Of a DNA stretch of 61,448 bases, positions 1-61,448 are shown piece after piece. The DNA comes from Verrucomicrobiota bacterium. GTDB lineage: Bacteria > Auribacterota > JABMQX01 > JAFGEW01. Location of the stretch: assembly GCA_016931415.1 (NCBI GenBank), contig JAFGEW010000050.1, forward strand, positions 1 through 61,448, read 5' to 3'. The position numbers and the translations under genes were made by a program. The notes under the pieces are model-generated. The model was not told the origin of the DNA and ran no database searches. It saw only the letters and a program-made list of their open reading frames with translations. Every line of letters starts with the position of its first letter. The first letter of the stretch is position 1.

Positions 1-1884
1 GACGTCGGCCGCCTCATCGAGGAGCACTTCAAGTCAGGAGGGCCGAGCCCGGAAACCTTGCTGCGGTACGTGTATACGTATGACGCGGCGGGCAACCGCA
101 CGTCGAAGAAAACCGACTACGACGACAACGACGGCTCGTTCGCGGCGACGGCCACCTACACCAACAACGGCTACAACCAACTGACGGCTGTGAGCGGCAC
201 CCCGGGCCGCGGCACGAAGGTCAACGTGACCGGCACCATCGCGACCGCCTGGACGCTCGCCGACGGCGACATCACCGTCACCCCCAACAGCACGCCCGGC
301 AACGCGGTCGGGGCCGAAGTGCGCGGCCGGTTCTTCATCGCGCGCAACGTGCCGCTCAGCGACGGTGCCAACGCCCTCGAAGCCGAGACCGACGCCGAGA
401 CCCTCGCGGGCAACTCGCCCTCGTCGGATACCGTGCTCAACGTCGAGCTGGACACGAACATCCTGTGGACGATGAACTACAACGCCAACGGCGACCTGAC
501 ACAGAAGCTCGAGACGATCAACGACAGCTCAGTGCTCTGGAGCTACACGTACTCGGTGGACGGCTGGTTGACCAAGGTGGTCAAGCAGGCCGATGGCCAG
601 ACCGAGCTGACCGAGGAGTACTTCTACGATCCTGCCGGGCGCAAGTACAAGGTCTCAGTCACCGAGGACAGCACGACGACGACCCGTTACTTCGTCTACG
701 ACGGCGGCTCGATCGTGCTGGAGCTTGAGGAGGTCGGCACGCCGCCCAACGAGCACTATGAGCTTGCCAAGGAGCACGTCCGAGGCGCAAGCTTAGGTGG
801 CGGCATCGGCGGGCTTTTGTACACCCGCGCCGCCGACGGCTCTTTGGGATACTTCCATTACGACGGCCAGGGGAATGTGGTCTCCGTCACCGACGACGCC
901 CGTGAAGAACTCGCCTACTACGAATACGACGCTTGGGGCAATGTCCTCACGCGCTGCGGCTCCTTGGCAAACGAATTCGCCTTCAGCACGAAGCAAGCCA
1001 GCACCGGCTCCGGCCTCCTCGACTTCGGCTATCGCTGGTACGACCCCCAGACCGGCCGCTGGACACAGCGCGACCCGATCGGCGCGGCGGGCGGTCCGAA
1101 CCTGTACGCTTATGTCGGGGGCAATCCAGTCAGCTTCACCGACACTAATGGGTTGTACGGTTACGACATGACCTCGGGCACCATCCCCGGTAGCGCTGCC
1201 GGCAGCATGGACCTGGGCGGCTACAACGAGGTCGCAGGCGATATCAGAACCGCCAACGCTGCTGTCAATGGCTTTGTTGAACAGGTTTACGAAGACTATC
1301 AGACGGTTGCCCCGTTCATCCAGGGTGCCGGCGCTGTTAGTGAGATCATCCTCGGTGGAGTCGCCGTTTGTGCCGGCAACCCTGCGGGGATCTTCCTGAT
1401 CTACCACGGTGCCGACCAACTGACGGAAGCGATCGTGGAGGGAGGCTACGGGCAGGAGTACACCTCGTTTAGGGATACGGCGGGGAATGTCGCCGAAGAC
1501 CTCGGTCTCCCGCGAGAAGTCGGCGAGATCACCTATGACTTGTTCACCCTTGGGTGTACACTGAGCTCCGGCCAAAGCGCCGCCAACTATATGGGAGCGC
1601 GGGGCGGCTCCGGATCACCTCGTTGGCCGACGTCAGCCAACGACATGGATGATTTCCTGGGAGTCCCGGGCAACAGAGTCCCCGACGGGCCGTACACGGG
1701 GAGAAACAAGGTGGTGTGGCAACCTTCTGACAGGGTCAGAATCCGCTTCGAATCGCACCCATACCATCCCAATGCTCCCCCTACTCATACGGAGCCGCAC
1801 TGGCACGTAGACGGCAAGCTCGATGGTGGGTGGGGTAAGGTCGGTACCTACAAGCCTGGGGACAAGATACCCGGCAACTGGTGA
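1..1884 (+). CDS. RHS/YD-repeat polymorphic toxin, 5' end outside the window (RHS segment 1)
   Basis: The frame is open from base 1, so the N-terminus lies upstream. The visible part has YD repeats (YVYTYDAAGN, YYEYDAWGN), a beta-rich insert near bases 200-330 and the RHS core end YRWYDPQTGRWTQRDP near 1030-1080. The unique tip follows. It begins with a glycine/alanine-rich hydrophobic stretch around 1320-1440, probably a pre-toxin or translocation segment. It ends in a polar domain of about 80 residues with many His, Trp and Pro (HTEPHWHVDG near 1785-1815). RHS proteins form a hollow shell that encloses the C-terminal toxin and are delivered to rival cells. I do not recognise the toxin family; a nuclease is a guess from the His-rich end. 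The next gene is spaced like an immunity gene. Confidence 0.85.
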   Translation, partial: DVGRLIEEHFKSGGPSPETLLRYVYTYDAAGNRTSKKTDYDDNDGSFAATATYTNNGYNQLTAVSGTPGRGTKVNVTGTIATAWTLADGDITVTPNSTPGNAVGAEVRGRFFIARNVPLSDGANALEAETDAETLAGNSPSSDTVLNVELDTNILWTMNYNANGDLTQKLETINDSSVLWSYTYSVDGWLTKVVKQADGQTELTEEYFYDPAGRKYKVSVTEDSTTTTRYFVYDGGSIVLELEEVGTPPNEHYELAKEHVRGASLGGGIGGLLYTRAADGSLGYFHYDGQGNVVSVTDDAREELAYYEYDAWGNVLTRCGSLANEFAFSTKQASTGSGLLDFGYRWYDPQTGRWTQRDPIGAAGGPNLYAYVGGNPVSFTDTNGLYGYDMTSGTIPGSAAGSMDLGGYNEVAGDIRTANAAVNGFVEQVYEDYQTVAPFIQGAGAVSEIILGGVAVCAGNPAGIFLIYHGADQLTEAIVEGGYGQEYTSFRDTAGNVAEDLGLPREVGEITYDLFTLGCTLSSGQSAANYMGARGGSGSPRWPTSANDMDDFLGVPGNRVPDGPYTGRNKVVWQPSDRVRIRFESHPYHPNAPPTHTEPHWHVDGKLDGGWGKVGTYKPGDKIPGNW

Positions 1885-1918
1885 GAAACGCCATCGCTGC
1901 AAAGGAGCGCCTGGATTC

Positions 1919-2359
1919 ATGGTCGATGTCTACGACAAAGGGGCCAACAAGAGTGGCGCTATCACTGCTACCGTGCTCGGAGGACGGGTTTGTGTGGCTT
2001 TGTTCGAATCCTCGCGAGGAGACAGCGAGTTGCTGGCCGATGGTGCGGCGGCCTCTGCGATGGCGCAGGCATTGCGTGAAGCTGCTTCGCGCGTAGCGAT
2101 GAGCCAAGGGCACGAGCGGCAGAAGGGTCGTCCCGGGAGAGAGACCCTGAAGGTCATCGTCATGTATGACCCGGACGTTGGCGGTGCTGCGCACGGCATC
2201 GTGAGTGTCTCTTCCCGAGGCGTGGGCATTTGCCTGAACACCTTCGACAAGGAAGGCGTTGCTGACTCCTTCGAACTCTGGTTGTCGCCGGAAGATGCAG
2301 CCAGAGTAGCGGAGGCACTCCAAGATGCCGCGGCACGCTTGCCGGAGGGATCGCCCTAG
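1919..2359 (+). CDS. putative immunity protein for RHS segment 1
   Basis: A 146-residue acidic soluble protein with no signal peptide or membrane segment. I chose the ATG at 1919 because AAAGGAG lies 11 bases upstream, and because the longer frame back to 1823 would overlap the toxin tip. The protein reads as a small alpha/beta domain with an Ala-rich C-terminal helix (PEDAARVAEALQDAAARL). Position is the main argument: it starts 34 bases after the tip gene and RHS sequence resumes directly after its stop, the usual tip-immunity-displaced core order. I do not recognise the family. A cytoplasmic toxin target would fit the lack of an export signal. Confidence 0.6.
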   Translation: MVDVYDKGANKSGAITATVLGGRVCVALFESSRGDSELLADGAAASAMAQALREAASRVAMSQGHERQKGRPGRETLKVIVMYDPDVGGAAHGIVSVSSRGVGICLNTFDKEGVADSFELWLSPEDAARVAEALQDAAARLPEGSP

Positions 2360-5093
2360 GGATCAGGGCGGCAGCGCGCAGACGTGGACCTACGCCTACG
2401 GCACCTGGGGCGACGACGATGCGCTGCAAGTGACCGTCATGCGGCCTGATGCCGAGACGGTTGTCTACAAGTACAACGCGAACGGCACGCTCGCGTCGGT
2501 CGACGCGCCCGACGTGGGCGAAGAGGCGATGATCACCGAGTTCGAGTACGACGGGCTCGGCCGCCTGCTCGTGCTGCGCGATCCCGCGGACAACGAGACG
2601 CTCTGGTCCTATGACGCGGCGGGCCGGGTGCTCACCGAGACGATTATGAAAACACCCACCGGGCCGTCGAACGTCACCCAGTACGGCTACAACCCTGACG
2701 GCCAGATCGCGCTGATCACCGACGCGATGGGCCAGACGTTCGAATACGGCTACGATGACGATAACCGCCTCGATGAGATCGTCATGACCGACACCGCCGA
2801 GGTCGAGACGACCAAGACGATCCTCTACAGCTTCGACACGAGCGGCAAGACCGAGCTGTGGACCGTGTCGGTCGGCAGCGACGCCGTCGTCATGCAGTAC
2901 AACGAGCACGGCCTGCTCGACTACATTGATGGGGTGCTCGCGGGCAACGCCGACCGCGTGCAGTACGGCTACGACGCCGACTATCGTCTCACCGAACTGG
3001 GCTACTACATCTACGACACGGGCAACTACGTCCTGTGGACGACCGAGTACGACTACGATGAGTTCGGGCGCCTCGAGACGATCGAGGACCGGCTCGGGCT
3101 GACAAGCACGTACGCGTACAACAACGACTTCTCGCTCAAGTCACTCACGCTTCCGAACGGGACGGTCACCGAGTACACGTACGATGACCTGCGCCGGCTG
3201 GTCTCGATTGCCACGACGGGCCTGAGCGCCAACGACATCATCGTCAGGTACACGTACCACTACAACAACCTCGGCCTGCGCGACTCGGTCACCATGCATG
3301 ACGGCCGCACGACCGAGTGGGCCTACGATGACGTCGGCCGCCTCATCGAGGAGCACTTCAAGTCAGGCGGCCCGAGCCCGGAAACGCTGCTGCGCTACGT
3401 CTACACCTACGACGCCGCCGGGAACCGGAGCTCCAAGAAGACCGACTACGACGACAATGACAGCTCGTTCGCGGCCACGGCGACCTACACCAACAACGGC
3501 TACAACCAACTGACGGCTGTGAGCGGCACGCCCGGCCACGGCACGAAGGTCAACGTCACGGGCACCATCCCGACGGCCTGGACGCTGGCCGACGGCGACA
3601 TCACCGTCACGCCCAACAGCACGCCGGGTAACGCCGTGGAGGCCGAGGTGCGCGGCGGCTTCTTCATCGCCCGCAACGTGGCGTTGCAGAACGGCGACAA
3701 CACGCTCGTCGCCTCGACGAGCGAGGACACCCTTGCCGGCAACAGCCTATCTTCCGACACCGTCGAGGATGTCGCGCTTGATACGTCCATCGATGAGGAC
3801 TACACTTGCGATGCGAACGGCAACCTCATCGTCAAGTCTGAGGAGAACGGGGCCGTTCTCTGGACCTACAGCTACGACGTCCAGGGCTGGCTCGTCAAAG
3901 TCGAAGGTCCCGACAGCTTTGTCGAGGAGTACACGTACGATCCGATCGGGCGCAAGATCAGCATCGAAACCACGGAGAGCACGGGAACCACGGAGAGGTG
4001 CTTCGTCTATGACGGGGGGAGCATCATCCTTGAGACCGAGAAGGTAGGCACATCGCCCAACGAGCACTATGAGCTTGCCAACGAACACGTCCGGGGCGCA
4101 AGCTTAGGCGGCGGAATCGGCGGGCTTTTGTACACCCGCGCCGCCGACGGCTCTTTGGGATACTTCCATTACGACGGTCAAGGCAACGTCGTCTCCGTCA
4201 CCGACGAGTCGCGGACTGAAGTCGCCTACTACGAATATGACGCTTGGGGCAACGTCCTCACGCGCTGCGGCTCTTTGGCAAACGAGTTCGCCTTCTCGAC
4301 CAAGCAGGCGAGCCTCGGCTCCGGCCTGATCGACTTCGGCTACCGTTGGTACGACCCCCAAACTGGCCGCTGGACGCAGCGGGACCCCGCTGGCTATGTG
4401 GACGGAGGCAATCTCTATGCCTTCGGCCTGGACTCACCGCCGAACTCCTTCGATTCTTGGGGCGGTGTAATCGAAGTCTACACTGAGGAACCTGGCGGTG
4501 GCTGGAAGCTCGCTGGCAAGGTGCAGACAGAAGAGGGAATCGACGCTTTCGCCCAGCAGGCGGCGGCTTCCAAGCAGGCGGGTCACCCAGCGCCTTTCGG
4601 TTATACTCAACTGCAGCAGATCGCGCTTACCGTGTGTGGCAAGGAACTGCTCTCTGGACTCGCAGCATCCGACAAGGTCGTGAAGATCTACGTGTACACA
4701 AGCCGCAAGGCCGTCAATCGCACGGATCCCGATGACGTTGCCGCAGGCGTGGTGAAGGATCAGGAACTAGTCGACAACAACGGACAGACCGTGAAGGCAA
4801 CTGGTGAAGGCACAGGCTGTGAGATTCACTACGAAGCCAACACGACCCGGAAAGCGGACGGCTTCTCCGCATATGCCGATGAAGTGCTTGTTCACGAACT
4901 GCAGCGCGCTTGGGACTTCGTGACGGGCACATACGATATCACGGTTGTGGACTCGCGGAAGAATGCAGTTCTAAGACAAGCGGACTGCAGCGCGGTCGAG
5001 AAGATGAACGAGTATATCCGCGAGAAGGAGGGCGCGAGTACGTCTCGGCAAAGGGGAAAGTATGGCGGGTTTGAATTGCCCAAGGACGAGTAG
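2325..5093 (+). CDS. RHS/YD-repeat protein, displaced segment with a zincin-like tip (RHS segment 2)
   Basis: A 922-codon frame whose first about 13 codons overlap the preceding immunity gene in another frame. RHS-like sequence begins abruptly near 2365, and the ATG at 2325 has no ribosome site, so this looks like a core fragment without its own N-terminus. From 3330 on it matches the window's first base onward. It carries many YD repeats, the shared beta insert and the core end RWYDPQTGRWTQRDP near 4345-4390. The tip of about 225 residues contains DEVLVHELQRAWDF near 4880-4920. This resembles the HExxH helix of NleD/M91-like metallopeptidase toxins, but the second zinc His is Arg (residue 861). 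It may be an inactive or decaying toxin, or a different fold. Confidence 0.75.
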   Translation: MPRHACRRDRPRDQGGSAQTWTYAYGTWGDDDALQVTVMRPDAETVVYKYNANGTLASVDAPDVGEEAMITEFEYDGLGRLLVLRDPADNETLWSYDAAGRVLTETIMKTPTGPSNVTQYGYNPDGQIALITDAMGQTFEYGYDDDNRLDEIVMTDTAEVETTKTILYSFDTSGKTELWTVSVGSDAVVMQYNEHGLLDYIDGVLAGNADRVQYGYDADYRLTELGYYIYDTGNYVLWTTEYDYDEFGRLETIEDRLGLTSTYAYNNDFSLKSLTLPNGTVTEYTYDDLRRLVSIATTGLSANDIIVRYTYHYNNLGLRDSVTMHDGRTTEWAYDDVGRLIEEHFKSGGPSPETLLRYVYTYDAAGNRSSKKTDYDDNDSSFAATATYTNNGYNQLTAVSGTPGHGTKVNVTGTIPTAWTLADGDITVTPNSTPGNAVEAEVRGGFFIARNVALQNGDNTLVASTSEDTLAGNSLSSDTVEDVALDTSIDEDYTCDANGNLIVKSEENGAVLWTYSYDVQGWLVKVEGPDSFVEEYTYDPIGRKISIETTESTGTTERCFVYDGGSIILETEKVGTSPNEHYELANEHVRGASLGGGIGGLLYTRAADGSLGYFHYDGQGNVVSVTDESRTEVAYYEYDAWGNVLTRCGSLANEFAFSTKQASLGSGLIDFGYRWYDPQTGRWTQRDPAGYVDGGNLYAFGLDSPPNSFDSWGGVIEVYTEEPGGGWKLAGKVQTEEGIDAFAQQAAASKQAGHPAPFGYTQLQQIALTVCGKELLSGLAASDKVVKIYVYTSRKAVNRTDPDDVAAGVVKDQELVDNNGQTVKATGEGTGCEIHYEANTTRKADGFSAYADEVLVHELQRAWDFVTGTYDITVVDSRKNAVLRQADCSAVEKMNEYIREKEGASTSRQRGKYGGFELPKDE

Positions 5094-5097
5094 TCCA

Positions 5098-5931
5098 ATG
5101 CGAGGGGGAGTGGAGGTGATACGTCCACAAAGGCAATCGTTGTTGTCTGTCACCGGGGTTGTGGTTTCTGTTGCAGCGGTCGCTTTTATGACCGGGTGCA
5201 CCAGTCGGCCAACTCAGGAGCGGTTCCGGCACATCAACGGGCTCTATTTCGTATCGACCGACCTGGCACGTCCGGAGTCTTGGCAACAGAATGGGGATGC
5301 CCGTTGGGTACAAGAGCAGGTCAAGGCGATAGGTGGGGCTGCTCCAAGTCTCATTGTCGGGGTTGAACGCGAAGAGCCGCTCGACCGCGATGCTTACCCT
5401 GCAGTCTGGGTGGTTCGTTCAGGAGACAGTGGCTCGTTGATCGTCACTGAGCGGTATCTCGTCGATAATCTTCTGTTCTGGACGGAAGCTCAAGAGCGTG
5501 AGCTGGGTATGGTGCCGACCGTCGAGAATACGACTGTCCCTTTGTCTCCCGAGGAGGTGACACGGTTAGAGCGTTCGTTGGCGAGCCTGTCACCACACAG
5601 ATGCACTGATACAATCAGGTTCTTCCCTGAGCAACGGTGGACGTTCCATGTCCGTACGCGATTGCGGGGCAAGGAGACATGCTTCTCCGTGTTTGCACCT
5701 GCCCTCAGCGAGAACAATCGTCAAGCCTACAAGAGCCGCCCATACGCGGAGTATGAACGATTGAGTCGGCGTGAGGCAGATGTTGTTGCCACAGTCCTGG
5801 ACTTCGCCGACCAGAAGCTCCTGGCGCACTTCAGCGTGGGGCCTCGAGCGGAGCCACTGGGAGGGCAAGCAGACCCAGAACACTTCGGCCACACGATCGA
5901 TCCGGGCAGCGAACACGGGCATCGAGAGTAG
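5098..5931 (+). CDS. putative lipoprotein, likely immunity protein for RHS segment 2
   Basis: Starts 4 bases after the RHS-2 stop. From the ATG at 5098 the 277-residue protein has a basic N-terminus, a hydrophobic stretch and a lipobox ending FMTGC near residue 33, so export and lipid anchoring are likely. An internal GTG at 5110 or 5116 could be the true start. The rest is a soluble domain rich in charged and aromatic residues, with a tail rich in Gly, His and Glu. I do not recognise the family. Immunity is inferred from position alone. A lipid-anchored immunity protein would imply that the toxin acts in or passes through the periplasm. Confidence 0.6.
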   Translation: MRGGVEVIRPQRQSLLSVTGVVVSVAAVAFMTGCTSRPTQERFRHINGLYFVSTDLARPESWQQNGDARWVQEQVKAIGGAAPSLIVGVEREEPLDRDAYPAVWVVRSGDSGSLIVTERYLVDNLLFWTEAQERELGMVPTVENTTVPLSPEEVTRLERSLASLSPHRCTDTIRFFPEQRWTFHVRTRLRGKETCFSVFAPALSENNRQAYKSRPYAEYERLSRREADVVATVLDFADQKLLAHFSVGPRAEPLGGQADPEHFGHTIDPGSEHGHRE

Positions 5932-5932
5932 C

Positions 5933-7756
5933 ATGTTGTTCGCGTCCGGCGGCCCCAACCTGGAGACGCTGCTGCGCTACGTCTACACCTACGATGCCGC
6001 CGGCAACCGCACGTCGAAGAAGACGGACTACGACGCCGACAACGGCTCGTTCGCGGCCACGGCGACGTACACCAACAACGGCTACAACCAACTGACCGCC
6101 GTCAGCGGCACCCCGGGCCGCGGCACAAAGGTCAACGTCACCGGTACCATCCCGACGGCCTGGACGCTCGCCGACGGCGACGTGACAGTGACCCCCAACA
6201 GCACGCCCGCCAACGCCGTCGACGCCGAGGTACGCGGCCGGTTCTTCATCGCGCGGAGTGTTCCGCTGCAGAACGGTGACAACAGCCTTGTCGCCTCGAC
6301 GAGTGCCACGACGTTGGCTGGCAACGAACCAACGTCCGACACCGTCGAGGACGTCGCCCTCGACACCTCGATCAGCGAATCCTACACTTACAGCGCGAAT
6401 GGGGATCTCGTCCTCAAGTCCGAAGAGGGCGGCACGATCCTGTGGACGTATTCCTATTCCGTCGACGGCTGGCTCGTGAAGGTCGAGGGGCCGGACGAGT
6501 TCGTCGAGGAGTACGCCTACGACCCCATTGGCCGCAAGATCAGCGTCGAGACCACGGACACCTCGGGGACGACTGAGCGGTACTTCGTCCACGACGGCGG
6601 GAGCATCGTTCTGGAGCTGACAGAGGACAGCGGCGACTTTGTCCTGGACAAAGAGCACGTCCGCGGCGCAAGCTTGGGTGGCGGCATCGGCGGGCTCTTG
6701 TACACCCGCGCCGCCGACGGCTCTTTGGGATACTTCCACTACGACGGCCAGGGCAACGTGGTGTCTGTGACTGACGAGTCACGGACCGAGGTGGCGTACT
6801 ACGAGTACGACGCCTGGGGCAACATCCTGACCCAGTGCGGCTCTTTGGCAAACGAGTTCGCCTTCTCGACCAAGCAGGCAAGCCTCGGCTCCGGCCTCAT
6901 CGACTTCGGCTACCGCTGGTACGATCCGCAAACGGGCCGCTGGACACAGCGGGACCCGATGGGGACCATCGGCGGAGCCAACCTCTACATGTATGTCAAT
7001 GGCAATCCCGTCAATATCCTGGATCCGTATGGCTTGTTCGGCGTCGGCGATGTCTGGAACGGGATCGCGAGCGGAGCCACATCCACCTACAACGCGGTAA
7101 ACGGCGCGTTGGACACGGTGACAGGGGGCGGGACCGCCTGGCTCAGGGACCAAGTGGGCGGTCTTGGAGTCGACACGACATCGCGGTCATACGAGGTCGG
7201 CCAAGGCATCGTGGTCACCGCCGGCGGTGCCTTTGAGGCCGCTACTGGCGCCGCCATTACCCTGTTGACCGAAGGCTGGGGCGGTGCGGTGGGCATCCCG
7301 CTCATCGTCGATGGCTGGTTCACCGGCCAGCAAGGCCTGGCGATGATCTTCGGCGACCCCATCCCTCCGAACCCATTGCACGACGCATTTGTTGGCGCGT
7401 TGGAGGATCTCCTTGGCCTTTCGGAGGCGGAGGCGGAGTTTGCCTATGGCTTTGGCAAGGGCTTCGGGACCCTGTACGGGCTGTACATCTGCCGCCCGAG
7501 CACATGCACAGGCCCAAAGACACCGACTGCGCCCAATCGTCCACCGGGATGGAATCCCCAATGGCGGTATGGTATCTCATCGCGGTCCAACTCTGCGACT
7601 AACCCGTCCCAGGCCTGCGGCCGCAGTTGGTGGGATCAGAAGGGTGGTGAATGGCGTTGGCACCCTGCAGACCGCTGGCACCCTGAAGGCCATTGGGACT
7701 ATAACCCGTGGACGGAATGGAATTCCCCTTGGCAAAACGTGCCTTCCGGAGACTGA
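5933..7756 (+). CDS. RHS/YD-repeat protein, displaced segment with a Trp/His-rich tip (RHS segment 3)
   Basis: The ATG at 5933 is one base after the stop of the preceding gene, and RHS sequence (SGGPNLETLLRYVYTYD) starts four codons later. This is the same point in the core as base 40 of the window, so it is a truncated core copy, possibly translated by re-initiation. It keeps the shared beta insert and the core end RWYDPQTGRWTQRDP. The tip begins DPYGLFGVGDVWNG, continues with an Ala/Gly-rich hydrophobic pre-toxin stretch near 7190-7350, and ends in a Trp/His-rich domain (GEWRWHPADRWHPEGHWDYN near 7645-7705). That ending recalls polymorphic toxin type 37-like tips; this is recollection of pattern only. 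The final 35 residues are very aromatic. Confidence 0.75.
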   Translation: MLFASGGPNLETLLRYVYTYDAAGNRTSKKTDYDADNGSFAATATYTNNGYNQLTAVSGTPGRGTKVNVTGTIPTAWTLADGDVTVTPNSTPANAVDAEVRGRFFIARSVPLQNGDNSLVASTSATTLAGNEPTSDTVEDVALDTSISESYTYSANGDLVLKSEEGGTILWTYSYSVDGWLVKVEGPDEFVEEYAYDPIGRKISVETTDTSGTTERYFVHDGGSIVLELTEDSGDFVLDKEHVRGASLGGGIGGLLYTRAADGSLGYFHYDGQGNVVSVTDESRTEVAYYEYDAWGNILTQCGSLANEFAFSTKQASLGSGLIDFGYRWYDPQTGRWTQRDPMGTIGGANLYMYVNGNPVNILDPYGLFGVGDVWNGIASGATSTYNAVNGALDTVTGGGTAWLRDQVGGLGVDTTSRSYEVGQGIVVTAGGAFEAATGAAITLLTEGWGGAVGIPLIVDGWFTGQQGLAMIFGDPIPPNPLHDAFVGALEDLLGLSEAEAEFAYGFGKGFGTLYGLYICRPSTCTGPKTPTAPNRPPGWNPQWRYGISSRSNSATNPSQACGRSWWDQKGGEWRWHPADRWHPEGHWDYNPWTEWNSPWQNVPSGD

Positions 7757-7764
7757 ATAAACCT

Positions 7765-8184
7765 ATGAGCACGATTCTTGACTTCTATGATGGCGCGTAT
7801 GGCCCGACTGTACGTATTGACATTATCTCACATGCTCTTCTTAGCCAGCTGAAGGATGTTTTGCAGGACCTCGCTTCTGGGTTGGCACAGGAATTCGAGT
7901 TTCACGGATTAGAGGGAATAGCATCATCAAGCATCAAAGAACTCGTGGCTGAAGTGGTCCCCTCCGAGCCCAGGGTCAAGCTTAAGGTGCTGTCCAGAAA
8001 GCACGAGGACCCTGTCTTTCGCTGGTCCAATACAAGGGAAGGTTGGCAGACTTGTGCAGATCTTGTCGAGAAATTGGCTGAGGATAACCGACCGGGGCAC
8101 CAATACCTAACAAATGAGCATACAGATGATGCACTCGTGGAAGTCTGCTTTCTCGAGCGCCCTAAGGAAGTGTATCGGGAATGA
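7765..8184 (+). CDS. putative immunity protein for RHS segment 3
   Basis: A 139-residue acidic soluble protein starting at MSTILDFYDG, 8 bases after the RHS-3 stop. The longer frame back to 7708 would overlap the toxin tip. Its base composition is visibly more AT-rich than the RHS cores around it, as expected for a module acquired separately. It ends VCFLERPKEVYRE. No signal peptide or membrane helix is seen. The family is not recognised; immunity is inferred from position. Confidence 0.6.
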   Translation: MSTILDFYDGAYGPTVRIDIISHALLSQLKDVLQDLASGLAQEFEFHGLEGIASSSIKELVAEVVPSEPRVKLKVLSRKHEDPVFRWSNTREGWQTCADLVEKLAEDNRPGHQYLTNEHTDDALVEVCFLERPKEVYRE

Positions 8185-8317
8185 CAACTCCACGTTCCGG
8201 TAGCAGAGCACTACGAGGACGGCGATCTCAAGAACAACTGGCGCACCTATACGTTCGACAGCCAAACCGAGAACAGCCCGCAAAGCCCCTCGAGCATCTT
8301 CTACGGAATCGGGGACC

Positions 8318-8663
8318 GAATCGGGGGACACCACAGAACGGCGCTGAGATGAGGGGTGCCTGTACCTGTTTCGGTGTTGGAGTGCCTTGGACTGGCAACG
8401 GGCCTGGTTGTGGAACTGGTAGTTCTTGGCGCGTCGTTTTCGGGCGCGGGTCGCACCGTGCTCCAGAGCCTCACGGCCGCGCAAGCCAAGGCCTACGCCC
8501 GGGCGATCCGCGAGAACCGCCGACTGGAACGCATCGTAGCCGACATGAGAGCTACCTCGTTTAGGTTGCTGGAGTTGACCACCCCCGGCGTGGTAAGAAG
8601 ACAACGGAGGACAGAGACTAAGAAGGCCTTATCTTAGTGCCATTCTATGGTGTCCCCCGATTC
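8318..8663. mobile_element. 346-bp element with 19-bp terminal inverted repeats
   Basis: GAATCGGGGGACACCACAG at 8318-8336 faces CTATGGTGTCCCCCGATTC at 8645-8663; the arms match at 18 of 19 positions. A partial direct copy (GAATCGGGGAC) sits just left, at 8306-8316. A third copy of the motif is at 9270-9287. The interior holds the 93-codon frame at 8356-8637. This resembles a small non-autonomous element or REP-type repeat pair. No transposase is visible and I did not identify a target-site duplication. Confidence 0.5.
8356..8637 (+). CDS. small hypothetical frame inside the inverted-repeat element
   Basis: A 93-codon frame with a hydrophobic N-terminal third (LECLGLATGLVVELVVLG) and a basic, helical second half (AKAYARAIRENRRLERIVAD). 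It fills the interior of the 8318-8663 element almost exactly. No clear ribosome site and no family recognised. It could be a remnant of a transposition-related protein or a chance frame. Confidence 0.25.
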   Translation: MPVPVSVLECLGLATGLVVELVVLGASFSGAGRTVLQSLTAAQAKAYARAIRENRRLERIVADMRATSFRLLELTTPGVVRRQRRTETKKALS

Positions 8664-8919
8664 AAGCCGTTCTGTATGTATTGACATGCCCGAATGCTCA
8701 GTCTGCGTTGGCTGGCAATATGGCTGGGATGCGGGCGTGGGCTGCTTCTTCGGCAGCATTATCCCCGTGCGCCAAGGGGTGGAAGTTTACTATGGCGTTG
8801 ACATCCTCACCGGCCAGCCGTTACTACCTGGAGCAGAGTATGTTTGACATTCAGCGAATGCATCGAGAGACTTCTATCGTCAGGAAGCAGCTTGTTGTAC
8901 TCCTGTTTAGGAACGTTCA

Positions 8920-9246
8920 ATGAATACTGCTCCCAGCGGTAAATACCATTTTAAGGCGCATGTGCGTTTTTATAGCCGCGAGGAAGGTGGTTCTGGAGTG
9001 GAAGCGTTTCCAAGCTGTATTCATTGTCCCTTGGAATATAAAGATGAATACTTTGATTGTGCTTTGATCCTGAAGGGCATTGGCCCTATTTCGCCTGGCG
9101 AAGAAACACCCGTTCCCGTGCCAATCCAGCTTCTCAGCCCACAGTATGTGATGGATAGGCTTCGTGTGGGCGATCACTTTCGGTTGTGGGCGGGAAAGTA
9201 CATTGGGGAAGGTGAGGTGGTGTCCATCAAGAACCCTGTGCACTGA
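8920..9246 (+). CDS. stand-alone EF-Tu domain III-like protein, possible orphan immunity protein
   Basis: A 108-residue protein whose whole length follows the pattern of elongation factor Tu domain III. FKAHVRFYSREEGG matches the EF-Tu strand motif FEAEVYVLSKEEGG. The central ISPGEETPVPVPIQLLSP occupies the place of MPGDNVKMTVELIHP, and the end RVGDHFRLWAGKYIGEGEVV that of GLRFAIREGGRTVGAGVV. There is no GTPase domain, so it cannot be a translation factor by itself. The base composition is AT-richer than its neighbours. It lies downstream of a toxin/immunity array and a decayed segment, which suggests an immunity protein whose toxin is lost. Another possibility is a decoy for a toxin that docks on EF-Tu. 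Fold similarity is seen; function is inference. Confidence 0.6.
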   Translation: MNTAPSGKYHFKAHVRFYSREEGGSGVEAFPSCIHCPLEYKDEYFDCALILKGIGPISPGEETPVPVPIQLLSPQYVMDRLRVGDHFRLWAGKYIGEGEVVSIKNPVH

Positions 9247-9269
9247 ATCGGCTATCCCGGCAGATGCCG

Positions 9270-9287
9270 GGATCGGGGACACCATAG
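9270..9287 (+). repeat. third copy of the GGGGACACCATAG motif
   Basis: GGATCGGGGACACCATAG repeats the arms of the 8318-8663 element with one G fewer. It follows a perfect short palindrome (TCCCGGCAGATGCCGGGA at 9255-9272). It lies between convergent genes at 9246 and 9293, marking the right edge of the RHS island. Confidence 0.5.
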
Positions 9288-9292
9288 CTGTT

Positions 9293-10078
9293 TCACCTCA
9301 TGCATGGGCCTTCGCCCGCGGGTCTGCGCGCGCAGAGGGCGTAGCGCGGGGCGAAGACCCCCATGCCCTCGCGACGGACGCGATCCTTGAGCACCAGGCA
9401 CCGGGCCCGGAAGAAGTCGCGCATCGCCGGGTCGGCCACGCCTTCCCACTCCTCCGTGGCGAGATACTCGTCGAGCGATTCGGTACTCGCCGCCGGCCAA
9501 GCATCTTGCTCAGCACACCACTCGACGACAAACCCAGGGTTCTGTAGGCGGCGACAGACCCAGTCGAGGGGGAACTCCTCATAGTGCGGTTCGCCGGCCA
9601 AGACGGCGATCGCCTTGCTCAATCGCCACGCCTCGACCGAGTTGCGTTGGACCAGGGTTGTCGGTGCGGGTTGAGGCAGCACGTCGGACACGGCGAGCAG
9701 CGCACCCAGCTTCGCGACGCGGAACAGCTCGCGCATCCCGTCCACGACGTTCAGGCCCATCGTGCTCAACGTCGCCCTGCTGGCGACGAGATCGCACGTC
9801 TTGTCCTCGAACATGGTCAGGCGCGCGATATCGGCCTCGACGAACTCGGCGCGGTCGCTGAGACCGGCGGCCTTGACCTTCGCCTTGGCCCAATCGGTCC
9901 GGGCTTTCGGATCGTTTTCGACCGTCACGAGTCGCCCGCTGCCGACCATGCCGGCGACGGGGAGCGCGCAGTGGCCTGCCCCGGTCGCGGCATCGAGCAT
10001 GACGAGCCCGTTGGGCGTCACGACGCTCGAGAGCTCGGCCCGCACCTTCTCGAACAGAGCATCAACTGGCTCGGACAC
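9293..10078 (-). CDS. class I SAM-dependent methyltransferase
   Basis: A 261-residue protein starting at a GTG (SEPVDALFEKV). Motif I is MLDAATGAGHCA at about residues 27-38. An acidic residue ending strand 2 follows (VTVENDPKA), then FVEADIARLT as motif II/III and DLVASRATL as the motif IV region. This is a Rossmann-fold methyltransferase. The C-terminal half (EEFPLDWVCRRLQNPGF) resembles the variable substrate part of UbiE/COQ5-like enzymes, but the substrate cannot be read. It converges on the end of the RHS island and lies just downstream of the initiator tRNA on the same strand. Confidence 0.75.
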   Translation of the reverse strand: MSEPVDALFEKVRAELSSVVTPNGLVMLDAATGAGHCALPVAGMVGSGRLVTVENDPKARTDWAKAKVKAAGLSDRAEFVEADIARLTMFEDKTCDLVASRATLSTMGLNVVDGMRELFRVAKLGALLAVSDVLPQPAPTTLVQRNSVEAWRLSKAIAVLAGEPHYEEFPLDWVCRRLQNPGFVVEWCAEQDAWPAASTESLDEYLATEEWEGVADPAMRDFFRARCLVLKDRVRREGMGVFAPRYALCARRPAGEGPCMR

Positions 10079-10184
10079 AGGCAGGTCGCCCTCTGGAGTG
10101 TGTTCCCGCGTTCGACCGTTCGACCCTACACCAGTGGTACAACGGCGAACAAGGATACAGCCAGGGAAGCGACGGAAGGGGAGA

Positions 10185-10261
10185 TGGTAGCGGGGGTTGG
10201 ATTCGAACCAACGACCTCCGGGTTATGAGCCCGACGAGCTGACCAGCTGCTCCACCCCGCA
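10185..10261 (-). tRNA. initiator tRNA-fMet (CAU)
   Basis: Reading the minus strand, the gene folds as a 77-nt cloverleaf including encoded CCA. The anticodon loop is CTCATAA, flanked by GGG and CCC, the three G-C pairs typical of initiator tRNA. Position 1 is U and position 72 is U, so the first acceptor pair is a mismatch, the other initiator hallmark. The T-loop reads GGTTCGAATCC. It stands alone, with no other tRNA nearby. Confidence 0.95.
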
Positions 10262-10508
10262 CCAGTTGAGCAGTGTCGAGCCCCTCTTCTAGCCCAAGTG
10301 GGTGGGACGTGTCAACAACGTTTTTCGGGTCGCCTCACAGGCCAAGGGCAAGGACACCGGATGTCTCTCGCAGAGGCGCAGGGCTCGCAGAGGGCAGGGA
10401 CGACTTCTCCGTCCAGTCTCCGCGAACCCTGCGCCTCCGCGTGAGCCCTTGTCTTTCCCGGTTCCTCGCACCCGGGTCGGCGCGTGGGCGCTGCGTGGCG
10501 CCGCGATG

Positions 10509-11186
10509 CTACCCCTCTTCGCCCCCGGCCGCCCGCTTGCGGGTCGCGGCCAGGATGATGGCCTGTATCAGAATGCCCACCAGCAGGCAGCCGGCGAACG
10601 TTAGCCCGACGGGGAACTCGATGCCGTTGAACAGCGCCGGGTCGAACTGCACGTTCTGCGTGATCACGCCGGGGAACTCGCCGTTCTGATACAGGATCCA
10701 GAAGCTGCCCGTCACGCACGCGGCGCCGATGGCCGACGTCGAGAAAATGATGATGAACTTGAACAGCTTCACGGCCAGAAAAACGCCCAGCCCGATGGCG
10801 ATGGCTGCGGCGATCAGCGGGATGTCGGCCCGCTCCATGGCCGCGTAGAGGCCCACGAACACGATGCCGGCAAAGACGGCGCCCGCAATGAGCAGCATGA
10901 AGACGTACTGGAGCAGGAAGGCGAGCAGCCCCGCCGCGAACGCCACCAGCGCCGTGATCAGAATGTCGCCCTCGGTGACGAACCACGTGACCCCGCCCGC
11001 GATGCTCAGCATGATGAGCGCCAGGACGAACTTGTAGACCTTCAGCCCGAAGATCATGTAGATGATGCCGATCGCGCCCAGCAGCACGTAGGCCGCACCC
11101 GGCGCCTGGAACACCTCGGGCACGCGCTCGACCTGCAGGTCAACGAACTCGTTGATCTGCTGCGAAAGATCGCTCAGCCCCGCCAT
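10509..11186 (-). CDS. multi-pass membrane protein, DUF4203/TMEM198-like
   Basis: A 225-residue protein starting at an ATG with a strong upstream site (GAGAGGAGAC). After an amphipathic N-terminus (about residues 1-28) it has six or seven hydrophobic helices, with conserved small residues. It ends with a short basic/acidic tail (ATRKRAAGGEEG). The helix order and the motif GLKVYKFVLALIM recall the DUF4203/TMEM198 family, whose biochemical role is unclear. No operon partner. Confidence 0.6.
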   Translation of the reverse strand: MAGLSDLSQQINEFVDLQVERVPEVFQAPGAAYVLLGAIGIIYMIFGLKVYKFVLALIMLSIAGGVTWFVTEGDILITALVAFAAGLLAFLLQYVFMLLIAGAVFAGIVFVGLYAAMERADIPLIAAAIAIGLGVFLAVKLFKFIIIFSTSAIGAACVTGSFWILYQNGEFPGVITQNVQFDPALFNGIEFPVGLTFAGCLLVGILIQAIILAATRKRAAGGEEG

Positions 11187-11434
11187 GACCGTCTCCTCTC
11201 GTGACGTGACCCGCAGTCACATGCCGGCAATACGGTATGCGCCGCCCGTCGGACATGCAAGCGAAAGCATCGCCGCAGCGTGCTGTCGCCTGGCGCCGCG
11301 CAGCCCAGGCCTGCAAGCGGGCGCCCGTCGCACGACACCGCGATTTGCCGCCGTGCTGCGGAACACGTCCCAGATCGGCGTGTAGCAGTCGTCAGGTGGA
11401 GACTGGAAGCTCCGTCAGGAGCGTTCGGCAGTAG

Positions 11435-11590
11435 CCACGGGCGACGGCCCGTGGACCGGCGTATCACGCGACGTTCCGAGTCCCTTGAGGGGCGATTGAG
11501 GTCCAAACCCTCGACGAGGAATCTCAATCGCCCCTCAAGGGGCTCGTGGCGTTTCTCGTTGCGTTCCGCCCCACGGGTTCGCACCCGTGG
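11435..11590. repeat. cluster of intergenic palindromes (planctomycete-type REP-like)
   Basis: The 562-base gap before the GHMP kinase holds three perfect palindromes. CCACGGGCGACGGCCCGTGG is at 11435-11454. A 19-bp inverted repeat has arms at 11482-11500 (CCCTTGAGGGGCGATTGAG) and 11523-11541. CCACGGGTTCGCACCCGTGG is at 11571-11590. GC-rich hairpins continue to about 11690. Copies of the same themes recur at 22263-22321. Nothing else is seen in 11187-11748. Confidence 0.7.
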
Positions 11591-11748
11591 CTACTCCCAG
11601 CGGCCCCGCCAAGGCGGGGCTTGCCCTCCTCCGTGCGTCACACCCATCGGGTGAAGGGCTTCCCGAGGGAAGAAGCCCCTTATCCGAGAATCTGGGACAC
11701 GTCGCGCCCATTGTCGGCTTCCCGGTCCTTCTGCTATCCTCGGGCCCC

Positions 11749-12846
11749 ATGGGTGGAAACGCATGCTTGCACGCGCCGTTCAAGGTCTCCGTGCCCGGGC
11801 GCGTCTGCCTGTTCGGCGAGCACCAGGACTACCTCGGCCTGGCCGTGATCGCCATGGCCGTTGACCGCCGCCTCGAGATCGAGGCCCGGCCCCGTGCGGA
11901 CAACGTCTACCGCGTCCAGATGCCCGACCTGCCGGACGAGCTGGTGCTGGTGCCCTCAGGCGAGATCACCTGCGACCGCCCGCGCGACTACCTCAGATCC
12001 GGCATCAACGTCCTCAAGCGCGAGGGGCTGGCGTTCGGGCAGGGGTGGGACTTCACGGTCCGCTCAACGATTCCCATCGGCGCGGGCTGCGCCAGCTCGT
12101 CGGCCCTGACCGTCGCCTGGATCGCCGCCAACCTGTACATCCACGGCGACCCGCGGGCACTGCAACCGATCGAGATCGCCCGGCTGGCCCACCGGGCCGA
12201 GGTGGCGGAGTTCGGCGAGCCCGGCGGCATGATGGACCACTACACGTGCAGCCTTGGCGGACTTATCCACGTCGACTGCGCCGACCCGGTCACGGTCACC
12301 CCGCTGGAAGCCGACCTTCCAGGCCTCGTTCTCGGCCATTCCGGCGCCTGGAAGGACACCACAGCCATCCTGGCCGACGTGCGGGGCGGCGTGGAGGGAG
12401 CTGTCGCCGCGATCCGCGAGCTAATGCCCGGCTTCGACCTCAAGACCACGCCCTTGGGCATGGCCGGCCACCATTTCGTCGCCCTGCCCGCCGACCAGCG
12501 CGACAGACTCGCGGCCAGCCTGGCCAACCGCGACATTTGCCAGGACGCCCTCATGTTCCTGCGCTCGCGGCCCGATCCGAGGCGGGTGGGGGAGCTGCTG
12601 AGCCTCCACCACCAGATGCTGCGTGACAAGCTGGGCGTTTCCACGGACAAGATCGAGGCGATGATCGCCGCTGCGATGGGCGTCGGCGCGCTCGGCTGCA
12701 AGCTCAACGGCTCCGGCGGAGGCGGCACCATGATCGCGCTCGCGCCCGGAAAGACCGACGAGGTGGTCGCGGCCATCAAAAGGACCGGCGCGGAAGCCTG
12801 GCTTATCCACAAAGCGCCAGGCGTTGATATTCAAGTCTTGCTTTAA
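11749..12846 (+). CDS. GHMP-family sugar kinase, galactokinase-like
   Basis: A 365-residue protein. The ATG at 11749 puts PGRVCLFGEHQDYLG at about residues 16-30, the galactokinase-type signature. The upstream open frame runs through the palindrome cluster and is not coding. The GHMP phosphate-binding motif IPIGAGCASSSA is at about 108-119, and the third motif KLNGSGGGGTM is near 320. The fold phosphorylates a sugar, or an isoprenoid alcohol, at the expense of ATP. The GEHxDY motif favours a sugar such as galactose, arabinose or a uronic acid, but specificity is not readable. RidA follows 51 bases downstream. Confidence 0.85.
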   Translation: MGGNACLHAPFKVSVPGRVCLFGEHQDYLGLAVIAMAVDRRLEIEARPRADNVYRVQMPDLPDELVLVPSGEITCDRPRDYLRSGINVLKREGLAFGQGWDFTVRSTIPIGAGCASSSALTVAWIAANLYIHGDPRALQPIEIARLAHRAEVAEFGEPGGMMDHYTCSLGGLIHVDCADPVTVTPLEADLPGLVLGHSGAWKDTTAILADVRGGVEGAVAAIRELMPGFDLKTTPLGMAGHHFVALPADQRDRLAASLANRDICQDALMFLRSRPDPRRVGELLSLHHQMLRDKLGVSTDKIEAMIAAAMGVGALGCKLNGSGGGGTMIALAPGKTDEVVAAIKRTGAEAWLIHKAPGVDIQVLL

Positions 12847-12897
12847 GTTCAGTTGTCAAAATGTTCTCCCTAAGCGAGAGGAGCTTAACGCGCTGAC

Positions 12898-13281
12898 ATG
12901 AAGCACAACATCATATCTACTCAGAATGCTCCAAGTGCCATTGGACCGTACTCGCAGGCCGTCGCCGCGGGCGATCTCGTCTTCGTCTCGGGCCAGATCC
13001 CGCTCGATCCCGCCACGGGCGCCATGGTCGAGGGCGGCATCGAGGCCCAGACCGAACGCGCCATGGCCAACCTAGGCGCCGTGCTCGAGGCTGCCGGCCT
13101 CGGTTTCGGCAACGTAGTCAAGACCACCATCTTCCTGACCGACATGGGCGATTTCCCGGCCGTCAACGCCATCTACGGCCGCTCGTTCTCCAGCGATCCG
13201 CCCGCCCGCGCCACCATCCAGGTCGCCGCCCTGCCCAAGGGCGCCCTGATCGAGATCGAGGTGATCGCGGCGCGGGGATAG
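12898..13281 (+). CDS. ridA: RidA family enamine/imine deaminase
   Basis: A 127-residue protein of the usual RidA/YjgF length. It has the N-terminal APSAIGPYSQAV, the central FVSGQIPLDPATG and the C-terminal family signature around PPARATIQVAALPKGALIEIE, including the Arg that binds the substrate carboxylate. RidA hydrolyses reactive 2-aminoacrylate and related imines released by PLP enzymes, in the cytoplasm as a trimer. A GAGAGGAGC site lies upstream. It may be cotranscribed with the sugar kinase, although no functional link is evident. Confidence 0.93.
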   Translation: MKHNIISTQNAPSAIGPYSQAVAAGDLVFVSGQIPLDPATGAMVEGGIEAQTERAMANLGAVLEAAGLGFGNVVKTTIFLTDMGDFPAVNAIYGRSFSSDPPARATIQVAALPKGALIEIEVIAARG

Positions 13282-13434
13282 AGAATCTGGGCATCGAGCG
13301 CCATCGGAGAGAATGTGGCGGATCCTCGCTGGACATGGCGTTTGGCCTGCCGTAGCCTTGGTCTATGAGGCTTGCGGGCCGTGACTGGGCATGGAACATG
13401 TCACGTTACGTTCATAGCTGGGGCATTGAGTGGC

Positions 13435-13668
13435 ATGGGTGAGAAGGCAAGTGCGTTCGCAAAGGGCGGGCTGGGGTGTCTCATTGCTTTCTTCGTCGTG
13501 AGCCTCCTCGCCGTCCTGATCGGCGGCTCGATGCACATCGACATCGGTGGGGCGATCCTTCTGTTCGTCATTGGCGGGGTTATCGGGCTCATCGTCCTGG
13601 CCATCTACAGCAAGGGCAGGCGCGACGCTTCAGCCGACGATGCCCCCGACGATCCTTACCACGACTGA
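13435..13668 (+). CDS. small two-helix membrane protein
   Basis: A 77-residue protein starting at MGEKASAF. It has two hydrophobic helices (about residues 13-31 and 38-60), a basic turn (SKGRRDAS) and an acidic tail (DDAPDDPYHD). No family recognised. A start at 13372 is possible but lacks a ribosome site. The 262 bases between this gene and the next hold nothing I can name. Confidence 0.5.
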   Translation: MGEKASAFAKGGLGCLIAFFVVSLLAVLIGGSMHIDIGGAILLFVIGGVIGLIVLAIYSKGRRDASADDAPDDPYHD

Positions 13669-13930
13669 CCTGCCTTCGTTCCGATCGGGCAGTCGCGAGA
13701 CTGTTGCACGACTGCGTATGACAGCCACGCGGCAGCGCGCCCCGCCCCTCTTCTCGGTCATTGAGTCTCGACTCGTCGGTCACGTCTTGCCGGAGCGGTC
13801 ACGCTCACCAGCCTCTTGGTCTCCTTCACCATGCGTTGTGCATGTTCCTCACGTCCATCAGGGTAGAAACCGCTTGGCATGCCGGGTGCAATAGGTGGCA
13901 GCGGAGAGGCAAGAACCTGAGGAAGGAACG

Positions 13931-14803
13931 ATGTTCTGCGATACTCACGGGATACGCGCGGAGTACACGTGCCGGATGTGTGGCCGGCTGCTGTGCGAGC
14001 GCTGCACGAAGCTGGTGGTGACCGGCCCGAGCGCCATCCGCGTCTGCCCAGTGTGCGGCGGACACGTTGCGCCTTGCCCCGAGGAAGCCCGCAATCTTTC
14101 GGACCGCAGCTACTGGAGCATGCTGGCGACCGTCCTGGTGTGGCCGCTCACGTTGCGCGGGCTCGTCGTCGTGGTCCTCAACGCCGCGTTCATCTCGCTG
14201 CTCGTCGGTATGGCGTACCTGACGTCGTTCTCCGCAATGGGCGTTTTCCTGGGCCTGTTCCTTGTGCTGTTTGCCTACGGCTACGGGTTCCTGCTGTTCC
14301 TGAACGTGATCCAGAAGACGGCGCTCGGCGAGGCGGAGACGCCGACGACGCCCGAGGTCAGCGGATTCGGCGAGGCGTTTGTGGCGTTGGCGCGTATGTT
14401 CGTTGTGCTGCTCGTTTGGACCGCCCCGGCGATGATTGCCTACCATGCTGCCGAAGGGCAGATCACGCCGCTGTTTTGGATGGCGGCAGGCATCGGTGGT
14501 GCGTTCCTGCCGATGTCGCTGCTCGCCGTAGCCGTATTCGAGTCGCTGCGCGGCATCAATCCCGTGCCGCTGTTCCTGAGCATGGTGCGCGTGCCTGCGC
14601 AGTACGCTGCGTGCTGCCTGTTCTTCTTTCTCGTCATCGGGGCACGGCACGTCATCTGCAGCCTCGACTCGATCACTGAGCTTGGGTTCGCGGGGACCCT
14701 GATCCGGAACCTGGTCATGGTGTACTCGCTGTTCGTGTTGGGCCGTCTGGTCGGCGGCCTGCATGCGGCCAACAGTCTGCGCTTCGGATGGGTTCGGGCC
14801 TGA
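13931..14803 (+). CDS. B-box-like zinc-binding membrane protein
   Basis: A 290-residue protein. The ATG at 13931 is preceded by AGGAAGG and places a Cys/His cluster right at the N-terminus: CDTHG, then CRMCGRLLCERC and CPVCGG, resembling a B-box zinc finger followed by a zinc ribbon. About six hydrophobic helices follow from residue 65, with a DUF4013/Yip1-like look (LTLRGLVVVVLNAAF). The zinc domain would face the cytoplasm. Function unknown. Similar zinc-plus-membrane proteins are common in planctomycete-like genomes (recollection, not tested). Confidence 0.65.
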   Translation: MFCDTHGIRAEYTCRMCGRLLCERCTKLVVTGPSAIRVCPVCGGHVAPCPEEARNLSDRSYWSMLATVLVWPLTLRGLVVVVLNAAFISLLVGMAYLTSFSAMGVFLGLFLVLFAYGYGFLLFLNVIQKTALGEAETPTTPEVSGFGEAFVALARMFVVLLVWTAPAMIAYHAAEGQITPLFWMAAGIGGAFLPMSLLAVAVFESLRGINPVPLFLSMVRVPAQYAACCLFFFLVIGARHVICSLDSITELGFAGTLIRNLVMVYSLFVLGRLVGGLHAANSLRFGWVRA

Positions 14804-14978
14804 GCACCCGTGCCCCGTGGGCACAGACGAAGTGGCTGGGACCGCGCCGGCGTGGCGCTCGATGCGCGCGTCGGCGCGGGTTTTTCTTGCCGTAAGGACA
14901 GGGTACGAAACAGCAGACCCGACGCGCCCAACGGCAGTTGGGCGAGCCGGGCGTGTGTTCGCTCTGGGAGGTGGGCGT

Positions 14979-15305
14979 CTAGCCGACGAGCGCGTCGAGT
15001 TTGGACGCCAGAACCTTCTCCGGGACAAGGCCGATGCTCTGGTCCCGAACCTCGCCGTTCTTGAAGAACATGACCGTGGGCACGCTCATGACGCGGAACT
15101 GCATCGCGATACGCTGCGCGTTGTCCACATCGAGATGGGCAACGACGGCCCGCCCGGCGTAGTCGTCGGCGATCTTTTCCATGATCGGGTGGAGGTGCTT
15201 GCAGGGGCCACACCACTCGGCCGAGAAATCGACCAGGACGGGCTTATCCGCTTTCAGGACGACCTGCTCGAAGTTGGCGTCGTTGATCTCAACGAGATTG
15301 GCCAT
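14979..15305 (-). CDS. trxA: thioredoxin
   Basis: A 108-residue protein with the classical active site FSAEWCGPCKHL at about residues 28-39, the cis-Pro loop MSVPTVMFFKNG and full thioredoxin length. It has no signal peptide, so it is cytoplasmic. It reduces protein disulfides and would be recharged by the thioredoxin reductase encoded at 31491-32423. The upstream site is GGGAGAGC. It is convergent with the zinc/membrane gene. Confidence 0.95.
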   Translation of the reverse strand: MANLVEINDANFEQVVLKADKPVLVDFSAEWCGPCKHLHPIMEKIADDYAGRAVVAHLDVDNAQRIAMQFRVMSVPTVMFFKNGEVRDQSIGLVPEKVLASKLDALVG

Positions 15306-15495
15306 GGGTGCTCTCCCTTATCCGCGTCGCGTTGTGTCCGGTGGTGTTGACGTCGTCCCGGGTGTCTTCGGCGACGACCTCGGTGGCATCTTACAGCAAG
15401 AGACACCGTGCCTGTCAATATCACAACTGCGATCTGGGTGCGGTTGTTCCTGTGCTTTGCGGAAGGAAAACTGAGTGCGCGGGGTCCGCGCGGGA

Positions 15496-18400
15496 CTACA
15501 GGTCGGTCTCGCCGCCGGTACGGAGGATGATCTCGAGGTCGGCCTCGACGTCGAAACCGGCCAGGAGCATTCTGAGTCCTTCGGCCATCTTCTCGGTGCC
15601 GGGCCTGACCATGAACATGTCGCGCAGCGACTGGCCGACGTCCCGCGGGTCAGGCCAGCCGCTGAACTCCTTGAGCGCGCTCTCGAGCAGGGCGTAGGCG
15701 TCGTGCTGGGTCTTGAGGTCCTGGGTGTGCGCCTCGGCCAGATTGGTGTAGGCGGCGGCGAACATCTTGCGCTTGTGGTCGAGCTTGGCCATTACCTCCT
15801 CGAGCTGGCGGTTGCGGCCGGCGCGCTCGTTGACCTGCTGCAGGTCGGTCACGCACCTGCCGAGGTAGTCGGCCGAGTAGCCGATGCGCAGGATGATGTC
15901 ACGCTTCGAGGTGTTCTCGCGGTCAATGTCGATCCGAATGCTGGCCTGTTGCTGCTGGAACGCTTCGATCATCGTCGAGCGTCTCACCAGCGCCTCCTGG
16001 CGGCGCGTGGAGTCGCCCGCGGCGGCCCGGATCTCCTTGTCGATGTCGTTGCTGTTCTTCTGGATGTCGACGATGAGCTGGAGAATACGGCGGAACGACG
16101 GCTCGGCCGACGCCCCCGCATCAGCACCGTCCGCCTGCGCGTGCACACGTATGTCGCCGGGCGCGCCCAGGCCGCCGAGCACGCTCCGTGGCCCGCCGGC
16201 CCCGCCTCTCCGCCTTTCTTCGTTCTCCTCTTCCTCCTCCTGGGGGCTCTTGGCGTCGTCCTGCTCGTCCTCAACGGCCTCCCCGCTGTCCTGGCCGTCG
16301 TCGCTTGTCTCGGGGATACGGATCGCCTCGGTGTTGACGAGCGGACGGTAGACGGCGTTAGCGAGGACAAGGGTTTTCACCTCGGTCTCGAGTTCGGAAG
16401 CGAGCTGGGCCTGCGAGTAACCGCGCTTGCGCAGCGACGGCACGTGGAGGCGCTGCTTCGGGTCGGCCTTGGTCACCTCGAAATAGCGGTTGAAGTAGGC
16501 GACCGCCTCGCGGTGGTCCTTCTGGGCTAGGAGCACGCTGCCGTAGACGTAGTTGAACTCGGCGACCTGACTGTACGGGCCGCTGCAGACGAACAATCGC
16601 TGCGCGGCCGCGTCGTAGTTGCCTTGGCGGTAGTCGAGCTTGCCCACCTCGTAGTAGGCGCGCATCAGGGTGGCGTCAGGGAGCCGATTCTCGCGCGGCG
16701 GGAGCCGCCGGTAGCGCTCGAACAAGTCGAGCGCGGTGCGGAACTCGGCGCGCTCGAACGCCTTCGTCCCGGCGCTCAGGTAGCAGCGCTCGAGGTAGCC
16801 GGCAATCATGGCCTGGATGTCCGGATAGGCCGCGATCGCCTTGTCGAACGAAGCGAGCGCGTTCTCGTAATCCTCATTGTTGAGGTGGCGCACGCCCTGG
16901 ATCGCCTCGCTGTACGCGCGTGCCTTCCGGTCGGCGATCTCGACGAGCTCGTAGTTGCGCTCATACTCTTCGGTCTCGGCGTACCCGCGGCGCAGCAGGT
17001 CGACGATCTGGACGATCTCGATGTAGTCCTTCTCGGCGCGCAACGCGCGCAGCTTGGCGATGTAGCCGGCGGCTTCCTGCTCGCGGATCTTCGCCTCGAC
17101 GTTGCCGATCCGCTCGTCGATAGCCTGGCCGTACGTGGTGACCGAGAACTGCTCCTTGATCTTCATGTAGGCCTGCTTGGCCTCGGTGAGCCGGCCGGAG
17201 AGCTCGAGCCGCTGCGCCTCGGTGTAGATGGCCGAGGCAGCCGCCTCGAGCTCCCTGAAGTGCTGCTCCTTAATGAGCGCGGCGAGCGTGCGGATCTTCT
17301 CGATCGAGGCTGTCGTGCTGTAGTTCGCCTCGGCGGCCAGGAGCACGTTGAGCGCGCGGACGACCTCGCCCTCCTCAAGCAGCGCCTGCGCCTTGTTGTA
17401 CTCCTCGGTCGCGCGCAACTCGGCGACGCGCGGGTTGGCGTCGACGGTGACCTTGGTGAGCTGCGTCTCGACGGTGCGCGTCAGTGGGAAGTGCTCGCGC
17501 GTCTCCTGCACGATGCGCAGCGCCCGTTCGAAGCCGCTGCGGTCGTTGGTCGGGACGGCCGATTCGAGAACGCGGGCCGCGGTCTCGACAAGGTCACTGG
17601 CGATCTCCTCGCCGGCGGTCTCGCGCACGCTCTTGCCCTCGCCGATCTGGGGCAGCTCGCGGTCGATGCCGGTGAACGGCACGCCGCGCAGGTCCTTGCC
17701 GCGCAGCACGCCGCTCTCGTCGATGGAGTAGGTGAGCCGCCCCGTGCGCCCGTACGCGCTCGGCTCGGCGTAGCAGAGGAAACCATCCTCGTTGGCGCGT
17801 ACGATGTGCAGCCGGTAACCGCGCAGCTCGCGGGCCACGTCGGGCATGGCCGAGTAGTGGAGCGATTCGATGTCCTCGAGCATGCCGAACTCATAGGCGC
17901 CGTTGCCGTTCTTGTCAAAGAAACAGCCGTAGCGGGCGTAGTATTGCGTCTTGCAGACGCCCTCGAGCACGCGCTGGGCGCTTACCTGGTTAGCGCGCAC
18001 CGTGCGCCCCACGCCGCCCCGCCAGCCCTGCCACGCAAGGAGAGCGAATACGAGCACGACCCACGTGAAGCCCAAGTTGATGCCCCACGTCGCCATTCGC
18101 TTGTCTTTGAGCAGCCCGCCGCGACGACGGATATTGGCGAGCGAGACGAACCCCAGAATGATGCCGAGCAGCCACCCGACCCCGAGCAGCAGCGGGCCGA
18201 GTGCGCCCGAGATGAAACTGACCAGCGGCAACGTCGAGGCCACGGAACGCTCCGGCTCGAGATGCGCCGGCTGGATGAACGTCTCGGTGGGCAGATAGGC
18301 GCTTCGACCCATGCCCTGCGGCGTCGTGATGAGCGCCCCGGCTTCCGGCCCCAACTCCGCTTCGGCGATGATCGCGCCGTGTTCGTCGATGGCCACGGCG

Positions 18401-18684
18401 GTCTCGCCTTTGAACAGGATATCAACCTCGCCGAGTGTGATAACCGAGCCGACCGAGATGACCGCCTCGCGCACTTCCTCGCCGTCAACGAGGATGCCCT
18501 GCTTGCTCAGATCCTTGACGACAAACTCCTCGCCGCGCTTCTCGATCCGGACATGGTGGCTGGCGATGCTTGGGTCGTCGAGGGTCAGGTCGTTCTCGCC
18601 GGAGCGCCCGATGAGGATCGTGCGGCTCTCGAGCTCGACGGACTGCTCGATCGGCTGGTTCGGATGGAGGATCAGCTTGATCAC
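15496..18684 (-). CDS. large FHA-domain membrane protein with pilin-like and TPR regions
   Basis: About 1060 residues from a GTG at 18684 (VIKLILHPNQ); an ATG at 18729 is an alternative. Domains in order are as follows. A forkhead-associated phosphopeptide-binding domain (ILIGRSGENDLTLDD, then SIASHHVRIE) fills about residues 18-85. Two membrane helices near 150-220 come with a DUF4190-like loop. A short segment like a pseudopilin body follows (CFFDKNGNGAYEFGML, then GYRLHIVRANEDGF). A long TPR/coiled region runs from about 400 to 800. Then come an acidic low-complexity linker (DDAKSPQEEEEENEERR) and a helical C-terminus. It probably senses Thr phosphorylation at the inner membrane. The combination is unusual and its function unknown. 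Confidence 0.75.
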   Translation of the reverse strand: MIKLILHPNQPIEQSVELESRTILIGRSGENDLTLDDPSIASHHVRIEKRGEEFVVKDLSKQGILVDGEEVREAVISVGSVITLGEVDILFKGETAVAIDEHGAIIAEAELGPEAGALITTPQGMGRSAYLPTETFIQPAHLEPERSVASTLPLVSFISGALGPLLLGVGWLLGIILGFVSLANIRRRGGLLKDKRMATWGINLGFTWVVLVFALLAWQGWRGGVGRTVRANQVSAQRVLEGVCKTQYYARYGCFFDKNGNGAYEFGMLEDIESLHYSAMPDVARELRGYRLHIVRANEDGFLCYAEPSAYGRTGRLTYSIDESGVLRGKDLRGVPFTGIDRELPQIGEGKSVRETAGEEIASDLVETAARVLESAVPTNDRSGFERALRIVQETREHFPLTRTVETQLTKVTVDANPRVAELRATEEYNKAQALLEEGEVVRALNVLLAAEANYSTTASIEKIRTLAALIKEQHFRELEAAASAIYTEAQRLELSGRLTEAKQAYMKIKEQFSVTTYGQAIDERIGNVEAKIREQEAAGYIAKLRALRAEKDYIEIVQIVDLLRRGYAETEEYERNYELVEIADRKARAYSEAIQGVRHLNNEDYENALASFDKAIAAYPDIQAMIAGYLERCYLSAGTKAFERAEFRTALDLFERYRRLPPRENRLPDATLMRAYYEVGKLDYRQGNYDAAAQRLFVCSGPYSQVAEFNYVYGSVLLAQKDHREAVAYFNRYFEVTKADPKQRLHVPSLRKRGYSQAQLASELETEVKTLVLANAVYRPLVNTEAIRIPETSDDGQDSGEAVEDEQDDAKSPQEEEEENEERRRGGAGGPRSVLGGLGAPGDIRVHAQADGADAGASAEPSFRRILQLIVDIQKNSNDIDKEIRAAAGDSTRRQEALVRRSTMIEAFQQQQASIRIDIDRENTSKRDIILRIGYSADYLGRCVTDLQQVNERAGRNRQLEEVMAKLDHKRKMFAAAYTNLAEAHTQDLKTQHDAYALLESALKEFSGWPDPRDVGQSLRDMFMVRPGTEKMAEGLRMLLAGFDVEADLEIILRTGGETDL

Positions 18685-18929
18685 AGAACGGTTGCCCCCA
18701 TTTGGGCCGCACTCAGAGTCCCAGGGCATGAATCGAATGCAGTGAGTCCGGTTCGGGACGGCCGCTGGGCTACCCGTAACAAGAACAGTGCCACTGCTCG
18801 GCGGGGCTGTCAACACTTGAAGGCTACAGCGCGCCTGAGGCTCACTGCCATGGGCAGTGCGACTCGCACCGGAGTGGCTCAGTCCTGTCTGTCGTGCAAC
18901 GGACGTTGCCGGGACGACCCCGACGGGGC

Positions 18930-19880
18930 TCAGTCCTTATGATGTCCGGAGCTCCAGTCTTCCCTGAGTTCCTCGAGCTGCTCAATGAAGGGCGTGTAGG
19001 TGTCCTTCTCTCTGTCGTCGAGGGCCTTGATGGCCGTGATGGCTTCGTCGATGAGCCCGGTCGCCTTCTCGGCGTCGCCGTCATGGAGCCGGGTATGACC
19101 GAGCTGCACGTAGGCCTGCAGCGCGGGGAAGAAGACAGGCAGCTTGTCCTTGTGCTTCACGACGGCCTCGAGGTGTTCTACGGCCTTTGCCTCGTTGCCG
19201 CTCGCGCCGTGCAGGGCGGCCGCGAGGGAGTGGAACTCCGGCCGTTCCGGATCGGCCTCGAGCGCTTTGTCGAGCATGCCGATCGCCTTGGCGAGATCCG
19301 GCTCCTCAGTGCTGTCGAGGTAGTCGCGTGCCTCGGCATAGTGCACCGTGGGGCTGTCTATGCCGAGCGCCTTGGCGATATGCCCCTCGACTGCCAGGCC
19401 GCGCATATCCTTGGCCAGGATCATGCCGTTGCCGTCGAGCAGGAAATTGGTTGGGATGCTGCGGATACCGAACATCGTCGCGTACGGGGACTGCCAGCCC
19501 TTGGCGTCGCAGATCTGGGGGTAGGTGAGGCCGTATTCCTTGGCCATCGCGCGCAACGCGTCGATCGACTGGTCCAGGCTGATGCCGAGGATGCTCAGCT
19601 TGTCGCCGGCATACTCGTCGTGCACGAGAGCAAGGTAGGGCAGTTCCATGCGGCATGGCTGGCACCAGGTCGCCCAGAAATCAATGAACAGCAGCTTGCC
19701 CTTGTGGGCCTTGAGCGCGACGTCGTCGCCGTCGATTGTCTTGGCGGTCAACGTCTCGTAGTTGGGGAAGCGGTCGCCGACCTCGAGGCCCTCCGTCGGC
19801 TCGTCGGCGGCCTTCGAACATGCCGCCGCGAAGATCGACACCATGACAACCACAATGGCAATGCCCAGAAGTCTCCGCAT
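18930..19880 (-). CDS. TlpA-like thioredoxin lipoprotein with a TPR-like C-terminus
   Basis: A 316-residue protein. The ATG at 19880 follows GAGAGGGA and opens a clear lipoprotein signal (MRRLLGIAIVVVMVSIFAAAC). A TlpA/ResA-type thioredoxin fold follows, with active site FWATWCQPCRMELPY, the insertion typical of the family (LSILGISLDQSIDALR) and the cis-Pro segment RSIPTNFLLD. From about residue 190, helical repeats resembling TPRs run to the end (AIGMLDKALEADPERPEFH). It likely acts in the periplasm as a membrane-tethered thiol-disulfide reductant; the partner is unknown. Confidence 0.85.
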   Translation of the reverse strand: MRRLLGIAIVVVMVSIFAAACSKAADEPTEGLEVGDRFPNYETLTAKTIDGDDVALKAHKGKLLFIDFWATWCQPCRMELPYLALVHDEYAGDKLSILGISLDQSIDALRAMAKEYGLTYPQICDAKGWQSPYATMFGIRSIPTNFLLDGNGMILAKDMRGLAVEGHIAKALGIDSPTVHYAEARDYLDSTEEPDLAKAIGMLDKALEADPERPEFHSLAAALHGASGNEAKAVEHLEAVVKHKDKLPVFFPALQAYVQLGHTRLHDGDAEKATGLIDEAITAIKALDDREKDTYTPFIEQLEELREDWSSGHHKD

Positions 19881-20077
19881 GATCCCTCTCCCGCTCTCGT
19901 TGTGAGCTGATACGTCGTCGTTGGCACGTGGCATCTTGTCCGCCTGCGCCTCTTTGTAGTCGAAAACAGGTTCCGGTGGACAGGAGTTCCTCCGTGCCCG
20001 TCGCGCTTCGACGATGTAGGGCGGGGCCAGGAGGCTCCGCCGAACGCGCCGGTTGCGGCACGCTGTGGCGGTACGCG

Positions 20078-22257
<2,180 letters not shown>

Positions 22258-22262
22258 TCAGT

Positions 22263-22321
22263 CGCCCCTGAAGGGGCTCCGAGTTTGGAGACGCCCTTGT
22301 ACCACGGGCTGGCGCCCGTGG
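22263..22321. repeat. intergenic palindrome pair, same families as at 11435-11590
   Basis: CGCCCCTGAAGGGGCTC near 22263-22280 and CCACGGGCTGGCGCCCGTGG at 22302-22321 repeat the two palindrome types seen before the GHMP kinase. They lie between ahcY and the small membrane genes. Confidence 0.65.
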
Positions 22322-22389
22322 CTACCCCCAATCGCGCCACCGGCGCTGTGTGGTCGGATGGCTTGTGAGGATCGTTCCCGATGCGGGTG

Positions 22390-22653
22390 CTATTGGCTCT
22401 CGTCAGCCGGTTCGTGCCAGAAGCCCTGGCCGACCATGAGCAGGAGTTTCGATATGCCCCACACGCCGCCCCCGAGCGCGGCCATTTTCATCAGATCGAG
22501 CAGGAACCACACGAAGCACGCGAAGAAGCCGTACCGCGCGCGTGCGAGGAACACGATGAAGGCGAGCGTTCCGCCTGCCACCCACGTCGTGTACGCCAGC
22601 GTGTGGAGCTTCCTTGCCCACTCGACGTAGCCGCGCCACGGCCGGCCGCGCAT
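22390..22653 (-). CDS. small membrane protein
   Basis: An 87-residue protein from the ATG at 22653 with two hydrophobic helices (about 18-36 and 40-70) and an acidic end (HEPADESQ). It follows two other small membrane genes on the same strand. The spacing suggests one transcript. Function unknown. The start is uncertain, since no strong ribosome site is seen. Confidence 0.45.
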   Translation of the reverse strand: MRGRPWRGYVEWARKLHTLAYTTWVAGGTLAFIVFLARARYGFFACFVWFLLDLMKMAALGGGVWGISKLLLMVGQGFWHEPADESQ

Positions 22654-22678
22654 CCGATCCGCCGCGGTTCTCCATGTG

Positions 22679-22999
22679 TCACCTCTTGCGTTGTGAGCCA
22701 CTCGCCGGGTCGGGGGCGTCCCGGCCCGTAGCGCCGCGCGTGTTCTCCTCGATGTCGCCGAGCATTTCCATGAGGTGCGAGGCCACGAACGAGGCCACCC
22801 CGAACGCCACAACGGCAAACAGACAGTACATGACGTGGGCGACACCATCGAGTGAATGCCCCTCGGGCGTCGACAGAACAATAGCGGCGTAGATGAACCC
22901 AAGGGCCGGCACAACGACGCCGATGATGCGGACCACCTTGGCGCAGATCAGCACGCGGTATCGTCGCGCCTTGTGACGGTATTCGGCGTTCTGGTCCAT
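22679..22999 (-). CDS. small membrane protein with an IEENTR motif
   Basis: A 106-residue protein with a basic N-terminus (YRHKARRYRVLICAK), two hydrophobic helices and a cytoplasmic-looking tail starting MLGDIEENTRGA. The neighbouring protein at 23006-23302 has the same plan and motif (SHIEENVRPE), so the two are probably ancient duplicates. The gene starts six bases after its neighbour's stop. Function unknown. Confidence 0.6.
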   Translation of the reverse strand: MDQNAEYRHKARRYRVLICAKVVRIIGVVVPALGFIYAAIVLSTPEGHSLDGVAHVMYCLFAVVAFGVASFVASHLMEMLGDIEENTRGATGRDAPDPASGSQRKR

Positions 23000-23005
23000 G
23001 CGCGG

Positions 23006-23302
23006 TTACTCCTCTAGAGGTTGTTCCGGGCGATGCGCCTCCGGGCGCACGTTTTCCTCGATATGGCTGAGTATGCGCAGGACCGTGGCCACGGCCCACA
23101 AGGGCGCCGCCATGGCGAGGACCGAAAAGACGAACACCAGGGTGATGCCGAGTGTCGGCATCCACTTCTGGTCAACGCGAAACCCAACCACCACGGCGAG
23201 GGCCACAACGAACCCGACAGCGGCCAGGATCCTGAGCGCGCCGGCACATATCCGCGACCGCTCTCCGCTCGAGTAGCGCTCGTCTTGTTCACGCAAGTCC
23301 AT
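23006..23302 (-). CDS. small membrane protein with an IEENVR motif
   Basis: A 98-residue protein from MDLREQDERY, with two long hydrophobic helices separated by a short charged loop (FRVDQKWMP) and the tail LRILSHIEENVRPEA. It is the first gene of a three-gene group of small membrane proteins. A longer frame extends to 23455 but lacks support. I do not recognise a family. Confidence 0.6.
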   Translation of the reverse strand: MDLREQDERYSSGERSRICAGALRILAAVGFVVALAVVVGFRVDQKWMPTLGITLVFVFSVLAMAAPLWAVATVLRILSHIEENVRPEAHRPEQPLEE

Positions 23303-23488
23303 GAGACTTCCTCCTCGTTCCTGTCCAAAGACGGACTTGCCATGTTCCCTGCCTGTGGGCACACGGAACAGGGGAGGCGTCTCCAGCCCGAGCGACAGCT
23401 CCGCCGTGTTTGCGATGAAAACATGATATCTCAGGTGCCCATCATCGCCAAGCACGCAAGCGCGGCGAAATGAAGCCCGCCACTGGGC

Positions 23489-23528
23489 AAAGAAACGCGG
23501 GGCCTGTCATATAGGACAGACCCCGCGT
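23489..23528 (-). terminator. rho-independent terminator of metK
   Basis: On the minus strand, downstream of the metK stop, an 8-bp stem (ACGCGGGG with CCCCGCGT) continues as CTGTC/GACAG around an AT-rich loop. TTTCTTT follows. The hairpin is strong. Confidence 0.75.
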
Positions 23529-23593
23529 CGAGTCTCTCGCGTCGCGGATCAAACGTCCGCGTCCCGGCCTCAGCGGCCGAAACACAGCTCTTT

Positions 23594-24763
23594 TCAGAGC
23601 CCCGCGTCGGCCTTGAGGGCTTCGACCTTGTCGAGTTTTTCCCACGTGAAGCCGTTGTTGGCTCCGCCGTTGCGGCCGAAGTGGCCGTGGCGGGCGGTTT
23701 CTTTGTAGATCGGGCGCCGCAGATCGAGGTTCTTGATGATCATGGCAGGGCGCAGATCCCAATGCTTGTAGATGAGTTCGACGACGCGCGCATGCGGCAG
23801 CTTGCCGGTGTCGAACATGACGACGTTGATGGCCAGCGGCTTGGCCACGCCGATGGCGTAGCTGACCTGGATCTCGCACTCGTCGGCGATGCCGGCGGCG
23901 ACGATGTTCTTGGCGACGTGGCGCGCCGCGTACGAGGCCGAGCGGTCGACCTTCGACGGGTCCTTGCCGCTGAAGGCCCCGCCGCCATGGCTCCCCCTGC
24001 CGCCGTAGCTGTCAACGATGATCTTGCGCCCCGTCAGGCCGCAATCAGCCTTCGGGCCGCCGAAGACGAACCGGCCCGTCGGGTTGATGTGGTAGACGGT
24101 CTTGCTGTCGAGCATCGCGGCGGGGATGATCTTCTTGATGATCTCCTCCATGACGCCTTCGCGCACGGTCTTGATCGGGACGTCCTGGGTCTGCGTCGAG
24201 AAAACAACCGTGTGGACGCGCTTGGGCTTGCGCCCGACGTACTCGATGGTGACTTGGCACTTGCCGTCCGGGCGCAGCCACGGGAGCACCTTCTTCTCGC
24301 GCACCTCGGCCTGGCGCTCCATGAGCCGGTGGGCCAACTGGATCGGCATCGGCATGAGCTCGGTGGTCTCGCGGCACGCGTACCCGAACATGAGGCCCTG
24401 GTCACCGGCGCCTTGCTCGTGGTCGGGCTTCTCATCGACACCCATGGCGATGTCGGGCGACTGCTTGTCGAGCGAGGTGATGACCGCGCAGGTCTCGTAG
24501 TCGAAACCCATCTCAGGGTCGGTGTAGCCGATCTCCCTGATCGTCTGCCGGACGATGTCGGGGATGTGGACGTAACAGCTCGTGGTGATTTCGCCGGCCA
24601 CGAACGCCAGCCCGGTGGTCACCAACGTCTCGCACGCCACGCGCCCCATCGGGTCCTGGCGCATGATCTCGTCGAGGACTGCGTCGGAGATCTGGTCGGC
24701 CACCTTGTCGGGGTGGCCCATCGAGACCGATTCCGAGGTGAAAAGGTAATCGCTTGCTCCCAT
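23594..24763 (-). CDS. metK: S-adenosylmethionine synthetase
   Basis: A 389-residue protein of the normal bacterial length. The N-terminal [20 protein letters not shown] carries the ATP/Mg residues, [12 protein letters not shown] is the first family signature and [16 protein letters not shown] the second. It makes SAM from methionine and ATP as a cytoplasmic tetramer. It supplies the methyl cycle closed by ahcY nearby. Only 55 bases separate it from the preceding nucleotidyltransferase stop, too short for a SAM riboswitch unless that lies within the upstream gene. Confidence 0.97.
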
Positions 24764-24819
24764 GCTTCTTGTGCCGCCTCCGTCTCTACTGGTCAGGGAT
24801 GTCCGCTCCGGGTTTCAGG

Positions 24820-25563
24820 CTACTTCGCGTTCTGTTGGGCGAAGAAGCGGTCGGCTTCCTCGTAGGCCTTCAGGTCGCCGATATCATACCACGTTCCCGC
24901 AAACGGGAAACCGTAGACGTCGGTTTGCTTGTGGAGCCAGGCAACATAGTGGCCCGGCGCATCAGGGTTGCCGCCCGCGTCGAGGTACTGCTTGACGCGG
25001 GCGACGTCATCGGGCGCATAGCAGTACAAGCACACGGCGAACAGGTTCGACTTCGGGTCCGGCGGCTTCTCGCGGAACGAGACGATGCGGCCCGTCTCGT
25101 CGAGCACGGTCTCGTTGTAGCGCTTGATCGCCTCGAGGTCGTCGAGCCGGTAGAGCCCGACCGCCGAGCCGTGCGTGTTGGAGAAGGCCGCGAAGTCGCG
25201 CAGATCGAACGTGAAGATGTTGTCGCCGCCGACGATGAGCATTGAGTCGGCGATCCGGTGCTTCTGGACGACGAGGTTGATGTCGCCGATGGCGCCGAGC
25301 CGGTCGTCGTTGCTCAGGGTGCCGTCGTTGACCGCAGTGATCGGCTTGGAGCATGGCGTCTCGGCCGCCCACGCGGCGAAGGCCTTCGAGAACTTCTCGT
25401 TGGTCACCACGTAGATGTGATCGATCTCGTCGATACGCTCGAGCTGCTCGAGCAGGTAGTTGATGATCAGCTTCCCGCCGACGGGCAGCAGCGGCTTCGC
25501 TTTGTCCTTCGTGAGCGGGTAGAGGCGCGTGCCGTAACCGGCGGCCAGAATCAACGCTTTCAT
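24820..25563 (-). CDS. sugar-1-phosphate nucleotidylyltransferase
   Basis: A 247-residue protein from MKALILAAGYGTRLYPLTKD, the classical NTP-transferase start that binds the nucleotide and pyrophosphate. LLPVGGKLIINY follows. The central MLIVGGDNIFTFD carries the metal-binding Asp, and GTWYDIGDLKAYEEA ends the domain. It activates a sugar phosphate as an NDP-sugar for surface polysaccharide or storage glycan. Similarity is to RfbA/GlmU-type enzymes, but nucleotide and sugar are not readable. It has no hexapeptide-repeat acetyltransferase tail. Confidence 0.88.
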   Translation of the reverse strand: MKALILAAGYGTRLYPLTKDKAKPLLPVGGKLIINYLLEQLERIDEIDHIYVVTNEKFSKAFAAWAAETPCSKPITAVNDGTLSNDDRLGAIGDINLVVQKHRIADSMLIVGGDNIFTFDLRDFAAFSNTHGSAVGLYRLDDLEAIKRYNETVLDETGRIVSFREKPPDPKSNLFAVCLYCYAPDDVARVKQYLDAGGNPDAPGHYVAWLHKQTDVYGFPFAGTWYDIGDLKAYEEADRFFAQQNAK

Positions 25564-25705
25564 GGTGCTGGACGTTCCTTCTTGCGCTGTGGTTGCGGAC
25601 AAGGCGGACTGTATACACGCCGCAGCGCCGGGATGCAAGCCTTACGCCGCGGCCTGGGACAGCACCATCCGACTCGGGTACGGCGCCGGCTGTCGGGGCG
25701 GACCG

Positions 25706-27466
25706 TCAGCCCTGTTGTTCGTAGAGGGCGGGGAGGATGCTGCGCAAGCGCTCGCTCGCCATCTCCTGGATACGGTCGGCGCGGTGGTACTTGAGCAGCT
25801 CGCGCGCGAAGTCGACGGCTTCGGCGTAGGAGATGCTTCGGATGACCTTCTTGATCTTCGGCACGGCGATGGCGCTCGTGCTCAGCTCGTCGATGCCCAT
25901 GCCGACCAGCACCATGGCGATCGAGGGGTCGGCGGCCATCTCGCCGCACATGCCGACCCAGATGTCGTTGGCGTGTGCCGCGTCGATGGTCATCTTGATC
26001 AGCCGCAGCACGCCCGGATGGCACGGCTTGTACAGGTGCGCGATCCGGTCGTTGGTCCGCTCGACGGCGAGCGTGTACTGGATCAGGTCATTGGTGCCGA
26101 TGCTGAAGAAATCGACCTCGCCGGCGATGATGTCGGCGGTGACCGCCGCGCTCGGCACCTCGATCATGGCGCCGATCTCGAACCGCTCACTGAACGGCAC
26201 CCCTTCGCGGAGCAGCTCTTCCTTGGCTTCGTCGAGGATCGCGTTGGCGCTTACGACCTCGTCGACGCTCGAGATCATCGGGTACATGAGCTTGAGGTTG
26301 CCGTGGACGCTCGCGCGCAGGATGGCCCGAAGCTGCGTCTTGAAAATATCGACCCGCTCGAGGCAGAACCGGATCGCGCGCCACCCGAGGAACGGATTGA
26401 GTTCGAACGGGATATCGAGGTGCGAGACGAATTTGTCTCCGCCCAAGTCGAAGGTGCGGATGATGACCGGGTCCGGCTTGAGTCCCTCGAGGATGGCCTT
26501 GTAGGCCTCGAACTGCTCCTCTTCGGTCGGGAGCTCGTCGCGGCTCATGTAGAGGAACTCGGTGCGGTACAGGCCGATGCCCTCGGCGCCGTTGGCGCGC
26601 GCGCTCGCGATCTCCTCAGGCACCTCGATGTTGGCCGAGAGCACGACGCGGTGGCCGTCGGTCGTCACGGCGGGCTGCTCGCGGATCTCGACGAGTTCCT
26701 CTTCGAACGCCTTGATTCGGAAGATCTCACGGTTGTAGCGCTGGACGGTCTCCTCGACCGGGTTCACAACGACAATGCCGCGGTTGCCGTCGACGATGAG
26801 CTGCTCGCCGTCCTGGATCTTGACGCTCATGTCGTGCAGGCCCACCACGGCGGGAATACCCATCGAAGAGGCCATGATCGCCGTGTGCGACGTGCGGCCG
26901 CCCATGTCCGTCGCGAACGCCAGCACCTTGCCGCGCTCCATCATCGCGGCGTCCGACGGCGCGATGTCGTGGGCGACGATGACCGACGCGAACGGCAGCT
27001 CGCCCATGGTGCGCGGGCGGCGTTGGGCCAGGTTGGTCAGGATGCGGTCGCGCACGTCGCGGATGTCCGTGCGGCGCTCGCGGAACAGCTCGTCGTCGAT
27101 GTCGCTCAGAAGCTGGATATAGCGTTCGATCGCCTCGGTGAACACCACCTCGACGTTGAGCAGCCGCCGCCCCAGGGCCTCCTTAACCTCGGCGGCCAGG
27201 TGCGAGTCGTTGATGATGTGGATCTGGAAATCGAAGATCTTGGCCTGCTCTTCGCCGATCTCGCGCCCCACCCGCTCGCGCACCGACACGATCTGCTCGC
27301 GGCTCAGCCCGAGCGCCTCGCGGAAACGCGCGTACTCGGCCTCGACCTGCTCAGCCTTGATGGGGCGCTGCGGCAGCGTGCCCATCTCCTGGCGGAAGAG
27401 ATGGGCGACGCCGATGGCGACGCCCGGTGAAACGCCGATGCCGTAATGTGATCTCTCGGTCGGCAC
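25706..27466 (-). CDS. ptsI: phosphoenolpyruvate-protein phosphotransferase (PTS enzyme I)
   Basis: A 586-residue full-length EI. The N-terminal HPr-binding and swivelling domains end in the phospho-His loop DMGGRTSHTAIMASSMGIPA. The PEP-binding barrel carries GIGLYRTEFLYM, the signature SIGTNDLIQYTLA and the catalytic Cys in WVGMCGEMAAD. It takes phosphate from PEP and passes it to HPr, whose gene ends two bases upstream. No EII permease or EIIA gene is present in the window, so the relay may be regulatory or may feed transporters elsewhere. Confidence 0.96.
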   Translation of the reverse strand: MPTERSHYGIGVSPGVAIGVAHLFRQEMGTLPQRPIKAEQVEAEYARFREALGLSREQIVSVRERVGREIGEEQAKIFDFQIHIINDSHLAAEVKEALGRRLLNVEVVFTEAIERYIQLLSDIDDELFRERRTDIRDVRDRILTNLAQRRPRTMGELPFASVIVAHDIAPSDAAMMERGKVLAFATDMGGRTSHTAIMASSMGIPAVVGLHDMSVKIQDGEQLIVDGNRGIVVVNPVEETVQRYNREIFRIKAFEEELVEIREQPAVTTDGHRVVLSANIEVPEEIASARANGAEGIGLYRTEFLYMSRDELPTEEEQFEAYKAILEGLKPDPVIIRTFDLGGDKFVSHLDIPFELNPFLGWRAIRFCLERVDIFKTQLRAILRASVHGNLKLMYPMISSVDEVVSANAILDEAKEELLREGVPFSERFEIGAMIEVPSAAVTADIIAGEVDFFSIGTNDLIQYTLAVERTNDRIAHLYKPCHPGVLRLIKMTIDAAHANDIWVGMCGEMAADPSIAMVLVGMGIDELSTSAIAVPKIKKVIRSISYAEAVDFARELLKYHRADRIQEMASERLRSILPALYEQQG

Positions 27467-27467
27467 G

Positions 27468-27764
27468 TCAGTCCTCTCCGAACTTGTCTTCGACCAGCTT
27501 GCCGATGGCGCTCAACGCCTCCTCGGCGTCGGGGCCCGAGGCGATGAAGCGCAGCATCGTGTCCTGTCCCGCCGCGAGGGTGATGATGCCCATGATGCTC
27601 TTGGCGTTTACCTGGTCACCGCCTTTGCGGATATGGATGTCGGCCCGGTAGCGGGCCGCAAGCTGGGCCAACTGCGAGGCCGGCCGCGCGTGCAGTCCGA
27701 GCGTGTTGACGATACGAATATCCCGGACCACTCTGTTGGGTTTCGCCGCGCTCGATGTGCTCAT
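27468..27764 (-). CDS. ptsH: phosphocarrier protein HPr
   Basis: A 98-residue protein from MSTSSAAKPN, with about ten extra N-terminal residues compared with typical HPr. The EI-phosphorylated His is in NTLGLHARPASQ and the HPrK-phosphorylated Ser in NAKSIMGIITLAAG. Both sites are intact, so both kinds of phosphorylation are possible. It lies directly between ptsI and hprK. Confidence 0.95.
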   Translation of the reverse strand: MSTSSAAKPNRVVRDIRIVNTLGLHARPASQLAQLAARYRADIHIRKGGDQVNAKSIMGIITLAAGQDTMLRFIASGPDAEEALSAIGKLVEDKFGED

Positions 27765-27823
27765 CGGTGCCAGACCGCTCCGTGCCTTGGTGGCTGACTG
27801 CTGTGACCGCGCTCCGGGCCGCC

Positions 27824-28756
<933 letters not shown>

Positions 28757-28907
28757 GCGAACTCACCACGTGTGTGAAATCGCGCTACCTTAGCACCCGG
28801 CTGTCCCCGGAATCACGGAAAAAAGGTTCCTGGGGCAGACCACACCTCTGGCCGGGCGACTGAATAGGCTAGGCCCCTACGGGACAGAGAAGCAGTGATG
28901 CGCTGGT

Positions 28908-29360
28908 CTACTCGTCGCGGGGCTCGCTGTTCCCGAAGTCGGTGCCGAGTTCGGCTTCGAGCTCGACTTCCGCCTCGACCTCGAGCTCGGCGTCGAGCTC
29001 CTCGAAGTCGACCTCCTCGTCGGTCTCCTCGCCCAAGGCGATCTGGGGAGCCGAGGGATCGAGCTCGTGTTTGTGCTTGCGCTGGACTTTCTCCTTGAAG
29101 CGCTGGAGCTGGCGCTCGACCTTCGCGATGGCGCTGTCGACCGAGGCCCGGGCGTCCGGCAGGCTGTCCTCGCCGAAGAAGCGCTGGTGGTCGGCGCGGA
29201 CGATTACCTCGGCCTTGTAGGCCGCCCGAACGTGGTCGACTACCAGGTGGGCGTCGACGATGTTCATGGTGAACTTCTGCAGCCTCTCGATCCTCTCGGT
29301 CGCGTAGGCGCGAAGATCATCATCGAGATCAAAGTGATGGCCCGTGATGGTGGTCTTCAT
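28908..29360 (-). CDS. hpf: ribosome hibernation-promoting factor
   Basis: A 150-residue protein. The first about 95 residues follow the HPF/YfiA ribosome-binding fold (MKTTITGHHFDLDDDLRAYA, then AIAKVERQLQRFKEKVQRKH). In place of the dimerisation domain of long HPF, the C-terminus is a highly acidic tail of about 50 residues, rich in Glu, Asp and Leu. That is unusual. The gene precedes hprK, the frequent hpf-hprK order. The 264 bases to the divergent aminopeptidase probably hold both promoters; none stood out. Confidence 0.9.
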   Translation of the reverse strand: MKTTITGHHFDLDDDLRAYATERIERLQKFTMNIVDAHLVVDHVRAAYKAEVIVRADHQRFFGEDSLPDARASVDSAIAKVERQLQRFKEKVQRKHKHELDPSAPQIALGEETDEEVDFEELDAELEVEAEVELEAELGTDFGNSEPRDE

Positions 29361-29624
29361 CGGCGGCGCATCCTCCTATTCGTCTTCGGCGCGTGTAAGC
29401 ACACACTCTCTCGAACACATCTTGCAGCCGTGGGATTCCGGAAAACCCGCCCCATTCTCCTTCTGCTGCCCGACTAGCAAAGCCAAGTCGGCGCTGTCAA
29501 CCTATTTCGACCGCCCTCGTTCGTTCCCTGTGCCGGCACAGGAGCAACTCGCGTGCCGCGTTGACCGGGCAGTGCCCGTGTGGTAGCGTTCGTGCAAGAC
29601 GGCACCGAGAGGAACGAGACTGTC

Positions 29625-30728
29625 ATGACGGACAAGCGCATCGAGAACGTGGCACGCGTGCTCGTCGGGTACTCGCTGCGGATCAAGAAGGGCGACCTCT
29701 TCGTTATCAGCGGCATCGACGAGGCAGCACCGTTGATCCGCGAGGTCTACAAGCAGGCGCTTCTCGAGGGCGCGCACGTGACCACGCTGGTCGGAATTGC
29801 CGGACTGCGCGAGCTTTTCTTCCAATACGCCAGGGACGACCAGCTTAAGCACCTGTCTCCCATGGCGCTGCACCGGGCCAAGACCATGACGGCCTACCTC
29901 GGGTTGGGCAATCTGCACAACACCAAGTCGCTCAGTGGCGTTGATCCGAAAAAGCAGGCGCTCGCCAGTCAGGTCGGCCTCCCGATCATGACCATTCTCG
30001 ACAAGCGCGAGAAGGCCGGCCGGTTCCGCTGGTGCACGACGATTTTCCCGACTCAGGCGCACGCGCAGGAGGCGTCGATGTCGCTGGCGGACTACGAGGA
30101 CTTCGTCTATGGCGCCTGCCTGGCCGGCAAACGCGACCCGGTGGTCGAGTGGAAGCGGATCTCGGCCGAGCAGGCGCGGCTGGTCAAGAAGCTCGGGAAG
30201 TTCAAGACCATGCGCGTCGTTGGCAAGGACACCGACCTGACCGTCGGTGTCGCCGGACGGAAGTGGGTCAACTGCGACGGCACGATGAACTTCCCCGACG
30301 GCGAGGTGTTCACCGGTCCGGTCGAGAACAGCGCCGAGGGCCGCATCCGGTTTTCCTTCCCGGCCATCGCCGGGGGGCGCGAGGTCGAGGACATCCGCCT
30401 CGAGTTCAGGAAGGGCAAGGTCGTCAAAGCGACGGCCGCCAAGGGGCAGGAGTACCTCGAAAAGATGATCGCCATCGATCCCGGCGCGACGCGCATCGGC
30501 GAGTTCGCCGTCGGGACCAACTACGGCATTACACGGTTCACCAAGGCGATCCTGTTCGACGAGAAGATCGGCGGAACGTGCCATCTCGCGCTGGGGCGCG
30601 GCTACGCCGAGTCCGGCTCGAAGAACAGGTCGGCCATCCACTGGGATATGATCTGCGACCTGCGCACCGACAGCGCCATCTACGCCGACGGCAAGATCAT
30701 CTACAAGAACGGCAAGTTTGTGATGTAG
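29625..30728 (+). CDS. M29-family aminopeptidase
   Basis: A 367-residue protein from MTDKRIENVARVLVG. It has the M29 (thermophilic aminopeptidase, AmpS/AmpT) pattern: FPDGEVFTGPVENSAEG with a metal-binding Glu, RIGEFAVGTNYG with the second Glu, CHLALGRGYAE with His/Tyr, and SAIHWDMICDLR with the His and Asp ligands. All expected ligand motifs are present. It removes N-terminal residues from peptides in the cytoplasm and uses two metal ions. The ATG at 29625 follows GAGAGG; an upstream start at 29580 is less likely. Confidence 0.92.
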   Translation: MTDKRIENVARVLVGYSLRIKKGDLFVISGIDEAAPLIREVYKQALLEGAHVTTLVGIAGLRELFFQYARDDQLKHLSPMALHRAKTMTAYLGLGNLHNTKSLSGVDPKKQALASQVGLPIMTILDKREKAGRFRWCTTIFPTQAHAQEASMSLADYEDFVYGACLAGKRDPVVEWKRISAEQARLVKKLGKFKTMRVVGKDTDLTVGVAGRKWVNCDGTMNFPDGEVFTGPVENSAEGRIRFSFPAIAGGREVEDIRLEFRKGKVVKATAAKGQEYLEKMIAIDPGATRIGEFAVGTNYGITRFTKAILFDEKIGGTCHLALGRGYAESGSKNRSAIHWDMICDLRTDSAIYADGKIIYKNGKFVM

Positions 30729-30833
30729 GGGAGGGGGCCGCAGACTGCACGGACGAACACCGATTCCCCGCGACGACGATCTGTGTTTGTCCGTGAGATC
30801 TGCGGCTGCTCCTGCTCTCGTGGGGAAAGGCGC

Positions 30834-31325
30834 ATGAACGTCCGTGATCCGAAAGACAAGATTCTCACGCGCGACGCACTGGTCGAAGCTGTGCGCGCGC
30901 TCAAGGCCGCCGGCAGGAAGATCGTTTTCACCAACGGCTGCTTCGATGTGCTCCACGTCGGCCACGTGCGCTGCCTGCGCGAGGCGCGCCTGCTGGGCGA
31001 CGCGCTGGTCGTCGGCCTCAACGCCGACTCGAGCGTGCGCGCGCTCAAAGGCCCCAACCGCCCGCTCCAGCACGAGTCCGAACGCGCCGAGATCCTTGCC
31101 TCGCTCGAATGCGTGGACTACGTGACGCTCTTCGCCGAGCAGACGCCGCTCGAACTGATCGGCGCCGTCGTGCCCGACGTGCTCGTCAAGGGCGGTGACT
31201 GGGCGCCCGATCAGATCGTCGGCCGCGAGATCGTCGAAGCCACCGGCGGACTCGTCACGTCTATCCCCGTCGTTACCGGACGCTCCTCGACCGATATCCT
31301 CACACGCCTTGACCTGGAGGAGTAG
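30834..31325 (+). CDS. rfaE2: D-glycero-beta-D-manno-heptose 1-phosphate adenylyltransferase (RfaE2 domain)
   Basis: A 163-residue stand-alone nucleotidyltransferase from [10 protein letters not shown]. The HxGH site is in [20 protein letters not shown], and [18 protein letters not shown] is the family's C-terminal signature. RSSTDIL, close to the usual STTxLI ending, is near the end. It makes ADP-heptose for lipopolysaccharide inner core, so the cell probably has an outer membrane with heptose. The kinase half (RfaE1) is not fused and not in the window. It converges on trxB across the 21-bp repeat array. Confidence 0.9.
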
Positions 31326-31406
31326 GGGAGCGCCACCGGCCTTTTCCGGGTTGGTCTGCACGGATCTGTGCAGAGCTGTGGCCTAGTCCTGCGTGTTCTG
31401 CCAGCC

Positions 31407-31511
31407 TCACGGGCTTCTGAGCCAGCGTTACTGGCTTCCGAGCCAGCCTTACTGGCTTCCGAGCCAGCGTTACTGGCTTCCGAGCCAGCGTTACTGGCTT
31501 CCGAGCCAGCG
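31407..31511. repeat. 21-bp tandem repeat, five units, overlapping the trxB stop
   Basis: The unit TTACTGGCTTCCGAGCCAGCG occurs as 31428-31448, 31449-31469, 31470-31490 and 31491-31511, with at most one change per unit. A diverged copy is at 31407-31427. The last unit is the 3' end of trxB read on the minus strand, coding RWLGSQ and the stop. Each unit folds as CTGGCT/AGCCAG around CGGA, so the array is a row of identical small hairpins between convergent genes. It may work as a terminator. Confidence 0.9.
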
Positions 31512-32423
31512 TTCGGCGTCGAGCGCGGCTTGGCAGCCCATGCCGGCGGCGGTGACGGCTTGGCGGTAGGTGTGGTCGGCGACGTCGCCGGCGGCGAAGA
31601 CACCCTCGACGCTCGTGCGCGTGCCGGGCCCGGTGAGCTTGATGTAGCCGACCTCGTCGAGATCGAGCTGGTCTTTGAAGAGGTCGGTGTTCGGCTTATG
31701 GCCGACGGCGAGGAACAGGCCGTCGGCCTCGACCTGGCGTTCCTCGTTGGTCCTGACGTCCTTGAGGCGCAGGCCGGTCATCTGCTCGTCGCCGAGCACG
31801 TCGGTGACGACCGTGTTCCAGACGATCTCGAGCTTGGGGTTGTCGAACGCGCGCTGCTGCATGATCTTGGAGGCGCGTAGCTCGTCGCGCCGGTGGACGA
31901 GGTAGACCTTCGAGGCGAACTTGGTCAGGAAGGTCGCCTCCTCGACCGCTGAGTCGCCGCCGCCGACGACGTAGACGACCTTATTGCGGAAGAAGAAGGC
32001 GTCGCACGTCGCGCACGCCGACACGCCGTGGCCGCGCAGCCGCTGCTCATTCTCGAGCCCGAGCCACTTGGCCTGCGCGCCCGTGGCGATGATGAGTGCC
32101 CGGGCCTTGAGCGCCCCGTCGGTGGTCTCGATCGTGAACGGTCGCTGGGAGAGATCGACGCGCGTCGCGTCGCCTGCGATGAACCGCGTGTCGAAGCGCG
32201 CCGCCTGCTTCTTCATCACGGCCATGAGCTCGGGGCCCGTGATCCCTCCCTCGAAGCCGGGGTAGTTCTCGACTTCGGTTGTGATCATGAGCTGACCGCC
32301 GGCGTCGGCGCCCTCGACGAGCACGGGCGTCAGGTCGGCGCGCGCTGTGTAGATGGCCGCAGTCAGGCCCGCCGGTCCCGAACCGAGAATCACCACCTCA
32401 AGCACGCCGTTCGCTTCGCCCAT
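31491..32423 (-). CDS. trxB: thioredoxin reductase
   Basis: A 310-residue flavoprotein. The FAD loop is [20 protein letters not shown], the redox site is [11 protein letters not shown], the NADPH loop is [16 protein letters not shown] with [10 protein letters not shown], and the second FAD motif is [15 protein letters not shown]. It reduces thioredoxin (14979-15305) with NADPH. The last six codons plus stop are the template of the adjacent 21-bp repeat array. Confidence 0.97.
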
Positions 32424-32612
32424 CGTCGCACTGCCTCCATTCTCCGGTTCAGGAACGCCGCATTATACATGCCCCGGGCGATGCAGACGCAGCCGCGCGG
32501 CAATCGCGCGGTTCGACGTCACATCCTGTCCGGGAATGCAGGGCGGAACCTCCCGGCTCCGCCGGAGCGTTCTGTCGGACGAGCATGCTGCCCGCCGACC
32601 TCTGTACGTCAC

Positions 32613-32888
32613 TCACGCCCTCTTGGCGGGCCTCCCTTCGGCCCTGAAGCTCGCCTTGCGCAGCCAGCCGATGATTCTGTTTCCCAGCCAGGAAAGGCCG
32701 ATCACGCCGAAGAACCACGCCACTGCGGCGAGGAAGATGCCTTCTGCCCCCATCAGGCAGAGCCCCCAGAAAACCAGGAGGGCTCCGGGGCCCGGCACAC
32801 CGGGCAAGCTCAACGCCAGCCCCACCACCAACAGAAACACCCCCGCGATGACAAGGGCTATCTTCTTGATGTGTTTGGTCAGGCTCAT
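32613..32888 (-). CDS. PGPGW-type putative transmembrane protein
   Basis: A 91-residue protein with a basic N-terminus, two hydrophobic segments and the motif SLPGVPGPGALLVFWGLCL, which matches the PGPGW transmembrane family except that Ala stands in place of Trp. Function of the family is unknown. It lies alone behind trxB. Confidence 0.65.
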   Translation of the reverse strand: MSLTKHIKKIALVIAGVFLLVVGLALSLPGVPGPGALLVFWGLCLMGAEGIFLAAVAWFFGVIGLSWLGNRIIGWLRKASFRAEGRPAKRA

Positions 32889-33288
32889 CTATGCCCTCAG
32901 GCGCATGCCGCCAATCAACCGATCTCGGCCGTGTCTCGAACGAGCACAGGCCCGGTGGCCATCCATCGCGGTCCTATCCCAAGTCACATGCAGACCCGCG
33001 ACGCGTTCTGCTGGCCGGGCTCGGAACAGGATGAGCGTAGCCCGGATCGTCCCGTGATGCAAGGAGACAGGCGCGCTTCATACGGCGCGCGCTGCGGCCG
33101 GACGCCGCATCCTGTCAAACAGGGATGGTGTACCCTGGCTTCATACGCCCAGTCCTCAAGACTGACACACGAAAGGCCCGCTCCCAGGTCGCCCCCACAG
33201 CGGCGGGCCACTGTTCCCCTCGTCGCTGTTGCGTTCGTTCCGGCTCGGACTCCACGGATCTGTTCGTGACGTACGGATCGAGCTTTCA
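32889..33288. other. intergenic region without recognised features
   Basis: About 400 GC-rich bases between two minus-strand genes. Frames in it are short and mutually overlapping, with no ribosome sites. I see no clear hairpin terminator, repeat or RNA gene. Confidence 0.5.
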
Positions 33289-35205
33289 TCAACCTTCTGA
33301 GGAGTCAGAACCGTAAACTCGCTGCAGATAGGCGCTGGAGATGTCGGCACGCCTCACGATGCCGATGACACGGTGATCGGGCGACCCGTCGACAACCGCA
33401 AGCGCGAGCCGGTCGGTCTGCGAAAAGAGCTCGAGGGCGCGGTCCAAGCGGTCGTCGGGCCGGAGCGGCGGAATATCGCTGCGCATGAGGTCTGCAGCGA
33501 TGATGGCGGAACCCACGGAGGGGAAGCGGGAGGCGAGGAGCACCTCTTCAAGGCTTACCATTCCGCAATACCGGCCATGCTCATCAGTTACAGGCAATCC
33601 GTGATATGAGGCCTCGGTCAGACGGGCTACCACGTCGGGCAGTCGGTCGCTCGCTCGCAGGGTTGGGACGTCTTGTTGCGAGCCGAGGAATCCCCTTACG
33701 TGCAATCCGGCGAGCACTTCACGGATGTAATCCCCCTGATGGGCTGGCGAGAGCGAACGGCTCTCGACTTGGGAGCTGTAGATGGATTGCTCGTCCGAAA
33801 GAAGGAAGGTGAGCACACAGACCCAGAGCGTGGGCAGCAAGAGACTGTAGTTGCCCGTCATCTCGCTCACGATGACCAGCGTGGAAAGGGGCGTCTTGGC
33901 AGCAGCGGCAAAAAAACCTGCCATGCCGACAATGACGAAACTCGACGGGCAAGGCACCAAGGTGGGCCAGAGAGAGTGGAGCAGAATGCCCAGTGCGCCG
34001 CCGCCACATCCCCCGATCACCATGGACGGGCCGAAAACGCCACCTGAACCGCCGCTGCCTATGGTCAAGCCCGTCGTAATGCTCTTGCCAAGGGCGACGA
34101 CAAGGAGGATGAGCGCGAAAAACAGGTCGGGACGGCCCTGCGCTGTGGTGGTCATGGCATTCTGGAGCGTCCCGTAACCGAATGAGAGCACCGCAAGGAC
34201 CCGCTCATCTTTGCCGAGCAGATAGAACGCCCCCAACCCAGCCAAGCCGGTTGCCAACGCGCCCACGGCCGGTTTCACGTGGCGCGGGAGTCTCAAGCGC
34301 CGGAACGCGCCGGTGATACCGTAGAAAGCCCTCGTGTAGAGCATCGCCAGGATCACGAGGAACAGGGCGAGCAGCAGATAGGCCAGAAGCTGCCGGGGAT
34401 CCCGGAAGCTCATCGCATCCGCGACCTCTGGGGGAAGCGTGAAGAGCGGTGTCCACCCGAAAACCAACGCGAACGTGCAGTAGGCTGTCGTGCTGGCCAG
34501 GGCGGCCGGCACGATGACTGACGTCTCGATATCCGAAGACCGATAGAGCACCTCGGCGGCGAACAGGGCGCCGGCGAGTGGTGCTCGGAAGATGGCCGCC
34601 ACGCCGGCCCCCATGCCGGCAGCCATCAAGACCCGGCAGTCGGCGGGCCGAAGCCGAAACAGGTTGCCCACAAAGGAGCCGAAGCCCGCGCCGATCTGTG
34701 CAATCGGTCCCTCTCGACCTCCGGAACCACCCGTGCCGATGGTCAGGGCGCTGGCAATGAGCTTCACCAGGGGCACTCGCGGCCGGATGCTCCCTTGCCG
34801 GTGATGAAACGCGGCAATGGCCGCATCCGTACCGTGCCCTTCGGCTTCAGGGGCCAAGGTGTACACCAACAACCCGGTGAGAATGCCACCCACTGTCGGA
34901 ATCAGCAAGAGCGTCCACGCACGAAAGGGCTGCTGCGTTTCCGCCAGGAGCGGTGGCTCTCCTCCCGGATGCTCGGGGCGGTAACCGGCACCGGCATCAA
35001 GCGCGTAGTGCACGACGACATGGCAACCGGCATAGAACGCGATTGCCCCCAGCCCGGCGACGACTCCCACGACCAGAGCGAGCCCCAGGACGCGGACTTG
35101 AGGGCGAAGGCGCTTCTGACTCAGTTCCCAAAACTCCGGGAACCAACGAAGCGGGTGCGAAGAGACCGAAGGGGGCTGGGAAGAACCACTTGCCATACGG
35201 CACAC
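33289..35205 (-). CDS. ClC-family chloride channel/antiporter with C-terminal CBS pair
   Basis: A 638-residue protein. The ClC core spans about residues 35-460 with around 12 membrane helices. Its signatures are GTGGSGGREGPIAQIG (the gating Glu in GREGP) and IGSGGSGGVFGPSMVIGG. Two CBS domains follow at about 500-625 (VPTLRASDRLPDVVARLTEA and IPPLRPDDRLDRALELFSQT) and probably bind adenine nucleotides to regulate transport. It moves chloride, possibly in exchange for protons. The start could also be the Met four codons in. No operon partner. Confidence 0.92.
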   Translation of the reverse strand: MCRMASGSSQPPSVSSHPLRWFPEFWELSQKRLRPQVRVLGLALVVGVVAGLGAIAFYAGCHVVVHYALDAGAGYRPEHPGGEPPLLAETQQPFRAWTLLLIPTVGGILTGLLVYTLAPEAEGHGTDAAIAAFHHRQGSIRPRVPLVKLIASALTIGTGGSGGREGPIAQIGAGFGSFVGNLFRLRPADCRVLMAAGMGAGVAAIFRAPLAGALFAAEVLYRSSDIETSVIVPAALASTTAYCTFALVFGWTPLFTLPPEVADAMSFRDPRQLLAYLLLALFLVILAMLYTRAFYGITGAFRRLRLPRHVKPAVGALATGLAGLGAFYLLGKDERVLAVLSFGYGTLQNAMTTTAQGRPDLFFALILLVVALGKSITTGLTIGSGGSGGVFGPSMVIGGCGGGALGILLHSLWPTLVPCPSSFVIVGMAGFFAAAAKTPLSTLVIVSEMTGNYSLLLPTLWVCVLTFLLSDEQSIYSSQVESRSLSPAHQGDYIREVLAGLHVRGFLGSQQDVPTLRASDRLPDVVARLTEASYHGLPVTDEHGRYCGMVSLEEVLLASRFPSVGSAIIAADLMRSDIPPLRPDDRLDRALELFSQTDRLALAVVDGSPDHRVIGIVRRADISSAYLQRVYGSDSSEG

Positions 35206-35681
35206 AACCTGTCGTCTAGAGCCAACCTGTTAGTCGCAGCTGTCGCTGCCGCGAACATCACGCTGGGCCGCGGCGGCACTCAGAGGGAGTAGACCCGACT
35301 CCGAAGACCTCGCGGCCCATTGTCTTCGGCCAGCAACTGCCTGCCAGCCGACCACTACCCATCATGGACCAAGTTCGCTCCGTCAAGCAAGCAGCGCAAT
35401 CCTATTACACAATCTTTGGTACTCCACAAATCCTCCGGTGGTACAAACATGATACGGTCGCCGACTCACAGAGGGCCGCTGGCCGAAGAGATCGAGACTC
35501 CCGGCCTGGTTCCCGAGTTGCGCGAACAGCCATCGTGCAGGGACGGTCCGCACGGCGGCGGCTGGCCGCAGGTGCTTGGCTTGGGAACGCCAGCGCCCCC
35601 CTCGGCTGAGCCGGTCCTTGCATCCGGCAGGGCCGCCTGCTAGCGTAGTTCGACGTCAGACGACAACGACGAAAGGCGAGC
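35206..35681. other. intergenic region between divergent genes
   Basis: About 476 bases. The stretch near 35395-35460 is clearly AT-richer than the surroundings and probably holds the promoters of the divergent genes at 35205 and 35682, but I cannot point to a convincing -35/-10 pair. No gene, repeat or RNA recognised. Confidence 0.4.
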
Positions 35682-36215
35682 ATGTCCAGCGACCAACGCG
35701 GCGATGAACGCGACGACGAACGCGCTCAAGACCAAGAGCCCTTCACCGGGAAGAGCGAGGCGCCATCGGCTGATGACGCCGAGGAGCGGGTTCTTGCCGA
35801 GTGGCGTATCCACCTCTTCATGCGCGATGTGCGCAAGAGCATCATCGCCACGGTGGGCTGCACTGCAGTCCTGGTGCTGCTCTCGTTCTCGCTCAGGAGC
35901 GCGTTGCTCACGATCCTGGGAGCATTCATCCTGTTTGGCTCGCTGTCGGACCTGTACCTGCCTATCACGTTCCGTTTGACAACCCGAGGCGCCTTCTATG
36001 ATAACGTCATCTTCAGGAAGCGGATGGTCTGGGACGACGTCCGTGCCGCGTATATCTCCGGCATCGGCGTCAAGCTGAGCCCGTTCTCCGCGCCAACTAG
36101 GCGCGAGGCGTTTCGGGGTATTTTGCTGCGTTTCTCAGGCCTCGACGCGGCGGTGCCGGGCAACCGCGATCAGGTTGTCCAGATCGTCAAGGAACGGGCC
36201 ACCAAGAGGCGTTAG
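35682..36215 (+). CDS. membrane protein, bacterial PH-domain-like
   Basis: A 177-residue protein with a hydrophilic, acidic N-terminus of about 50 residues, two hydrophobic helices at about 57-95, and a C-terminal domain with a PH-like reading (FRLTTRGAFYDNVIFRKRMVWDDVRAAYI). It ends in a basic tail. The next gene begins one base after its stop, so the two are probably coupled. Function unknown. Confidence 0.6.
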   Translation: MSSDQRGDERDDERAQDQEPFTGKSEAPSADDAEERVLAEWRIHLFMRDVRKSIIATVGCTAVLVLLSFSLRSALLTILGAFILFGSLSDLYLPITFRLTTRGAFYDNVIFRKRMVWDDVRAAYISGIGVKLSPFSAPTRREAFRGILLRFSGLDAAVPGNRDQVVQIVKERATKRR

Positions 36216-36216
36216 T

Positions 36217-36603
36217 ATGCTGTACGACGACTCCGAGACGGTAGACTGGTCCGAGACAATCGAGAAAGTCGCCACGAAGATCTCGACCATGGGCATCGAG
36301 TTGCCCGCTGTCCTCATGCTGGAGGCGCACAAACCGCTGACGTTTTTCGCCAATCAGGGGCTTGTCTTCCTCACGCCCATCCTCTATCCGCTGTTCGGGA
36401 GCAAGACCGAGCGCGCCGCCAAGTTCTTCGAGAAGCGCGAGAACGTCGAGCAGCTCATCCGGCGCATCGAAGAGAAGGCCGAGGAGCGCAGCCAGCAGGA
36501 ACGCGCCGCCCGCGCCATGCGCCGCGAACACAGACGCGCCCGGAAAGCCCGGCGCGCCACACGGCCCAAGGGCAAGTCCGACGGCACGTGGGAGAAGCTC
36601 TAG
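36217..36603 (+). CDS. hypothetical protein with a basic coiled C-terminus
   Basis: A 128-residue protein starting one base after the preceding stop. The middle is hydrophobic (FFANQGLVFLTPILYPLFG at about 48-66). From residue 75 on it is helical and strongly charged, ending in a run of Arg/Lys/Ala. It is probably membrane-associated. No family recognised; it may work with the PH-like membrane protein upstream. Confidence 0.55.
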   Translation: MLYDDSETVDWSETIEKVATKISTMGIELPAVLMLEAHKPLTFFANQGLVFLTPILYPLFGSKTERAAKFFEKRENVEQLIRRIEEKAEERSQQERAARAMRREHRRARKARRATRPKGKSDGTWEKL

Positions 36604-36700
36604 CGAGGTGCTTCCAGCCTTGCTCGTGTGCCTGACGAAATCGCTCGTTGAGGCAATAACCTCCCCGAGGGCAGTTCCTGCAAAAAGGGCAAAAATCGGG

Positions 36701-36729
36701 TTGACACCCGCGCCGGCAACGGGTAAAAA
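36701..36729 (+). promoter_or_regulatory. sigma-70-type promoter for rplM-rpsI
   Basis: TTGACA at 36701-36706 is a perfect -35 box. A 17-base spacer leads to TAAAAA at 36724-36729 as the -10 box (4 of 6). The rplM start lies about 45 bases downstream. Confidence 0.65.
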
Positions 36730-36773
36730 CGTGGCTTCGTTCTCACGGCAATGTGTACTCAGTCGAGATGAGC

Positions 36774-37205
36774 ATGAAAACGTACATGGCCAAACCGGCC
36801 GATGTCGTTGACAAGAAGTGGTTCGTGGTGGACGCCGCGGGCAAGACGCTCGGCCGCCTGGCTACCGTCCTGGCCGACACGCTGCGCGGCAAGCGCAAGC
36901 CGACGTTTACGCCACACGTCGACACCGGCGACTTCGTCATCGTCATCAACGCCGAGAAAGTGCAAGTAACCGGGCGCAAGGCCGAACTGAAGGAATACGA
37001 TACGTACTCCGGATGGCCGAGCGGGCGCAAAGTGCGCACGTATAACCAGGTCATGGCCAAGCACCCGACGCGGATAATCGAGCACGCGGTGCGCGGTATG
37101 CTGCCGCGTAATACGTTGGGCCGGACGATGTTCCGCAAACTCAAGGTCTACGCCGGGCCCGAGCATCCGCACGAGGCACAGAAGCCCGAACCGTTGGAGG
37201 TCTGA
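36774..37205 (+). CDS. rplM: 50S ribosomal protein L13
   Basis: A 143-residue protein from [16 protein letters not shown], the standard L13 start (ATGs at 36768 and 36753 lie just upstream). It has [20 protein letters not shown] and the C-terminal signature [22 protein letters not shown]. Part of the large ribosomal subunit. rpsI follows 7 bases on, the conserved rplM-rpsI operon. Confidence 0.97.
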
Positions 37206-37212
37206 GCACACG

Positions 37213-37617
37213 ATGGGTCCTCAAGGGACACGAGAGGAATACGTCGCCACCGGGCGCCGCAAGACGTCGGTGGCTTCCGTCCGTCTTCGGCCTGGCGCCG
37301 GCCGCGTCAAGGTCAACGGCCGCGAGGCCCAGGAATACTTCAACACGACCATCCTTATGAGCAAGGCGATGTCACCGCTTGATGCCGTCGGCATGACCAG
37401 CCGGTTCGACATCGTGGCCCGCATCCGCGGGGGCGGCATCACGGGCCAGTCGGGCGCGTTCCGCCACGGCTTGGCCAAGGCGCTCACCCTGTTCGATCCG
37501 GCGCTCCGAGGCCAGCTCAAGCAGCTCGGCTTCCTCACCCGCGACCCGCGGATGAAGGAGCGAAAGAAATACGGGCAGCCGGGCGCCAGGGCCCGCTTCC
37601 AGTTCTCCAAGCGTTAA
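37213..37617 (+). CDS. rpsI: 30S ribosomal protein S9
   Basis: A 134-residue protein with YVATGRRKTSVASVRLRPG, the S9 signature GGGITGQSGAFRHGLAKAL and the C-terminal tail KKYGQPGARARFQFSKR that reaches the ribosomal P site. Full length. It is the last gene of the two-gene ribosomal operon and is followed by a terminator. Confidence 0.97.
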   Translation: MGPQGTREEYVATGRRKTSVASVRLRPGAGRVKVNGREAQEYFNTTILMSKAMSPLDAVGMTSRFDIVARIRGGGITGQSGAFRHGLAKALTLFDPALRGQLKQLGFLTRDPRMKERKKYGQPGARARFQFSKR

Positions 37618-37663
37618 GGAGTCTACCGACGGAGTAAACCGACAACCGATTGGAGAACGTGAG

Positions 37664-37693
37664 AAGCAGAAGGCCCGGCCTTCTGCTTTTTCG
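37664..37693 (+). terminator. rho-independent terminator after rpsI
   Basis: A perfect 10-bp stem, AGCAGAAGGC with GCCTTCTGCT, encloses a 3-base loop and is followed by TTTTTCG. It lies 47 bases after the rpsI stop. Confidence 0.88.
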
Positions 37694-37722
37694 TTTCGAC
37701 GAGCAGCCCCGGGGTCTATAAT
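37694..37722 (+). promoter_or_regulatory. possible promoter of the hydrolase/argCJ operon
   Basis: A perfect TATAAT is at 37717-37722, directly after the rpsI terminator. The hexamer 17 bases upstream, TTTCGA at 37694-37699, matches only 3 of 6 -35 positions. It is the only -10-like box before the long biosynthetic run. Confidence 0.45.
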
Positions 37723-37749
37723 GAAAGCTTGTCACCATCGTGGCAGCTT

Positions 37750-38787
37750 GTGCGGGGTACGTGCTACCTGGACACCAACGACGTGTTTGACCGTTTCCGA
37801 TCTGAAACAGAGCTCTTTGACGAACACTGGCTAGGCGACGGGCCACAAAGCCGCACGCTCGAGCTCGAGAGCCCGGAGGGCCCTGTCCGCATCCGCTACT
37901 GGGACAGCGGCCAGGACCATCCGGAACAAGTGTCAGGCCGGGTTCCTCTCGTTCTGACGCACGGGCTGTTCGACTCGAAGCGCGCGTGGCGCTACGTGTG
38001 GGCGGCGCTCGCGAAGCGTTCTCGGCTCGTGGCGCCCGATCTGCCCGGCATGGGGCTGAGCGACAAGCCGAGGCTCAAGCACCTGCCGAGGGCCGAGCGG
38101 TACTCGCCGCAGTGGCTGGCCGGGATGCTTGCGCGCATCGTCGAGGCCGCGGGTGGGCTCGACGAGTTCGTGCTCGTCGGCCACTCGTTCGGCGGGGCGA
38201 TCTCGCTGCTGGCGCTTATGGACGAGTCGTTCGCGCGGCGGGTCCGGGGCCTCGTGCTCATTGCGGCGGCCGGCTACCCGCAGCGGCTCCCGCCGTTCGC
38301 AGCCCGCTACCAGGGGTGGCGCGGCGCGCTGTTGGCGTGCCCGCTCTGGCACGACCGGCTGGCGGCGTGGGCGCTGCCGCACGGCTGGGCGGAACACGGT
38401 GTCGAGGCCGCCTTCCGGCTCTGCGTGCACAACCTCGACGCGGTGCCGCGCGAGGCGCTCGAGGCCTCGTTCAAGTCCGTGTTGAGCCCGGGCTTCGCGT
38501 ACGCGGCGCGGCACATCGCGCGGCGTCTTGTGCCGAAGGACCACGCGGCGCTTGTCGAGCGGTTCCACGAGGTCACGCTGCCGACGCTCGTGCTCTGGGG
38601 GCGCAACGACCGAGTCGTGCCGCCCGAGCATGCCGAGCGGTTCGGCCGCGACTTGGCGAACGCGCGCGTTGTGACGTTCGACGCCTGCGGCCATTGGCCG
38701 CAATACGAGAAAGCCCACGAGACGGCGCACGAGATAGAGCGCTTTGTCGGACAACTGGATGGGGCCGGCGGCCCCGCTGGAGAATAG
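37750..38787 (+). CDS. alpha/beta hydrolase
   Basis: About 345 residues. The fold is clear: oxyanion segment VLTHGLFDSKRAW, nucleophile elbow VLVGHSFGGAIS, acid in LWGRNDRVVPPEH and catalytic His in DACGHWPQYEKAHE. The substrate is unknown; the sequence is most like esterase/C-C hydrolase types. The start is uncertain: a TTG at 37729, GTGs at 37750 and 37783 and no clear ribosome site. The possible promoter at 37694-37722 argues against the TTG. The argC start follows 4 bases after its stop, so it heads the arginine operon, with no evident reason. Confidence 0.82.
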   Translation: MRGTCYLDTNDVFDRFRSETELFDEHWLGDGPQSRTLELESPEGPVRIRYWDSGQDHPEQVSGRVPLVLTHGLFDSKRAWRYVWAALAKRSRLVAPDLPGMGLSDKPRLKHLPRAERYSPQWLAGMLARIVEAAGGLDEFVLVGHSFGGAISLLALMDESFARRVRGLVLIAAAGYPQRLPPFAARYQGWRGALLACPLWHDRLAAWALPHGWAEHGVEAAFRLCVHNLDAVPREALEASFKSVLSPGFAYAARHIARRLVPKDHAALVERFHEVTLPTLVLWGRNDRVVPPEHAERFGRDLANARVVTFDACGHWPQYEKAHETAHEIERFVGQLDGAGGPAGE

Positions 38788-38791
38788 GGAC

Positions 38792-39823
38792 GTGACGCAG
38801 GCACCAGTCAATATCGCCATCGTCGGGGCGACGGGCTACACGGGCCGCGAGCTGATCGCGCTCTTGCTCGCGCATCCGCACGCGCAGGTCAAGCGCCTTT
38901 ACGCCATCGACAACATCGGCAAGCCGGTCGGCGAGGTCTTCGGGCAGTTCGACGGCCTCCTCGATCTCGTGATCGAGGAGCCCGACTACGATACGCTCGT
39001 CGCCGAGTGCCCGGTTGCGTTCCTCTGTCTGCCGCACGCCAAGGCGATGGACGTCGGCGCGCAGCTCCACGCGCGCGGCGTCAAAGTCATCGACTTCAGC
39101 GCCGACTACCGGCTCAAGGACATCGCCGTGTACGAGGCGACGTATGCAACCAAGCACACGCACCCGGACCTTGTCGCCGAGGCCGTCTACGGTTTGCCCG
39201 AACTGCACCGCGATGCAATCGCCGGCGCGACGCTCCTCGCCAATCCCGGCTGCTACCCGACGGGCGCGGTGCTGTCCGTCGCGCCGCTGCTGCGCCGCAG
39301 ACTCGTTGATCCAACGCGAATCATCTTCGACTCGAAGAGCGGCGTGAGCGGCGCGGGCCGCACGCCGAACCCGAAGACGGTGTTCTCCGAGTGCAACGAG
39401 AACGTCGAGGCATACGGCGTCGGCGTGCACCGCCATCAGCCCGAGATCGAGCAGGAATGCTCACTGCTCTTTGGCCAAGCGCTCGCCGTCCACTTCACGC
39501 CGCACCTCGTCCCGATGACGCGCGGCATCCTCACGACGGCCTACGTTGAGCTTGTCCGGGACACGACGCCCGATGAGGTCCACGCGGCGTATGCCGGGGA
39601 CTACGGCGCCGAGCCGCTCATCGGCCTGCTGCCGTTCGGGCGCTATCCGCGCACGGCGGACGTGTGGGGGACGAACCGCTGCCGTGTCGGCCTCTACGTC
39701 AAGGGCCGCCGCGTGGTGGCGGTCAGCGCCATCGACAATCTCATCAAGGGCGCGTCGGGCCAAGCCGTGCAGTGCTTCAACCTGATGTGCGGATTCGACG
39801 AGACGGAGGCGTTGCTGCGCTGA
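38792..39823 (+). CDS. argC: N-acetyl-gamma-glutamyl-phosphate reductase
   Basis: A 343-residue protein from a GTG at 38792 with GGAG upstream. The NADP loop is IVGATGYTGRELIALL, and the catalytic Cys is in LLANPGCYPTGAVLS. SKSGVSGAGRTPNP and VHRHQPEIEQE follow the family. It reduces N-acetylglutamyl-phosphate to the semialdehyde. Its stop overlaps the argJ ATG by one base (TGATG). Confidence 0.96.
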   Translation: MTQAPVNIAIVGATGYTGRELIALLLAHPHAQVKRLYAIDNIGKPVGEVFGQFDGLLDLVIEEPDYDTLVAECPVAFLCLPHAKAMDVGAQLHARGVKVIDFSADYRLKDIAVYEATYATKHTHPDLVAEAVYGLPELHRDAIAGATLLANPGCYPTGAVLSVAPLLRRRLVDPTRIIFDSKSGVSGAGRTPNPKTVFSECNENVEAYGVGVHRHQPEIEQECSLLFGQALAVHFTPHLVPMTRGILTTAYVELVRDTTPDEVHAAYAGDYGAEPLIGLLPFGRYPRTADVWGTNRCRVGLYVKGRRVVAVSAIDNLIKGASGQAVQCFNLMCGFDETEALLR

Positions 39824-41007
39824 TGCAGAAGATCGAAGGCGCCGTCACCGCGCCGCAGGGCTTCGTCGCCAACGGCGTCCATTGCGGGATCAAGGCCCAC
39901 AAGAAGGACCTGGCGCTCGTGGCAACCGATCGCGCGTGCCCGGCCGTCGGCGTGTTCACGACGAACAAGGCCGCCGCCGCCTGCGTGCAGGTCAGCAAGG
40001 CGCACCTGGCCAATGAGACCGCGCGCGCCATCATCATCAACAGCGGCAATGCGAACTGCTGCACGGGCGGGCGCGGCTACGACGACGCGATGCAGACGAT
40101 TGAAGCGACGGCGAAGGCGCTCGGCTGCCGGGCCGTGGACGTGCTTCAGGCCTCCACGGGCCCGATCGGCAAGTACCTGCCGATGGACAAGGTGCTCGCC
40201 GCAGTCCCGGGTCTCGTCGAGGGCGCGTCACGCGACGGCGGTGGCACGGCTGCGGAAGCGATCCTGACGACGGACACGCGGACCAAGGAGTATGCGTGCA
40301 CGATCGACGTCGAGGGCCGCACGGTGACGTTCGGCGCCATGGCCAAGGGCTCCGGCATGATCGAGCCGAACATGCGGACCATGCTTGCGTTCATCACGAG
40401 CGACGCCGTTGTGGACCGCGCGTTCATGCTGCGCGCACTGCGCGACGCGGCGGCCGAGACGTTCAATCGCATCACCGTCGACGGCGACCAGAGCACGAAC
40501 GACATGGTGCTCATGCTCGCCAATGGCCACGCCGGCAACGACGAGATCAGCGCGTCGCGGGGCGGCGAAGCATTCCGCGCCGCGCTCACGAGCGTCTGCT
40601 CGGCGCTCGCGCGCATGATTGTCACCGATGGCGAGGGCGCGACGAAGTTCGTCGAGGTTGTGGTGCGCGCCGCCGCGTCGAAGGTCGAGGCCGAAGCGGC
40701 CGCACGCCGGATCGCCAACTCGAACCTGCTCAAGTGCGCGCTTCACGGACGCTCGCCCAATTGGGGCCGCGTCATGGCCGCGCTCGGCTCAACGGACGTC
40801 ACGTTCGACCTCGAGAACGTCGACATCGCCTTCGGCGACGTCGAGGTGACCAAGGGGGGCGTTCCCGTCGCGCGAGACGAGAACCGCCTCGCCGAGGTGA
40901 TGGCCGGCGATGAGATCCGTCTCACGGTGTCGCTTAACCAGGGTTCGGGCCGCGGCGTCATCTGGACGTGCGACTTTTCGACCGAATACGTCACCATCAA
41001 CATGTAG
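39823..41007 (+). CDS. argJ: glutamate N-acetyltransferase/amino-acid N-acetyltransferase
   Basis: A 394-residue protein coupled to argC. NSGNANCCTGGRGYDDA, the oxyanion STGPIGKYLP and the self-cleavage site PNMRTMLAFITSDA, with its Thr nucleophile, are all present. TVDGDQSTNDMVL and the C-terminus are normal. ArgJ transfers the acetyl group of acetylornithine back to glutamate; bifunctional forms also use acetyl-CoA. Its presence explains the absence of argE and argA here. Confidence 0.96.
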   Translation: MQKIEGAVTAPQGFVANGVHCGIKAHKKDLALVATDRACPAVGVFTTNKAAAACVQVSKAHLANETARAIIINSGNANCCTGGRGYDDAMQTIEATAKALGCRAVDVLQASTGPIGKYLPMDKVLAAVPGLVEGASRDGGGTAAEAILTTDTRTKEYACTIDVEGRTVTFGAMAKGSGMIEPNMRTMLAFITSDAVVDRAFMLRALRDAAAETFNRITVDGDQSTNDMVLMLANGHAGNDEISASRGGEAFRAALTSVCSALARMIVTDGEGATKFVEVVVRAAASKVEAEAAARRIANSNLLKCALHGRSPNWGRVMAALGSTDVTFDLENVDIAFGDVEVTKGGVPVARDENRLAEVMAGDEIRLTVSLNQGSGRGVIWTCDFSTEYVTINM

Positions 41008-41015
41008 GCCGGTAG

Positions 41016-41909
41016 ATGGTCCAGCGCATCATCCAGAAAGCCGCTGTCCTTATCGAGGCGCTGCCCTACATCCAGGCGTTCAAGGACAAGATCGTCGTCG
41101 TCAAGTTCGGCGGCAGCCTGATGGATAACGAGCAGTACGTCGACTCGATCCTGCGCGACGTTGTGTTCATGCACAGCGTCGGCATGAAGCCGGTTGTCGT
41201 CCACGGCGGCGGGGGGCACATCAGCGATGAGATGCGGCGCGCCGGCCTGACGCCGCGATTCGTCGAGGGCTACCGCGTGACGGACGAAGCGACGATTGAG
41301 GTCGTCGAACGCATCCTCGTCAAGGAGCTTAACGCGATGCTCCAGGAGAAAGCGCGCGCGTTCGGCGTGACGCCCGAGGGCCACTCGGGGCGCGACTTCG
41401 GCATCGTGCAGGTGAGCAAGTTCGAGCCGACGGCCGAGGGGCACCCGAACGGGGAGGGGCCGACGGTGGACATCGGCTACGTCGGTCGTGTCGAGCACAT
41501 CGACGTGGGGCCCATCCTATCGGTTCTCGACAACGGGCGCTTGCCCGTGATCGCCTCTCTCGGGCTGGGTGGCGACGGCCACACGTATAACGTCAACGCC
41601 GACGAGACGGCGGGCGAGATGGCCGTCGCGCTCCGCGCAGAGAAGCTCGTCTTCCTGACTGACGTGAGCGGCATCCTGCGCAATACCGAGTATGAGGACT
41701 CGCTCATCTCGACGCTGCGGGTGAGCGAGGCGGAGCAGCTGCTCAACGGCGGCACAGCGCGCGGCGGCATGATCCCGAAGCTCCGGGCGTGCGTGAAGGC
41801 CGTCCGCTGCGGTGTTCATAAGACCCACATCATCGATGGACGCCTCACACATTCGTTGTTGCTCGAGATCTTTACCGACAAAGGCGTCGGCACGCAGCTC
41901 GTGCCGTAG
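41016..41909 (+). CDS. argB: acetylglutamate kinase
   Basis: A 297-residue amino-acid kinase. It has KIVVVKFGGSLMDN, VVVHGGGGHISDEM and the Asp loop VFLTDVSGILRN. The start MVQRIIQKAAVLIEALPYIQ carries the N-terminal helix found in arginine-inhibited hexameric forms, so feedback inhibition by arginine is likely. It phosphorylates N-acetylglutamate, the pathway's usual control point. Confidence 0.96.
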   Translation: MVQRIIQKAAVLIEALPYIQAFKDKIVVVKFGGSLMDNEQYVDSILRDVVFMHSVGMKPVVVHGGGGHISDEMRRAGLTPRFVEGYRVTDEATIEVVERILVKELNAMLQEKARAFGVTPEGHSGRDFGIVQVSKFEPTAEGHPNGEGPTVDIGYVGRVEHIDVGPILSVLDNGRLPVIASLGLGGDGHTYNVNADETAGEMAVALRAEKLVFLTDVSGILRNTEYEDSLISTLRVSEAEQLLNGGTARGGMIPKLRACVKAVRCGVHKTHIIDGRLTHSLLLEIFTDKGVGTQLVP

Positions 41910-41917
41910 GACGACTC

Positions 41918-42319
41918 ATGGGCTGGTTCGAGATGGATATCGACGCGCAGCACAAGGCGGAACTCGAGGCCGCCGTCGAGAAGCGCCTCGCCGAGCGGCA
42001 GGGCAAAGGTGAGGATCCCGAAGCGGACGAGCAGCGCTGCATCGGCGACCTGCTCGATTACGCCAAGCGCGGTTTCGAGGACATCTCGTACGACCTCTAC
42101 AACGCGCGGAAGTTTGTCCGCATGTTCCCGGACGAGGCGGAGGGCGCAAGCGGCATCCTCGCTCGGCTCAAACGCTTCTACCGGCGCGTCGTGCGCCGTG
42201 TGCTGCGGCAGCAGATCGTGTACAACGAGGCCGTGCTCGGCGTGCTCGAGGACCTCGAGAGGCGCGTCAGGAAGCTCGAAGCGGGTGCGAGGGACGAGAA
42301 GGAAACGGGGTCGAACTGA
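41918..42319 (+). CDS. hypothetical coiled protein paired with a glycosyltransferase
   Basis: A 133-residue, highly charged and helical protein with no membrane segment. It has heptad-like stretches at about 10-30 and 90-125 (QIVYNEAVLGVLEDLERRVRK written in part). The C-terminal motif of hydrophobic helix plus QxxYNEAVL resembles the N-terminal leader helix often attached to methyltransferases and glycosyltransferases of surface-glycan clusters. Its TGA overlaps the next ATG (TGATG), suggesting a complex with the glycosyltransferase. Confidence 0.6.
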   Translation: MGWFEMDIDAQHKAELEAAVEKRLAERQGKGEDPEADEQRCIGDLLDYAKRGFEDISYDLYNARKFVRMFPDEAEGASGILARLKRFYRRVVRRVLRQQIVYNEAVLGVLEDLERRVRKLEAGARDEKETGSN

Positions 42320-43404
42320 TGGCGAGCGCGAGACCGGAGATCCATCAGTTCCTGCCCGTACTCGATGAGGGCGACGCGATCGGCAACGAGGCCAAGGTGC
42401 TCCAGCGCCTGCTGCGCGATGCCGGGTACCGCTCGGAGATTTTCGTCTGGCGCGCCGGCAAGGGGCAAAAGGGCTACTGCCGGCACTACTCACGACACCG
42501 CGCGCTCAGCTCGCCGGACAACGTGATGCTTTATCATTTCTCGGTGTGTTGCCCGATCACCGCGTATTTCGCGTCGGTACCCGGCCGCAAGGTGATGGTC
42601 TACCACAACATTACGCCGGCCGAGTTCTTCGCGGGCATCGCCGAGGAGGTGTACTACATCACGAAGAAGGGGCGCCGCGAGCTCGACCAGCTTGCGCCGG
42701 CGGTGGATCTGGCGCTACCGGTGTCCGAGTACAACGCACGCGAGCTGCGCGAGGCGGGCTATCGCCGCGTCGAGACCGTGCCGCTTGTTGTCGATTACGA
42801 TGCGTTCGATACCGCGCCCGATGGGCAGGTGCTGCGGCGTCTGAATGACGGCCGGACAAACCTGCTTTTCGTTGGCCGGTTGAGTCCGAACAAGAAGCAG
42901 GAAGACTTGATTCGCGTTTTCTATCACTTCAAGCGCATCGATTCGAACGCGCGATTGCTGCTTGTCGGATCGGCGCGCCAAGTGCCGCGCTATAAGCAGC
43001 TGCTCGACGAACTGGTGACCCGGCTCGGGATCGAGGATGTGGTGATCGCGGGCGGCGTGTCGCACGCGGCGCTCGTGGCCTACTACAAGTCGGCGAGCGC
43101 GTTCGTCTGCCTAAGCGAGCACGAGGGCTTTTGCGTGCCGCTCATCGAGGCGATGCGGTTCGATCTGCCGGTGATCGCATTTGACTCGAGCGCGGTGGCC
43201 GAGACGCTCAGCGGCGCCGGCGTGCTCGTGCGCGAGAAGCGGCACGCGGCAATCGCCGAGCTCGTGAATCTCGTCGTCAAGGACGAGGTGCTTCGGGACC
43301 GGATTGTCGCCGGGCAGCGACGACGATGTGAGCAGTACGCCTACGGTGTGACAAGCAGACGATTTATGGACACGCTCACGTCGTTCGTTGAGCAAGAAAG
43401 GTAG
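42319..43404 (+). CDS. GT4-family glycosyltransferase
   Basis: A 361-residue GT-B protein. The N-terminal domain holds HQFLPVLDEGDAIGNEA, the donor loop reads LLFVGRLSPNKKQEDLIRVF, and the C-terminal signature is CLSEHEGFCVPLIEAMRFD, the E-x7-E motif of GT4 enzymes. It transfers a sugar from an NDP-sugar to a glycan, probably at the cell surface. Translationally coupled to the preceding gene. It interrupts the arginine genes between argB and argD, with no biosynthetic logic I can see. Confidence 0.88.
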   Translation: MASARPEIHQFLPVLDEGDAIGNEAKVLQRLLRDAGYRSEIFVWRAGKGQKGYCRHYSRHRALSSPDNVMLYHFSVCCPITAYFASVPGRKVMVYHNITPAEFFAGIAEEVYYITKKGRRELDQLAPAVDLALPVSEYNARELREAGYRRVETVPLVVDYDAFDTAPDGQVLRRLNDGRTNLLFVGRLSPNKKQEDLIRVFYHFKRIDSNARLLLVGSARQVPRYKQLLDELVTRLGIEDVVIAGGVSHAALVAYYKSASAFVCLSEHEGFCVPLIEAMRFDLPVIAFDSSAVAETLSGAGVLVREKRHAAIAELVNLVVKDEVLRDRIVAGQRRRCEQYAYGVTSRRFMDTLTSFVEQER

Positions 43405-43411
43405 AACAGGA

Positions 43412-44617
43412 ATGCAGACAACAACCGACATCATTGCCGGATTCACGAAATACGTGATTGCCAACTACACGCGCTTGCCCGTCGTCATCGTTCGGGGCGA
43501 AGGCTCGCGCGTCTGGGACGCCGACGGGCGCTCGTACCTCGACCTGTTCCCCGGGTGGGGTGTGAGCGCGACCGGCTACGGCCACCCGCGCGTCGTCGAG
43601 GCCGTGCGGGCGCAGGCCGGGCGCCTCATGCACATGCCGAACAACTTCTACAACGAGCTCCAGGGCCGGCTGGCCGAGGCCATCGTCGAACGCGCGTTCG
43701 TGTCGCAGTGCTTTTTCTGCAACAGCGGCGCCGAGGCGAACGAATCGGCGCTCAAGCTCGCGCGCCTTGTCGGCGGGCCGAAGGGGCGCACCGACTTCAT
43801 CACGATGACCGGTTCGTTCCACGGCCGGACGTTCGGTGCGCTCTCGGCGACGGCGCAGACGAAGTACCAGGACCCGTTCAAGCCGATCGTGCCCGGTTTC
43901 CACCACGTTCCGTTCGGCGACACGAAGGCGGCCGAGGCGGCGATGAGCGACCGGGTGTGCGCGATCCTCGTCGAGCCGATCCAGGGCGAGGGCGGCGTCA
44001 ACGTTGCGCCGCCGGCGTACTTCAGGCGGTTGCGCGAGTTGTGCGATGCCGCAGGCGCGCTACTCATCTTCGACGAGGTCCAGACGGGCATCGGCCGGCT
44101 CGGTACGTGGTATGGGTATCAGGACATCGGCGTTGAGCCGGATGTCATCACTTTGGCCAAAGCGCTCGGCGGCGGCATGCCGATCGGCGCGATGGTCGTG
44201 AAGCCGGATTACGCAGCGTTCCTCAAGCCGGGCACGCACGCCTCGACATACGGCGGCAACCCGATCGCCTGCGCGGCGTCGCTCGCCGTGTTCGAGGCGA
44301 TCGAGGAAGAAGGGCTGCTCGACAACGTGCGGCGTATGGGCGACGCGCTGCGCGCGAAGCTCGACGCCCTTGTGGACGAGTTCAGCATCGTCACCGCCGC
44401 ACGCGGCGCGGGGCTGATGCAAGGCATCCAGCTCGGGGTGCCGGGTGCGGCGATCGTGTCGCGCTGCCTCGAACGCGGGCTGATCATCAACTGCACCGCC
44501 GGCGCGGTGGTTCGCTTCCTGCCGGCGTACACCATCACAACCGACGAGCTCGACGAAGGCCTCGCGATCTTGCACGACGCGCTGGCCGAAGCGGAGAGCG
44601 AACTGAAGAAGGCATAA
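43412..44617 (+). CDS. argD: acetylornithine aminotransferase
   Basis: A 401-residue class III aminotransferase from MQTTTDIIAG. It has FCNSGAEANESALKLAR, FHGRTFGALSATAQTKYQ, EPIQGEGGVNVA, FDEVQTGIGRLG and the PLP Lys in ITLAKALGGGMPIGAMV. It makes N-acetylornithine with glutamate as amino donor. Related enzymes can also act as succinyl-DAP aminotransferases, but DapL makes that unnecessary here. Confidence 0.95.
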   Translation: MQTTTDIIAGFTKYVIANYTRLPVVIVRGEGSRVWDADGRSYLDLFPGWGVSATGYGHPRVVEAVRAQAGRLMHMPNNFYNELQGRLAEAIVERAFVSQCFFCNSGAEANESALKLARLVGGPKGRTDFITMTGSFHGRTFGALSATAQTKYQDPFKPIVPGFHHVPFGDTKAAEAAMSDRVCAILVEPIQGEGGVNVAPPAYFRRLRELCDAAGALLIFDEVQTGIGRLGTWYGYQDIGVEPDVITLAKALGGGMPIGAMVVKPDYAAFLKPGTHASTYGGNPIACAASLAVFEAIEEEGLLDNVRRMGDALRAKLDALVDEFSIVTAARGAGLMQGIQLGVPGAAIVSRCLERGLIINCTAGAVVRFLPAYTITTDELDEGLAILHDALAEAESELKKA

Positions 44618-44620
44618 CCG

Positions 44621-45568
44621 ATGAAAAGAGACCTGCTCACGATCATTGACCTTACGGCCGAGGAGGTCCGCTCCATCTTCAAACTGACGGCCGGGATGAA
44701 GGACGGCTCGATCCGTCGCTCGCTCGCGAAGAAGACGATCGCGATGGTGTTCGAAAAGCCGTCGCTGCGGACACGCATGACGTTCGAGGTCGGCATGAAT
44801 CAACTCGAGGGTCACGCGGTCTACCTGACGCAGCAGGACATCCAGCTCGGAGGGCGCGAGAGCGTCGCCGACGTCGCGCGCAACCTCGAGCGCTGGGTCG
44901 ATGGCATCGTCGCGCGCACGTTCAAGCACGAAACGATCGTCGAGCTGGCGCGGAACGCCTCGATCCCGGTGATCAATGCGCTCTCGGACCGCGCGCACCC
45001 GTGCCAAGCGCTCGCGGACCTGTTCACCGTGGTCGAGAAGAAGCACGACCTCGCCGGCGTGCGCATCGCGTACATCGGCGACGGCAACAACGTGTGCAAC
45101 TCGCTCATGCTGCTCGGCGCAACGCTCGGCATCGAGCTTGCCGTCGCCTCGCCGTCCGGCTACCGGCCCGGCGACGACATCATAGCGGCGGCCAGCGAGC
45201 GGAGCACGGCGTCGGGCGCACAGATCGCATTCACCGATGACCCGCGTGAGGCCGCTCAGAATGCCGATGTCATCTATACCGACGTGTGGGTGAGCATGGG
45301 CGACGAAGCCGAGGCCGACGAGCGCAAACGCGCGTTTGCCCGCTACCAGGTCAACGCTGAACTGGTGCGCGCGGCCAAGCCCGACGCGGTCGTTATGCAC
45401 TGCCTGCCCGCGAAGCGCGGGCTCGAGATCACGGACGAGGTCATAGACGGGCCGCAGTCCATCGTCTTCGACCAGGCCGAGAACCGTCTCCATGTGCAGA
45501 AAGCGCTGCTCGTGTCGCTCCTCGACCTGAGGGAAGACGGGCAGCTCACAATGTCTCCGCAACTGTAA
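44621..45568 (+). CDS. argF: ornithine carbamoyltransferase
   Basis: A 315-residue protein starting 3 bases after argD. The carbamoyl-phosphate loop is [13 protein letters not shown], with [12 protein letters not shown] and the ornithine-binding [12 protein letters not shown]. The distribution of motifs is that of an ornithine rather than an aspartate transcarbamylase. It forms citrulline. Confidence 0.96.
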
Positions 45569-45590
45569 AGGCGAGGAAGGGACCGACACG

Positions 45591-46799
45591 ATGCCGAACA
45601 AGATCGTTCTCGCATACTCGGGAGGGCTCGATACCTCCGTCATCATGCGCTGGCTCATCGAGACCTACAAGGCCGAGGTGGTCGCGTTCGTCGCCGACCT
45701 CGGCCAGGGCGAGGACCTCGAGGCCGTGCGCACGAAGGCGACCGCCACGGGGGCGAGCAAGGTGTACGTCGAGGATCTCCGCGAGGAGTTCGTGCGCGAC
45801 TTCGTCTTCCCCGCGATTCGTGCCAACGCCATCTACGAGGGCTGCTACCTGCTCGGCACGTCAATTGCGCGCCCGCTCATCGCGAAAGCGCAGATCGACG
45901 TTGTGAGACGCGAGAACGCCGACGCCGTTTCGCACGGCGCCACAGGCAAGGGCAACGACCAGGTCCGCTTCGAGCTGACCTACTCGGCCCTCATGCCCGG
46001 CGTCAAGATCATCGCGCCCTGGCGCACCTGGGACCTCACGTCGCGCAGCGACTGTATCGCCTACGCGAAGAAGTACGGCATCCCCGTGCCCGTGACGAAG
46101 AAGCGGCCCTACAGCATCGACCGCAACTTGCTCCACATGAGCTTCGAGGGTGGCATCCTCGAGGATCCGTGGTCCGAGCCGCCGGAGGATATGTTCGTGC
46201 TCACCGTTGCGCCGGAGAAGGCACCCGACAAACCGACGACGGTCACCATCGACTTCGAAGACGGCACGCCCGTCGCCGTCGACAACGAGCGTCTCTCGCC
46301 CGCCGCCCTGCTTGCCCGCTGCAACGAGCTCGGCGGCCGCAACGGGATCGGCCGCGTCGACCTCGTCGAGAACCGCTACGTCGGTATGAAATCGCGCGGC
46401 GTCTACGAGACGCCCGGCGGCACGATCCTCCACGTTGCGCACCGCGCGATGGAGTCGATCACGATGGACCGCGAGGTCATGCACCTGCGCGATTCGCTCA
46501 TTCCGCGCCTCGCCGATCTGATGTACTATGGCTACTGGTACGCGCCCGAGATGCGCGTGCTCATGCGGGCCGTTGACGAGACACAGCGCAACGTGACCGG
46601 CACCGTGCGCCTCAAGCTCTACAAGGGCACCGTGACCGTCACGGGTCGCAGGTCGCCGAAGTCGCTCTATCGGACCGATATCGTCACGTTCGAGGAGGGC
46701 GGCGATTACGACCAGCACGACGCCGAGGGTTTCATTCGTATCAACGCGCTGCGGCTGCGAATCGGCACGAAGGCGGGACGCCAGCCGCTCGAAGACTGA
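45591..46799 (+). CDS. argG: argininosuccinate synthase
   Basis: A 402-residue protein with the ATP-pyrophosphatase loop [46 protein letters not shown] and [11 protein letters not shown]. It condenses citrulline with aspartate. A GGCGAGGAAGG site precedes the ATG. Confidence 0.97.
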
Positions 46800-46817
46800 G
46801 CAGTCAGGACCAGCACA

Positions 46818-48221
46818 ATGGCCAAGAAGGCGAAGGGAAGACCACGCAAGCTCTGGGGCGGACGGTTCACGGAAGCGACGGACGCACTCGTCGAGGCCTT
46901 CTCCGCTTCGGTGGACTTCGACAAGCGGCTCGCGCGGTATGACGTACAAGGCAGCGTGGCGCACGCGCACATGCTGGGCGAAGTCGGCCTCATCACCAGG
47001 AAGGAAGCGGCGGCCATTCGCCGCGGCCTGATCGAGATCCTCGAGGAGATCGAGTCCGGGGCGTTCGAGTTCGATCCCGCGCTCGAAGACGTGCATATGA
47101 ACATCGAGGCGCGCCTGATCGACAGGCTCGGCGCGACCGGCGCGAAGCTCCACACCGCACGGTCGCGCAACGATCAGGTGGCCCTCGACCTGCGCCTGTT
47201 TCTGCGCGACGCTGTCGGCGAGATCGTTGCCGCACTGCGCCGCCTGCAGCACGCGCTCGTCGGACTGGCCGAGGCCAACGCCGACGTCATCATGCCCGGT
47301 TACACGCACCTGCAACGCGGCCAGCTTGTGCTCGTCGCGCACCATCTGCTCGCCTACGTCGAGATGTTCGAACGCGACGCCGAGCGCCTGCTCGACGCCC
47401 TCAAGCGGATCAACGTGCTGCCGCTCGGTGCGTGCGCCGTCGCCGGGACAACGCTGCCCATCGACCGGAAGCTCGTTGCGGAGGCGCTCGGCTTCCCAAT
47501 GATCGCGGCGAACAGCATCGACGCGGTCAGCGACCGCGACTTTGTGATCGAGTATCTGGCCGATCTCGCGCTCATCGCCGTGCACCTCTCACGGCTCGGC
47601 GAGGAGCTCGTGTTGTGGTCGTCGAGCGAGTTTGCGTTCATCCGCATCGGCGAGGCGTTCTGCACCGGGAGCAGCATGCTGCCGCAGAAACGTAACCCCG
47701 ACGTGGCGGAGCTTGTGCGCGGACACAGCGGCCGGGTGATCGGGGCGCTCGTGGCGCTGCTGACGACGATGAAGGGTCTGCCTCTGAGCTACAACCGCGA
47801 CATGCAGCACGACAAGGAGCCGGTCTTCAAGGCGACCGACGTCATCCTGGCGTCGCTGGAAGTCGTTGCTCGCATGGTGCCGACGATCGCCGTGAACCGC
47901 GAGGTGCTGGAGCGAGCGCTCGAGGACGATTCGGTGCTCGCCGTGGACGTGGCCGAGTACCTTGTCCGAAAGGGCGTACCGTTTCGCAGGGCGCACGAGA
48001 TCGTCGGCGCCGTTGTCGGTGCGGCGGAGCGCGCGGGCAAGAAGCTGCGCGAAGTCACACTTGACGAATGGCGCAGGCATGAGAGGGTTTTTGACAAGGA
48101 CGTGTTCGGCCTGCTCGACGCGAAACGCTCGCTGGACCGGAAGACCTCGCGCGGCAGCACGGCACCGAACATGGTGAAAAGGGAAATTGGCCGCTGGAAA
48201 CGCCGTTTGGGCGGGGAGTAG
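46818..48221 (+). CDS. argH: argininosuccinate lyase
   Basis: A 467-residue fumarase/aspartase superfamily member. It has KLWGGRFTEATDALVEAF, HTARSRNDQVALDLRLF and the catalytic loop GSSMLPQKRNPDVAEL. The Ser in GSSM is the general base. It releases arginine and fumarate, the last arginine step. lysA follows 2 bases on. Confidence 0.97.
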   Translation: MAKKAKGRPRKLWGGRFTEATDALVEAFSASVDFDKRLARYDVQGSVAHAHMLGEVGLITRKEAAAIRRGLIEILEEIESGAFEFDPALEDVHMNIEARLIDRLGATGAKLHTARSRNDQVALDLRLFLRDAVGEIVAALRRLQHALVGLAEANADVIMPGYTHLQRGQLVLVAHHLLAYVEMFERDAERLLDALKRINVLPLGACAVAGTTLPIDRKLVAEALGFPMIAANSIDAVSDRDFVIEYLADLALIAVHLSRLGEELVLWSSSEFAFIRIGEAFCTGSSMLPQKRNPDVAELVRGHSGRVIGALVALLTTMKGLPLSYNRDMQHDKEPVFKATDVILASLEVVARMVPTIAVNREVLERALEDDSVLAVDVAEYLVRKGVPFRRAHEIVGAVVGAAERAGKKLREVTLDEWRRHERVFDKDVFGLLDAKRSLDRKTSRGSTAPNMVKREIGRWKRRLGGE

Positions 48222-48223
48222 AC

Positions 48224-49489
48224 GTGGACGCCTTTCAGATCAAGAGGAAGCATCTTCATTGCGAGGACGTCGACCTGGCGCGGGTCGCTGCGGAGGTCGG
48301 CACGCCGGTCTACGTCTACAGCCGCAACGCGTTCGTGACGCGTTTCCGCGAGCTCGACGAGGCGTTTGGTGCGGTTCCGCACCTCGTGTGCTACTCGGCC
48401 AAGGCGAACGGCAACCTCGCCGTGCTTCAGACGCTCGTCGAGGCGGGCGCAGGCGTAGACATCGTCTCCGGAGGCGAGCTCTACGCCGCGCAGCGGGCGG
48501 GGGCCGATGCGGGCAAGATCGTGTTCGCGGGCGTCGGCAAAACCACCGAGGAGATCGAGCGCGCACTCAAGGCCGGGATCCTGTTCTTCACGATCGAGTC
48601 GGAGCCGGAGCTCGAACGCATCGCCGTCGTGGCACAACGTCTGCGCACCGTCGGCCGCTTTGCCGTGCGCGTCAATCCCGACGTGGAGGCCGACACGCAC
48701 GACTATATCACGACCGGGGCGTCGCGCAACAAGTTCGGCGTCGCCATCAACCGCGCGCGGGATCTCTACGCGCGCTCGCGGCAGATTGCGGGCGTCGAGG
48801 CGGTCGGCGTGCACATGCACATCGGGTCGCAGCTCATGACGCCGGAGCCGTATATCGAGGCGATCCGCAAGATCGTCCCGCTCGTCGAGGATCTGCGCGC
48901 GAACGGTATCGAGTTGAGGTATTTCGACATCGGCGGAGGGTATGGGATCCGCTACGACGGCGAACGCCCGCAGACCGCGCGGCAGTTCGCCGACGCCATT
49001 CTGCCCCTGGTGAAGCCCCTCGGCCTGACGCTGGTGCTCGAACCTGGGCGCTTCATCGCCGGCAATTCTGGCGTGCTGCTCACGCAGGTCGAGTATGTCA
49101 AGCGCACCCCGAGCAAGACGTTTGTCATCGTCGATGCGGCCATGAATGATCTTATCCGCCCGGCGCTGTACAGAGCGGTGCACCGTATCGTGCCCGCTGT
49201 GGAATGCATGCCAGGAACGGAAAGAGCCGACATTGTTGGTCCTGTGTGCGAGTCGGGCGATTTCTTCGCGAAGGACGTCGAGGTTCCGACGCTTGCAGAG
49301 GGCATTGTGCTCGCCATCATGAGCGTCGGCGCCTACGGAGCCGCGATGGGCTCGACGTACAACGCGCGCCCGTTGCCGGCGGAGGTGCTGGTTGATGGAA
49401 ACCGTTACGACGTGGTGCGGACGCGGCAGACGTATGAGCAGATGTACGCGAACAACAGGCTGCTGGCGTCGAAGAGGGGTGGGACGTGA
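48224..49489 (+). CDS. lysA: diaminopimelate decarboxylase
   Basis: A 421-residue protein starting at GTG with GGCGGGGAG upstream. The PLP Lys is in CYSAKANGNLAVLQTL, the Gly-rich phosphate loop is FDIGGGYGIRY, and the C-terminal Cys and acidic residues are in GPVCESGDFFAKD. It decarboxylates meso-DAP to lysine, the final step. Its stop overlaps the dapF GTG by GTGA. Confidence 0.96.
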   Translation: MDAFQIKRKHLHCEDVDLARVAAEVGTPVYVYSRNAFVTRFRELDEAFGAVPHLVCYSAKANGNLAVLQTLVEAGAGVDIVSGGELYAAQRAGADAGKIVFAGVGKTTEEIERALKAGILFFTIESEPELERIAVVAQRLRTVGRFAVRVNPDVEADTHDYITTGASRNKFGVAINRARDLYARSRQIAGVEAVGVHMHIGSQLMTPEPYIEAIRKIVPLVEDLRANGIELRYFDIGGGYGIRYDGERPQTARQFADAILPLVKPLGLTLVLEPGRFIAGNSGVLLTQVEYVKRTPSKTFVIVDAAMNDLIRPALYRAVHRIVPAVECMPGTERADIVGPVCESGDFFAKDVEVPTLAEGIVLAIMSVGAYGAAMGSTYNARPLPAEVLVDGNRYDVVRTRQTYEQMYANNRLLASKRGGT

Positions 49490-50304
49490 GCGGGATCCGA
49501 TTCGCCAAGTTCCAGGGCGCCGGCAACGACTTCATCATGGTCGATAACCGCGAGGGCGCGTTCCCCGCGTCGCGCGAGCTGATTGCCGCAATGTGCACGC
49601 GGCGGACGTCGATCGGCGCCGACGGGTTGATCCTTGTCGAGCCGTCGGCAACGGCGGCCGTCCGTATGCGCTACTACAACGCCGACGGCGGGGAGGCCGA
49701 AATGTGCGGCAACGGCGCGCGGTGCTTTGTGGCGTTCGCGCGCGAACTGGGGATCGGTACCGAGCCGCTCGTGTTCGAAACGATGGAGCGCGTGCTCACG
49801 GGCTCGGCGAACGGCGATGCGTTCACGATCGAGATGGGGGAGATCAAGGACACGCGCCTCAACCTCACGCTGAACGTCGAAGGCACGAGGTATCAGGCGC
49901 ACTTCACGAATACAGGTGTGCCCCACGCCGTTATCTTCTGCTATCGCCTTGATGAGGTGGACGTGGAGGGCTTCGGCCGCGCCGTGCGTTACCACGAGGC
50001 GTTTCAGCCGGGCGGCGCGAACGCCGATTTCGTCGAGGTGAACAAGAAGGGCGAGCTGGTGATTCGCACCTATGAGCGCGGCGTCGAGGGCGAAACGCTC
50101 GCCTGTGGTACCGGCGTGGTGGCTGCGGCCGTGGTCGCGCACCTCGTGGGCAACGTCAGGCCTCCCGTCACGGTGTACGTGCGGAGCGGCGACACGCTCA
50201 CGGTCGAGTTCGGCAAGCACGGCGGCACGTTCAGCGACGTGACGCTCACGGGACCGGCCGTGCACGTCTACGACGGGGTGTATCGAATGGCCGCGACGCG
50301 CTGA
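49486..50304 (+). CDS. dapF: diaminopimelate epimerase
   Basis: A 272-residue protein. Both active-site Cys are present, in EAEMCGNGARCFVAFA and TLACGTGVVAAAVV. KFQGAGNDFIMVDNR is the normal start. It converts LL-DAP, the DapL product, to meso-DAP for lysine and peptidoglycan. Coupled to lysA by a 4-base overlap. Confidence 0.96.
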   Translation: MSGIRFAKFQGAGNDFIMVDNREGAFPASRELIAAMCTRRTSIGADGLILVEPSATAAVRMRYYNADGGEAEMCGNGARCFVAFARELGIGTEPLVFETMERVLTGSANGDAFTIEMGEIKDTRLNLTLNVEGTRYQAHFTNTGVPHAVIFCYRLDEVDVEGFGRAVRYHEAFQPGGANADFVEVNKKGELVIRTYERGVEGETLACGTGVVAAAVVAHLVGNVRPPVTVYVRSGDTLTVEFGKHGGTFSDVTLTGPAVHVYDGVYRMAATR

Positions 50305-50368
50305 GTCGTGTGTGATAAGGTTCAGGGGGAGCGGGCAGGAAGCCCGCGGTATGAGGAAGGAGGCAGTC

Positions 50369-51247
50369 ATGTTGAAGGGGTCATTTGTCGCGATCGTCAC
50401 TCCGTTCAAGAACGGCGAGGTCGATTTTGCGAAGCTCAGCGAACTCGTCGAGTGGCATGTCGAGAGCGGGACGCACGGCATTGTCCCGTGCGGCACGACG
50501 GGCGAGTCGCCGACGCTGTCGCACGAGGAGCACGCCAAGGTCGTTACGCACGTCATCAAGGCGGTGAACAAGCGCATCCCGGTCATTGCCGGCGCCGGCT
50601 CGAACAGCACGCGCGAGGCGATCTGGCTCACCAAGCACGCCAGGGAATGCGGCGCCGACGCCGTGCTGAGCATCACGCCGTACTACAACAAGCCGACGCA
50701 GCGCGGCCTGATCGAGCATTACCGCGCCATCACGAGCGAGGTGAATATCCCCATCGTGATGTACAACGTGCCGGGCCGCACGGGCGTCAAGATGGCGCCC
50801 GAGACCGTCGCCGAGCTCGCAAAAATCCCGACGATCGTCGGGATCAAAGAAGCCTGCGGCTCGATCGAGCAGGTGTGCGAGATCCTCTCGCTGTGCGAGA
50901 TCACGGTGCTCAGTGGCGACGACTCGCTGACGTACCCGATGATGGCCGTCGGCGCGAGCGGCGTGATCTCCGTCGCCGCCAACGTCATTCCGAAGGGCAT
51001 GGCTGCCCTCGTCGACGCGGGCAACAAGGGCAACTACGACGAGGCGAGAGACCTGCACTACAAGTACTGGCGGCTCTTCAAGGATCTGTTCATCGAGACG
51101 AATCCGATCCCCGTCAAAACGGCGATGGGCATGATGGGCCTGATCGAGCCCGGCGTCCGCTTGCCGTTGTGCCCCATGACCGACAAGAACACGGCGACGC
51201 TGCGCACGACGCTTGAAGCGTGCGGCGTCTTCGAACTCATCGCGTGA
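50369..51247 (+). CDS. dapA: 4-hydroxy-tetrahydrodipicolinate synthase
   Basis: A 292-residue TIM-barrel protein. The ATG at 50369 follows GAGGAAGGAGG. It has VPCGTTGESPTLSHEEH, the active-site Tyr in ITPYYNKPTQRGL, MYNVPGRTG and the Schiff-base Lys in IVGIKEACGS. It joins pyruvate and aspartate semialdehyde. Confidence 0.97.
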   Translation: MLKGSFVAIVTPFKNGEVDFAKLSELVEWHVESGTHGIVPCGTTGESPTLSHEEHAKVVTHVIKAVNKRIPVIAGAGSNSTREAIWLTKHARECGADAVLSITPYYNKPTQRGLIEHYRAITSEVNIPIVMYNVPGRTGVKMAPETVAELAKIPTIVGIKEACGSIEQVCEILSLCEITVLSGDDSLTYPMMAVGASGVISVAANVIPKGMAALVDAGNKGNYDEARDLHYKYWRLFKDLFIETNPIPVKTAMGMMGLIEPGVRLPLCPMTDKNTATLRTTLEACGVFELIA

Positions 51248-51264
51248 GCGGGGAGCGTGACGCC

Positions 51265-52026
51265 ATGATCAAGATCGTCGTCAATGGCGCCCTCGGGCGC
51301 ATGGGACAGCGCGTTCTTGCCTGCGCAGCCGACGATGCCGGCGTGAGCGTCGTCGGCGCCGTCGATGTGCACGAAGAGAGGGTCGAGCCGCATGTGACGA
51401 CGGACCTCGCTGCGGCGGTCAAAGCCGCCGACGTGGTCATCGACTTCACGTCGCATGTCGGGATTCCGGCGACGATCGAAGTCGTCGCCAAGGCGGGCAA
51501 GGCGCTCGTCATCGGCACGACGGGCCTGACGCGCGACGAGCAAGCCTCGCTCGAACGTGCCGCGAAGCAGATCCCCATCGTCTACGCGCCAAACATGAGC
51601 GTGGGCGTCAACCTGCTCTTCCAGCTCGTCGGGCAAGTCGCCAAGGCGCTCGGCACGGACTACGATGTCGAGATCGTCGAGACGCACCACAACCAGAAGA
51701 AGGACGCGCCGAGCGGCACGGCCCGCAAGCTCGCTGAGAACATCGCCGCCGCCCTCGGGCGCGATCTCGAGCAGGACGGCGTCTACGGCCGCGAAGGCAT
51801 CACGGGTGCGCGCGGCGCCAACGAGATCGGCATCCACGCCGTGCGCGCCGGCGACATTGTCGGCGAGCACACGGTCCTGTTCGCCGGCCCGGGCGAGCGC
51901 ATCGAGCTGACGCATCGCGCGCACAGCCGCGACACGTTTGCGCGCGGGGCAGTGCGGGCGGCGAGATGGGTCGCCGGCAAGGCGCCGGGCCTCTACAGCA
52001 TGCTCGACGTGCTCGGCCTCGCGTGA
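51265..52026 (+). CDS. dapB: 4-hydroxy-tetrahydrodipicolinate reductase
   Basis: A 253-residue protein from MIKIVVNGALGRMGQRV, the dinucleotide loop. DFTSHVGIPATIE, GTTGLTRDEQASLE and the signature ETHHNQKKDAPSGTA are present. It makes tetrahydrodipicolinate with NAD(P)H. A GGGGAG site lies upstream. Confidence 0.96.
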   Translation: MIKIVVNGALGRMGQRVLACAADDAGVSVVGAVDVHEERVEPHVTTDLAAAVKAADVVIDFTSHVGIPATIEVVAKAGKALVIGTTGLTRDEQASLERAAKQIPIVYAPNMSVGVNLLFQLVGQVAKALGTDYDVEIVETHHNQKKDAPSGTARKLAENIAAALGRDLEQDGVYGREGITGARGANEIGIHAVRAGDIVGEHTVLFAGPGERIELTHRAHSRDTFARGAVRAARWVAGKAPGLYSMLDVLGLA

Positions 52027-52379
52027 TCGCGCCGTCGAGAGTAACATCCTGGGGAATTTCCGACCTATCTCCTCGCCACACGTGAAGGAGGTTGTGCCAC
52101 CGGCTTTAGCCGGTGGGTGGAGGTTTGGGAGAGGAGGGTGTAAGTCCGCTTGAGCGGGCTTCTCGACAAAGGCATTCATGCAGGGAGACGTGATGTGCGA
52201 CGCCCAACTGGCTGAAGCCAACCGTCGAGAAGCCGACCAAAGGCGGCTTATGGAAGAACACGCGAATCAGAAACCACCGGCCAAAGCCGATGGCACAATG
52301 TATTCTCCAGACAAAATGAGATTCTATAACGCAAACCTCGAACGGGTGACCTGAACCCGACGGAAGGACGACTCTGCGT
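52027..52379. repeat. 353-bp intergenic block with palindromes
   Basis: Contains CCACCGGCTTTAGCCGGTGG at 52097-52116, then GTCCGCTTGAGCGGGC and a TTCTCGAC tail near 52144-52167, and a reversed echo GTCGAGAAGCCG near 52225. The same modules make the composite inverted repeat at 56167-56377. No gene is supported. It splits the lysine genes between dapB and dapL and may hold a promoter for dapL. Confidence 0.65.
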
Positions 52380-53579
52380 ATGCCCAGCTCCGTCGTAACA
52401 ACCGAACTCGCCGCGCGGCTCAAGGTGCTGCCGCCATACCTGTTCGTGCGAATCGACACGCTCAAGAAGGCGATGATCGCCAAGGGCATTGACGTCATCG
52501 ACTTCGGGATCGGCGACCCCGATACGGCCACACCCGGCGCCGTCGTCGAGGCGTGTGCCGCCGCCGCCCACGATCCAGCCAACCACAAGTACCCGTCGAA
52601 CTGGGGCATGCCCGCGTTTCGCGAGGCCGCCGCGATGTGGATGCGTGACCACTACGGCGTCACGTGTGACCCGGCGAAGGAGATCCTCTCGCTTCTCGGC
52701 ACGAAGGAAGCCATTGGCCACATCCCGCTCGCGTTCGTCAATCCCGAGGACGTTGTGCTCATCACGGACCCCGGGTATCCCGTCTATCGCTCGGCCACGG
52801 CGCTTGCCGGCGCGACGCCGTATTTCATCCCGCTTCGCGAGGCGAACGGCTTCCTGCCCGACTACGGCACCGTGCCGAGCGACGTCGCGCGCCGCGCGCG
52901 GCTCATGTACATCAACTACCCGAACAACCCGACGGCCGCCGTCGCCGACAAGGCGTTCTTCGAGCGCACCGTCGAGTTCGCACGCGCGAACGACATCATC
53001 GTCGTGCACGATGCGGCCTATCTCGAGATCGCCTACGATGGGTACACGCCGCAGAGCTTCCTCGCCGTCGAGGGCGCGATGGAGGTCGGCGTCGAGTTCC
53101 ATTCATTGTCGAAAACGTTCAACATGGCCGGGTGGCGCACGGGCTGGGCGGCCGGCAACGCCGACGTGCTCGCCGGGCTGGCCAAGGTCAAGTCGAACCT
53201 CGACAGCGGCATGTTCCAGGCCGTCCAGCTCGCGAGCGTCGAGGCGTTGAGCGGCCGCCTCGCCTCGTGGCACGCCGAGCTCATCGCCCTCTACACGAAG
53301 CGGCGCGACATCCTGTGCGACGGCCTCAACGCTGTCGGCTGGAAGGTCGCCAAGCCCCGCGCGAGCTTCTACGTCTGGGCCCGCGTGCCTGAGGGCATGA
53401 CGTCGGACCAGACGGCGACCGAACTGCTCGAGCATGGCGGTGTGGTCGTCATCCCGGGCACCGGCTATGGCGAGAACGGCGAAGGCTACATCCGCATGAG
53501 CATCACGCTGGACGCCGCTCGCATCGAGGAAGGCGTGCGCCGCATTCGGGAGGTGGTCAAACGCTGGCAGGGCACATGA
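52380..53579 (+). CDS. dapL: LL-diaminopimelate aminotransferase
   Basis: A 399-residue class I/II aminotransferase with DVIDFGIGDPDTATP, the NPTAAV segment INYPNNPTAAVADK and the PLP Lys in HSLSKTFNMAGWRTGWAAG. Similarity is to DapL rather than other fold-I enzymes because of the start GDPD and the GTKEAIGHIPLAFVNP stretch, and because of its place beside dapAB. It turns tetrahydrodipicolinate directly into LL-DAP, bypassing dapD, dapC and dapE. Confidence 0.93.
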   Translation: MPSSVVTTELAARLKVLPPYLFVRIDTLKKAMIAKGIDVIDFGIGDPDTATPGAVVEACAAAAHDPANHKYPSNWGMPAFREAAAMWMRDHYGVTCDPAKEILSLLGTKEAIGHIPLAFVNPEDVVLITDPGYPVYRSATALAGATPYFIPLREANGFLPDYGTVPSDVARRARLMYINYPNNPTAAVADKAFFERTVEFARANDIIVVHDAAYLEIAYDGYTPQSFLAVEGAMEVGVEFHSLSKTFNMAGWRTGWAAGNADVLAGLAKVKSNLDSGMFQAVQLASVEALSGRLASWHAELIALYTKRRDILCDGLNAVGWKVAKPRASFYVWARVPEGMTSDQTATELLEHGGVVVIPGTGYGENGEGYIRMSITLDAARIEEGVRRIREVVKRWQGT

Positions 53580-54076
53580 GCCGGGCATCGGCGCTTCGCG
53601 CCGCCATTGCCTATATCGGTCTCGGCGCGAACCTCGGCGATCGCCGCGGCGCCATCGAGCACGCCGTCCAAGCGCTCGCCGCGACGACGGGCGTCGTGCT
53701 CGTCGAGCGATCGCCGCTCTACGAGACTGCCCCCGTCGTCCCCGACGGCATGGGCGGGTCGCCGCAGCCCGATTACCTGAACGGTGTCGTCAAGATCGAG
53801 TGCCGTCTGAGCGCGCATGCGCTGCTCGACGAGCTGCACCGCATCGAGACGTCGCTCGGCCGCACGCGCCCGGCGCGAAACGCGCCGCGGACGATAGACC
53901 TTGACCTGTTGCTGTTCGGCGATACAGTACTCGACGAGGAGGCCCTGACGGTTCCGCACCCGCGCATGCACGAGCGCTGGTTTGTGCTCAAACCGCTGGC
54001 CGACATCGCGCCCGAGGTGCGCCACCCAGTACTGGGCCTGACGGCACAAGAGCTTCTCGAGCATTTGGCGCGTTGA
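53576..54076 (+). CDS. folK: 2-amino-4-hydroxy-6-hydroxymethyldihydropteridine pyrophosphokinase
   Basis: A 166-residue protein overlapping the dapL stop (ATGA). It has AIAYIGLGANLGDRRGAIE, YETAPVV and RNAPRTIDLDLLLFG, the HPPK signature with the metal-binding Asp pair. It pyrophosphorylates the pterin in folate synthesis. No other folate gene is present. Confidence 0.95.
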   Translation: MSRASALRAAIAYIGLGANLGDRRGAIEHAVQALAATTGVVLVERSPLYETAPVVPDGMGGSPQPDYLNGVVKIECRLSAHALLDELHRIETSLGRTRPARNAPRTIDLDLLLFGDTVLDEEALTVPHPRMHERWFVLKPLADIAPEVRHPVLGLTAQELLEHLAR

Positions 54077-54105
54077 GCACGAACAGGCGGCACAGGATCG
54101 ACGGG

Positions 54106-55224
54106 ATGACGTGGGATCGCACGACATACGAAGCCAGCCTCACGAGCCGGTGTTTCTCGTGGACGCCGTTCTGCGAATGGGAGGCACGCTGGGGTGACCG
54201 CTGCCTCAAGGATGACTTGCATGTGCGCCGGCTTGTCGAGCTCGAGCAGGCGGCATCGCCAATCCCCCTGTGGGCCCAGATGGTGTGCCGGCAGATCGAC
54301 GCGATGCCGCCCTGCGGGTGGGCGATCCCGCAGCACGTCGAAGCCGTGTGCACCAACATCGGCAGGCAAGACGCCGAAGCCTGCATTCCGCCGCGGTGCT
54401 ACTCGCTCGGACCGGAGCGTCTGGAGCTCATGGCCCGCATCGCCGTGCTCCTCGACGGGTGGGTCAAGGGGCTGGATCCCGATGAGGTCGCCGCCGGCCT
54501 GGAGCAGCTCGATGGCCACGGACGCCCGTGGTGGTGCCTTGTGCATGACGTCTGGGGCGTGCTCGGAGAGCGGCAAGCCCGTCGAGTGCTCCTTGCGCGT
54601 CGTTTGCTGGCTCGGCTGCGTTTCTGGCTCAGAGCGCCGTACGGCCCGGACAAAGCCGATGACAATGCGCGGCTCGGTTACATGTACTCGGTTTCCCTTG
54701 GCAAGTATCCGGGCTGGGACTACTTCGGATTCGAGGAGCACGAGCCGGAGGTGGTCGATCTCAATGAGCGTATTCGGCGATCGCTCGACGAGCCGCAGCG
54801 GTGGATCGACCTGATCACGTACACGTGGCCGTGTGCGCCAAAGGCGTTCCGGTTCATCGAACGACTCATTGCTGCTATTGGCCGTGTGCCGGCGGATGGT
54901 CCGTGTGCTCCGACGGAGCTTCCCAACAAGCTTCCGACCGGCCTCCTTCGCATCGACGGAACGTATCTGGACACAGATACGTCTCGCGGGGTATACAGCA
55001 CGGCGATTGCTGCGCTGAGCGACTTTGTGGGCGAGGCGCTCCGCATCGACGCAAGAACCTCGGGCGACGTCGATCCTGCCTGGCGGGATCGGCTGCCACG
55101 GCTGCTCGGCAAGGCGTCGCCGTTGGCGACGTGGCTTGTTGCCCTTGTGCTCGTGCGCTTGGTCTTCTTTGAGGAGAGCTTCCGGTCGTTCCACTTCACA
55201 CGGAACATCCACCAGGTGGCCTAG
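54106..55224 (+). CDS. conserved-looking protein of unknown function between folK and panB
   Basis: A 372-residue protein from MTWDRTTYEAS, whose ATG has AGGA 8 bases upstream. A TTG at 54073 overlapping the folK stop would be an alternative. It is a soluble, Trp- and Cys-rich protein with many aromatic residues (WEARWGDRCL, WDYFGFEEHE) and an Arg-rich helical centre at about 170-200. One hydrophobic stretch lies near the end (LATWLVALVLVRLVFF). No motif is recognised. It sits tightly between folK and panB (5-base gap), so it is cotranscribed with vitamin genes. Confidence 0.75.
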   Translation: MTWDRTTYEASLTSRCFSWTPFCEWEARWGDRCLKDDLHVRRLVELEQAASPIPLWAQMVCRQIDAMPPCGWAIPQHVEAVCTNIGRQDAEACIPPRCYSLGPERLELMARIAVLLDGWVKGLDPDEVAAGLEQLDGHGRPWWCLVHDVWGVLGERQARRVLLARRLLARLRFWLRAPYGPDKADDNARLGYMYSVSLGKYPGWDYFGFEEHEPEVVDLNERIRRSLDEPQRWIDLITYTWPCAPKAFRFIERLIAAIGRVPADGPCAPTELPNKLPTGLLRIDGTYLDTDTSRGVYSTAIAALSDFVGEALRIDARTSGDVDPAWRDRLPRLLGKASPLATWLVALVLVRLVFFEESFRSFHFTRNIHQVA

Positions 55225-55229
55225 GACAC

Positions 55230-56060
55230 ATGGCTCTTGACCGCGTAACAACCGATACGCTCGGGCGCATGAAGCAGGCCGGCGACCCGATCGTGGCGCT
55301 CACCGCGTATGACTGGCCCACGGCCGAGGTCGAGCAGGCCGCTGGCGTGGATATCATCCTCGTCGGGGACTCGATGGGCACGGTCGTGTTCGGCCACGAG
55401 ACGACGCTCAAGATGACCATGGACCTCATGGTCGCACACTGTGCCGCTGTCGCGCGGGCCGAAGGACGCGCGCTGCTCGTCGGCGACATGCCGTTTCTCT
55501 CGACGACGGTCAGTGTCGAGGACGCCGTCCGCAACGCCGGGCGCTTCATTGCCGAGGGCAACATGCACGCCGTCAAAGTCGAGGGCGGGGTAGGCATGGA
55601 GGCGACAATCGCCGCCATCGTCCGCGCCGGCATCCCTGTCATGGGCCACGTCGGTTACACGCCCCAGCAGGCGCTCAAGTTCGGCCGGAAGGTGGTGCGC
55701 GGGCGAGGGGAGGACGCTGCAGCCCAGATCATGCGCGACGCCCAAGCTGTCGAACGCGCCGGCGCGTTCGCCATCGTGCTTGAGTGCGTCCCGCTCGAGT
55801 TGGCCAAACGCGTCACCGAATCGGTCGGTATTCCGACCATCGGCATCGGCTCCGGCCCGCACTGCGACGGCCAGATCCTCGTCGTGCACGACATGCTCGG
55901 CCTCTTCGACCGCAAGCAGATGAAGCACGTCAAGCGCTACGCCGACCTCAAGGCGCAGATGCGCGCCGCCGTCGAGCAATACGCCAAGGAAGTCCGCACG
56001 CACGCCTATCCCGACGACGCCCATGCCTTCCACGACGAGGGCCCGGGGGAGAGACAGTAA
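55230..56060 (+). CDS. panB: 3-methyl-2-oxobutanoate hydroxymethyltransferase
   Basis: A 276-residue protein with PIVALTAYDWPTAEVE, ILVGDSMGTVVFGHE, the Mg-binding Asp in LLVGDMPFLS, KVEGG and GHVGYTPQ. It makes ketopantoate, using methylenetetrahydrofolate, which gives folK a loose link. C-terminal tail slightly extended. Confidence 0.96.
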   Translation: MALDRVTTDTLGRMKQAGDPIVALTAYDWPTAEVEQAAGVDIILVGDSMGTVVFGHETTLKMTMDLMVAHCAAVARAEGRALLVGDMPFLSTTVSVEDAVRNAGRFIAEGNMHAVKVEGGVGMEATIAAIVRAGIPVMGHVGYTPQQALKFGRKVVRGRGEDAAAQIMRDAQAVERAGAFAIVLECVPLELAKRVTESVGIPTIGIGSGPHCDGQILVVHDMLGLFDRKQMKHVKRYADLKAQMRAAVEQYAKEVRTHAYPDDAHAFHDEGPGERQ

Positions 56061-56427
56061 GAATTCAGCCACGGAGGCGCGAGAGGATGCTCGATCGCAG
56101 AGATGTCTTCTTCGTGAACTCCTGTCCTCCGTGGTGAAGTGAATGCCCGTGCAATGTCCCCCAGAGAGGTAATGCCACCGGCTTGAGCCGGTGGTTGGTG
56201 AGGTTTCATCAGGATCCTGAAGCGCGCTTGAGCGTGCTTCTCGACATGTGGCTTGAGCCGTGTCTATGGGGCGGGAGTGAGGCTGCATAGATGCACCTGT
56301 CGAGAAGCCGGCTGAAGCCGGCTCTGTTCGGCGAAGGACTGAACGCTAACCACCGGCTGAAGCCGGTGGCATTACCTACCTGCAGTAGGTACGGCATCAA
56401 ACAAGTGTAATAGACTGGGTGCAACGG
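56061..56427. repeat. composite long inverted repeat between panB and panC
   Basis: The left arm at about 56167-56198 contains AGGTAATGCCACCGGC and a palindrome (56175-56194). The right arm at about 56347-56377 is its near-exact reverse complement, ending GGTGGCATTACCT. Inside lie GAAGCGCGCTTGAGCG, CTTCTCGAC and the facing GTCGAGAAGCCGGC. The layout is palindromes nested in a 210-bp inverted repeat, as in a MITE-like element. No gene is supported. Confidence 0.75.
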
Positions 56428-57285
56428 ATGTCAAAGATGTTGCGCATCATCGAGGACCCGGACGCGATGCAGCAGTGGGCGCTCGCCGAGCACCGCGGCG
56501 GCAAGTCGATTGGCTTTGTCCCCACGATGGGCGCCCTGCACGAAGGGCACCTGAGCCTTGTGCGCCGCTGCCGCGTCGAGAACGACTGGTGCGTCGTCTC
56601 CATTTTTGTCAATCCGCTCCAATTCGGCCCGAACGAAGATCTCGACACGTACCCGCGCGGCCTCGAGCGCGACCAAGTCCTGCTCCAGAAGGAGAACGCC
56701 GACGTCGTGTTCCTTCCGACGCCGCAGACGATGTACCCGCCCGGCTTCTCGATGCGCGTTGAAGAGAAGATGCTCTCCAAAGTACTCTGCGGCGCGTCCC
56801 GTCCCGGCCATTTCGCCGGTGTGACCACTGTGGTGCTCAAGCTCCTCAACCTTGTCCAGCCGGTGCGCGCCTATTTCGGCCAGAAAGACGCCCAGCAGGC
56901 CCGCATCATCCAGCAGATGGTGCGAGACCTTGCCGTCCCCGTCGAGACCGTTGTCTTGCCCATCGTGCGCGAGCCCGACGGGCTCGCCATGAGCAGCCGG
57001 AACGCCTACCTCACGCCCGAGCAGCGGGCCGAGGCGCCTGTGCTGTTCCAGGCCCTGGAATGGGCACGAAAGGCCGTTGACACCGGCGAGCGTTCCGCGG
57101 ATACTTTGTGTTTGGGCATCCGCGAACGGATCAGCGCCACGTCCGCACGCATTGACTACGTCTCCGTCGTTGATTTCGAGACCCTGCGCGACGTGCCCGT
57201 CGTGCGCGGCGCCGTCCTGATTGCCGTGGCGGTGTTCTTCGGAACGACCCGCCTGATTGACAACGTGATCGTTCAGAGTGACTGA
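56428..57285 (+). CDS. panC: pantothenate synthetase
   Basis: A 285-residue protein. The start may be the ATG at 56428 or at 56437. It has FVPTMGALHEGHLSLVRR with the HxGH motif, SIFVNPLQFGPNEDL, YFGQKDAQQARII and REPDGLAMSSRN. It joins pantoate and beta-alanine with ATP. Confidence 0.96.
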   Translation: MSKMLRIIEDPDAMQQWALAEHRGGKSIGFVPTMGALHEGHLSLVRRCRVENDWCVVSIFVNPLQFGPNEDLDTYPRGLERDQVLLQKENADVVFLPTPQTMYPPGFSMRVEEKMLSKVLCGASRPGHFAGVTTVVLKLLNLVQPVRAYFGQKDAQQARIIQQMVRDLAVPVETVVLPIVREPDGLAMSSRNAYLTPEQRAEAPVLFQALEWARKAVDTGERSADTLCLGIRERISATSARIDYVSVVDFETLRDVPVVRGAVLIAVAVFFGTTRLIDNVIVQSD

Positions 57286-57300
57286 GGAGCCATCGCCTAC

Positions 57301-57669
57301 ATGCTGCGCACCATCTGCAAATCCAAGCTCCACGGGGCCACCGTTACCCAGACGGAGTTGTCATACGAGGGGAGCATCACGCTGGATACCGATCTCATGG
57401 AGGCGGCCGACATGCTGCCCTGGGAGCGCGTCCAGATCGTCAACCTCAACAACGGCGCGCGCATCGAGACCTTCATCATCCCGGGCGAAGCGGGCTCCGG
57501 CACCGTGTGCCTCAATGGCCCGGCCGCGCGCTGCGCCGTCGTGGGCGACATCGTGCACGTGATTTCGTATGCCGAGATGACCGACGAGGAGTCCGCCGGC
57601 CATCACCCCGTCGTTGTCAACCTGGACGAGAACAACCGCATCCGCCGCAAGCACCTCATGTCGACTTGA
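57301..57669 (+). CDS. panD: aspartate 1-decarboxylase
   Basis: A 122-residue pyruvoyl-enzyme precursor. Self-cleavage occurs at the Gly-Ser bond in LSYEGSITLD (about residues 21-30), with MLRTICKSKLHGATVT before and LNGPAARCAVVGD after. It makes beta-alanine for PanC. GAGGAG lies upstream. panE is not in the window. Confidence 0.96.
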   Translation: MLRTICKSKLHGATVTQTELSYEGSITLDTDLMEAADMLPWERVQIVNLNNGARIETFIIPGEAGSGTVCLNGPAARCAVVGDIVHVISYAEMTDEESAGHHPVVVNLDENNRIRRKHLMST

Positions 57670-57733
57670 TCGGGGCGCTTGCCGCGCCGTTTTCTGTCGC
57701 AATCCGCTCACGCAGCATGGTATCTCTGTGGCG

Positions 57734-59116
57734 ATGTACTGGGCCAACTTCCTCCATATCTATCAGCCGCCGACGCAGTCGCCCGAGATCGTCGAGCGGG
57801 TCGCCGCGGAATCGTACCGTACGCTCATCGCCGTGCTCGAACGCCACCCCGAGGCGAAGGTCACGCTCAACGTCACCGCTTGCCTGACCGAGCAGCTCGA
57901 CGCCTGCGGCCTCGGCGACGTCATTACCGGCATCCGCGCGCTTGCCGAGCGCGGCCAGATCGAGCTCACCGCGAGCGCCAAATACCATCCGATCCTCCCG
58001 CTCATTCCCGAGGATGAGGTTCGGCGGCAGATCGAGCTCAATACCGAGACGAATCGTGCCTTCTTCGGCGACGTCTACCAGCCGCGCGGCTTCTTCCCCC
58101 CCGAAATGGCGATCAGCCAGAGCGTGCTCGAGATCGTCGGCGAGATGGGCTACACGTGGGTCATCGCCGACGAGATCGCGCGCGACGGCACGATCGGCCG
58201 CTCCGTTGACAATGCGTGTAATGAGGTCGCCGGCCTGCCCGGGCTTTGCGTCTTCTTTCGTGAACGCATGCTGAGCCACAGCCTCGAGATGCGCCGGATC
58301 ACCAGCGGCGCCCAGTTCCAGCGGGCGATCGAGCCATGGCTCGCTCAGGACGGGTACCTGCTCACCGGCACCGACGGCGAGTTCTACGGCCATCACATCA
58401 AGGGCCTCGAGACAGTGCTGTCGGTCGCCTACAAGTGCGGCACGCCGCCGACGTGCACGGTCTCCGAGCTGCTCGATCGCTTCCCCGAGCGGCGCCCGGC
58501 CGACCCGCTTCCCTCGTCATGGACCACGTGGCCCGACGAGATCGTGCAGGGCAATGCCTATCCGCAGTGGGACCATCCGAAGCACGCTGTCCACAAGCTC
58601 CAGTGGCGACTCACCAACGCCGTGGTTCAGCTTGTCCACTCGAGCACCAGCCGCGACGGCTGCGACAACGCCCGCCGCCTTCTCGATGAGGGCCTTCACT
58701 CGTGCCAGTACTTTTGGGCGAGCTGCCGGCTCTCGTGGAGCACCGACATGATCCTGCGCGGCGCCGACCGTCTGCTTGCCGCCGCCGAGGCCCTCGACGC
58801 CGCCGCGACACACAAGCGCGTTATCGACATCCAGCGCCTCCATCGCGAGCTGCACTCGCTCGTCTGGGAGTGGCAGAACGCCGGCAGGCCGCGCACCGTC
58901 CGCCGTGCATACAAGGCCGCCCACGCCGACATGTTCGGTGACGATCAGGACGATGACGGGGAATCAGGGGACGAGGCTGAGCCCGACGCGGAGGGACCCG
59001 GAGAGCGGGACTGCGCCGACAGCAAGCCGAATCCTGTTGGGGCGGACGATCTGCGGACGAACGAACCTGCGGTCGGGGGGGATGATCTGCCCGAGAGCGA
59101 CGGGGAGCGCGAGTAG
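57734..59116 (+). CDS. glycoside hydrolase family 57 protein
   Basis: A 460-residue protein from MYWANFLHIYQPPTQ, the GH57 first motif (H-x-x-QPP). FFPPEMAIS carries the usual Glu region and LTGTDGEFYGHHIKGL the conserved Asp motif. GH57 enzymes act on alpha-glucans: amylase, branching enzyme or 4-alpha-glucanotransferase. After about residue 400 an acidic, low-complexity tail of 60 residues follows (DDQDDDGESGDEAEPDAEG). It has no signal peptide, so it is probably cytoplasmic and concerned with glycogen. Its place after panD, 64 bases on, looks accidental or regulatory. Confidence 0.9.
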   Translation: MYWANFLHIYQPPTQSPEIVERVAAESYRTLIAVLERHPEAKVTLNVTACLTEQLDACGLGDVITGIRALAERGQIELTASAKYHPILPLIPEDEVRRQIELNTETNRAFFGDVYQPRGFFPPEMAISQSVLEIVGEMGYTWVIADEIARDGTIGRSVDNACNEVAGLPGLCVFFRERMLSHSLEMRRITSGAQFQRAIEPWLAQDGYLLTGTDGEFYGHHIKGLETVLSVAYKCGTPPTCTVSELLDRFPERRPADPLPSSWTTWPDEIVQGNAYPQWDHPKHAVHKLQWRLTNAVVQLVHSSTSRDGCDNARRLLDEGLHSCQYFWASCRLSWSTDMILRGADRLLAAAEALDAAATHKRVIDIQRLHRELHSLVWEWQNAGRPRTVRRAYKAAHADMFGDDQDDDGESGDEAEPDAEGPGERDCADSKPNPVGADDLRTNEPAVGGDDLPESDGERE

Positions 59117-59145
59117 GCTGCTCGGTGTCGTGCGAAGGCAGAAAG

Positions 59146-59171
59146 AAGCCCTCCCCATTCAGGGAGGGCTT
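59146..59171. terminator. bidirectional terminator hairpin
   Basis: AAGCCCTCCC at 59146-59155 pairs with GGGAGGGCTT at 59162-59171 around a 6-base loop. T-rich sequence is seen in the minus direction (TCTTTC) and a weaker one in the plus direction. It lies between the convergent GH57 and PEP-CTERM genes. Confidence 0.75.
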
Positions 59172-59207
59172 GTTCATGTCGGCAGATCGCGCGAAAGGGG
59201 GAGCGTT

Positions 59208-59879
59208 CTAGCCCCTCTTCCTCAACCGCAGCAGCAAGGCGCCAAGCCCGGAGACTGCAAGCAGCATGGTCGCCGGCTCCGGAACGCACGTGTACTCATA
59301 CGTGATCGTGGCGTAGCCGCAGGAGCCGAAGTTCGACACCTTCAGGGTCGAGTCGGTGACCCCGGAGATGCTAAACCCGCCCTGGCCAAGGATCCCGATG
59401 TCGATCGTCCCTAGGCCGATGAACGGCGCCAAGCCCGACGTCAGCGTGCTCGTGGCTGTGTCGATGTCAGACACCGTGCCGAAGTCGTAGAAGTCAAGCC
59501 CCGAGTCCGGGACGCCGTCTGTAGCGGTTACGCTGACCGGGCCCTCGAGTGCCGACATGATAGCCACCACCGAAAGCCCTCCGCCACTGGCCTGTACCCA
59601 ACCAGTCAGGTTCAGCGTCATACTCCCGCCAATCTCCGAGTCATTCTCGCCCGTCACATCAGCATGTTCCTCGGCACACAGGTAGATGGTCACCTTCTCG
59701 AGCGTGCACAATCCCCCGTTGTCGTCGAACTGCTGGAATGAGAGCGTCTGGCTTCCTGGAGACAGCGGAAAATCGAACGGCAGCGTCTCCGAGCTGGTCG
59801 TTGCGGATGCCCTCGGAGCCAGAGCCAGCACACAGGCCAGGCAGATGACACCAGCGAGCACCCAGCGAAGTCTCACCAT
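59208..59879 (-). CDS. PEP-CTERM secreted protein, choice-of-anchor E-like
   Basis: A 223-residue protein from MVRLRWVLAG, after a GGAAAGGGGG site. It has a signal peptide cleaved near ASA (residue 24). The body is beta-rich and reads like the choice-of-anchor E domain (LSFQQFDDNGGLCTLEKVTI). The sorting tail is VPEPATMLLAVSGLGALLL followed by Arg/Lys residues, the canonical PEP-CTERM. It would be processed by an exosortase (not in the window) and retained at the surface or in an exopolysaccharide matrix. Confidence 0.9.
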   Translation of the reverse strand: MVRLRWVLAGVICLACVLALAPRASATTSSETLPFDFPLSPGSQTLSFQQFDDNGGLCTLEKVTIYLCAEEHADVTGENDSEIGGSMTLNLTGWVQASGGGLSVVAIMSALEGPVSVTATDGVPDSGLDFYDFGTVSDIDTATSTLTSGLAPFIGLGTIDIGILGQGGFSISGVTDSTLKVSNFGSCGYATITYEYTCVPEPATMLLAVSGLGALLLRLRKRG

Positions 59880-59960
59880 AAGAATCCCCCTTTCCATGAT
59901 TCTTGGACACGTATGTGATTCCAGAAGAACGGCAGGGGGATACCCCCCTATCTCGCGGTG

Positions 59961-59989
59961 AGTGTACCACACATCGTGTGGCCACACAA
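59961..59989 (-). promoter_or_regulatory. possible promoter of the first PEP-CTERM gene
   Basis: On the minus strand TTGTGT (59989-59984) is followed after 17 bases by TACACT (59966-59961). Both are partial matches to sigma-70 boxes (3 and 4 of 6). Confidence 0.4.
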
Positions 59990-60064
59990 GGACTTTTCTG
60001 GGCAAAACTGCAAGAAATGCTCACCTGAGCGGATGGGCCGGCATTCAGATCGCATTCGGGCAAG

Positions 60065-60090
60065 AAAAGGCCCTCCCAAGCGGGAGGGCC
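60065..60090 (-). terminator. rho-independent terminator of the second PEP-CTERM gene
   Basis: Minus-strand GGCCCTCCC and GGGAGGGCC form a perfect 9-bp stem (60069-60090) with a 4-base loop, then TTTT and C. It lies 130 bases after the stop at 60220. Confidence 0.85.
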
Positions 60091-60219
60091 ATACCTTGCT
60101 GAGGACGCTCAAGGGGCAACCCCCAAGCTTCCACTCCGGTCTTGCCCAGAGGTAACGGGGCTGTCCTCGTCGCGACATGTCCGCTTTCTGAGCACCGCCG
60201 CGAACACGCCTGCCTTTCT

Positions 60220-61224
60220 CTAGCCGCGTCTGCGCAGGCGGACACCCAGCGCCGCCAGCCCAAGACCCATCAACACCATCGTGGCCGGCTCGGGAATGCC
60301 TGTGTCCGGAAGCTGGATGTAGACGGCGTCCAGCCCGACGTCCTTCCCGAAGCCGTCCTCGATGCCTTGCCAGGCAAGCTCCGTCTGAACCAGCGCTCCA
60401 GGGCCATCGCCAAACGCATAGCCAAAGATCAGCAGATCCTGGTCCTTGAACGCGATCAGCGGATCGAGATCATCCTGGATACCATCAACTTGACGTACAA
60501 CACCATCAACCTCGGTCGAGAAGAGCACTTTGAGCATGACCGAGTCCGGCCCTTCGGCCTCCATCCAGATGTGCAGCCCATCCAAGCCGACCTCGGAGCC
60601 GAACACGGACGTCATGTCAAGCCAGCCGACCAGGCTGGTGCCGTCGGTGACCAGGATGTCCCCGCTCGTGAACGTGGTCGGATTCCCGTCGATCAGAGCC
60701 GTGCCGCCCACCTCCGTCGAGAAGGTCAGAAGCCACTTGCCGTCATGGTCGTCGTAGAACCAGCATGTGGCGTCGAAGCCGAGGTCCGCTCCGCCAAACG
60801 CGACTTTGGAGTCCCACGCGCGTGAGAGCAGACCCAGCACTGGATCGTAGACCAGAAGGTCCTCGTCCGTGTAGTGGGTGCCCTCGAAGTCGAAATCCAC
60901 CTCGGTCGAGAAGTAGTACAACGGCCCCACAGGCCCGTTGGTGGGCACTGCCCCATTGACCGGCATCCGGATGTCGAACGCATCCAAGCCGGTCTCGATG
61001 CCCAACACGTCGCCCGGATCGAAGAACACGTCATTGGTGTCCCAAGACCACGGGAAGCCCGGTGGGTACAACGAGAGAACCTCCCGGTCCACGAACGTCC
61101 CCGCGCCGTCGAGGCCGTCGTCAACCTCGGTCGAGATCAGCGCCAGGACCGGATCCTGAGCCAGTGCCGCTGCCCCGACCAAGCACAGCGACACCGCAGT
61201 GACAAGAAACACAGTTAGCCGCAT
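60220..61224 (-). CDS. PEP-CTERM protein with four FSTEVD repeats
   Basis: A 334-residue protein. The signal peptide MRLTVFLVTAVSLCLVGAAA is followed by four units of about 60-75 residues. Each opens with [IF]STEV (near residues 31, 105, 168 and 233) and carries an acidic middle (DLLVYDP, DILVTDG, DLLIFGY) and a GLDA/GFDA/GLDG/GLDA segment. The tail IPEPATMVLMGLGLAALGVR is a PEP-CTERM. The repeat suggests a beta-propeller or beta-solenoid-like secreted scaffold. Function unknown. Confidence 0.85.
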   Translation of the reverse strand: MRLTVFLVTAVSLCLVGAAALAQDPVLALISTEVDDGLDGAGTFVDREVLSLYPPGFPWSWDTNDVFFDPGDVLGIETGLDAFDIRMPVNGAVPTNGPVGPLYYFSTEVDFDFEGTHYTDEDLLVYDPVLGLLSRAWDSKVAFGGADLGFDATCWFYDDHDGKWLLTFSTEVGGTALIDGNPTTFTSGDILVTDGTSLVGWLDMTSVFGSEVGLDGLHIWMEAEGPDSVMLKVLFSTEVDGVVRQVDGIQDDLDPLIAFKDQDLLIFGYAFGDGPGALVQTELAWQGIEDGFGKDVGLDAVYIQLPDTGIPEPATMVLMGLGLAALGVRLRRRG

Positions 61225-61320
61225 ACCTCACCCCTCCAATTGGCACCCGAATAGAGAACTTCGCGGAGGCTCGTTCCGGTGTGAGACGGAGACTAACCCC
61301 CGATACCCTAAGTGCTTTAT

Positions 61321-61349
61321 AGAATATCAAAGTCAGGACCACAAGTCAA
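61321..61349 (-). promoter_or_regulatory. sigma-70-type promoter of the second PEP-CTERM gene
   Basis: Minus-strand TTGACT (61349-61344), a 17-base spacer and TATTCT (61326-61321) match 5 of 6 bases each. Transcription would begin near 61314, giving a leader of about 90 bases. The region is AT-rich compared with its surroundings. Confidence 0.8.
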
Positions 61350-61448
61350 GCACAGTTTTCGGCCCGGATTCTCGGATAAGCGTTTGCATGGGTGGGGCGG
61401 AGAGGCCTGAAGGGGCATTGAAGGGGCGGAGTGCGGCGAATACGCAGA

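Follow-up and report, generated by a model that had tools for sequence, protein, structure and literature searches.

Two kinds of described system come closest to the protein analysed here: the proteins that exosortases sort and the haemopexin-type propellers. Export through Sec and sorting by an exosortase are established biology, and haemopexin is a Pfam family of four-bladed β-propellers, the animal domains of which have a disulphide between their ends. PEP-CTERM proteins are described as numerous and mostly unlike known proteins, and their systems as consisting mostly of single-gene operons whose products carry signal peptides and show little homology (Haft et al. 2006, PMC1569441). Because these proteins are mostly unlike known ones, their role outside the cell is largely open. 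Overexpression of one of them, PepA, is reported to have restored floc formation to an rpoN1 mutant, with soluble polymer going down and bound polymer going up (PMC9850573). A plant haemopexin-type propeller has four antiparallel strands in each blade and short helices that link the blades; the inner strand starts with Asp in three blades and Asn in the fourth, and the narrow end of the channel is acidic (PMC6934871).

The gene studied here lies on a contig of 61,448 bases, the whole of which was analysed (the window), and encodes a protein of four repeat units followed by a PEP-CTERM tail. The four-unit protein is probably a small propeller. Our preferred reading, held with moderate confidence, is that an exosortase sorts the protein to the surface or matrix and that its units build a four-bladed β-propeller closed by a C-terminal LDA strand. 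Each unit would supply four β-strands, namely a STEV strand, a D-[LI]-L strand, a strand rich in W and L, and a G-L-D-A strand. In three blades the inner strand would be the G-L-D-A strand of the preceding unit, and the last, C-terminal G-L-D-A strand would complete the N-terminal blade. The body is unnamed, and the type of surface protein is familiar.

The protein resembles those sorted by exosortases (PMC1569441; PepA, PMC9850573) in having a signal peptide recognised by eye, the tail, an exosortase in the genome and what is apparently a single-gene unit. It differs from the PEP-CTERM subfamilies of NCBIfam in that the four-unit body matches none of them, all of their matches falling below their cut-offs; the best, to PepA, reaches 28.3 bits against a cut-off of 80, and these matches begin at residue 303 at the earliest, save that to NF038129, which begins at 275. 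With haemopexin-type propellers it shares the number of units, a predicted blade of four strands and a short helix, and an Asp near the proposed start of the inner strand in every unit. Unlike them, it has no Pfam sequence match to the family, its ring is closed by proposal, and its mature part has one Cys, which makes an end-to-end disulphide impossible. We regard the likeness to haemopexin as one of working rather than of membership, because no haemopexin profile matches.

Repeats and sorting signals

The coordinates, strand and frame originally given for the gene are correct (Table 1), and its description as a secreted PEP-CTERM protein with four repeats is supported by a Pfam tail match above cut-off and four STEV units; the putative signal peptide is clear by eye. 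The tail scores 28.3 bits with PF07589 (cut-off 20.7) in Pfam and 20.6 bits with TIGR02595 (cut-off 16) in NCBIfam. The source genome, an assembly of 4.06 Mb in 134 contigs that is 98.9% complete with 4.48% contamination, encodes one exosortase match, to PF09721 on contig C30 (113 bits against a cut-off of 25.7), and 33 of the 38 PEP-CTERM sites listed in it are above cut-off. Together, gene layout, tail counts and exosortase fit the general description of a PEP-CTERM system (PMC1569441).

Table 1. Features of the four-unit gene and its product, in window coordinates
Feature	Position	Strand	Details
Coding sequence	60220..61224	minus	334 aa + stop, ATG start
Signal peptide	61159..61224	minus	residues 1-22, by eye: charged start, hydrophobic core, A-x-A
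Unit 1	60928..61152	minus	residues 25-99, STEV at 31
Unit 2	60739..60927	minus	residues 100-162, STEV at 106
Unit 3	60538..60738	minus	residues 163-229, STEV at 169
Unit 4	60298..60537	minus	residues 230-309, STEV at 236; terminal LDA strand proposed to close ring
Modelled blade	60595..60789	minus	residues 146-210: A (LDA-type), B (STEV), C (DILV), D (LVGWLD), short helix
PEP-CTERM sorting signal	60229..60297	minus	residues 310-332
Sigma-70-like promoter	61321..61349	minus	TTGACT-17-TATTCT, extended -10; consensus match only
Ribosome-binding site	61231..61237	minus	GGAGGGG, by eye, 6 nt before ATG
Intrinsic-terminator-like hairpin	60069..60090	minus	3' of gene

Because these signals are present and the enzyme is encoded in the genome, the signal peptide (residues 2-20 of which are helical in an otherwise poor full-length model) would export the chain through Sec, and the genome's exosortase would recognise the tail and then cut. 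The body is acidic, with a pI of 4.05, and its mature part has 53 acidic residues against 9 basic ones, along with 8 Trp and 1 Cys. As the putative anchored product it would stay on the cell surface or in the exopolysaccharide matrix, where it may bind cations, glycan or other matrix proteins.

The original prediction gave the repeat as FSTEVD. All four units open with STEV, but the flanking residues are less constant: F precedes it in three (unit 1 has ISTEV) and D follows it in three (unit 3 has G). The D-[LI]-L-[VI] motif likewise holds in three units but not in unit 1, which has EVLS, while GxD[AG] holds in all four, as G[LF]D[AG]. The units range from 63 to 80 aa in length. Ten columns of the four-unit alignment are invariant (S, T, E, V, G, L, G, G, D, G); when the units were shuffled, 200 sets averaged 2.42 such columns and never exceeded 7. 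For each of the six unit pairs, between 0 and 14 of 1000 shuffles scored as high in local alignment as the real pair. The earlier observation of a four-repeat protein is confirmed, and the repeats go beyond chance. Between aligned pairs of units, identity is 25-37% at the amino-acid level and 40-56% at the nucleotide level, and the same codon is used at 43-65% of the residues that a pair has in common. Such low identity and codon sharing suggest that the duplications are old, and selection would have maintained the motif.

Relatives and possible kin

Pfam and NCBIfam reach their cut-offs on the tail only, in agreement with the earlier view that the repeat belongs to no named family. For the whole protein Pfam returned PEP-CTERM alone, with no haemopexin or other propeller profile, and for the mature part and three single blades it returned no match at E ≤ 10 with the HMMER filters on. 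No close relatives were found in plasmids (tblastn, E ≤ 1), and peptide patterns drew 49 stretches from genome_contigs and 2 from viral_contigs, none of which was confirmed as one. In the protein's own genome the six other matches at E ≤ 10 are all to the tail (query residues 290-333). Two of 58 other genomes (G014 and G021) matched at E ≤ 0.01, and both were rejected as tail matches (query 265-333 and 298-332) without STEV units. A profile of the STEV unit found this gene only, both in its own genome at E ≤ 10 and, at E ≤ 0.01, in a set of 240 genomes to which its own belongs. These negatives are weak, the unit being short and diverged; at the available sensitivity, the four-unit protein is an orphan. 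Among the papers listed by literature searches, none is on this repeat, as judged by title or start of abstract, and neither a STEV or FSTEVD repeat nor a PEP-CTERM propeller is named in the library searched.

The wider interest of the analysis lies in unnamed four-unit proteins found along the way. Their starting point was a typed consensus of an unnamed motif, 'FS...AGDI...LGL..DDLDAL'. With this consensus, four of 384 genomes gave a match at E ≤ 0.01, including two from the window's phylum; G094 was dropped from the four, its match (L048, E 0.0027) reading as an unrelated lipase-like protein. A profile search matched five of the 384 genomes and then three of eight in the phylum of G134, and in the phylum of G279 two of seven genomes have FS...LDAL matches. 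Seven of the proteins are complete (L045, L046, L047, L049, L058, L059 and L070), two of them in the window's phylum, and the domain of L049 is encoded identically in a Candidatus Eisenbacteria record (L050). By eye, all seven have four units each, which run from near the signal peptide to an LDA-type strand and are followed by a tail; some FS-type units open with TYS, FT, FG or LS. The contig of a further protein, L069 from G394, stops after the third unit, and this protein entered the analysis with three units.

The tails of the FS...LDAL proteins look PEP-CTERM-like or T9SS-like by eye, and PEP-CTERM-like in four of the seven complete ones (L046, L047, L059 and L070). For the three that were scanned (L059, L058 and L047), NCBIfam gave nothing at E ≤ 1 and Pfam nothing that passed its cut-off. 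Against the PDB by sequence, the family profile gave E values of at least 0.56, and one member gave 0.46. No further members were found in plasmids; viral_contigs gave 3 and 17 stretches, none confirmed, and genome_contigs gave 17, among which only the query's own record was confirmed. Two candidates were set aside: the fragments L052, L053 and L054 on contig C7 of G386, a decayed copy in short frames, one with an internal stop, and a match to a merged profile in G304, which proved to be a frame of 62 aa within a transporter gene.

Could the STEV protein be a diverged member of this scattered family? We treat this reading, which is compatible with the propeller explanation, as a tentative one and lean against it. 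Both have a signal peptide by eye, four units that run from an FS-type to an LDA-type strand in the same register, and a tail, and the order of their motifs is identical; the FS...LDAL proteins differ in that LGL and DDLDAL form separate blocks and STEV is absent. When scored with the family unit profile, the STEV protein was beaten by 18 of 2000 column-permuted copies and by no control frame out of 23; on a block-chain score it was equalled or exceeded by 3 of 500 column-permuted copies and by no simple shuffle out of 300. The controls were pulled by a motif filter; several are partial duplicates, and one (L008) is from another genome. Against kinship, hhalign comparison of the unit profiles gave scores as high for 23 of 300 permuted profiles in local mode and 198 of 300 in global mode, and the remaining hhalign comparisons were not significant. 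The family profile finds nothing in the source genome at E ≤ 10, and a merged profile found no bridging sequence in 386 genomes. In the block test, moreover, one of the 23 control frames, the longer L042, scored slightly higher (67.0 against 65.7), the best path ran off the expected register, and the comparison was picked after both sequences had been seen. Kinship is not established: two permutation tests are suggestive, whereas the profile-profile and genome searches are not.

If the link were true, one unnamed fold would cover proteins of several lineages that are missing from family libraries. We think it unlikely that the STEV and FS...LDAL proteins are two branches of an undescribed bacterial superfamily of four-bladed propellers, sharing closure by a C-terminal strand and a four-aspartate cation site in the channel and displayed outside the cell through sorting systems that differ among them, some using PEP-CTERM and others a T9SS-like tail.

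Fold of the unit and closure of the ring

The case for a closed propeller begins with the register of the units. Recut into the pieces 76-145, 146-210, 211-294 and 25-75, the chain aligns on its G-L-D-A, STEV, D-L-L and W strands; only the N-terminal piece, 25-75, is without the G-L-D-A first strand, and a spare G-L-D-A strand stands at the C terminus (295-309). A strand missing at one end and to spare at the other is what one would expect of a propeller that its last strand closes. This circularly closed register is absent from the original prediction, as are the similar four-unit proteins in other genomes.

Structure prediction adds one blade. The full-length model, made from one sequence, is unusable (pLDDT 34, pTM 0.21), and ring closure is not seen in it. 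AlphaFold2 run on the four-row alignment gave a model of residues 146-210 (pLDDT 70.6, pTM 0.47) with strands at positions 5-13, 18-25, 44-48 and 53-58, a helix at 59-63 and a small hairpin (29-33, 36-40). We read this model as a list of strands in order, and the pairing of the strands lies outside that reading. The structural equivalence of the four units that the original prediction implied is supported in part: the one-unit model is coherent and the other three copies align, but the full-length model offers nothing usable. All four pieces show a raised β propensity where the strands lie, though only in the modelled one is the rise clear, the fraction of circular shifts that reach it being 0.016 there and 0.130, 0.127 and 0.075 in the others.

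Searches with the blade model point in more than one direction. The top 19 of the best 50 rows of a VIA search have Z values of 4.1-5.0 and rmsd of 1.6-2.7 over 42-46 residues, where Z of 5 or less is below the tool's safe level and carries its warning of what is possibly just a common arrangement. We take all 19 to be β-propeller chains: 16 from EED/PRC2, one Apc1, one NirN and one quinohaemoprotein dehydrogenase. Lower rows of the best 50 include non-propellers (PupR, an amine oxidase and spindlin); no haemopexin chain is among the 50, which excludes nothing. Foldseek against the PDB returned 222 matches up to E 10; the best E was 0.46, and none came within 0.001. Among the 50 best of these, the first nine are to beta-galactosidase, AraC-type sensor domains and a phage structure, so that propellers are not favoured, and the tenth is a designed protein, presumably a propeller. 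Against BFVD the best E was 0.11. By sequence, the whole protein reached a best E of 1.4 in the PDB; the unit profile reached 0.017 with the FaeG fimbrial adhesin, a match that we take as chance and in which no single stretch passes alone.

These results leave room for the same exosortase-anchored protein with its units unclosed, as a row of small β domains or a continuous β stack that would serve as a spacer or stalk. We consider such an arrangement somewhat unlikely. The repeats and tail are established and ring closure, given the unusable full-length model, is not; Foldseek's top matches to the unit are non-propellers, and a stack would tolerate the varied lengths of the units. Closure, however, predicts exactly four units with a STEV strand first and a G-L-D-A strand last, and we take the top VIA rows to be propeller blades. 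A matrix filler without a defined fold, that is, a secreted acidic chain under little constraint, in which duplication left repeats as a by-product, would suit the low pI, the excess of acidic residues and the poor full-length model, but is very improbable given ten invariant positions retained while the remainder diverged, the eight Trp of the mature part and the coherent model of the unit.

In the four-bladed propeller that we prefer, the four G[LF]D[AG] aspartates would encircle the central channel, a possible seat for a cation, and a matrix glycan or protein would bind at the faces and rim. A repeat unit with a testable fold gives one PEP-CTERM protein a concrete form and a putative site for binding.

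Gene layout and neighbourhood

The original prediction also called the promoter strong and the protein possibly abundant. The analysis gives this no support beyond a single sigma-70-like match (9 of 12 consensus positions, with TG before the -10 element) in a region where shuffled sequence gives 0.5 ± 0.7 such sites. From its position the site is a plausible promoter for the four-unit gene, and the number of sites is no proof. Terminator-like hairpins are similarly close to expectation, with two in the region against 1.9 ± 1.5 by chance. Because neither count is clearly above that of shuffled sequence, it is the position of promoter and hairpin that suggests a single-gene unit.

On its 5' side the four-unit gene is bordered by the end of the contig. 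Next to it on the minus strand, a gene at 59208-60005 encodes a protein with a choice-of-anchor E domain, which scores 54.2 bits (cut-off 23.8); the protein's PEP-CTERM tail scores 19.1 bits in the Pfam scan of the window, below the cut-off of 20.7, and 23.5 bits in the genome search, above it. Further along, on the plus strand at 55230-59116, panB, panC and panD stand consecutively and are followed by a glycoside hydrolase family 57 gene, the open frame of which overlaps the end of panD.
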